Below, piece by piece: positions 1 to 32,388 of a stretch of DNA of 32,388 nt. Below the pieces are notes generated by a model. It saw nothing but the letters and a program-made list of their open reading frames with translations, did no database searches and had not been told where the DNA came from. Each line of letters opens with the position of its first letter. Within the stretch, counting starts at the first letter, position 1. The position numbers were made by a program, and so were the translations under genes. This stretch comes from Actinomycetes bacterium (GTDB taxonomy: Bacteria > Actinomycetota > Actinomycetes > Jiangellales > Jiangellaceae), in contig JAJYTA010000035.1 of NCBI GenBank assembly GCA_021793295.1, forward strand, positions 1 through 32,388. Reading direction: 5' to 3'.

Positions 1-2
1 CG

Positions 3-353
3 ATCTGCCTCGACACCGAGCTCGGCGACGGCCACCATCGGCTGGACGGGGCGCAGAGCGAGCAGCTCGCGCTGGCACGCGTCGTCCTCGCGAACCCCCA
101 CACCGTCGTCCTCGACGAGGCCACCGCGCTACTGGATCCGGCTAGGGCACGCCACACCGAGCGTGCGCTGGCCGCCGCGCTGCGCGGACGGACCGTGATC
201 GCCATCGCCCATCGCCTGCACACCGCCCGGGACGCCGACCGGATCGCCGTACTGAACGACGGACGTCTCGACGAGCTCGGCACGCACGACGAATTGCTCG
301 CGACCGACGGCGCCTACGCCGCGCTGTGGCGTGCCTGGCACGGAGAGAGCTGA
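3..353 (+). CDS. ABC transporter ATP-binding domain, C-terminal part (5' truncated)
   Basis: The window opens inside this gene and 116 residues remain. They hold the C-terminal half of an ABC nucleotide-binding domain: a signature region (LDGAQSEQLALARVVL), Walker B with its catalytic glutamate (TVVLDEATALLD), a D-loop and the switch histidine (IAIAHRL), then the usual tail (LNDGRLDELGTHDELL). The order and the final GAYAALW-type motif match exporter-type half-transporters, in which a membrane domain precedes this part. The signature reads LDGAQ rather than LSGGQ. Degenerate signatures of this kind occur in actinobacterial exporters that probably work as heterodimers, so a partner gene may lie upstream, outside the window. 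The substrate cannot be told. Both ATPase residues visible here (Glu, His) are intact. Confidence 0.9.
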   Translation: MCLDTELGDGHHRLDGAQSEQLALARVVLANPHTVVLDEATALLDPARARHTERALAAALRGRTVIAIAHRLHTARDADRIAVLNDGRLDELGTHDELLATDGAYAALWRAWHGES

Positions 354-450
354 ACGCGGCCCGGGAGGTCACATTCGTTCAAGTCAAGCCCGCGTGATCC
401 GGCCTACCGTTGCGATGAAGAAGCCCGCTCTCATCGAGGAGAGGTCAGTG

Positions 451-888
451 ATGGTCACCGCTACTCCGTATCTCTGCGTCGCCGGTGCGTCAGCGGCGCT
501 CGACTTCTATGCCTCCGCCTTCGGGGCCGAGGAAGTGTCCCGCTGGACCGATCGCGAAACCGGCATGATCGGCCACGCTGAGTTCGTCATCGACCGCGCT
601 CGGTTCTTCCTGGCCGACGAGTGGCCGGAAGGCGGCGTCTACAGTCCCGCGACGATCGGGCGGACTCCGGTGTCGTTCGTCCTCGAGGTGGAGGACGTCG
701 ACGCTGTATTCCAGCAGGCTGTGGCCGCCGGAGCCAAGGTCGAACGGCCGGTCGCGGACTCGCCACACGGACGCAACGGCTGGCTGTTCGACCCTTTCGG
801 GCACCGATGGAGCATCTCGGCGCACGATCCGGCGAAGTCGGTTGAGGACCTGCAGAACGAGGTCGGCGACGAGTACGTCATCACCTGA
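451..888 (+). CDS. VOC/glyoxalase-fold protein (PhnB-like)
   Basis: This 145-residue protein has the vicinal-oxygen-chelate pattern: a first beta-alpha unit (YLCVAGASAALDFYASAFGAEE), then GHAEF, and a second half ending DPFGHRWSISAHDP. The two half-modules and the length match PhnB/glyoxalase-like proteins. Substrates in this family range from glyoxalase and dioxygenase reactions to antibiotic binding, so no reaction is assigned. The ATG at 451 follows the purine-rich GAGGAGAGG (436-444) at good spacing. An in-frame start at 331 would overlap the preceding gene and adds a non-conserved tail, so it was not chosen. GTG at 448 is an alternative start. The gene is monocistronic and is followed by a hairpin before the tRNA. 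Confidence 0.85.
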   Translation: MVTATPYLCVAGASAALDFYASAFGAEEVSRWTDRETGMIGHAEFVIDRARFFLADEWPEGGVYSPATIGRTPVSFVLEVEDVDAVFQQAVAAGAKVERPVADSPHGRNGWLFDPFGHRWSISAHDPAKSVEDLQNEVGDEYVIT

Positions 889-948
889 CTGCGCTCGGCC
901 GCGTCGACGGCTGACGTGCACGTACGGTGACGTGCCGTAGGCATGATG

Positions 949-980
949 CGGGCCGGGTACCTGTTGGTGGTCCCGGCCCG
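949..980. terminator. GC hairpin between VOC gene and tRNA-Ser
   Basis: A perfect 9-bp inverted repeat, CGGGCCGGG (949-957) and CCCGGCCCG (972-980), has a 14-nt loop. It sits between the convergent VOC gene and tRNA-Ser gene. On the plus strand a moderately T-rich stretch follows. On the minus strand there is no T-run. It probably ends transcription from one or both sides. Confidence 0.55.
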
Positions 981-1000
981 TGTTCGTCCTGGTTGTTGGC

Positions 1001-1090
1001 GGAGGCGGCGGGATTTGAACCCGCGAGAGGGTTTGAGCCCTCAACCCGCTTAGCAGGCGGGCGCCATAAACCAGGCTAGGCGACGCCTCC
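1001..1090 (-). tRNA. tRNA-Ser(GCU)
   Basis: The minus strand folds as a 90-nt class II tRNA. The acceptor stem is GGAGGCG paired with the 3' end CGCCTCC region, and the T-arm carries GGTTCAAATCC. There is a long variable arm, as expected for serine. The anticodon loop reads CTGCTAA, giving anticodon GCU for serine AGC/AGU codons. The 3' CCA is not encoded. A second serine tRNA on the same strand lies at 4869-4960. Confidence 0.95.
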
Positions 1091-1118
1091 CCACCCGCTG
1101 AAAACAGCAGGCGTCGCA

Positions 1119-1147
1119 AGGTTACCCGGCCCCGCGTGGCGCGGCAA
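1119..1147 (-). promoter_or_regulatory. Promoter of tRNA-Ser(GCU)
   Basis: On the minus strand, TTGCCG (1147-1142) and TAACCT (1124-1119) are separated by exactly 17 bp. They stand about 29 bp before the mature tRNA 5' end at 1090. This is a good match to a housekeeping sigma-70-type promoter with a short 5' leader for processing. It was found by inspection only. Confidence 0.6.
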
Positions 1148-1342
1148 AGTGGCTGATCCTGACGGTTGTGAACCATGGGCTGACGGCCCCGGCGTACCAT
1201 GTCGCCGGGAGTGGAATGACGTGACGGCTGCAACCATTCAGCGGTCTCGGACGTCTTCTACATGAAACGACCCGATACGGCATGGTTCCGCGTGGTGCTT
1301 ATGCTGGCTCGGGCGCGCAAGCGAGCGGAGAGGTGACACCGC

Positions 1343-3007
1343 GTGGAGCACATGCGAGGTGGCTCCGGGACACGTCGCGCCCGCCTGAACGCCCGCCGCC
1401 GGCGCCGCAACGAGCGTTACGGGCGCTTCCTGGGTCTCACCGCCCTGGGCACGCTGCTGCCGGGCAGCGGATTGATTGCAGCAGGTAAGCGCCGCCTCGG
1501 CACGTTCATCCTCTTCCTGCTCGGGTTCGCGCTGGTGATCGCACTCGCCGTCGTCGCGCTGGTGCCGCAGTCCGAATTGGCCTCCTACGCCGGTGACCGG
1601 CAGATGTTGTTCGTCATCGGAGCCGGGTTGGCGATCACCGCAGTGATCTGGCTGGCCATCGCGATCGGATCACATCGATCGTTGGAACCGGATGGACTAC
1701 CCCCGGGTCGACGCCTGGGTGGTGCCCTGGTCGTCATCGTGGCCGCGTCGCTCGTGGTGTCGCCCATGGCCGTCGGCTCCCGGTACGCCTTCACGCAGCG
1801 CGATCTGATCGGTGCGATCTCCGGCGGACACAGCAACACCACGCCCGACATCGACGAAGCCGACCCCTGGGCCGACAAGCCCCGCCTGAACGTGCTGTTC
1901 CTCGGCGGCGACGCCGGCGAGGGCCGCGAAGGGCTGCGGCCGGACACTCAGATCGTCGCCAGCATCGACACCGAGACCGGGGCGACGACGATGATCTCGC
2001 TGCCTCGCAACCTCGGCAACGTGCCCTTCCCCGAAGGCACTCCACTGCACGACATCTATCCGGACGGCTTCACCGGAGAAGGCGACGAGCTCGAATGGAT
2101 GCTCAACGCCGTCTACCGCAACGTGCCCGAGGCGCACCCCGAGATCTTCGAAGGGGTCGAGAACAAGGGCGCCGATGCGAACAAGTGGGCCGTCGAAGGC
2201 GCCTTGGGTATCGACATCGACTACTTCATGCTCGTCGACCTCGCCGGTTTCCAGAGCGTGGTCGAGGCGCTCGGCGGAATCACGCTCGACGTCCCGCGCG
2301 ACATCCCCATCGGGAACAAGACGCTGCCCAACGGCGAATGCTCCGAACCCCGCGGGTACGTGAAGGCCGGGGAGAACAGGCACCTGGACGGTGCCGAGGC
2401 GTTGTGGTTCGCCCGGTCGCGCTGCCCTGGCGACGACTACGAGCGGATGGCGCGGCAGCGGTGCGTCATGGACGCCATCGTCGCCAAGGCTGATCCCACA
2501 ACGCTGGTCAGCCGATATCAGAAGCTCGCCAGCACCGCCGGTGAGATCATCACCACCGATGTTCCCGAAGGCATGTTCCCGGCGCTCATCTCGCTGATGC
2601 TCAAGGTCAAGGACGGCAGTCTCAAGAGCCTCACGCTCGACCGCGACTTCTTCGCCAGTATGGGCACCACCTCGAGCGATCCTGACTACGACGCCCTGCA
2701 CGAACGGATCGACGAGATTCTCAGCACCGACTCGTCGAAGTCCACACCCGACGAGGACGACACCGCGCCGGACGACACCACCGAAGCCGGCGAACAGGCC
2801 AGCACCGACGCTGCCAGCGGTGACCAGCCGGAATCCGACGCCGTCGACGAGTCCAGCCAGTACGTTCCCGCCTCCGACGAGGCCGATGAAGACTCCGACG
2901 GATCCGATGCCGGCTCCGAGGACGAATCGGGCGGCAGCTCGGAAGATGACGATGAAGGCGAAGAAGCCGACCCGGACCAGCCGGTCGACGCCGGCGAGGT
3001 CTGCTGA
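1343..3007 (+). CDS. LytR-CpsA-Psr (LCP) family cell-wall glycopolymer ligase
   Basis: LCP enzymes move lipid-linked glycopolymers onto peptidoglycan outside the membrane. This 554-residue protein has an arginine-rich cytoplasmic start and four predicted membrane segments (about 30-47, 53-74, 88-108, 125-143). The LCP domain begins at RLNVLFLGGDAG (181-192) and continues with RPDTQIV (199-205), SLPRN (219-223) and the arginine-rich FARSR...DDYERMARQR motif (about 354-372), all typical phosphate-binding positions. Most LCP proteins have one TM. The four-TM form is an actinobacterial variant. Residues about 455-550 form a low-complexity Asp/Glu/Ser tail, presumably extracellular, ending EVC. 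The GTG at 1343 follows GGAGAGG (1327-1333). An ATG at 1352 is an alternative start. Confidence 0.9.
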   Translation: MEHMRGGSGTRRARLNARRRRRNERYGRFLGLTALGTLLPGSGLIAAGKRRLGTFILFLLGFALVIALAVVALVPQSELASYAGDRQMLFVIGAGLAITAVIWLAIAIGSHRSLEPDGLPPGRRLGGALVVIVAASLVVSPMAVGSRYAFTQRDLIGAISGGHSNTTPDIDEADPWADKPRLNVLFLGGDAGEGREGLRPDTQIVASIDTETGATTMISLPRNLGNVPFPEGTPLHDIYPDGFTGEGDELEWMLNAVYRNVPEAHPEIFEGVENKGADANKWAVEGALGIDIDYFMLVDLAGFQSVVEALGGITLDVPRDIPIGNKTLPNGECSEPRGYVKAGENRHLDGAEALWFARSRCPGDDYERMARQRCVMDAIVAKADPTTLVSRYQKLASTAGEIITTDVPEGMFPALISLMLKVKDGSLKSLTLDRDFFASMGTTSSDPDYDALHERIDEILSTDSSKSTPDEDDTAPDDTTEAGEQASTDAASGDQPESDAVDESSQYVPASDEADEDSDGSDAGSEDESGGSSEDDDEGEEADPDQPVDAGEVC

Positions 3008-3026
3008 CCGTCGGCCGTCGGGGGAC

Positions 3027-4010
3027 TCACTCGTACATGACGTAGACCGGTGTCGGCGTCAGGGACAGGACCTGGTCAGGGGTCATGAGCGGCCCGCTGT
3101 GGGTGTCTTCGTCGAAGAACAACTTGAACCCTGCGTGCACGTCCGACGTCGTCCGCCGCATGAGGGTCCGCCAGGTGTCCTCCTTGTCAGAACGCGCGCC
3201 GATTCCGTCCACGCTCTTGATCGGCACCACACCAGGGTGGCGGCGTAGCTTTCCCTCGTCACGCACCACCGAGGCGTGAACCTGGTGGAAGACCATCACC
3301 TTCTCGGGCAGGTCGTGCTGATGCACCAGGGACGACAAGTAGGCGGCGGCGTCGTCGAGTTCCTGGCCGGTCGTGCTGCCGTACACCTCGCCGGGAACCT
3401 CACCAGGACTCACCGCCCACTCCGGATCGAGCGCGACGCCGACATCGGGTTCGCTCAACCACCGCTCGAGGTGACGGAGTTCGTCGACGAAGCCGGCTCG
3501 GCCGGGCTGGATGTTCAGCAGGAGCAGGGCGCCGTGATCGCGCGCGGCGTCGAGGTAGGTCTGGATGACGTGGTCGGGCTCGCGGGTCCGGTACATGCCG
3601 TCAGGACCAGGGGTGCGGTGCGCGATGACGGTGATCAGCTCGAACACCGGGATCACCTGGTCGACGCCCGAAGCGTACTTGGCGGCGATGCGGTCGAGCT
3701 GTGCCGGGGCGGTGTCCAGGTTCTCGATGAACAACCGGCCGAAGGCTTCCGAACGCCCACCGGAGAACCCCACCAGCCGGTGGTCGGGCAGGACCTCGTG
3801 CCCTCCGCTCGGAAGCGTCGGGGTCGAACGGTTGCGATCTGGTGCCGAGGGCGAACGGGACGCCGAGGCGGACGGCGACGCCGAAGCGGACGGCGACGCC
3901 GGGGGTGACTCAGACGTGGGCGCCTGCTGCGATTCGGGCTCCGGGGTGCCCGAACAGGCGGTGATCAGGGCGACGGTGACGATTGCGACGAGGGGGAGAA
4001 AGCGGTGCAT
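3027..4010 (-). CDS. Secreted lipoprotein with Ser/Pro/Ala linker and TIM-barrel-like domain
   Basis: This protein of about 327 residues starts with a signal sequence ending in a lipobox (LITAC, Cys near residue 19), so it should be anchored to the outer face of the membrane. A Pro/Ser/Ala linker (about 24-66) precedes a globular domain. Alternating strands such as VGFSGG, VIPVFELITVIA, ALLLLNIQPGRAG, VGVALDPEW and KVMVFHQV suggest a beta/alpha barrel resembling glycoside-hydrolase or polysaccharide-associated folds. No catalytic pair could be assigned, so the function is unknown. The gene converges on the LCP gene with 19 bp between stops, and a cell-envelope role would fit that context. ATG at 4010 was preferred. 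GTG at 4013 is equally possible, because the G-run just upstream gives no clear ribosome site. Confidence 0.75.
   Translation of the reverse strand: MHRFLPLVAIVTVALITACSGTPEPESQQAPTSESPPASPSASASPSASASRSPSAPDRNRSTPTLPSGGHEVLPDHRLVGFSGGRSEAFGRLFIENLDTAPAQLDRIAAKYASGVDQVIPVFELITVIAHRTPGPDGMYRTREPDHVIQTYLDAARDHGALLLLNIQPGRAGFVDELRHLERWLSEPDVGVALDPEWAVSPGEVPGEVYGSTTGQELDDAAAYLSSLVHQHDLPEKVMVFHQVHASVVRDEGKLRRHPGVVPIKSVDGIGARSDKEDTWRTLMRRTTSDVHAGFKLFFDEDTHSGPLMTPDQVLSLTPTPVYVMYE
3859..3900. repeat. Short in-frame tandem repeat in lipoprotein linker
   Basis: About 2.3 copies of an 18-bp unit (GACGCCGAAGCGGACGGC, one base different in the first copy) encode the repeated Ala/Ser/Pro linker of the lipoprotein on the minus strand. 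In-frame units like this commonly vary in copy number between strains. Confidence 0.75.
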
Positions 4011-4036
4011 CACCCCCAGTGTGTACCGGCCGTCAA

Positions 4037-4504
4037 CTAGGGAGGCGTCAGCGGCCGGTAACCGCGATCGTCGTTGAGCCGCGATCGAAGCTCACGCGCG
4101 AGCGTCCGCGGCTCGACGTCGAGCACGGTCGTCCGGATCAGGCTCTGGCGGCCACCGGCGAGGTCGATCGAGACGTAGGAGCCGTCGGTCTGCACCTTGC
4201 GGACGTCGCGCCAGGCACCGCGGCGCACGCCGAGTCGGAAACCGGTGGTGTTGACGAATCCGTCATCGTCGAGCACCAGCCGCGTGCCCCGGCCGAACAC
4301 GCGAAGGACTCCCACCACGAGCACCACGGCGAAGAGCACCGCCGCCACGGCGAAGACGACCATCGCCACGACGCGCAACCACGAAGGCAGGTCGGCCGCG
4401 AAGACCAGGCTCGCGACGATGGTGAGCAGACCCAGGCCGATGGCGCCGACCCCGACGCCGCGGACAGCCAGTCCGACCGGCGGGCCGTAAACCGTACGAG
4501 TCAC
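4037..4504 (-). CDS. Small membrane protein with PH-like domain
   Basis: This 155-residue protein has two hydrophobic segments (about 14-36 and 42-67). A soluble part of about 80 residues follows (TRLVLDDDGFVNTTGFRLG...VRKVQTDGSYVSIDLAGG), with the strand pattern of a bacterial PH-like domain. A WRDV motif is common in such YdbT/PH-type proteins. The function is unknown. The GTG start at 4504 is preceded by a weak AGGT. The gene lies 24 bp downstream of a small zinc-ribbon gene on the same strand, so the two may be co-transcribed. It is likely a real gene given its ordered composition and GC-rich third positions. Confidence 0.7.
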   Translation of the reverse strand: MTRTVYGPPVGLAVRGVGVGAIGLGLLTIVASLVFAADLPSWLRVVAMVVFAVAAVLFAVVLVVGVLRVFGRGTRLVLDDDGFVNTTGFRLGVRRGAWRDVRKVQTDGSYVSIDLAGGRQSLIRTTVLDVEPRTLARELRSRLNDDRGYRPLTPP

Positions 4505-4528
4505 CTGACCAGTGTGACACCGCCCAGG

Positions 4529-4717
4529 TCAGTGCGCGTCACCGGCGGCGGTCGCCATCCTGGCTCGGCTGTCGGCGATGAACCGGCACAGCGGGCACAG
4601 GTCCATGCCGTGCCGACGGCGCCATCCGGTGAGCACAGCGCGAGCGTCCTGCGGGGTCGAGCCGACGTTTCCGAGGTCACCACAGTGATCGCAGACGATG
4701 GCTACCTGCGCGCTCAT
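4529..4717 (-). CDS. Small CxxC zinc-ribbon-like protein
   Basis: This protein of about 62 residues carries two cysteine pairs, CDHC near the start and CPLC in the middle. They are spaced so that they could bind one zinc ion. The rest is basic helix with no recognised catalytic feature. AAGGAG (4722-4727) stands just before two adjacent ATG codons. The second (4717) has the better spacing. The gene leads into the PH-like membrane protein gene on the same strand. No function is known to me. Confidence 0.6.
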   Translation of the reverse strand: MSAQVAIVCDHCGDLGNVGSTPQDARAVLTGWRRRHGMDLCPLCRFIADSRARMATAAGDAH

Positions 4718-4868
4718 CATGCTCCTTGTCGCTACCGGCCCGAGGGCCGCACCGGGCGGCGATGACGCCGATCACTTCCAGGATGCCTGATGACACGCGA
4801 TCATGACGGCAAGTCAGCGAAATCGGTGTAGCCCGCGAGGGCGCCGTACCCACGGCGGACGCAAAAGC

Positions 4869-4960
4869 GGAGGGCATGGGATTCGAACCCATGAGGACGG
4901 AGAGGGCCCCGCCCTAGAACTTTTCAAGAGTTCCCCGTTCGGCCACTCCGGCAGCCCTCC
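4869..4960 (-). tRNA. tRNA-Ser(UGA)
   Basis: The minus strand forms a 92-nt class II tRNA with acceptor stem GGAGGGC/GCCCTCC, a D-arm with the GTGGCC pattern, a long variable arm and a T-arm with GGTTCGAATCC. The anticodon stem GAACT/AGTTC encloses CTTGAAA, giving anticodon UGA for UCA/UCG-type serine codons. No CCA is encoded. It lies about 120 bp before the divergent APH-like gene. Confidence 0.95.
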
Positions 4961-5077
4961 CGGCGGTGCCCAGTGTGCCACGTCAGCCGGGCGCGGATCG
5001 AGTCGCCGGACCAGGCGTGCAACCCAGATGATCTCCGCGCTGCTCGAGACGCTCGCGCTGTGGCAGTATCGGGCCCG

Positions 5078-5854
5078 GTGAACGAGGACGTGGAACCCGT
5101 CGAAGTCGCTCTGCCGGGCGGCAACGTCGGCGGGGCCAAGCTCGTCGGCGACGTCGTGCTCCGCCCGACCGGTCCATGGACGCCTGCCGTGCATGCGTTG
5201 CTCGACCATCTGCACCGGGTGGGTCTCGACTCCATCCCGCGCGTCCTCGGCGTCGACGACCAGGGCCGCGAGATGCTGACCTACATCCCGGGCCGGAGCA
5301 TCGCGGCCGATTCCGAGTTCGTCGGCGATGCCCTGCTCACCAGCGCGGTGGCTTGGCTGCGCCGATTCCACGATGCGGCTGCGACTTTCCGCCCGAGCGG
5401 CGTGCGCCGCTGGCGCCACGGCCCGCGGGCACTGGCGGAGCACGAGATCGTGTGCCACAACGATCCAGGCGCCTACAACTGGATCGTCGACGGCGACCGC
5501 GTCGTGGGCGTCATCGACTGGGACATGGCCGGCCCCGGCGTGCCGATCGACGATCTGGCGTTCATGGCGTGGAAGTCGTTGCCGCTTCACGTCGACCTGC
5601 CCCTCCATGACGTTGTGCAACGGTTGCGCCTGATGGCCCGAACCTACGGCGCCATCTCGCCACGTGAGCTTCTGGTGCACGTGCAGCGCCGGATGGGTCA
5701 GGCGGCCGACAACATCGAAGCCGGCCAGCGTCGCGGCGACCCGGGCCTGCTCAATCTGCGGCGGATCGGTGAGCCGGGGCGGACCAGGCAGCGGCTGGAG
5801 CGGCTGCGGGATCGCCTGCCCGCGATCGAGGCCGCGCTGGACCGCAGTTCGTGA
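5078..5854 (+). CDS. Aminoglycoside phosphotransferase (APH)-family kinase
   Basis: This 258-residue protein has the kinase-like APH fold. The catalytic loop is HNDPGAYNWIV (about 126-136, with His, Asp and Asn in the HxDxxxxN pattern). The metal-binding segment is GVIDWDMAGPG. An N-terminal strand pair (GGAKLVGDVVLRP) and the hinge-like TYIPGR are also present. Members phosphorylate small molecules such as sugars, choline or antibiotics. Nothing here picks a substrate, so resistance should not be assumed. The GTG at 5078 sits 8 nt after CAGTAT (5064-5069), which would suit a leaderless transcript. Longer in-frame starts run into the tRNA promoter region and lack conserved sequence. The stop lies 6 bp from the stop of the convergent sulfurtransferase gene. 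Confidence 0.8.
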   Translation: MNEDVEPVEVALPGGNVGGAKLVGDVVLRPTGPWTPAVHALLDHLHRVGLDSIPRVLGVDDQGREMLTYIPGRSIAADSEFVGDALLTSAVAWLRRFHDAAATFRPSGVRRWRHGPRALAEHEIVCHNDPGAYNWIVDGDRVVGVIDWDMAGPGVPIDDLAFMAWKSLPLHVDLPLHDVVQRLRLMARTYGAISPRELLVHVQRRMGQAADNIEAGQRRGDPGLLNLRRIGEPGRTRQRLERLRDRLPAIEAALDRSS

Positions 5855-5860
5855 CGCTGA

Positions 5861-6703
5861 TCAGTGCGGTTGTGCGCTCGTCACGGCCGGCCGGTGGGGA
5901 TCGTTGCTCCATTGCGACCACGACCCGGGATACAGGGCGGCGTCGATGCCTGCGACGGCGAGCGCGGCGATCTCGTGCGCGGCCGTCACCCCGGAGCCGC
6001 AGTACACGGCCACCGGGCGGGTGCCGTCCACCGTCAAGTCGGCGAAGCGTTCGCGGAGCCGCTCGGCGTCGAGGAATCGGCCGTCCGGGCCGAGGTTGTC
6101 GGTGGTCGGCGCGCTGAGTGCGCCGGGGATGTGTCCGGCCCGGGGGTCGACGGGCTCCACCTCGCCGCGGTAGCGCTCACCGGCGCGGGCGTCGAGCAAC
6201 ACACCGCGGGCCGCGACGCCGTCGACGTCGTCGGCCTCGATCGCCGGCATGCCGCCGGGGTGGAGTTGCACGTCGCCCGGCTCGGCGACGACGTCGCCAT
6301 CGGCCAGCGGGGCGCCGGCAACACGCCACGCGGCCAGGCCGCCGTCGAGAATGCGGACGTCCTCGACGCCGGCCCACCGCAGCAGCCACCAGGCGCGCGC
6401 GGCCGACGTGCCGCCGACGTCGTCGTAGGCCACGCAGGTGTCGCCGGAGCGCACGCCCCAGCGACGAGCCGCGGCCTGAAGGTCGGCGAGTTCGGGCAGC
6501 GGGTGCCGGCCGGCCGCCGGTGACGGTGGGGCAGCGAGCTCGGTCTCCAGATCGACGTAGACGGCGCCGGGCAGGTGTTCGCGCAGGTAGTGATCGCGGC
6601 CATGGGGGTCGCCCAGCTGCCAGCGGACATCGAGGAGCACGGTGCGCTGCCCCGCGGCGAGGCGGTCACGTAGCTCGTCGACGGTGATCAGTACGGCGGT
6701 CAT
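5861..6703 (-). CDS. sseA: 3-mercaptopyruvate/thiosulfate sulfurtransferase (two rhodanese domains)
   Basis: This 280-residue protein has two rhodanese modules. The first is inactive (LLDVRWQLGDPHGRDHYLREHLPGA, about 23-47). The second ends in the active-site loop YCGSGVTAAHE with the sulfur-carrying cysteine near residue 235. The CGSGVT loop is the form seen in 3-mercaptopyruvate sulfurtransferases, whereas thiosulfate-preferring enzymes usually have CRxGxS/T. It transfers sulfur to thiol acceptors or cyanide in the cytoplasm. The ATG at 6703 has GGGAG a few bases upstream. The gene diverges from the SRPBCC-ArsR operon, and its promoter region contains the first of two ArsR-like palindromes, so the regulator may control it too. 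The symbol is by similarity of motif. Confidence 0.85.
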   Translation of the reverse strand: MTAVLITVDELRDRLAAGQRTVLLDVRWQLGDPHGRDHYLREHLPGAVYVDLETELAAPPSPAAGRHPLPELADLQAAARRWGVRSGDTCVAYDDVGGTSAARAWWLLRWAGVEDVRILDGGLAAWRVAGAPLADGDVVAEPGDVQLHPGGMPAIEADDVDGVAARGVLLDARAGERYRGEVEPVDPRAGHIPGALSAPTTDNLGPDGRFLDAERLRERFADLTVDGTRPVAVYCGSGVTAAHEIAALAVAGIDAALYPGSWSQWSNDPHRPAVTSAQPH

Positions 6704-6726
6704 GGGGCGACTCCCATCAGGACATT

Positions 6727-6746
6727 GTGCAACCGGGGGGTTGCGC
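6727..6746. promoter_or_regulatory. ArsR-type operator, site 1
   Basis: GTGCAAC, a 6-nt spacer and GTTGCGC form a 20-bp palindrome with one mismatch. It is the same architecture as site 2, centred 34 bp away. It lies closer to the sulfurtransferase start and probably binds the ArsR protein encoded at 7256-7573. Confidence 0.65.
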
Positions 6747-6760
6747 TACGGGCGGTCATA

Positions 6761-6780
6761 GTGCAACAGTTGGGTTGCAC
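6761..6780. promoter_or_regulatory. ArsR-type operator, site 2
   Basis: GTGCAAC, a 6-nt spacer and GTTGCAC give a perfect 7-bp dyad of 20 bp, 32 bp before the SRPBCC start codon. A dyad with short arms around a central spacer suits a winged-helix ArsR dimer. Duplication with site 1 suggests paired binding controlling both divergent promoters. Confidence 0.7.
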
Positions 6781-6812
6781 AAGGTGAGGCTTCTACGGTC
6801 AAGGAGAGTTCC

Positions 6813-7259
6813 ATGGTGACTGATCGGATCGAACGTGAGATCGCCATCGCGGCGCCGCCGCAGCGGGTATGGGAGGTCGTGACGCGAGCCGAACATCTGG
6901 GCGCGTGGCTCGGCGATGCCGGCGCGGAGATCGACCTGCGCCCCGGTGGCCGGCTGGTGCTGCATTGGAAGGACCACGGCACCGCTCACGGGCGCGTCGA
7001 AACCGTCGAGGCGTATTCGACGTTCGCCTTCCGGTGGGTGACGTTTGGCGGGGACGAACCCACGGACGACAACTCCACCCTCGTCGAGTTCACCTTGACA
7101 CCGCAGGACGGCGGCACCCGCTTGCGCGTTGTCGAGACGGGGTTCGCCGGTCTCGCGGTCGCGCCCGACCAGCAGGAGAAACACTTGGGCGAGAACACCG
7201 AGGGCTGGCGGCTCAAGCTCGACGAGCTGCGCACGTACAGTGAATCCGTGCATGCATGA
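6813..7259 (+). CDS. SRPBCC (AHSA1-like) domain protein
   Basis: This 148-residue protein has the START/Bet v1-like helix-grip fold of the AHSA1 branch: IEREIAIAAPPQRVWEVVTRAEHLGAWL at the start, a central PGGRLVLHW and a closing helix (HLGENTEGWRLKLDELRTY). These proteins bind hydrophobic or aromatic small molecules. The ligand here is unknown. AAGGAGAG (6801-6808) precedes ATG 6813. The stop overlaps the next start (ATGA), so translation is coupled to the ArsR gene. This SRPBCC-ArsR pairing is common in actinobacteria and the two probably share a ligand or stress signal. The palindromes upstream indicate autoregulation. Confidence 0.88.
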   Translation: MVTDRIEREIAIAAPPQRVWEVVTRAEHLGAWLGDAGAEIDLRPGGRLVLHWKDHGTAHGRVETVEAYSTFAFRWVTFGGDEPTDDNSTLVEFTLTPQDGGTRLRVVETGFAGLAVAPDQQEKHLGENTEGWRLKLDELRTYSESVHA

Positions 7260-7573
7260 GCATCGACGATCTCGATGGCGTGTTCGCGGCACTGGCCGAT
7301 CCCATGCGACGCCAGTTGCTCGATGAGCTGGTGGGCCGGGGAGAGGCCAGCGCCAGCGCACTCGCCGTGGTCGTGCCGGTGAGCCGGCAGGCGGTGCTCA
7401 AACACCTCAACGTCCTGGACGATGCTGGTCTCGTGACAGCCCGTCGTTCCGGACGCGAAGTGCTGTACCGCGCGCGGCCCGAGCGGCTCCAGGCGACCGC
7501 GGCCAGGATGAGCGAGCTGGCGGCCCGGTGGGACGAGCGGCTCGACCAGATCAAGCGCATCGCTGAAAGTTGA
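7256..7573 (+). CDS. ArsR-family winged-helix regulator
   Basis: This 105-residue protein is almost entirely a winged-helix domain: FAALADPMRRQLLDELVG, then the recognition helix in PVSRQAVLKHLNVLDDAGLV and the wing ARRSGREVLYRARPERL. There are no cysteines in the helices used by metal sensors such as ArsR or SmtB, so it is not an obvious metal sensor. It belongs with the ArsR proteins that accompany SRPBCC genes. Its start overlaps the SRPBCC stop (ATGA). Likely targets are the two GTGCAAC-N6-GTTGCAC palindromes at 6727 and 6761, from which it would repress its own operon and perhaps the divergent sulfurtransferase gene. Confidence 0.88.
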   Translation: MSIDDLDGVFAALADPMRRQLLDELVGRGEASASALAVVVPVSRQAVLKHLNVLDDAGLVTARRSGREVLYRARPERLQATAARMSELAARWDERLDQIKRIAES

Positions 7574-7638
7574 CCGTTGCCCGACGCGACCGGTGGGCCC
7601 GCGTGGGGTGTGCGCGGCTCCTGCGGGGCGATGCGCGT

Positions 7639-7717
7639 GCACCACGAGGACTTGTGCTGCATCACCATGCGAGTACGGGTGGTGTGGCAGGGAATTGGCA
7701 AGTGAACATGATCATTC
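7639..7717 (+). repeat. Dispersed 79-bp intergenic repeat, copy A
   Basis: This 79-bp element matches copy C (22383-22461) at 68 of 79 positions, including an identical final 31 nt. It matches copy B (13191-13269) more loosely. It contains a hairpin (GCATCAC with GTGGTGT, G-T pairs allowed) and ends with AGTGAACATGATCATTC. Its last 6 bp contain the final codon and stop codon of the minus-strand gene at 7712-8287. It lies between that gene and the convergent ArsR gene. Confidence 0.8.
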
Positions 7718-8287
7718 GGAGTCGCGAGGGCCGGGGTGGCGGGTCCAGGTCTCGTGGGTGGCGATGAACGCCGACGACAACGGGGCTTCGCCGCCACCGG
7801 TGATCTCGGGCCGGGCGAGGACGCGTGCGCCATCCACTTCGAGGGTGGCATCGGCGCAGAACGTGAGCAGGTTCGTCAGCGTCCACGCCGTGTCGCCGAG
7901 CTTCCAGCCCTCGACATGGCCCGGGCGTGACTCCAGCGGCTTGGTCAACGCCGCGATGACTGAGGAGCCGTCCGCGCCGGCCACGCGGACCCGGGCGGAG
8001 TCGGAGTGGATGTGCCAGTCGATGACGTCGCAGAAGACCGGATCGGCGATCGGCGGCAGCCCGTCCAGCTCGGGGAAATACCGGCTGAACGTGTCACCGA
8101 GCCACTGGCCGAGGGCGGGGTCGGGGGTGAGCAGCCGCACGGCTTCGTCGCCGTCCACCCACGCGAGGACGGCCACCCCCGGTCCGTGCACGCTCCACTC
8201 GGCCTCCCACAGCGAGACGAAGGCCGCCCGGGTCTGGGCGCGGTAGAACGTGGCGGCAGGGTTCGCGCCGATGAACTCGACAGACAT
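7712..8287 (-). CDS. Conserved-looking protein of unknown function
   Basis: I do not recognise this 191-residue protein. It is soluble, acidic and tryptophan-rich (FVSLWEAEWSVHGPGVAVLAWV near the start, DVIDWHIHSDSARVRVAG in the middle, TWTRHPG at the end). It has no signal peptide or TM segment and no clear catalytic motif. Its ATG at 8287 directly follows the stop of the acyl-CoA ligase gene (TGAATG on the minus strand), so the two are almost certainly co-translated and may act in one pathway. The last codon and stop fall inside repeat copy A, so the C-terminus may have been reset by that element. Confidence 0.75.
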   Translation of the reverse strand: MSVEFIGANPAATFYRAQTRAAFVSLWEAEWSVHGPGVAVLAWVDGDEAVRLLTPDPALGQWLGDTFSRYFPELDGLPPIADPVFCDVIDWHIHSDSARVRVAGADGSSVIAALTKPLESRPGHVEGWKLGDTAWTLTNLLTFCADATLEVDGARVLARPEITGGGEAPLSSAFIATHETWTRHPGPRDSE

Positions 8288-9916
8288 TCAGCCGAGCGTA
8301 GTGACGTTGAGGTCGTCGTGGGTGTAGGCCGTGCGAATGATCTTTTTGTCGAACTTGCCCACGCTGGTCTTCGGGATCTCGTCGACGACGGCCCAACGCT
8401 CCGGCAGCTGCCACGCGGCCACCTTGTTCGACAAGAACTCGTGCAACTCGCCCGGCTCGGCCTTCTGCCCCTCACGTAGTACCACCGCGGCCAGCGGGCG
8501 CTCGCCCCAGCGATCGTCGGGCACCCCGACGACGGCCGCCTCGGCCACGGCCGGGTGCCCCATCAGGTGACCCTCGAGCTCCACCGAGCTGATCCACTCA
8601 CCGCCGGACTTGATCACGTCCTTCACTCGATCGGTCAGCTTCAGGTAGCCGTCCGGGGTGATCGAACCGACGTCACCGGTCCGCAGCCAGCCTTCGCCGA
8701 AGTGCTCGTCGTCGTCCTCGCGGTAGTAGCTGCCGGTGATCCATGGGCCTCTCACCTCGACCTCGCCGACCGACTCGCCGTCCCAGCCGACGATGTCGCC
8801 GGTCGGGCCCACGAGGCGCGCCTCCACGGGGGCGACGAACCGCCCCTGGGTCAGTCGGTAGCGCGTCCTGTCCTCCCCGCTCGCGTGCGCCGGTGGCCGG
8901 GCCACCGTGCCGAGCGGGCTCATCTCCGTCATGCCCCAGGCGTGCACCATCGTGATGCCGCGCTCGTCGTAGGCCTGAAGCAACGCCGGCGGCACCGCCG
9001 CACCGCCCACGACCAGTTCGGTCAGCGACGACACGTCGACCTCGGGATGGTCATCGAGGTGCTGCTGCAGACCCGCCCAGACCGTCGGAACGCCGGCGCC
9101 CTTGTTCGGCCGGGCCTCGGCGATGAACCGGGCCAGCGGCTCCGGCGTCAGGTACTGGCCGGGCATCGCCAGCGAGCTGCCGGTCAGGAAAGCGGCATAC
9201 GGCAGGCCCCAGCCCAGCACGTGGAACTGCGGCACCACGGTGAGGACGAGGTCACCTGAACTCAGCCCGAAGACGTCCGGTGCCGGCAGTGCGAGGGCAT
9301 GCAGATAGATCGAGCGGTGGCTGTAGACGACACCCTTCGGATGGCCAGTCGTGCCGGAGGTGTAACACATCGCGGCCGCTGTACGTTCGTCCACGTCCGG
9401 CCAGGCGAACTCGGCCGGCGCGGCCGCGAGCAGCTGGTCGTAGTCGTGGATGCCGACCCCGCTGCCTTCGAGAACCGACCGGTCGGCCGGTCCGCACACG
9501 ATCACGTGGCGCACGCTCTTCAGCGACGGCAGCAGCTTGGCGAAGCCGGCCAGCAGCGTGTTGTCGACGATGACGACGCGATCGTTCGCGTGATTGGCGA
9601 TGAACGCGATCTGCTCCGGGAACAGCCGGATGTTCAACGGGTGCACCACTGCGCCCATCGACGGCACCGCCAGGTAGGCCTCGACGTGCTCGGCGTTGTT
9701 CCACATGAACGTGGCGACCCGGTCGCCGGGCGAGATCCCCAGCGCCTGCAGCGCACCAGCGAGTCGTGCGGCCCGCTCACCCGTCTCGGCGAAGGTGACC
9801 GAACGCGGACCCTCGTCAGTCGCCGTCACGATGCGGCTGCCGCCGTGCAATCCAGCTCCGTGGTCCAGCAGTCGCCGGATCTGCAGTGGAACGTCCATCA
9901 TCGTGCTCTCGGCCAC
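8288..9916 (-). CDS. AMP-binding acyl-CoA synthetase (long-chain fatty acid-CoA ligase type)
   Basis: This 542-residue member of the ANL adenylation superfamily activates a carboxylic acid with ATP and transfers it to CoA. The motifs are the P-loop YTSGTTGHPKGVVYSH (about 187-202), the aromatic/Gly core HAWGMTEMSP, the nucleotide-binding GEGWLRTGDVG, the hinge LKLTDRVKDVIKSGGEWIS and the C-terminal catalytic lysine in PKTSVGKFDKK. The overall length and the WGMTEMSP core fit medium- to long-chain fatty acid ligases. The exact acid is not decidable. The GTG at 9916 follows GGGAGGG at good spacing. ATG codons five and six codons in are alternatives. It is coupled to the downstream unknown gene. 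Confidence 0.9.
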   Translation of the reverse strand: MAESTMMDVPLQIRRLLDHGAGLHGGSRIVTATDEGPRSVTFAETGERAARLAGALQALGISPGDRVATFMWNNAEHVEAYLAVPSMGAVVHPLNIRLFPEQIAFIANHANDRVVIVDNTLLAGFAKLLPSLKSVRHVIVCGPADRSVLEGSGVGIHDYDQLLAAAPAEFAWPDVDERTAAAMCYTSGTTGHPKGVVYSHRSIYLHALALPAPDVFGLSSGDLVLTVVPQFHVLGWGLPYAAFLTGSSLAMPGQYLTPEPLARFIAEARPNKGAGVPTVWAGLQQHLDDHPEVDVSSLTELVVGGAAVPPALLQAYDERGITMVHAWGMTEMSPLGTVARPPAHASGEDRTRYRLTQGRFVAPVEARLVGPTGDIVGWDGESVGEVEVRGPWITGSYYREDDDEHFGEGWLRTGDVGSITPDGYLKLTDRVKDVIKSGGEWISSVELEGHLMGHPAVAEAAVVGVPDDRWGERPLAAVVLREGQKAEPGELHEFLSNKVAAWQLPERWAVVDEIPKTSVGKFDKKIIRTAYTHDDLNVTTLG

Positions 9917-10113
9917 GACACCCTCCCCATCGAGGACACGCCAGCCGGCGGTTCGACGCCGACGTCTGCGCTCAACCCTGCCGCAGATTACGCGGACGGG
10001 GAAGCCGCGAACCCGAATCGCGGAGACATCACCGGATGTGCTGGCCGATAGTCGTGCATCCGATCGGCGAATTCTGTGCGGGTTTACGGCGACGACACAT
10101 CGCGCCCGGTCCA

Positions 10114-10151
10114 GTCACCAGGTCGTAACGCGGGGCGCGGCTACCCGAAAC
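10114..10151 (+). promoter_or_regulatory. Probable GlnR binding site upstream of amtB
   Basis: GTCAC (10114-10118), GTAAC (10125-10129) and GAAAC (10147-10151) fall at the exact 11-bp and 22-bp steps of the actinobacterial GlnR consensus gTnAC-N6-GaAAC-N6-gTnAC-N6-GaAAC. The third element (10136-10140, CGCGG) does not match. The position, about 53 bp before the start of an ammonium transporter gene, is where GlnR sites are expected. This is inference from spacing and context. Confidence 0.55.
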
Positions 10152-10204
10152 GTTCGTCGTCGAATCTGGTGCCCTTTCCGGCTCAGGAGGGATGTGGCAC
10201 TCAG

Positions 10205-11467
10205 ATGGATACCGGAGACACTGCCTGGATTCTCGTGTCCACGGCGCTGGTGATGCTCATGACCCCTGGGCTCGCCCTGTTCTACGGCGGGATGGTGCGG
10301 GCCAAGAGCGTCATCAACATGATGATGATGAGCTTCGGGGCGCTCGGCGTCGTCAGCGTGCTGTGGATCATCGTCGGCTACTCGGTGGCCTACGGCGAGA
10401 GCATCGGCGGCGTGCTGGGCAATCCGGGTGACTACTTCGGCCTGGCGGGGCTCATCGGCGCGGGCGAGGGCATCCCCACGCTCGTCGACGTCGGTTTTCA
10501 GGCCATGTTCGCCGTCATCACCGTCGCCCTCATCTCCGGCTCGATCGCCGACCGGGCGAACTTCTGGACCTGGCTGCTCTTCGCCGCGATCTGGATGGCG
10601 GTCGTCTACTCTCCCGTGGCGCACTGGGTGTGGGGTGCCGGTGGCTGGATCGGCGACGAGCTCGGCGCGGTCGACTTCGCCGGTGGAACAGCGGTGCACA
10701 TCAACGCCGGTGCTGCCGGACTGGCCCTGGCGCTCGTCCTCGGCCGTCGTCGCGACTTCGCCAGGGGCTCGCACCGGCCGCACAACCTGCCGCTGGTGAT
10801 GCTCGGCGCCGGGCTGTTGTGGTTCGGCTGGTTCGGATTCAACGCGGGTTCGGCTTACGGGGCGAACGCCGATGCCGGTCTCGCTCTGGTCAACACGATC
10901 GGAGCGACGGCGGCCGCCCTGCTCGGCTGGATCATCGTCGAGAAGCTGCGCGACGGCCACGCGACGTCGATGGGCGCGGCATCCGGCGTGGTCGCCGGCC
11001 TGGTGGCCATCACGCCCGCGTGTGGCGCATTGAGCCCGATGATGGCGCTGGTGCTCGGCGCGGTGGCCGGCGTCGTGTGCTCGCTGACGGTCAGCTTGAA
11101 GTTCCGGTTGCGCTACGACGACTCGCTGGACGTCGTGGGTGTGCACCTGGTGGGCGGCCTCGTCGGCACCGTCGCCATCGGATTCCTGGCCACGGCCGAG
11201 GCACCGGACGGCGTCGACGGGCTGTTCTACGGTGGTGGCGTCGACCTGGTCGGCCGGCAGGTCGTGGGCGCAGGCGCCGTGCTGATCTACTCGTTCGCCG
11301 TGACGTACGCCATCGGCTGGCTGCTGCAGCGCACTATCGGCTTCCGCGTCGACAGCCACCACGAAGCCGTCGGCGTCGACCGGATCCACCACGGGGAGTC
11401 CGGCTACGAGATCGACCAGGTCCAGATCGACGAGGAGGTCGTCGCCCGGGTCTCGTCAGCCCCCTGA
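10205..11467 (+). CDS. amtB: Ammonium transporter
   Basis: This 420-residue Amt/Rh channel has about eleven hydrophobic segments. It carries the N-terminal ALFYGGMVRAKSVINMMMMS, the twin pore histidines at about H165 (TAVHINAG) and H314 (GVHLVGG), and the family motif SPVAHWVWG. It conducts ammonium/ammonia across the membrane. The ATG at 10205 follows AGGAGGG (10185-10191), at a rather long 13-nt spacing. An in-frame extension upstream lacks conserved sequence. A probable GlnR box precedes the gene, consistent with induction when nitrogen is short. No glnK (PII) or glnD gene follows, although they often accompany amtB. The next gene is an aldehyde dehydrogenase. The C-terminal cytoplasmic tail (about 385-420) is present for PII contact. 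Confidence 0.95.
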   Translation: MDTGDTAWILVSTALVMLMTPGLALFYGGMVRAKSVINMMMMSFGALGVVSVLWIIVGYSVAYGESIGGVLGNPGDYFGLAGLIGAGEGIPTLVDVGFQAMFAVITVALISGSIADRANFWTWLLFAAIWMAVVYSPVAHWVWGAGGWIGDELGAVDFAGGTAVHINAGAAGLALALVLGRRRDFARGSHRPHNLPLVMLGAGLLWFGWFGFNAGSAYGANADAGLALVNTIGATAAALLGWIIVEKLRDGHATSMGAASGVVAGLVAITPACGALSPMMALVLGAVAGVVCSLTVSLKFRLRYDDSLDVVGVHLVGGLVGTVAIGFLATAEAPDGVDGLFYGGGVDLVGRQVVGAGAVLIYSFAVTYAIGWLLQRTIGFRVDSHHEAVGVDRIHHGESGYEIDQVQIDEEVVARVSSAP

Positions 11468-11538
11468 CCTGCTCGCTCACCCGGCGTCTATCGTGAGGGG
11501 TTCATGAACCGAGCTCTGCGAGAAGGTGACGTCGTCTG

Positions 11539-13143
11539 ATGACCGTGGCCAACGAAACCGTGCGCTTGACCGGGAACCTCATCATCGGGTCCGAGGAGAT
11601 CCGCGGCGACCAAGGAGAGTTCGCCGCCGTCGATCCGCGCACCGGCGACACGCTCGAACCGTCGTACGGCCTCGGCGGCGCGGCAGAGGTCGAACGTGCC
11701 GCGGTACTGGCGAGCGAGGCGTTCGCGACGTACCGGCAGACCGACAGCGAGACGCGGGCCGCGTTCCTTGACACCATCGCCGAGCAGATCGAGGCGCTCG
11801 GTGACCAACTGATCGACCGAGTGCAGGCGGAGTCCGGGCTGCCGCGGGCGCGGGTCGAGTCCGAGCGGGCCCGCACCACCAACCAGCTGCGCCTGTTCGC
11901 CGCGGTGGTGCGAGAAGGAAGCTGGCGCCGGGTGCGGGTGGACCCCGCTCAGCCGGACCGAGCCCCGTTGCCCCGCCCGGACATCCGGCAGCGATCCATC
12001 CCGCTCGGGCCCGTCGCGGTGTTCGGGGCCAGCAACTTCCCACTCGCCTTCTCCGTCGCCGGCGGCGACACCGCGTCCGCGCTGGCCGCCGGGTGCCCGG
12101 TGGTGGTGAAGGCGCACGAGGCACACCCCGGGACGTCCGAACTCGTCGGGCGGGCGATCCGCGCGGCCGTCAGCGCGCACGACCTGCCGGAGGGGACGTT
12201 CTCGCTGCTGTACGGCACCGGGCCCGGCCTGGGGACGGCGCTGGTCACCGACCCGCGGATCAAGGCCGTCGGCTTCACCGGCTCCAGGTCGGCCGGGTTG
12301 GCGCTGGTGGCTGCCGCTGCCGGCAGGCCGGAGCCGATCCCCGTCTACGCGGAGATGTCCAGCGTCAACCCGGTGTTCCTGCTGCCCGGCGCGCTTCGTG
12401 AGCGAGCCGGCGACATCGGCCGCGGCTACGTCGCGTCGGTCACCACCGGCGTTGGCCAGCTGTGCACGAGTCCCGGATTGGTGTTCGTCCACGACGGACC
12501 CGACGCCGACACGTTCGTCGCCGCTGCCGCCGAAGCCCTCGAGCAGGTGCCGGCGGCGCCGATGCTGACGCAAGGGATCCGGGACGGGTACGACCAGGGT
12601 GTGCAGGCGCTGGCCGGGCACGACCAGGTCGCACAGGTCGCCGCTGGCGGCGTGGACGACAGCATCGCGTGCGGCGGGCAGGCCCGGCTGTTCACCACCA
12701 CCGGTGCGGCGTTCCTCGCTGACCGCTCGCTGTCCCAAGAGGTCTTCGGCGCCGCTTCCCTGGTGGTGCGGGTCCGCGACGACGCCGAGCTCGACCAGAT
12801 CATCGACGCGCTGGAAGGCCAGCTCACCGCTGCCGTCCACGCGAGCCCGGACGACTACGACCGGGCCCGCGAGCTGCTGGCGGCGCTGGAGCTCAAGGCC
12901 GGGCGGGTCCTGTTCAACGGCTGGCCGACCGGTGTCGAAGTCGGCCATGCCATGGTCCACGGCGGCCCCTTCCCCGCCACGTCGGCGCCGGCCACGACGT
13001 CGGTCGGCACCCGCGCCATCGAGCGGTTCTTGCGACCGGTCGCCTACCAGGACGTACCGGCGGACTTGCAGCCGGCGGAGGTGCGCGACGACAACCCGCT
13101 CGATCTGTGGCGGCGCGTCGACGGCCAGCTGGGCCGGCACTGA
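11539..13143 (+). CDS. Aldehyde dehydrogenase, alpha-ketoglutaric semialdehyde dehydrogenase type
   Basis: This 534-residue NAD(P)+-dependent aldehyde dehydrogenase has the catalytic cysteine at about 309 (VGQLCTSPG), the general-base glutamate at about 272 (YAEMSSVNP), cofactor motif GFTGS and core FGASNFPLAFSVAGGDTASAL. The sequence style around Cys and Glu (MSSVNP, GQLCTSPG) and the lack of the usual VTLELGGK/GQ-C patterns fit the 2,5-dioxovalerate dehydrogenase branch, which makes 2-oxoglutarate during sugar-acid or hydroxyproline breakdown. No companion dehydratase is nearby, so the pathway is inferred from family only. ATG 11539 has AAGGTGA (11522-11528) upstream and overlaps the stop of an 11-codon reading frame (11504-11539). 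Confidence 0.88.
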   Translation: MTVANETVRLTGNLIIGSEEIRGDQGEFAAVDPRTGDTLEPSYGLGGAAEVERAAVLASEAFATYRQTDSETRAAFLDTIAEQIEALGDQLIDRVQAESGLPRARVESERARTTNQLRLFAAVVREGSWRRVRVDPAQPDRAPLPRPDIRQRSIPLGPVAVFGASNFPLAFSVAGGDTASALAAGCPVVVKAHEAHPGTSELVGRAIRAAVSAHDLPEGTFSLLYGTGPGLGTALVTDPRIKAVGFTGSRSAGLALVAAAAGRPEPIPVYAEMSSVNPVFLLPGALRERAGDIGRGYVASVTTGVGQLCTSPGLVFVHDGPDADTFVAAAAEALEQVPAAPMLTQGIRDGYDQGVQALAGHDQVAQVAAGGVDDSIACGGQARLFTTTGAAFLADRSLSQEVFGAASLVVRVRDDAELDQIIDALEGQLTAAVHASPDDYDRARELLAALELKAGRVLFNGWPTGVEVGHAMVHGGPFPATSAPATTSVGTRAIERFLRPVAYQDVPADLQPAEVRDDNPLDLWRRVDGQLGRH

Positions 13144-13190
13144 GCCGGATCGCGACGGAGGGTCCCGGCATGACGTTTCCGCATGCCGGG

Positions 13191-13269
13191 GCACCACCAG
13201 GCGTTGTGTCGCATCACGAGGCGTGTAGGGGTGGTGGGGCAGGCGAATGCCTAGTGAACATGATCATTT
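13191..13269 (+). repeat. Dispersed 79-bp intergenic repeat, copy B
   Basis: This is the most divergent of the three equal-length copies. It keeps the starting GCACCAC, a hairpin (CATCAC with GTGGTG) and the closing AGTGAACATGATCATT, with GAATGCCT where the others have GAATTGGCA. Its right end lies 24 bp before the nitrilase start, so unlike copies A and C it faces the 5' end of a gene. Confidence 0.75.
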
Positions 13270-13293
13270 GAGGCCAGTGGGCAGAATGGCGGT

Positions 13294-14091
13294 ATGCGAG
13301 TAGCTCTCACCCAGCTGGCGGCCGGGGTCGACACCGAGCGCAATGTCGACGACATCCGGCGGCTCACGGCCGACCTGGACGCGGACCTGATCGTGTTTCC
13401 CGAGGCGGTGATGCACGACTTCGGTGATCCGGCCACGCCGCTGGGGCCGGTGGCACAACCGGTGGACGGCCCGTTCGTCGCGGCCCTGACCGCCATCGCG
13501 CACGAGCGTGACGCCGTCGTCGTCGCCGGGATGTTCGAGAGCTCACCGGACCCCGACCGTCCCTACAACACCCTCGTCGCGGTCGCCCCGGACGGCGACG
13601 TCATCGGCACCTACCGCAAAGCCCACCTGTACGACTCGTTCGGCTACCGCGAGTCCGACCGCCTCGCCGCAGGTGACCCGGTCCCGGCGCTCGTCGAGGT
13701 CGACGGTCTCAAGCTCGGCCTGCTGACCTGCTACGACCTCCGTTTCCCGGAGCAGTCGCGGGCGTTGGTCGAAGCCGGGGCGGACGTGCTCGTCATCCCG
13801 GCCGCCTGGGTGCGCGGGCCGCTCAAAGAGGACCACTGGGAGACCCTGCTGCGCGCCCGCGCCATCGAGAACACCGTCTACGTCGCAGCCGCGGCCCAGT
13901 GCGGGAAGGCGTACTGCGGCCGGAGCATGCTCGTGGACCCGATGGGGGTCGCCGTGGCCGCCCTGGGCGCGGACGAAGGCATCATCGTGTCCACCGTCGA
14001 AGCCGACCGGATCGCCACCGCCCGCGACCGCAACCCCGCCTTGCGCCACCGGCGCCCGTGGCCGACGCTGACGGCTGCGGCAGGTCCGTGA
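13294..14091 (+). CDS. Carbon-nitrogen hydrolase (nitrilase superfamily, Nit1/Nit2 type)
   Basis: This 265-residue enzyme carries the Glu-Lys-Cys triad of the nitrilase superfamily: E37 (VFPEAV), K109 (YRKAHLYD) and C146 (LTCYDLRFPE). The YRKxHLYD and CYDLRFPE forms are those of the Nit1/Nit2 branch. This branch includes omega-amidase and deaminated-glutathione amidase, which repair or deamidate small cytosolic amides, so that role is more likely than true nitrile hydrolysis. ATG 13294 follows CAGAAT (13282-13287) by 6 nt, possibly a leaderless promoter. The last codons overlap the mobA start (GTGA), so the two are one transcript. Confidence 0.88.
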   Translation: MRVALTQLAAGVDTERNVDDIRRLTADLDADLIVFPEAVMHDFGDPATPLGPVAQPVDGPFVAALTAIAHERDAVVVAGMFESSPDPDRPYNTLVAVAPDGDVIGTYRKAHLYDSFGYRESDRLAAGDPVPALVEVDGLKLGLLTCYDLRFPEQSRALVEAGADVLVIPAAWVRGPLKEDHWETLLRARAIENTVYVAAAAQCGKAYCGRSMLVDPMGVAVAALGADEGIIVSTVEADRIATARDRNPALRHRRPWPTLTAAAGP

Positions 14092-14705
14092 CGACGCGCT
14101 GGAGCGCGGTGATCCTGGCCGGCGGAGCGGGGCGCAGGCTCGGCGGACGCGACAAGCCGGCCATCGTCGTCGGCGGGCGCACCCTTCTCGACCGTGCCGT
14201 CGAGGCATGCGCAGGCTCGGCCGAAGTCGTGGTCGTCGGACCGCAACGCTCGACCGCACGGCCGGTGCGGTGGACGCGCGAGGATCCTCCCGGCAGCGGT
14301 CCCTTGGCCGCCCTGCACACCGGCCTGACGGCGACGACGACAGCGCCGGATGTCGTGGTGGTGCTGGCCGCGGACCTGCCATCGATCACCGCAGCACAGG
14401 TCGCACGGCTGATCGACGCGCTGGAATCTGCCGACGACGCCGACGCCGCCCTCGCGGCCGACGCCGGCGGCCGGGTCCAGCCACTGGTGGGCGCGTACCG
14501 GGCGGAGGCGCTGCGGGCCGCTGTGATCGCCATCAGCGATCCGCGTGATCAAGCCTTCCATCGGGTACTGCCCAGACTGACCGTGATCACGGTTGCTGAC
14601 CTTCCCGGCACATCGGATATCGACACCCCGGACGACCTGGCACGATGGCAGACTCGGCCCGGACGAGCGGAGACGGAGGAGATCGACGTGGAGCGTGAGC
14701 ACTGA
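14088..14705 (+). CDS. mobA: Molybdenum cofactor guanylyltransferase
   Basis: This 205-residue nucleotidyltransferase attaches GMP to molybdopterin. The N-terminal nucleotide loop is LAGGAGRRLGGRDKP (LAGGxxxRxGxDK). PGSGPLAALHTGL follows, and the metal-binding region is LAADLPSITAAQV. The C-terminal SDIDTPDDL is also typical of the family. The GTG at 14088 overlaps the nitrilase stop (GTGA), which fixes the start. A longer in-frame reading is a shadow of the nitrilase gene. The stop overlaps the DUF6457 gene (TGATG). No molybdoenzyme is seen in the window. A related nucleotidyltransferase function cannot be ruled out, but motif and partner support MobA. Confidence 0.88.
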   Translation: MTTRWSAVILAGGAGRRLGGRDKPAIVVGGRTLLDRAVEACAGSAEVVVVGPQRSTARPVRWTREDPPGSGPLAALHTGLTATTTAPDVVVVLAADLPSITAAQVARLIDALESADDADAALAADAGGRVQPLVGAYRAEALRAAVIAISDPRDQAFHRVLPRLTVITVADLPGTSDIDTPDDLARWQTRPGRAETEEIDVEREH

Positions 14706-14977
14706 TGGAAGCCTGGGTCAGCGCACTGTGTGAGCAACTCGGTGTCCCGGTGGACGACGTCGACGTGGGCGGCATCCTGGATCTCGCCAAAGACGCCGCG
14801 CACAACGTCGAACGCCCGGCCGCGCCGGTCACGGCGTTCGTCGCGGGATACGCCGCGGCCCTGCGCGGCGGCGGGGACGCCGCGGTCACGTCGTCGCTCG
14901 ACACCGCGGGCGAGTTGGCCCGCGACTGGGGCGCCGGGCCGGCCGCTCCCGACGCCGCGACCCCGCCATTGTCGTGA
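14705..14977 (+). CDS. DUF6457-type small protein, MobA partner
   Basis: This 90-residue helical protein (WVSALCEQLGVP...ILDLAKDAAHNVERPAAPVTAFVAGYAAAL) looks like the DUF6457 domain. That domain is found beside MobA or fused to its C-terminus in actinobacteria. Its start overlaps the mobA stop (TGATG), so the two are translationally coupled. Its biochemical role is not known. From context it probably assists molybdenum cofactor maturation or delivery. The C-terminal 15 residues are Pro/Ala-rich and probably disordered. Confidence 0.75.
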   Translation: MEAWVSALCEQLGVPVDDVDVGGILDLAKDAAHNVERPAAPVTAFVAGYAAALRGGGDAAVTSSLDTAGELARDWGAGPAAPDAATPPLS

Positions 14978-15031
14978 CACGAGGGTGAGCACCCGCGCGA
15001 GCGCGATGTACGTCGACTAGCGTCAGCAACC

Positions 15032-16135
15032 GTGGAGACCAAAGGCTCCGTCCACCTGCCGACGATGGACGAGGAGGTCGACCCGCTTCGGCAGTTCGGC
15101 AAGCGGGTCGTGATCGCCATCGGCGTCCTGATCGCGGCGGCGCTGCTCGTGTGGCTGGACCGCGACGGCTACAACGACGACGTCGACGGCCGGGTCAGCC
15201 TGCTCGATGCCTTCTACTACACCACCGTGTCGCTGTCGACGACCGGCTACGGCGACATCTCGCCGGTCACACCCCAGTCGCGGCTGATCAACATCGTTTT
15301 CATCACGCCGCTGCGGGTGATGTTCCTGATCATCCTGATCGGCACCACGCTGGAGACCCTGACCGCCCGCAGCCGGGAACAGATGCGGCTCAATCGCTGG
15401 AGGAAGAAGTTGCGCGATCACACGGTCGTGATCGGCTACGGGGTCAAGGGACGTAGCGCGGTGGCGACTCTGCTGGCCAACGAGATCTCGGCCGAGTCCG
15501 TGGTCGTCGTCGATCCCAATCCCGCGGCGATCGCCGAGGCGAACCACGCCGGCCTCGTCGCGGTCCACGGCGATGGCACGCGGGCCGACGTACTCCGCCG
15601 CGCCCACGTGCCCACGGCGCGCAGCATCATCATCAGCACCGCGCGCGACGATGCCGCCGTCCTGACGACGCTCACCTGTCGTCAGCTCAACCCGGACGCG
15701 GAGATCATCGTGTCGGTCCGCGAAGCCGACAACGTCAACCTGGTTCGCCAGAGCGGCGCGAACGAGATCGTGACGTCGTCGGACGCCGTGGGCCGCATCC
15801 TCGGACTGGCGACCGTCAGTCCCGCACTGGGGCACGTACTCGAAGACCTGACCACGTCGGGCACGGGCCTCGAAGTCGCCGAGCGGGTCGTGACGCCGCG
15901 CGAGGAGGGCAAGCAGCCGCGACAGCTCAACGACCTCGTCGTGGCCGTCATCCGCGACGGCGCCGAGTTGCCGTTCCACTCGCCGGCCATCGGACACCTC
16001 GTGCGGGGCGACCGGCTGATCGTGGTTCGTGCCTCCGGGGACTTTCCGTGGGCGCGGCGGTCAGGCAGCCCGGCTGCCGACGACGAGGCCACGACCGAAC
16101 CCGGCGATCCCGCCGACCGCCCACCGGGCATTTGA
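15032..16135 (+). CDS. Two-TM potassium channel with RCK/TrkA-N domain
   Basis: This 367-residue protein has TM1 (about 23-42), a pore helix with the K+ selectivity filter TTGYGD (70-75), TM2 (about 84-106) and a cytoplasmic RCK module. The RCK module starts HTVVIGYGVKGRSA (Rossmann GxGxxG) and has an acidic VVDPN strand end. A TrkA-C-like part follows (about 265-340). It should form tetrameric K+ channels gated by a ligand such as a nucleotide, Ca2+ or cAMP, as in MthK-like channels. The last 30 residues are Pro/acidic and unstructured. The GTG at 15032 stands 8 nt after TAGCGT (15018-15023), consistent with a leaderless start. The downstream oxidoreductase gene begins 10 bp after the stop. 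Confidence 0.9.
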   Translation: METKGSVHLPTMDEEVDPLRQFGKRVVIAIGVLIAAALLVWLDRDGYNDDVDGRVSLLDAFYYTTVSLSTTGYGDISPVTPQSRLINIVFITPLRVMFLIILIGTTLETLTARSREQMRLNRWRKKLRDHTVVIGYGVKGRSAVATLLANEISAESVVVVDPNPAAIAEANHAGLVAVHGDGTRADVLRRAHVPTARSIIISTARDDAAVLTTLTCRQLNPDAEIIVSVREADNVNLVRQSGANEIVTSSDAVGRILGLATVSPALGHVLEDLTTSGTGLEVAERVVTPREEGKQPRQLNDLVVAVIRDGAELPFHSPAIGHLVRGDRLIVVRASGDFPWARRSGSPAADDEATTEPGDPADRPPGI

Positions 16136-16145
16136 GGAGGTCTAC

Positions 16146-17123
16146 GTGCACGCTGTCGTCATCACCGAGCCAGGTGGTCCCGAGGTGCTCGAATGGGCCG
16201 AGGTGGACGAACCCACCTGCGGGCCCGACGAGGTGATCATCGACGTCGCCGCTTCAGCGGTGAACCGCGCGGACATTCTGCAACGCCAGGGACACTACGC
16301 GGTGCCGCCCGGCGCGGTGCCGTGGCCGGGACTGGAGTGCAGCGGCACCATCAGCGAGGTGGGCCCGGACGTCCACGGCCTGCGGGTCGGCGACGAGGTG
16401 TGCGCGTTGCTGGCCGGCGGCGGTTACGCCGAACGCGTCGCCGTACCGGCCGGGCAGGTGCTGCCGGTGCCGGCCGGCGTCGACGTCGTGACGGCGGCCG
16501 CGCTGCCGGAGGTCATGAGCACGGTGTGGTCGAACGTGGTGATGACGGCCGGGATCCGCAGCGGCGAGGTGCTGCTGGTACACGGCGGGGGAAGTGGCGT
16601 CGGGACGGCGGCGATCCAGATCGGCGCGGCGTTGGGCGCCGTGGTCGCGGTGACGGCGGGTTCGCCGGCCAAGCTCGACGAGTGTGCCCGGCTGGGGGCG
16701 TCCATCTTGGTGAACTATCGGCACGAGGACTTCGTCGACGCCGTGCGCTCGGCGACCGACGGCAACGGCGCGGACGTCGTGCTCGACATCATCGGGGCGA
16801 AGTATCTCTCCCGCAACATCGACGTGTTGGCCCCCGACGGGCGCCTGGTGGTCATCGGGTTGCAGGGCGGACGCGCCGCGGAGTTGAACATCGCCGCGGT
16901 GATGGCGAAGCGGGCCACGGTGACCGGCAGCCTGTTGCGCAGCCGGTCCCCCGAGCAGAAGGCGCAGATCGTCGAGCAGGTGCGGACGCACGTGTGGCCG
17001 ATGGTCGAATCCGGTGCCGTCGCGCCGGTGGTCGACCAGGTGCTGCCGATGTCCGAAGCCGCCGATGCGCACCGGATCGTCGAGGCCGGTGGCCACCTGG
17101 GCAAGGTGGTGCTCGCCATCTGA
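16146..17123 (+). CDS. NAD(P)H quinone oxidoreductase (zinc-independent MDR family, PIG3-like)
   Basis: This 325-residue member of the medium-chain dehydrogenase/reductase superfamily has an N-terminal GroES-like part (ASAVNRADILQRQGHY, then PGLECSGTISEVG). The Rossmann part has VHGGGSGVGTAAIQIGAALGA for NADPH. The zinc-binding cysteines of alcohol dehydrogenases are absent. NRADILQRQGxY and the C-terminal GHLGKVVL match the PIG3/TP53I3-type quinone reductases. The GTG at 16146 has AGGAGG (16135-16140), a strong site overlapping the K+ channel stop. The two genes therefore form an operon, and a functional link (redox control of the channel) is possible but unproven. Confidence 0.9.
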   Translation: MHAVVITEPGGPEVLEWAEVDEPTCGPDEVIIDVAASAVNRADILQRQGHYAVPPGAVPWPGLECSGTISEVGPDVHGLRVGDEVCALLAGGGYAERVAVPAGQVLPVPAGVDVVTAAALPEVMSTVWSNVVMTAGIRSGEVLLVHGGGSGVGTAAIQIGAALGAVVAVTAGSPAKLDECARLGASILVNYRHEDFVDAVRSATDGNGADVVLDIIGAKYLSRNIDVLAPDGRLVVIGLQGGRAAELNIAAVMAKRATVTGSLLRSRSPEQKAQIVEQVRTHVWPMVESGAVAPVVDQVLPMSEAADAHRIVEAGGHLGKVVLAI

Positions 17124-17203
17124 ACGCCGCTGGTGACCTGCTGGGACGTGGGCAGGTGATGACCATTCCCGACACCAGCTGTCATCCGGGCCGACATCGA
17201 GCG

Positions 17204-17216
17204 TACCCTGGCCAAC
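17204..17216 (+). promoter_or_regulatory. -10 element and start region of Nudix gene
   Basis: TACCCT (17204-17209) ends 7 bp before the GTG start. Transcription would begin at the start codon, giving a leaderless mRNA. No ribosome site precedes the gene. The same hexamer at the same distance precedes serS (22342-22347, minus strand). Confidence 0.5.
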
Positions 17217-17771
17217 GTGGTCATGCCGTTGGAGTCCGACCTCGATCGTCCGATCACGCACCGGCACACGGCCAGGGTCGTCCTGGCCGACCCGGACGGC
17301 CGAGTCCTGCTGTTCGAAGACAGCGACCCGTCGGCGCCCGGATCGCCGACGTTCTGGATCACCCCCGGCGGCGGGGTGGAGCCTGGGGAGTCGCTGCTGG
17401 CGGCGGCCTCGCGCGAGGTGTCCGAGGAGACCGGGTTGCGGATACCGGTTGCCGACTTGCAGGGACCGGCGGCGGAACGGACCGTCGTGCACGCCTACTC
17501 CGACAAGATCGTCGTGCAGACCGAGACCTTCTTCGTCGCGCTCACCCCGGCCATCGAGGTGTCCCCGGAGGGCTGGACCGACGAGGAACTGCAGACCGTC
17601 ATCGGGTACCGCTGGTGGAGCCTGGAAGAGCTGCGCCAGACCGCTCGACCGGTCTGGCCCGTCGGCCTCGCCGACTTGGTCGCCTCGGTCGACAGCCCGG
17701 ACACGTGGCCGATCCCCCTGGGGGTCGCCGAGGAATCCACCGTGCCGACCAATCCGTCGGCCGCCCGCTGA
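17217..17771 (+). CDS. Nudix hydrolase
   Basis: This 184-residue protein has a complete Nudix box at about 53-75: GVEPGES, then REVSEETGL (Gx5Ex7REUxEExGU). An upstream strand carries FWITPGGG and there is a C-terminal YRWWSLEEL. These enzymes cleave nucleoside diphosphates linked to other moieties. WxTPGGGxExGE with a following WWSxEEL is the style of hydrolases for modified nucleotides or ADP-ribose-like compounds, but the substrate is open. The GTG at 17217 is preferred because TACCCT lies 7 nt upstream. ATG 17223 is an alternative. The gene converges on the kinase gene with 2 bp between stops. Confidence 0.88.
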   Translation: MVMPLESDLDRPITHRHTARVVLADPDGRVLLFEDSDPSAPGSPTFWITPGGGVEPGESLLAAASREVSEETGLRIPVADLQGPAAERTVVHAYSDKIVVQTETFFVALTPAIEVSPEGWTDEELQTVIGYRWWSLEELRQTARPVWPVGLADLVASVDSPDTWPIPLGVAEESTVPTNPSAAR

Positions 17772-17773
17772 GC

Positions 17774-18379
17774 TCACCCGACGATGAGGTCGGCTCGCTC
17801 CCGGGTTTTCGCCACCTGCGCGGCGTTCGGTTCGTCGACCGCGTTCACCCAGGCCAGCGCCTCCTCGTCGGTGCGGCCGAAGGTTGTGTGGCGCCGCACC
17901 AGCCGCTGCCGGCGTACCTCGTCGTCGACGTCGACGTACCAGACGGCGTCGAGCAGCGGGCGTACCGCTGCCCACGGACCGTGATCGAGCAGCAGGTAAT
18001 TGCCCTCGGTCACGATCAGCCGCGCTGAGCGCTCGATGGCGATGGCGCCCGCGATCGGCTCTTCGAGCGAACGGTCGAACGCGGGTGCGTACACGACCTC
18101 GTCGTCGCCGGCCGTTCGAACTCGACGCAGCAGCGCGGCATAGCCGTGCGCGTCGAAGGTGTCGGGTGCGCCCTTGCGCTCGGCTCGCCCGAGCCGTCGC
18201 AACTCCGCCTGAGCGAGGTGGAAGCCGTCCATCGGCACCAGGACGGCGGCGTCGCCGAGTTCGGCGACGAGCCGTTCGGCCAGCGTCGACTTGCCCGCAC
18301 CCGGTGGCCCGACGATACCCAGGACCGTCCGGTCACGGGATCGCATGAGGTGGCGCGCCTGTTCGAGCACATCCGTCAT
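17774..18379 (-). CDS. P-loop nucleoside/sugar kinase (uridine kinase/PanK-like)
   Basis: This 201-residue P-loop kinase has Walker A GPPGAGKST near residue 21 and the motif VPMDGFHLAQAEL. RKGAPDTFDAHGY, VTEGNYLLLDHGPW and a lid with RRQRLVRRH follow. The DGFHL...RKGAPDTFD combination belongs to the uridine kinase/pantothenate kinase-like group often annotated as nucleoside/nucleotide kinase or fructose-transport kinase. Phosphorylation of a nucleoside or sugar in the cytoplasm is likely. ATG 18379 was chosen because the protein begins directly before the P-loop helix. An upstream extension to 18460 would cross the divergent PadR promoter. CAGAAT lies 6 bp before the start, the same arrangement as for the nitrilase gene. 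Confidence 0.85.
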   Translation of the reverse strand: MTDVLEQARHLMRSRDRTVLGIVGPPGAGKSTLAERLVAELGDAAVLVPMDGFHLAQAELRRLGRAERKGAPDTFDAHGYAALLRRVRTAGDDEVVYAPAFDRSLEEPIAGAIAIERSARLIVTEGNYLLLDHGPWAAVRPLLDAVWYVDVDDEVRRQRLVRRHTTFGRTDEEALAWVNAVDEPNAAQVAKTRERADLIVG

Positions 18380-18422
18380 GCCGCCATTCTGGCAGCTCAA
18401 CCGTTGGTCCAGCGGCCGCGGC

Positions 18423-18450
18423 TTGACGTTGCATACTGCGTATGTATACA
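18423..18450 (+). promoter_or_regulatory. padR promoter (-35 TTGACG, -10 TATACA)
   Basis: TTGACG (18423-18428) and TATACA (18445-18450) are 16 bp apart. The -10 ends 8 bp before the ATG at 18459, predicting a leaderless transcript. It is one of the best sigma-70-type promoters in the window and is covered by the PadR box. Confidence 0.65.
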
Positions 18451-18460
18451 TGGTATACAT
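18442..18460. promoter_or_regulatory. PadR box
   Basis: ATGTATAC, a 3-nt spacer and GTATACAT form a perfect 8-bp-arm palindrome of 19 bp. It contains the ATGT...ACAT ends known for PadR operators. It covers the -10 element and includes the first two bases of the start codon of the PadR gene. A second short dyad, CATAC-TGC-GTATG (18432-18444), overlaps its left edge. Confidence 0.75.
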
Positions 18461-18974
18461 GTCCGTCCCTCACGGGTTGCTGGCTCTGCTCGAGCGAGCA
18501 CCGATGTACGGCTATCAGTTGCGGCACGAATTCGAGCGATCAACCGGGTTCACCTGGTCGCTCAACGTCGGCCAGGTGTACACGACGTTGGCGCGGCTCG
18601 AGCGGGACGGATTGGTCGAGCAGGCCGGTGCCGCCGACGACGGCGAGAGCAAGATCGTCTACCGGCTCACCGATACCGGGCAGGCCGAGCTCGCCGCCTG
18701 GTTCGTGACCCCCGTCGTCACCGGCGAGCGCCCTCGGGACGAGTTGGCCGTCAAAGTCGCGCTGGCCGCGAACACTCCGGGCGTCGATGTCGATGCCGTC
18801 GTGCGTGTGCAACGTGATGAGGCCGAGCGAGGCTTGCGCGAGCTCAGCGAGCGCAAGGCGTCGGCCGAGGCCACGGGCGACACCGCCCAACTGCTGATCC
18901 TGGAAGCGATGACCCTGCGGACCGAGGCCGAGCTGCGATGGCTCGACTACGCCGAGGCGGTATCAGCCCGCTGA
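18459..18974 (+). CDS. PadR-family transcriptional repressor
   Basis: This 171-residue regulator has the PadR winged helix: HGLLALLERAPMYGYQLRHEF at the start, VYTTLARLERDGLV as recognition helix and wing RLTDTGQAEL. The long C-terminal helical domain (about 90-171) used for dimerisation marks the two-domain PadR-s1/Vir type, which often controls efflux or phenolic-acid genes. The ligand is unknown. The start codon lies in its own operator, so autorepression is very likely. The divergent P-loop kinase gene starts 79 bp away and may be controlled by the same site. No transporter lies beside it. Confidence 0.9.
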   Translation: MSVPHGLLALLERAPMYGYQLRHEFERSTGFTWSLNVGQVYTTLARLERDGLVEQAGAADDGESKIVYRLTDTGQAELAAWFVTPVVTGERPRDELAVKVALAANTPGVDVDAVVRVQRDEAERGLRELSERKASAEATGDTAQLLILEAMTLRTEAELRWLDYAEAVSAR

Positions 18975-19065
18975 ACGGGTACTGATCACGTGCAGGGCGA
19001 GTCGACTGGCGCACAATGTGGCCACGAGTGTGCATCGACGCCGAGACGCGCGTAAGGATGGAGTC

Positions 19066-19629
19066 ATGACGGAGCCCAACGAGAACGCCAAAACACAACC
19101 TGGTGACGACAACCGCAAGGTCGTGGTCGTAGGACCGGAGGGGATGGCTGTGGAAGCCTCGCCGGACAGCGACAGCGAGCAGCGCGCACTCACCGACCTC
19201 GTCGAGCAGCCGGCGAAGGTCATGCGCATCGGCAGCATGATCAAGCAGCTGCTGGACGAAGTGAAGGCCGCCCCGCTCGACGAAGCCAGCCGCCGGCGGC
19301 TGGGCGAGATCCATCGGGCTTCGCTGGACGAGCTCGAGGACGGCCTGGCGCCGGAACTCACCGAGGAGCTCGAGCGGCTGGCACTGCCGTTCAATCAGGA
19401 GGACGTGCCCACCGACGCCGAGCTCAGGGTGGCCCAGGCCCAGCTCGTCGGCTGGCTCGAAGGCCTGTTCCACGGCATCCAGACCACCCTGTTCGCCCAG
19501 CAGATGGCCGCGCGCGCTCAGCTGGAACAGATGCGCCGAGCGCTCCCCCAAGGTGCGCGGCTCGCCCCTGGACAACCCGGCAGTGACGCCGAGAAGCAGG
19601 GGCACACCGGCGGCGGCATGTACCTGTAG
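19066..19629 (+). CDS. bpa: Bacterial proteasome activator
   Basis: This 187-residue protein matches Bpa (PafE), which opens the 20S proteasome gate without ATP by forming a dodecameric ring. The conserved helical core runs ALTDLVEQPAKVMRIGSMIK (about 48-70), EIHRASLDELEDGLAPELTEELERLALPF and AELRVAQAQLVGWLEGLFHGIQ. The C-terminus ends GGGMYL, in the place of the GQYL gate-opening tail of mycobacterial Bpa. The penultimate tyrosine and final leucine are kept. The N-terminal 45 residues are polar and probably disordered. ATG 19066 follows AAGGATGGAG (19054-19063). GTG 19018 is a weaker alternative start. It implies that the host has a proteasome, encoded elsewhere. Confidence 0.92.
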   Translation: MTEPNENAKTQPGDDNRKVVVVGPEGMAVEASPDSDSEQRALTDLVEQPAKVMRIGSMIKQLLDEVKAAPLDEASRRRLGEIHRASLDELEDGLAPELTEELERLALPFNQEDVPTDAELRVAQAQLVGWLEGLFHGIQTTLFAQQMAARAQLEQMRRALPQGARLAPGQPGSDAEKQGHTGGGMYL

Positions 19630-19639
19630 GAGTACGTCG

Positions 19640-20095
19640 TCAGGCGGCGGCGGTGGCGTGTCGCTCGATCACGCCAGCCAACCGCGGCAGCGCTTCCTGG
19701 ACGTGCTTCTGCGCCTGCGGACGAAGCTTGGCGTAAACCTTCTTGACGCTCTCGCGCTGCGACGCCTTGGCGCGGTCGTCAGTGACGCCGAGCAAGGCGT
19801 CGGCCACCTCGGTGGGGCGGCTCGCGAAGTAACTCTCCAGCGAGCCGCCGCCGCTGGCCCGGAAATCGGCATAGAACGGCTCGGCGCGTTCCACGAACGC
19901 GTCGAGCATGCTGTCGATGGCGTCCGGGACGAACCGCGAATTCATCTTGTTCAGCACGGAGTATCCGCCTTTGACGGCCATCCCCGAGACGCCGCCCTTG
20001 TCCGCCATCTCGGCGTCGACGAGCGCGTGCAGGTCGCTGACCACGGCCGGGCGCCGGTCCGGATCGAGCAAAATGTCCTTCAGTGTGTCTGCCAT
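19640..20095 (-). CDS. Small conserved actinobacterial protein (possibly DUF6918)
   Basis: This 151-residue all-helical protein begins MADTLKDILLDPDRRPAVV and continues KGGVSGMAVKGGYSVLNKMN and FVPDAIDSMLDAFVERAEPFY. I associate this pattern with a conserved actinobacterial family of unknown function, possibly DUF6918. The assignment is from memory of the motif style and not certain. There are no membrane segments or catalytic motifs. ATG 20095 is preceded at some distance by GAGGGG. A 12-bp palindromic core shared with the 79-bp repeats lies 24 bp upstream. The stop is 10 bp from the bpa stop (convergent). Confidence 0.7.
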   Translation of the reverse strand: MADTLKDILLDPDRRPAVVSDLHALVDAEMADKGGVSGMAVKGGYSVLNKMNSRFVPDAIDSMLDAFVERAEPFYADFRASGGGSLESYFASRPTEVADALLGVTDDRAKASQRESVKKVYAKLRPQAQKHVQEALPRLAGVIERHATAAA

Positions 20096-20118
20096 CGAGA
20101 TGCTGCCCCTCGCATAGG

Positions 20119-20130
20119 AATGATCATGTT
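20119..20130 (-). repeat. Isolated core of the dispersed repeat (AACATGATCATT)
   Basis: Read on the minus strand this is AACATGATCATT, the right-end core shared by repeat copies A, B and C, preceded by C instead of G and followed by C. The rest of the 79-bp element is missing. It sits 24 bp before the start of the gene at 19640-20095, the same distance as copy B from the nitrilase gene. Confidence 0.45.
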
Positions 20131-20262
20131 GCGCCCCGTGTCCGGTCACTGTAGAACACCCGCCCGGAGACCCGGACCACACGGCTGGCGCGTCGCCGTC
20201 CGTCCGGCCCTGTCCACCGGTATCGTCGCTGGTCGTGGGGTTGACAAGGGCGAGCTGACGGT

Positions 20263-21075
20263 CTACGGCCGCGGAAAGTAGCCGTCGAGCAACGTCGCCA
20301 GTCCGTCGTCCTCGACCGGGCCGCACACGTGGTCGGCGACGGCCTTGACCTCGTCCGGTGACTGCCCCATGGCGACGCCGACGTGGGCCCACATCAACAT
20401 CTCGATGTCGTTGTGACCGTCGCCGACGGCCAACGCGTCCGCGGCTGTCATCTCCAACCGCGCCGCCGCTTGTTCGAGACCGGCCGCCTTGGAGATACCG
20501 ACGGGCATGATGTCGAGCCAAGCAGAATGCCCGATGGCGTAGTCGACGCTCGGCAGCCCGGACCCAGCCGCGATCTCCCGGAGCCGGTCGCGGTCGCCGT
20601 TGGGCCAGCGCACCACCAGGCGGGTCACCGGCTCGGCGATCAGGTCGTCGTGGTCGACGACGGTGACCTCCCCGTCGATCTCACCGGCAGGGAACTCGCC
20701 GGTGACCCGGAAACCGCGGCCGAGCTCCTCCACGGCGAGCACGGCGTCGGGAATCTGCTCGGTGAAGTAGCGGACCGGGTCGCCGATGTCGAACGTCACG
20801 ACGTCGACGGGCTCGGAGGTGGCCACGTCGATCACCACGGAGCCGTTCGAGCAGACCGCGAACCCCTTGTCCAGCCCGAGCAGGTCGAACAGGTACGTCG
20901 TAGAGTGCATCGACCGGCCCGTCGCGATGACGATGTTCGCCCCGGCGTCGCGCGCTCGTCCCACCGACTCCACCACGGCGGGGCTGGGTATGCTGCCGAA
21001 CCCCTCGTAGCCCACGATGGTGCCGTCGACGTCCAGCGCGACGAGCCCGGGGCTCCAGCCGAACGCCTCGCTCAT
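20263..21075 (-). CDS. HAD-superfamily phosphatase (Cof-type)
   Basis: This 270-residue HAD hydrolase has motif [12 protein letters not shown] (nucleophile Asp at 15, Asp17), motif II IATGRS, a C2B-type cap inserted between motifs II and III, and motif [11 protein letters not shown]. This is the Cof/YbiV class, which removes phosphate from sugar phosphates, flavin precursors or similar molecules. The substrate is unknown. The ATG at 21075 overlaps the serS stop (ATGA), so the two are coupled in one operon, an arrangement seen in many actinobacteria. The gene ends 168 bp before the start of the next minus-strand gene. Confidence 0.9.
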
Positions 21076-22334
21076 GCAGTGACCGGCTTCAACAGCTCAC
21101 GTCCACCCAGGTACGGCCGCAGCGCCGCTGGAACGTGGACCGAGCCGTCGGCGAGCTGATGGTTCTCGAGGATCGCCACGATCCACCGGGTGGTCCCCAG
21201 CGTTCCGTTGAGCGTGGCGACGGTCCGCGTGCCGTGCTCGGTGCGTTCGCGCACGCCGAGCCGGCGCGCTTGGAACGTGGTGCAGTTCGATGTGGAGGTG
21301 AGCTCGAGCCATCGCGCCTGCGAGGGCAGCCAGGCCTCGATGTCGAACTTGCGGGCCGCGCTGGACCCGAGGTCGCCCGCGGCGGTGTCGATGACGCGGT
21401 AGGGCAGCTCGACCGCGGCCATCATCTGCTCCTCGAGGGCGAGCAGGCGCTCGTGCTCGTCGGCGGCGTCGGCCTCCCGGCAGTACGAGAACATCTCGAC
21501 CTTGTGGAACTGATGCACGCGGATGATGCCCCGGGTGTCCTTGCCGTACGAGCCCGCTTCCCGGCGGTAGCACGCCGACCAGCCGGCGTAGCGCAGCGGC
21601 CCGCCGGAGAGATCGAGGATCTCGTCGCTGTGGTAGCCCGCGAGCGGAACCTCGCTGGTGCCGACGAGGTAGAGATCGTCCGCCTCGACGCGGTACACCT
21701 CGTCGGCGTGCGCGCCGAGGAAGCCGGTGCCGCGCATGATCTCCGGACGCACCATCGTCGGCGGGATGGTCGGCACGAACCCGGCGCCGATCGCGGTGTC
21801 GATCGCGAGATTGAGGATCGCCAGCTCCAGCTGGGCCCCGACGCCGGTCAGGAAGTAGAACCGAGCTCCGGACACCTTGGCGCCGCGTTCGGTGTCGATG
21901 GCGCGCAGGCCCTCGCCGAGCTCCAGGTGGTCGCGTACCGTCGGCAGCTCCGGCTTGTCGCCCACCTCGCGGAGCACGACGTAATCGTCCTCGCCGCCGG
22001 GCGGCACGCCGTCGACGACGACGTTCGACGGGATCAAGGCGAGCTCGTCGAAGCGCTGCTGCGCCTCGGCGGCGGCGGCTTCGGCCGCTTTGACCTGGGC
22101 GGAGATTTCCTTGGCTCGGCTCAGAAGCGTCTGCTTCTCATCGCCGGTGGCGCGGGGGATCTGTTTGCCGATGGCCTTCTGCTCTGCGCGGAGCCGCTCG
22201 AACTCGGTGAGAGAGGACCGGCGTGCTTCGTCGGCGGCGAGCAGTTGGTCGACGATGTCGACGCTCTCGCCTCTTGCCCGCTGTGAGGCGCGCACGCGAT
22301 CCGGGTCTTCACGGATGAGTTGGGGATCCAGCAT
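21072..22334 (-). CDS. serS: Seryl-tRNA synthetase
   Basis: This 420-residue class II aminoacyl-tRNA synthetase charges tRNA-Ser. The N-terminal coiled-coil arm that reads the long variable arm spans about 30-100 ([21 protein letters not shown] and onwards). Motif 2 is seen at [27 protein letters not shown] and motif 3 at [14 protein letters not shown]. The length is normal. ATG 22334 is preceded by AAGG and, 7 bp upstream, by TACCCT (22342-22347 on the minus strand), a likely -10 giving a leaderless or nearly leaderless message. The gene overlaps the HAD phosphatase gene by 4 bp. Repeat copy C lies just upstream, between serS and pheA. Confidence 0.97.
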
Positions 22335-22382
22335 CCTTCAGAGGGTAGCCGCCGCGACCGGCACTTGGCGTATGGGTTTCAC

Positions 22383-22461
22383 GCACCACGAGGGGTTCTG
22401 TTGCACCACGAGGCGTGCACGGGTGGTGCAGCAGGGAATTGGCAAGTGAACATGATCATTC
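22383..22461 (+). repeat. Dispersed 79-bp intergenic repeat, copy C
   Basis: This copy shows the clearest hairpin, GCACCAC with GTGGTGC around a 14-nt loop, followed by GCAGGGAATTGGCAAG and the palindromic end TGAACATGATCATTC. It lies in the serS-pheA gap, 20 bp from the pheA stop. The last 31 nt are identical to copy A, 14.7 kb away. Confidence 0.82.
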
Positions 22462-22480
22462 AAGAGGGGGCGGGGCAGGG

Positions 22481-23431
22481 TCAGCCGCGTAGTTCGTCGA
22501 GCCAGGCGGCGGCATCGCGGAAGTCGGCGTTGGACGTGCCGGGCCGCACCGGGGGATGCACGCCGTCCGCGCGGGGGTACGAGCCCAGGAAACGGACGTT
22601 CGCGCAGATGCGGCGCAGCCCCATCATGGCCTCGCCGACGCGGGCATCGGCGACGTGCCCCTCCACGTCGATGGCGAAGCAGTACCGGCCCATGCCGTTG
22701 CCGGTGGGGCGCGACTCGATGCGACTGAGGTTGACGCCTCGGGTCGCGAACTGCTCGAGAATCTCCAACAAGGCGCCGGGGTGGTCGTCACGGATGTAGG
22801 CGACCAGGCTCGACTTGTCCGACCCCGTGGGCATGCCGGGCGTTCGCGGCGGCGTGACCAGGACGAATCGGGTCAGCGCGTCGGAGTCCTCGCCGATGTC
22901 CGTCGCCACGGCCTCGAGGCCGTAGCGCTCGCCGGCCAGCGGCGCGGCGATGGCGGCGTCGTAGGGCTCGCCGTGCGGGCCGGGCTTGCGTGCGGCGACG
23001 GCTTCGGCTGCGGCCGCCGTGGACGAACCGAGGTCGACCGTCGCCTCGGGCAGTTTGGCGGCGATCCACGTCCGGCACTGCGCCTCGGCCACCGGGTGCG
23101 TGACGATCCTGCGGATGTCGGCGAGGTCGGTTCCCGGCCGGACGAGCAGCGTGAACGTCACCGGCAACAGCACCTCGGCCGTCACGTACAGCGGCTCGCC
23201 ACGGATCAACTCGTCCAGGGTCGCGTTGACCGATCCCTCGACGGAGTTCTCGAGCGGCACGACCGCTCCGGCGAGGTCACCAGCGCGCACCGCGGTGAAG
23301 GCGGCGTGCACCGTGGCGCACGGCACGAGGCGCGCGCCGGCGACAGCAGGCATACGCAGCGCTGCCGCCTCGGTGAATGTCGCTTCGGGTCCCAGGTACC
23401 CGTACGTCGGAGTTCGGTCTGCGGTCACCAT
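22481..23431 (-). CDS. pheA: Prephenate dehydratase
   Basis: This 316-residue enzyme makes phenylpyruvate in phenylalanine synthesis. The catalytic part starts YGYLGPEATFTEAA and includes VVPLENSVEGSVNATLDEL and the TRF motif (LTRFVLVTP). An ACT regulatory domain follows (LLEILEQFATRGVNLSRIESRP, with the ESRP phenylalanine-binding motif), so it should be feedback-inhibited by phenylalanine. There is no chorismate mutase domain. ATG 23431 is given. GTG 23428, 7 bp after TAGGCT, would suit a leaderless message equally well. The stop is 20 bp from repeat copy C, and serS lies downstream on the same strand. Confidence 0.95.
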   Translation of the reverse strand: MVTADRTPTYGYLGPEATFTEAAALRMPAVAGARLVPCATVHAAFTAVRAGDLAGAVVPLENSVEGSVNATLDELIRGEPLYVTAEVLLPVTFTLLVRPGTDLADIRRIVTHPVAEAQCRTWIAAKLPEATVDLGSSTAAAAEAVAARKPGPHGEPYDAAIAAPLAGERYGLEAVATDIGEDSDALTRFVLVTPPRTPGMPTGSDKSSLVAYIRDDHPGALLEILEQFATRGVNLSRIESRPTGNGMGRYCFAIDVEGHVADARVGEAMMGLRRICANVRFLGSYPRADGVHPPVRPGTSNADFRDAAAWLDELRG

Positions 23432-23654
23432 CGCAAGCCTAGCGGCTCACCGGTCCACCCATGGCAGATGTGCGGATCGGGGTGTGACGATGCCGACCAC
23501 TGCGCGCCACTGCGATGATGTACCGGTCGAACGGGGTGCCACCGGTGCCGGAACGACGGTCGGCGCTGGTGGCGCCCGTGGAGTGTGACAGCCTGGCCAC
23601 AATTCGAACCGTCGCCGCATGCCGATGCGATCGATCCGGATACCGTCAACGTTG

Positions 23655-25967
23655 ATGCACGCAGATCGGGCCCACCGCGACAGCGCAGGCTCCCGGCCGC
23701 TTCCGGCGGGCGCGAGCCGGGTCTTCGCGCGCCTGATCTTCGTCGCGGCGAGCCTGACCGCGGTCGTCCTGTCCACCATGGGCGTGAGCGCGCCGTCGGC
23801 TCACGCGGCCGGCACGCCCGAGGACGACGGGACATCCCAGCCCGGCGTGGTGCTCATCGGCATCGCCGGACTCGAATGGCCCGACGTCACAGCCGAGGAC
23901 ATGCCGACGCTGCATGACATGACCGGTTCGCAGGCTGCGGCGTCGTTGACCGTGCGTACGGTGCGCTCACGCACCTGTGTGGTCGACGGCTGGCTCACCG
24001 TCAGCGCCGGGAGCCGGGCCACCGACCTTCAGGACACCGACGCCGACAACGAGAACGACCGGTTCTGCCGCCGCCCACCCGACCCGACCGCGACCGAAGG
24101 CGGCGGCGTCGTGGTACCTGGCTGGCGGGCCCTGCAACAGCAGCAGGACGAGAACTCGTACAACGCCCAGATCGGCCTGCTCGGCGACCGGATCGCCGAG
24201 ACCGGCTCGTGCGCCACCGCGGTCGGGCCGGGAGCGGCGATGGCGCTGGCCGACTCCACCGGGCACGTGAGTTCGTACCGGCCGCTCAGCTCGGGCGTGG
24301 ACCGGTCGCTGCTGAGCGAGTGTCCCGTCACCGTCGTCGACCTCGGCGGGTTGCCGCCGCCGGCGCCGGCCGGAAGTGAGGAAGCCGAGGAGCAGGAGCA
24401 GCGAGAGTCTCGTCGGCAGGTCGCCCGAGGCATCGACCGGCTGGTCGCTGACATCGTCGCCGAGCTCCCAGCCGACACCGCCGTCCTGATCGCCGGGTTG
24501 GCCGACAGCTCGGCCACGGCCGTACCCCTGCCCGACGAGCCCAACCCGGTCCCGCCCGCGGGGTTGCGCGCCGCGATCGCCGCCGGTCCGCAGGTCGGTG
24601 GCGGCGAGTTCGGAGCCGAATGGCTCACGTCGTCGTCGACACATTGGAAGGGGCTCGTCCAGCTCACCGACGTGGCTCCGACGTTGCTCGCCTACGCCGG
24701 GGCGCAGGATCCGTCCCAGGACTTCTCCGGCCGGCCCTGGACCACCGCGGGAGCGCACCCGGGCACGTCGGAAGAGACCATCACGGCGCTCGTCGGCGTC
24801 GACCGGGGCGCTGACATCTACCGGACCCAGTCCGGGCCGTTCTTCCAGATCCTGGGCATCGGGCACCTGGTGATCGCGCTGGGCGCACTCCTGCTGTTGC
24901 GTCGCCGCGGCGATGGCAGCAGGCCGGCGATCTTGCGCGTGGTCCAGGTCGTGGCGCTGGCCGCCGCTGCCGCGCCGGTGGCGTCGTACCTGGCCAATCT
25001 CAGCCGGTGGTGGCGACAGGATCAGCCGAGCGCCGTGCTGTGGGCCTCCATCGTCGCCTTCACCCTCGCGCTGACCGTCGTCGCGCTGGCCGGGCCGTGG
25101 CGGCGCCGGCTGTATGGCCCGCCGGGTGTCGTCGCCGGGGTGACCGCGACGGTGCTGGCCGTGGACGTCGCCAGCGGCTCCACACTGCAGCAGAGCAGCC
25201 TGCTGGGTCTGTCGCCGCTGGTCGCCGGGCGCTTCTACGGATTCGGCAACATCCCGTTCGCGATCTTCGTGGTGGCGAGCCTGGTGGCTGCGGCGGCGCT
25301 GGGCCAGTGGCTCATCGATCGAGGGCACAGCCGCCGGGTCGCCGCCGTCGCCGTCGCGGCGGTCGGTCTGGTCGCCGTCGTGGTCGACGGCGCGCCGCAA
25401 GCCGGCGCCGACGTCGGCGGCATTCTCGCCGCGATTCCCGGCTTCGCCGTCCTGGTCATGGGCACGCTCGGGACCCGCGTCACCGTCCTGCGCATCGCCC
25501 TGGCCGGGTTCGGGGCCACCGTCTTGTTCTTCGCCTTCGCCTGGCTCGACTGGCTGCGTCCGCCGGGATCGCGCACGCATTTCGGCAGCTTCTTCGCCGA
25601 TGTGCTCTCCGGCCAAGCGATGACGGTCATCCTGCGCAAGGCCGAGGCTTCGATCGGCACGTTGTCGCGCTGGCCGAGCTACGGGTGGATCGTGCCGATC
25701 GCCTACCTGGTCATCCTCTGGTTGATGCGCTCCGACGTCGCCGGGGTCCGGCTGACGATCCGCGGCTGGCCACTGATGCCCTACATGGTGTGGTCGGCGT
25801 TGCTCACCGGCGCCGCCGGGTTCGCCGCCAACGATTCCGGCATCATCGTGCCGGCGCTGCTGCTCACCGTGGGCGTGCCACTCGCTGTCACCGCGGTCGC
25901 GGCCGCACAGCGTGCCGCGCCGATACCTGTCGAAGATCCTGAACTGGTCAGTCGTTCCGGCCCCTAG
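23655..25967 (+). CDS. Large membrane protein with extracytoplasmic alkaline-phosphatase-like domain
   Basis: This protein of about 770 residues has a signal-like segment (ARLIFVAASLTAVVLSTMGV, cut near SAHAAG) and a secreted domain of about 330 residues. The secreted domain starts PGVVLIGIAGLEWPDV and continues SLTVRTVRSRTCVVDGWLTVSAG and LVQLTDVAPTLLAYAG. The strand-helix order and DVAPTLL suggest an alkaline-phosphatase-like fold, but the metal-binding Asp/His set is not clear, so catalysis is doubtful. The C-terminal half has about ten TM segments, including a GRFYGFGNIPFAIFV motif. It appears to be a conserved actinobacterial envelope protein of unknown role. ATG 23655 follows TACCGT (23641-23646) by 8 nt. 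ATG 23619 or 23625 are alternatives. It converges on the glycosyltransferase gene with 2 bp between. Confidence 0.8.
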   Translation: MHADRAHRDSAGSRPLPAGASRVFARLIFVAASLTAVVLSTMGVSAPSAHAAGTPEDDGTSQPGVVLIGIAGLEWPDVTAEDMPTLHDMTGSQAAASLTVRTVRSRTCVVDGWLTVSAGSRATDLQDTDADNENDRFCRRPPDPTATEGGGVVVPGWRALQQQQDENSYNAQIGLLGDRIAETGSCATAVGPGAAMALADSTGHVSSYRPLSSGVDRSLLSECPVTVVDLGGLPPPAPAGSEEAEEQEQRESRRQVARGIDRLVADIVAELPADTAVLIAGLADSSATAVPLPDEPNPVPPAGLRAAIAAGPQVGGGEFGAEWLTSSSTHWKGLVQLTDVAPTLLAYAGAQDPSQDFSGRPWTTAGAHPGTSEETITALVGVDRGADIYRTQSGPFFQILGIGHLVIALGALLLLRRRGDGSRPAILRVVQVVALAAAAAPVASYLANLSRWWRQDQPSAVLWASIVAFTLALTVVALAGPWRRRLYGPPGVVAGVTATVLAVDVASGSTLQQSSLLGLSPLVAGRFYGFGNIPFAIFVVASLVAAAALGQWLIDRGHSRRVAAVAVAAVGLVAVVVDGAPQAGADVGGILAAIPGFAVLVMGTLGTRVTVLRIALAGFGATVLFFAFAWLDWLRPPGSRTHFGSFFADVLSGQAMTVILRKAEASIGTLSRWPSYGWIVPIAYLVILWLMRSDVAGVRLTIRGWPLMPYMVWSALLTGAAGFAANDSGIIVPALLLTVGVPLAVTAVAAAQRAAPIPVEDPELVSRSGP

Positions 25968-25969
25968 CT

Positions 25970-26728
25970 TCAGCGGGTGCGGCGCAGGCGGGCCGGCAGC
26001 GACGGCGGGATGCCCCGCGCCGCGAGCGCCCGCAGGACATGGGCGTACTGGCGGGCACGGTGGAGTTGAGCGGCCAGGTCGGTGCCGGTCACTCGGTGGT
26101 GGAACTCCACCTCCACCTCCACGACCCGCATGCCCTGCCGCAGCAGGTCGATCGTCAACGCCGTCTCCACGCCGAAACCCGGTGCCAGCGGCAGCGCCGC
26201 CTGGAACGCGGCGCGCGTGAGGCAGCGCTGACCGGACAGCGGCTGGGTGGGGCGCCAGCCCGTCGCGCGTTCGATGCCGTTGCGGGCCAGGTCGACCACC
26301 AGGCCACGCCCGCCCCCCGCGGTCCGCTGCGTCGGCAGCACGGCGATCGTCATGTCGGCCTCGCCGCTGGTCACCGGAGTCGTCAACGGTCCCGCGTTGG
26401 CGGCGGTGTCTTCCAGATCTGCGTCGAGAAAGAGCAGCGCGCGCGGCGCCGTGCGGTCGCTCTCGCGGGCCTCCATGGCGGCCACGGCCGTCGCCCCGGT
26501 CTCCATCGCCGCAGCCTTGCCCCGGTTGCGGGAATGCCCCACGACGACGGCGCCGGCTTCGGCCGCCGCCGGCGAGGTGCGGTCGGTGGAGCCGTCATCC
26601 ACCACGACGACGAGGTCGACCTCGGCCAGGGACGCCGTGGCTGTCACCGTCGCAGCGATGCGTTGCTGTTCGTCCTTGGCCGGAATGATGGCTGCGACAC
26701 CCTGGACGTGCGCCTCGTGGTTGGTCAT
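25970..26728 (-). CDS. Family 2 glycosyltransferase
   Basis: This 252-residue GT-A enzyme begins AAIIPAKDEQQRIAATV. The nucleotide-binding acid region is VVVDDGSTDRT, the DxD metal motif is FLDADLED, and the acceptor-side motif is SGQRCLTRAAFQ. There are no membrane segments, so it is a cytoplasmic or membrane-peripheral enzyme of the polyprenyl-phosphate or glucosyl-3-phosphoglycerate-like branch. The sugar and acceptor are not decidable. The ATG at 26728 has TAAGCT (26737-26742 on the minus strand) 8 bp upstream. It converges with the large membrane protein gene, which may act in the same envelope pathway, and diverges from arginine deiminase. Confidence 0.85.
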   Translation of the reverse strand: MTNHEAHVQGVAAIIPAKDEQQRIAATVTATASLAEVDLVVVVDDGSTDRTSPAAAEAGAVVVGHSRNRGKAAAMETGATAVAAMEARESDRTAPRALLFLDADLEDTAANAGPLTTPVTSGEADMTIAVLPTQRTAGGGRGLVVDLARNGIERATGWRPTQPLSGQRCLTRAAFQAALPLAPGFGVETALTIDLLRQGMRVVEVEVEFHHRVTGTDLAAQLHRARQYAHVLRALAARGIPPSLPARLRRTR

Positions 26729-26736
26729 GACCGCCT

Positions 26737-26742
26737 AGCTTA
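26737..26742 (-). promoter_or_regulatory. -10 element of glycosyltransferase gene
   Basis: TAAGCT on the minus strand ends 8 bp before the ATG at 26728. No -35 match is evident. It supports a leaderless or near-leaderless transcript. Confidence 0.4.
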
Positions 26743-26806
26743 GAAGCGCCGGGACGGTGGTGACGGCCACGCCTGATGGTCCATGTTGCCACTGCTCGGG
26801 TTGGCG

Positions 26807-26812
26807 TAACCT
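26807..26812 (+). promoter_or_regulatory. -10 element of arginine deiminase gene
   Basis: TAACCT ends 8 bp before ATG 26821. TTGCCA (26786-26791) lies 15 bp upstream as a possible -35. Both elements lie in the 92-bp gap shared with the divergent glycosyltransferase gene. Confidence 0.5.
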
Positions 26813-26820
26813 CAGCAGCG

Positions 26821-28062
26821 ATGATGACCTCGATGAGTACGGACCCGGTGGGGACCGTCGACAACGAAGTAGGCCGCCTGCGTACGGTCCTGTTGCACCG
26901 GCCGGGGGCTGAGCTGAAGCGGCTGACGCCGCGCAACAACGACACTCTCCTGTTCGACGGCATCCCGTGGGTCGGTCGCGCGCAGGACGAGCACGATGCC
27001 TTCGCCGAGGTTCTGCGCCAGCACGGCGTTGAAGTGATCTACCTCGTCGACCTGCTCATCGAGGCGCTCGCCATCGAGCCGGCCCGGCGCGAGTGTATCG
27101 ACGCCGTGCTGGCGGACCCGCGGCATGGCGACACCCTTCGGGCGGTGCTGCGCGCGCATCTGGACGCGCTGCACCCGGAGGACCTCGCCCAGGTCCTCGT
27201 GGCCGGTATCGCGCCGGAGGAACTCAGCGGCGGCCGGGGGCTCGTCTACGGCCTGACCGACCAGCACGACTTCGTCGTGGACCCGCTGCCGAACCTGCTG
27301 TTCACCCGCGACTCCGCGCTGTGGATCGGCGACCGGGTGGCAGTGACCAGCCTGGCGATGGCCGCTCGCAAGCGTGAGACCAGCCTGACGTCGGCCATCT
27401 ACCGCCATCATCCGCGCTTCGCCGGCGTCGAGCGGGTGTACGGGCCGGAGTTGGAGAGCCTCGAAGGCGGCGATGTGCTGTTGCTCGGGCAGGGGGTGGT
27501 CGCGGTCGGCACCGGCGAGCGGACCACACCGGCCGGTGTGGAACGGCTGGCCCGCAACGTGCTGAGTCGAGGACTGGCCCACACCGTGCTGGCCGTGCCG
27601 ATCGCGCAGGACCGCGCGACGATGCACCTGGACACCGTGTGCACGATGGTGGACGAAGACGCGATCCTCATGTACCCCAACGTGGCTGACGAGCTGACTG
27701 CGCTGCCCGTGCGGTGGGACGACGACGACATCGTCGTCGACCAGCCGGCGCCCTTCCTGGAGGCCGCGGCCAAGGCCATGGGGATCGATGCGCTGCGCAT
27801 GATCGAAACCGGGCTCGACCCGGTGACCGCCGAGCGGGAGCAGTGGGACGACGGCAACAACACGCTGGCCATCGGACCCCGACTGGCCGTGGCCTACGAG
27901 CGCAACATCGAGACCAACGCACAGCTCGAGGACGCCGGTATCGAGGTGGTGCGCATCGCCGGGAGCGAGGTGGGTTCCGGGCGCGGAGGGCCGCGATGCA
28001 TGTCGTGTCCGATTCGACGCGAATCGAGTCGATCCGGCGGCGAAAATCGCCCGGACGCGTGA
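26821..28062 (+). CDS. arcA: Arginine deiminase
   Basis: This 413-residue enzyme turns arginine into citrulline and ammonia. Family features are the N-terminal [15 protein letters not shown], the substrate-binding FTRDSALWI, the catalytic histidine in TMHLDTV (H269) and the nucleophilic cysteine in [10 protein letters not shown] (C396). About 17 extra polar residues follow the usual C-terminal arginine region. No arcB (ornithine carbamoyltransferase) or arcC (carbamate kinase) is adjacent, so it may work for arginine use or ammonia release and not as a full ADI pathway. The first ATG (26821) is chosen from the -10 distance. ATG 26824 and 26833 are possible. A strong terminator follows. Confidence 0.95.
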
Positions 28063-28169
28063 CGGACGGGGCCGCAGCTTCCGGTTGAGACCAGACCGTA
28101 ACGTCATGAAAACAAAGAAGTTCTCATTCTGTCGTTCTTCTGGCGCGAATCGCTAGTAGTCTGGATCAA

Positions 28170-28215
28170 GACCCCGATCGCTCATGTTCCCCCGTCGTGA
28201 GCGGTCGGGGTCTTT
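28170..28215 (+). terminator. Rho-independent-type terminator after arcA
   Basis: GACCCCGATCGCTCA (28170-28184) pairs with TGAGCGGTCGGGGTC (28198-28212), giving 15 pairs with one G-T, around a 13-nt C-rich loop, then TTT. It is the strongest hairpin in the window. It stands 107 bp after the arcA stop, behind an AT-richer stretch. On the minus strand no T-run follows. Confidence 0.8.
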
Positions 28216-28275
28216 CGCGTGCGGGCTCTCGTGTCCGGAGCGCGAGCACCCGGCGGTACCGCCAGGGCGGCGATG

Positions 28276-29196
28276 TCAGCGGATGGTCACCTGGCGGTTG
28301 GCCAGCCCTGAGCGGGCGCGACGCTGGTCACGGTCGAGGGGGGTGCTGTCGGCCACCGCCGCGGTCAGCCGCTCGCCGAACGCGGCAGCCGGCTCCTCCA
28401 CGTCGGCCGCGGGCGTGCCGTCGACCAGATCCCATACCGGGACGAGCACGCCGTTCGTGCGGAACGTGCCCAGCAGCCGGGTTCCCTCGCCGAGGTTGTC
28501 GGCACCGGCAGCGCGCAGCCGGGCCAATCCGTCCAGCAGCGGCTCCTCGTCATGGGGAAGCACCCATCGCACCTGGTCGCGGTCGCCGAGGCTGCACCAG
28601 TACGCGGCGGTCACCGAGGTCAGCCGGGCCGCCGGGACGATGGCGGAGTTGGCTTCGTCGAGCGCCGAGCGGACCTCTACCGGTGGTGTCGACTCCGGGT
28701 CGAGCCAGTAGTCGAAACCGTCGTGAACGGTCACGTCGAAATCGGCGTCGAGATCGATCAGATCGTGCAGCCGCGGCGCCTCAGGTGGCCGCGGCCCGGG
28801 GTCGACCGGGCCGCCGGGCTCGGCGGCCAACGCGGTCGTGAGGACGTGCCCCAAATCGGCGGCGGGATCGCCACTGGCGGCCACGGTCTGCAAGGCGAGC
28901 AGGATCTCACCGTTGTCACGAACCAACGCCGGCGCCGCCCCCGGCAGCAGGGTGCACACGACGACGCTTCGGTCGGCATGTTCGCCGGTCAGGGAAATCG
29001 TCGCGGTGGCCGCGGAGACGATCTCGCGCATGGCCACCCAGTCGCATTCGCCGGGTAGGCCGGCGAAGGGACGCGCGACGTAGTGCCGTCCGGCATCGCG
29101 GGCGCGCTTGCCGTGACAGACCTTGTAGCGCTTGCCGGAGCCGCAGGGACACGGCTGCCGCGGGCCGACTTCAGGGACCTCAGTACTCGCAGTCAC
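28276..29196 (-). CDS. SEC-C motif protein (DUF5926-like)
   Basis: This 306-residue protein has an N-terminal SEC-C zinc knuckle, PCPCGSGKRYKVCHG (15-29, with C16, C18, C27 and H28 as ligands). An acidic globular region with no recognised catalytic motif follows. The layout fits the DUF5926 family of actinobacteria, whose role is unknown. SEC-C knuckles bind zinc and often contact proteins, as in SecA. The GTG at 29196 lies 8 bp after TACGCT (29205-29210), with CTGACC as a plausible -35 17 bp further up, and there is no ribosome site. The gene for an anti-sigma-like ATPase ends 52 bp upstream on the same strand. Confidence 0.85.
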   Translation of the reverse strand: MTASTEVPEVGPRQPCPCGSGKRYKVCHGKRARDAGRHYVARPFAGLPGECDWVAMREIVSAATATISLTGEHADRSVVVCTLLPGAAPALVRDNGEILLALQTVAASGDPAADLGHVLTTALAAEPGGPVDPGPRPPEAPRLHDLIDLDADFDVTVHDGFDYWLDPESTPPVEVRSALDEANSAIVPAARLTSVTAAYWCSLGDRDQVRWVLPHDEEPLLDGLARLRAAGADNLGEGTRLLGTFRTNGVLVPVWDLVDGTPAADVEEPAAAFGERLTAAVADSTPLDRDQRRARSGLANRQVTIR

Positions 29197-29204
29197 AACT
29201 GGCG

Positions 29205-29233
29205 AGCGTATCGGGTCGCCGCCACCTGGTCAG
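29205..29233 (-). promoter_or_regulatory. Promoter of SEC-C protein gene
   Basis: Read on the minus strand, CTGACC (29233-29228) and TACGCT (29210-29205) are 17 bp apart. The start GTG follows 8 bp after the -10, which predicts a leaderless message. Confidence 0.5.
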
Positions 29234-29248
29234 TACGGACCGTCGACT

Positions 29249-29701
29249 TCAAGGCGACGGGTTCCACGGGCCGACGAGCGCGTGCACGCTGACCCGGCCA
29301 GGTTCGGAATCGACGCCCCACTCGAGCGCCACGGCATCGACGATGGACAGCCCACGCCCGTCATCGTCTGCCGAACCGGGCTGGCGCAACTGCGGACGCT
29401 CCGGACCGCCACCGTCGGTGACATTGATCATGATGCGATCGTCCACGACGGTCCACTTCAAGCCCACGGCCGGTGGCAGATCGCCGGAGCGGATCGGCTG
29501 CGCGTGCAGGATCGCGTTGGTGACGAGTTCGGTCACCACGATCAGCGCGTTCTCGATGACCGATGCGGGCAGACCGCTGTGCTTGAGGTCGTCGGCGACC
29601 ACATGGCGCGCGTGCGGCACGCTGCTGACCGCGCTGGTCAGCTCGATGGCTCGAACGTGGTCGGTTCGAGCCTCACGTTTCGCGGCCACCACTCGGCCCA
29701 C
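29249..29701 (-). CDS. ATP-binding regulator, RsbW/HATPase_c family
   Basis: This 150-residue GHKL ATPase domain has the N-box ELVTNAILHA (Glu and Asn for Mg-ATP), the G1 box VTDGGGPERP and the G2 box GRGLSIVDAV. There is no sensor or phosphoacceptor domain. This is the single-domain layout of anti-sigma/SpoIIAB-type serine kinases, abundant in actinomycetes, which bind a sigma factor or anti-sigma antagonist. No partner gene lies beside it. The GTG at 29701 has GGAAGGAG 8 nt upstream and is preferred over GTG 29755, which lacks a ribosome site. The upstream 348-bp gap is shared with the divergent flavohemoglobin-like gene. Confidence 0.85.
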   Translation of the reverse strand: MGRVVAAKREARTDHVRAIELTSAVSSVPHARHVVADDLKHSGLPASVIENALIVVTELVTNAILHAQPIRSGDLPPAVGLKWTVVDDRIMINVTDGGGPERPQLRQPGSADDDGRGLSIVDAVALEWGVDSEPGRVSVHALVGPWNPSP

Positions 29702-29809
29702 TGGTCGCACTCCTTCCGCCGAACGCACGCACACCCGCTGTGAAGTGGTGCCCACTCACGAGCATCGCCAAACCTTTCGCCAGTGAACCATGCCCGGCGA
29801 CGTATAGTC

Positions 29810-29825
29810 CACATGTTGAGATGTG
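29810..29825. promoter_or_regulatory. Palindrome CACAT-N6-ATGTG in divergent intergenic region
   Basis: The perfect 5-bp arms CACAT/ATGTG with a 6-nt spacer lie in the AT-richest part of the gap between the HATPase gene and the flavohemoglobin-like gene. It could be an operator for either promoter. The arms are short, so chance is not excluded. Confidence 0.35.
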
Positions 29826-29893
29826 ATTCTGTCATTTCTCACGCTGCGTCATCAACGTAGTCGCAGGCCGATCGGGTTCATCGTCACCCTAGG

Positions 29894-29906
29894 TAACCAG
29901 GGGTTA
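29894..29906. promoter_or_regulatory. Palindrome TAACC-AGG-GGTTA upstream of flavohemoglobin-like gene
   Basis: A 13-bp perfect palindrome with 5-bp arms, flanked by a second imperfect dyad (CCCT...AGGG, 29887-29902). It lies about 145 bp before the start. No known regulator is assigned. Confidence 0.35.
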
Positions 29907-30049
29907 TGCAGATGCACGCGCAGCTGGGCGACGCATACGGCGTCGGTGGCGATGCCCTCCTCGCGCTGTTATGTCCGTCCGTGCCTCTTCCTTCCGTGTC
30001 GAAGTTGCCGGCGGAACGCTAAGTTAGGGCCGGGGCGGAGAGGATGACG

Positions 30050-31507
30050 ATGTGGACTCACACCCGGTCTTCGGGACGACGCGGGCCGAAAGGTGGGCGC
30101 ACGGGGGGCGCCACAGGCGACGCGGTGATCGATGCGGCCGGATTCGACGCCGGCGCTTCGTTTGACGGGGAGTCGCGTGACGGCGAGGACGACGCCGCCT
30201 GGTTCGGCGTCGATCAGGTTCAGGTGGACACTGAGGAGCCGATGCGTGGGGACGACCGGGTGGCGGAGGTCCACGAATTGTACGGCGAACGAGACACTGA
30301 GAACGTCCACCGCCATGCGGCCGACGCCCATGCCACGCGGCGTGCTGCCGCGGACCATGCGCGGGCGAGCGCCGAACCACAAGTGCGCTCGATGGGCTTC
30401 GACACCGAAGCGCTACGGGAGACGCTGGCCATGGTCGGCGACCGCCTGGACGAGCTCGGCGTCGATTTCTACGGCCGCTTCTTCGCGCTGGCTCCCGAGG
30501 CCCGGGAGCTGTTCGGGCCCAGCATGGAGGTGCAGCGCTCGCGTCTGCTCGGTGCTCTGGTGCGTATCGTCGGCACCGCCGACAACCGCGACGAGCTCGT
30601 GCCCTACCTCGAGGGTCTCGGCCGCGATCATCGCAAGTTCGGCGTCATCGACCAGCACTACGCACCGCTGGGAACCGCGCTGATCCTGGCGCTGCGCAAC
30701 ATGCTCGGCGACAAGTGGCAGCCGAGGCACGAGCAGGCCTGGATCGAGGCGTACGACGCCGTGGCGATGGCGATGTCCAGCGCTGCGGCCCGTGATGCCG
30801 TCATCTCGCCGCCGTGGTGGGACGCCGAGGTGGTCTATCACCGCCGGATCCTCGACGAGCTCGCGATCATTCAGGTCCGCCCGCACACCGACTTCCCCTA
30901 CCGCCCGGGCCAATATGCCTCCATCACGTCGCCGCGACGGCCGAAGATCTGGCGGGCGTACTCCATGGCCTCAGCGCCGCGCGATGACGGACTGGTCGAG
31001 TTCCACGTGCGCTCGGTCGGCGCCGGCTGGGTCAGCAGCGCGCTGGTCTGGCGTACCGAACCCGGCGACATCCTGCACCTCGGTGCGCCGCAGGGGGACG
31101 ACATCGCCAGCCCGCGCTCCGAGAACGACCTGCTCTGCATCGCCGGTGGCACCGGTATCGCGCCGGTGCTGGCCACGCTCCAAGAGCTCGAGCAGCGCCA
31201 GGACGGCCGCCGGGTGCACGTGTTCTACGCCGGTCGCGACCGCGACCACCTGTACGCGTTGCCACACCTGGAGTCCATCGGCGTGCGTTATCGCCGATTG
31301 ACCGTCGTGCCGGTGGTCTCGCCCGATGGCCCGACCGACCGCAGCCCCGACTTGATGGGCAACATCGTGGCGGCCTATGGCGACTGGCGGAAACACCGCG
31401 TCTACGTCGCAGGTCCCAGTTCGATGGTCTCCACGAGCCTCGAACGGCTGCGCGCCCAAGGAGTGCCCGACGAGCAGATCGTCCACGACGACTACGGACT
31501 CTGGTGA
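30050..31507 (+). CDS. Flavohemoglobin-like protein (globin + FAD/NAD domains) with N-terminal extension
   Basis: The product of about 485 residues has three parts. Residues about 1-115 are an acidic, His/Arg-rich extension not found in standard flavohemoglobins. A globin follows with B10 Tyr (DFYGRFF), a glutamine at the distal position (EVQRSRLL), proximal His (GRDHRKFG) and AWIEAYDAVA. A reductase part comes last, with the FAD motif RAYSMAS and the NAD(P) motif GGTGIAPV, ending at the VYVAGPSSMV strand. All residues for heme, FAD and NAD(P)H are there, so NO dioxygenation or similar redox chemistry is likely. ATG 30050 follows GGAGAGG (30037-30043). ATG 30044 overlaps that site. Internal ATGs at 30242 and 30392 would remove part or all of the extension. 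Confidence 0.85.
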   Translation: MWTHTRSSGRRGPKGGRTGGATGDAVIDAAGFDAGASFDGESRDGEDDAAWFGVDQVQVDTEEPMRGDDRVAEVHELYGERDTENVHRHAADAHATRRAAADHARASAEPQVRSMGFDTEALRETLAMVGDRLDELGVDFYGRFFALAPEARELFGPSMEVQRSRLLGALVRIVGTADNRDELVPYLEGLGRDHRKFGVIDQHYAPLGTALILALRNMLGDKWQPRHEQAWIEAYDAVAMAMSSAAARDAVISPPWWDAEVVYHRRILDELAIIQVRPHTDFPYRPGQYASITSPRRPKIWRAYSMASAPRDDGLVEFHVRSVGAGWVSSALVWRTEPGDILHLGAPQGDDIASPRSENDLLCIAGGTGIAPVLATLQELEQRQDGRRVHVFYAGRDRDHLYALPHLESIGVRYRRLTVVPVVSPDGPTDRSPDLMGNIVAAYGDWRKHRVYVAGPSSMVSTSLERLRAQGVPDEQIVHDDYGLW

Positions 31508-31519
31508 TCTATCGCCGCG

Positions 31520-31557
31520 TCTAGCGAACTCTAGGATCAGAACTAGATTCCGCTAGA
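31520..31557. promoter_or_regulatory. Four-CTAG palindromic operator-like site
   Basis: CTAG occurs at 31521, 31531, 31543 and 31553, at steps of 10, 12 and 10 bp. The outer arms TCTAGCG (31520-31526) and CGCTAGA (31551-31557) are a perfect inverted repeat and the inner TCTAG/CTAGA are inverted too. CTAG is normally rare in such genomes. It lies between two convergent stops (31507 and 31598). A GAGAGG and GTG follow it at 31556-31563, opening only a 19-codon frame. Confidence 0.6.
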
Positions 31558-31597
31558 GAGGTGGAGACAGCGGCTCGGTCCCGTCCTAGCGCGGCCG

Positions 31598-32233
31598 TCA
31601 CGCGTGTGTCGGCTGGCTGAGCCCCAGGTGAACGGCGAAACCGCCGAGCAGGCTGCCGGTCACCCAACGTGCCACTCGGTCAGCGAGCTCGCTGCGGTTG
31701 AACAGGCTCTTGGCGGTCGCGGCCAGCAGGACCCACAGGGCGTTCACAGTCGCGGCCACGGCGACCTGGACCAGTCCGAGCAGCATGATCTGCACACTCG
31801 GGAGGCCGCGGCCGGGATCAACGAACTGCGGCAGCAGCGCCGCGTACATGAGCGCGACCTTCGGGTTGAGCAGGCAGGTGGCCAGCCCCATGTTGAACAA
31901 CCGGCGCGGCGAGTGGTTCGGAAGCTCTCCGGAACCGAAGACCCGGCGGCCACCGCGGACGATGCCCCAGGCCAGCCACAGCAGGTAGAGCGCTCCGGCG
32001 ATCTTCACCGCCAGGAACAGCTCTGGAACTGCGGCGAACAGAACCGCCAGTCCGGCAGCGGTGGCGGCGACGTAGCACAGCAAGCCCACGATGACGCCGG
32101 CCAGTGAGGTGAAGCCCGCGGCCGGGCCCTGGCTGATGGACCGGGACACCAGATACATCAGGTTCGGACCCGGGGTGATGACCAGGCCGAAGGCGATGAC
32201 CGCGACGCCGGCGACGGCGCCAGCCGTCACCAC
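31598..32233 (-). CDS. LysE/RhtB-family amino-acid exporter
   Basis: This 211-residue protein has six hydrophobic segments and the LysE family motif ITPGPNLMYLVSRSISQG in the first. A central GLATCLLNPKVALMYAALLPQFVDP and a C-terminal helix typical of RhtB proteins follow. It probably exports amino acids or derivatives across the membrane. The first GTG of a GTG-GTG pair (32233) has GGAG 6 nt upstream and starts just before TM1, as in relatives. A TTG at 32308 would add 25 polar, non-conserved residues. No LysR-type regulator is adjacent in the window. The gene converges on the flavohemoglobin-like gene across the CTAG-rich palindrome. Confidence 0.88.
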   Translation of the reverse strand: MVTAGAVAGVAVIAFGLVITPGPNLMYLVSRSISQGPAAGFTSLAGVIVGLLCYVAATAAGLAVLFAAVPELFLAVKIAGALYLLWLAWGIVRGGRRVFGSGELPNHSPRRLFNMGLATCLLNPKVALMYAALLPQFVDPGRGLPSVQIMLLGLVQVAVAATVNALWVLLAATAKSLFNRSELADRVARWVTGSLLGGFAVHLGLSQPTHA

Positions 32234-32346
32234 CGAGAGCTCCGAACCGGCGCCGTGGTGCTGCTCATCGATGTCCCCTTCCGCGTCGCGATCTGGCGAA
32301 TCGGACAACCGGCGCGGCTACGGCGACATTCCCGCACCGTGGTGTG

Positions 32347-32388
32347 TCACGTCGTGGCGTGCTTACGCAGATAGATGCCGAAGTGCGG
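32347..32388 (-). CDS. 3' end of an unidentified gene (truncated by window edge)
   Basis: The last 39 coding bases on the minus strand read PHFGIYLRKHATT and then TGA, with G/C in most third positions, as in the real genes here. It is too short to assign. If real, the gene runs in from the right edge and precedes the LysE-type exporter on the same strand, 113 bp upstream of that gene's start. Confidence 0.4.
   Translation of the reverse strand, partial: PHFGIYLRKHATT

Follow-up and report, generated by a model that had tools for sequence, protein, structure and literature searches.

What is the function of a 38-bp symmetric site that lies between two convergent genes in a Jiangellaceae genome? 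The array occupies positions 31520–31557 of the window, which is the whole 32,388-nucleotide stretch of DNA analysed here. Its sequence, TCTAGCGAACTCTAGGATCAGAACTAGATTCCGCTAGA, has the layout TCTAG-N5-TCTAG-N8-CTAGA-N5-CTAGA, with TCTAG half-sites at 31520–31524 and 31530–31534 and CTAGA half-sites at 31543–31547 and 31553–31557. The four CTAG tetramers begin at 31521, 31531, 31543 and 31553 in steps of 10, 12 and 10 bp, and the outer arms (TCTAGCG/CGCTAGA) are perfect. An initial sequence-only reading had described the symmetric site in exactly this form and had noted a GTG-initiated frame after the array that ends after 19 codons, which it does.

The array also resides between two convergent genes, as that reading held. 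Its left flank adjoins the 3′ end of a gene encoding a globin fused to a FAD/NAD reductase (30044–31507, plus strand; PF00042, PF00970 and PF00175), which resembles flavohemoglobin. To the right is a 711-bp LysE-family exporter gene (31598–32308, minus strand), assigned by PF01810, which in this genome separates the array from a gene for an AAA+/winged-helix ATPase. The 3′ end of the ATPase gene, which is likewise convergent with the globin/reductase gene, is present at 32347–32388 on the minus strand (stop codon 32347–32349); the window contig ends inside the gene, and the remainder is carried by contig C219 (L058 55–1251). Contigs C90 and C219 share a 96-bp overlap at their ends (window 32293–32388 and L058 1–96) with three mismatches, suggesting a strain mixture or an assembly error at the contig ends.

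A conserved DNA site in Jiangellaceae

The array is more than a chance occurrence, as 100 shuffles yielded 0 matches even when up to three mismatches were allowed. A search of the 4.67-Mb assembly for TCTAG-N5-TCTAG, proposed as a check by the initial reading, finds one place only, the window array. At up to three mismatches, the pattern search recovers only two arrays in this genome, both near the ATPase gene (the other is the promoter copy at C219:1262–1299), with no further arrays that would indicate a wider regulon. Only the window’s own genome was matched at up to one mismatch in a search of 198 genomes of the phylum (181 from other classes).

Among related genomes, 20 of 22 Jiangellaceae carry the array at up to three mismatches, against 2 for the reversed pattern. 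In Haloactinopolyspora alba and Jiangella, the array is found in the same place 3′ of the same globin/reductase gene, with fixed half-sites and freely varying spacers. The LysE gene is missing from this gap in H. alba and in most Jiangella, and the next gene in most relatives is instead a convergent gene that ends in TVPHFGIYLRKHATV or similar. Comparison of this gap had been suggested as a way to reveal an intact regulator gene that the window’s genome had lost. The array is indeed kept, but most relatives have the ATPase gene at this position; where the LysE insertion is absent, the gap leads straight into the ATPase gene, and the idea of a lost regulator gene was rejected. Jiangellaceae genomes also have a second, weaker array directly before the ATPase gene, and all of their arrays detected at up to three mismatches are close to this gene. 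In three other genomes (G004, G012 and G014), the array persists although a gene or additional DNA separates it from the ATPase gene. A third array in H. alba (L184 1501–1538; G001:C4:99132–99169) has 0 mismatches to the degenerate pattern and lies 7 kb from the ATPase gene, adjoining a conserved 134-aa gene (MVSIELARKLREAGLKWEPQPGDRF) whose relatives are found near the ATPase gene in Jiangella.

Symmetry of this kind can belong to a site in DNA or to a hairpin in RNA. Across 19 of the 3′ arrays from Jiangellaceae, 92% of half-site pairs are symmetric, whereas spacer pairing amounts to 33%, compared with 39% when spacers are shuffled between sequences. Because the half-sites are kept while the spacers do not pair, the array in Jiangellaceae is, judged from these alignments, a site in DNA rather than an RNA hairpin; the family exhibits no RNA-stem constraint and none of the pairing outside the half-sites that would characterize a structured RNA element. 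For other families, in which spacers pair in 64% of cases versus 54% when shuffled, a hairpin contribution is possible. This slight excess, the location between convergent genes and a predicted hairpin of −18 to −20 kcal/mol (z about −3) would suit a bidirectional transcription terminator, a function that we nevertheless regard as very unlikely. No G+C-rich stem followed by a T run exists at the array, half-site changes to GTAGA in Jiangellaceae break the stem, and a promoter carries the same array. Given the missing T tract, the lack of spacer pairing in Jiangellaceae and the lack of an Rfam match at the array, an RNA hairpin or terminator was rejected.

The array at the promoter of the ATPase gene

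The tie between the array and the ATPase gene extends across the class. For 60 ATPase orthologs from many families, scored against a degenerate array with a threshold of ≥15/20, the region within 110 bp 5′ of the start codon reaches this score in 54 cases, as opposed to 8 of 2,835 control windows (0.3%); the reversed pattern does so upstream of a single ortholog (1/60). Consistent with these scores, CTAG enrichment is confined to the 100 bp before the gene (89 occurrences over the 60 loci) and the 100 bp after it (47), compared with about 3 per 100-bp bin elsewhere. At the level of whole genomes, 51 of the 52 that carry the array (up to two mismatches) encode the ATPase, versus 120 of 394 overall (Fisher p = 2e-29), whereas no such association exists for the reversed pattern (3 of 12 genomes, p = 1). 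The neighbours on each side differ between families and the ATPase is constant. Downstream, an array scoring ≥15/20 within 200 bp is present for 17 of the 60 orthologs outside Jiangellaceae; thus, the 3′ copy is not universal.

The promoter array has a fixed place relative to a TANNNT box, which in 58 of 65 cases occurs at array offset 36, typically 6–8 bases before the start codon. Owing to this fixed offset and short distance, the ATPase promoter reads as leaderless, with a −10 element that overlaps the fourth half-site. The array before the gene is therefore placed over the −10, as in a promoter-overlapping operator. In contrast, the window copy does not lie on a promoter: TANNNT is absent at offset 36 on either strand, and no sigma-70-like site was found in the region. 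Among 23 arrays after the gene, the box is present at this offset in one (in the sense direction), with none listed in the other direction. Because it lacks the box where promoter copies have one, the window copy is, on sequence grounds, an array without a promoter. Its flanks are 65% and 70% GC, with no AT-rich stretch beside the array.

These findings bear on the possible roles that the sequence-only reading had offered. The conservation pattern lends good support to a site at which a DNA-binding protein sits as two dimers, in that the spacers change from family to family but the half-sites and their 10-12-10 spacing persist. The proposed promoter–operator remnant of a lost regulator gene fits poorly, as the likely regulator gene is next door and has a copy of the array at its promoter, whereas the window copy lacks the −10 box of the promoter copies. 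The absence of that box also leaves a small antisense RNA promoter without sequence support. No evidence emerged for a structural role.

The ATPase and its distant arrays

The ATPase is a protein of 398 amino acids with an N-terminal AAA+ domain (PF13191 AAA_16, 71–76 bits against a cut-off of 32.6). A predicted model (pLDDT 87.7) places a winged helix at the C terminus, and its best Foldseek matches in the PDB include Aeropyrum Orc1 with DNA and Pyrobaculum Cdc6 (2v1u, 1fnn and 2qby are among the structural matches), with RuvB also among the best. The fold is thus predicted to be Orc1/Cdc6-like, with the AAA+ domain followed by a winged helix as in that family; however, the protein scores 19.8 bits with the Orc1/Cdc6 sequence model TIGR02928, far below the cut-off of 181.3. 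Of 394 Actinomycetia genomes, 120 contain relatives (E ≤ 1e-30), and most full-length orthologs, distributed over many actinobacterial families, are about 68–80% identical. Searches for relatives among defence systems, phage families and PDB sequences gave weak matches or none, and the open-licence papers searched contain no account of the array or of the function of the ATPase that we could find. Both the array and its gene therefore appear to be undescribed in the searchable literature.

The recognition helix of the ATPase, KPSSLSPARDSLIKKGL, is nearly invariant in orthologs whose genes carry TCTAG arrays, and distant relatives have a different helix. Several of these distant relatives, on plasmids and chromosomes, have strong dyads with another sequence at the corresponding position upstream of the gene, for example on plasmids of Rhodococcus, Cellulosimicrobium and Clavibacter; divergent dyads clear enough to exceed all 40 shuffles are seen in only about a third of the distant relatives. 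Such joint change of helix and dyads is the trace expected of an autoregulator, although it falls short of proof. Loci L161–L166 encode relatives with 42–46% identity on plasmids of Mycobacterium gordonae, Paenarthrobacter, Rhodococcus, Sphingobium, Clavibacter and Cellulosimicrobium, and several of them carry long dyads of other sequence immediately before the start codon.

A small number of arrays are distant from the ATPase gene, as in genomes G109, G186 and G266 and between gyrB and gyrA in a genus (g43) that is probably Nocardioides, judged from gene content and the order of relatives. Here the gyrB–gyrA array occurs in 13 of 59 genomes at up to two mismatches (L062 6498–6535 and L169–L180), which are all of the genomes of this genus with an array at that threshold, and weaker three-half-site forms are present in the same gap of other members. 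The ATPase is encoded by all 13, and by 53 of the 59 overall. The gyrB–gyrA array is missing from the sampled other genera of the same family. From this placement, gyrA may be a target of the array system in Nocardioides. In this genus, the ATPase gene is often tens of kilobases to about 120 kb from gyrB–gyrA or, in single-contig assemblies, from the sequence start (G081, G428, G420, G435, G400, G405, G410, G412, G416, G429 and G436), and apparently lies near the replication origin.

A putative auxiliary operator

We consider it rather probable that the window array is a downstream auxiliary operator of the adjacent, autoregulated ATPase gene. The ATPase itself most likely would bind the inverted TCTAG half-site arrays, either as two dimers or as a small ATP-dependent oligomer. 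The promoter array lies over the −10 of the putative leaderless promoter, and its occupancy would repress transcription. The window array, beyond the 3′ end of the gene and without a promoter, would act together with the promoter array by increasing the local concentration of the protein or by forming a DNA loop.

Operators of the QacR type accommodate a pair of repressor dimers on a single inverted array. The arrays described here resemble them in having four half-sites on one helix face that cover a promoter, but no TetR-family gene is conserved beside them, and the constant neighbour is an AAA+ ATPase. A precedent for a protein of the latter type binding its own promoter is provided by archaeal Orc1-2, which also combines AAA+ and winged-helix domains (PMC9738581). 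Although the ATPase shares this architecture and a similar predicted fold with the Sulfolobus protein, a non-initiator Orc1/Cdc6 regulator, the latter is archaeal, uses a single hexanucleotide element (DDRE motif ANTTTC) rather than a four-half-site array, and has a wide regulon, whereas nearly all sites here are at one locus.

Other explanations compete with the auxiliary operator. Binding by the ATPase is inferred, and the Nocardioides gyrB–gyrA arrays are distant from its gene. The arrays could instead be operators of a different, unlinked regulator, with the ATPase gene (and, in Nocardioides, gyrA) under its control. This is unlikely, given the near-invariable presence of the ATPase in array-bearing genomes, its constancy as flanking neighbours change by family, the separate dyads of distant ATPases and the restriction of Jiangellaceae arrays to the vicinity of the gene. 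A replication or licensing factor acting at origin-like sites, comparable to the ORBs beside archaeal orc1/cdc6 genes, would account for the Orc1/Cdc6-like fold, for the inverted sites adjoining the gene and for the roughly 60–300 kb that separate the ATPase gene from gyrB–gyrA in Nocardioides (both on one contig). We find this quite doubtful, as the protein falls far below the cut-off of the sequence model for archaeal initiators, the copy that is conserved goes with a promoter −10 and shows no sign of an origin, and the flanks of the window copy provide no AT-rich stretch. Only a very small chance is assigned to the window array being a non-functional remnant that the LysE insertion has cut off from the ATPase gene: the 711-bp gene does intervene, but the window copy has a perfect score, better than that of the promoter copy, and arrays are kept in the three relatives with intervening DNA. 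More speculatively, and with low probability, this class-wide Orc1/Cdc6-like protein, whose gene is apparently near the origin in Nocardioides at least, could read TCTAG arrays at its own gene and at gyrA (in Nocardioides), coupling its level and ATP state to DNA topology or replication.

With the auxiliary-operator reading, a cis-element would now be assigned to a protein family that keeps about 70% identity or more over many actinobacterial families and for which no described function was found. One promoter and one 38-bp site offer a ready assay, and the gyrB–gyrA copies provide a first lead to what the ATPase may control.
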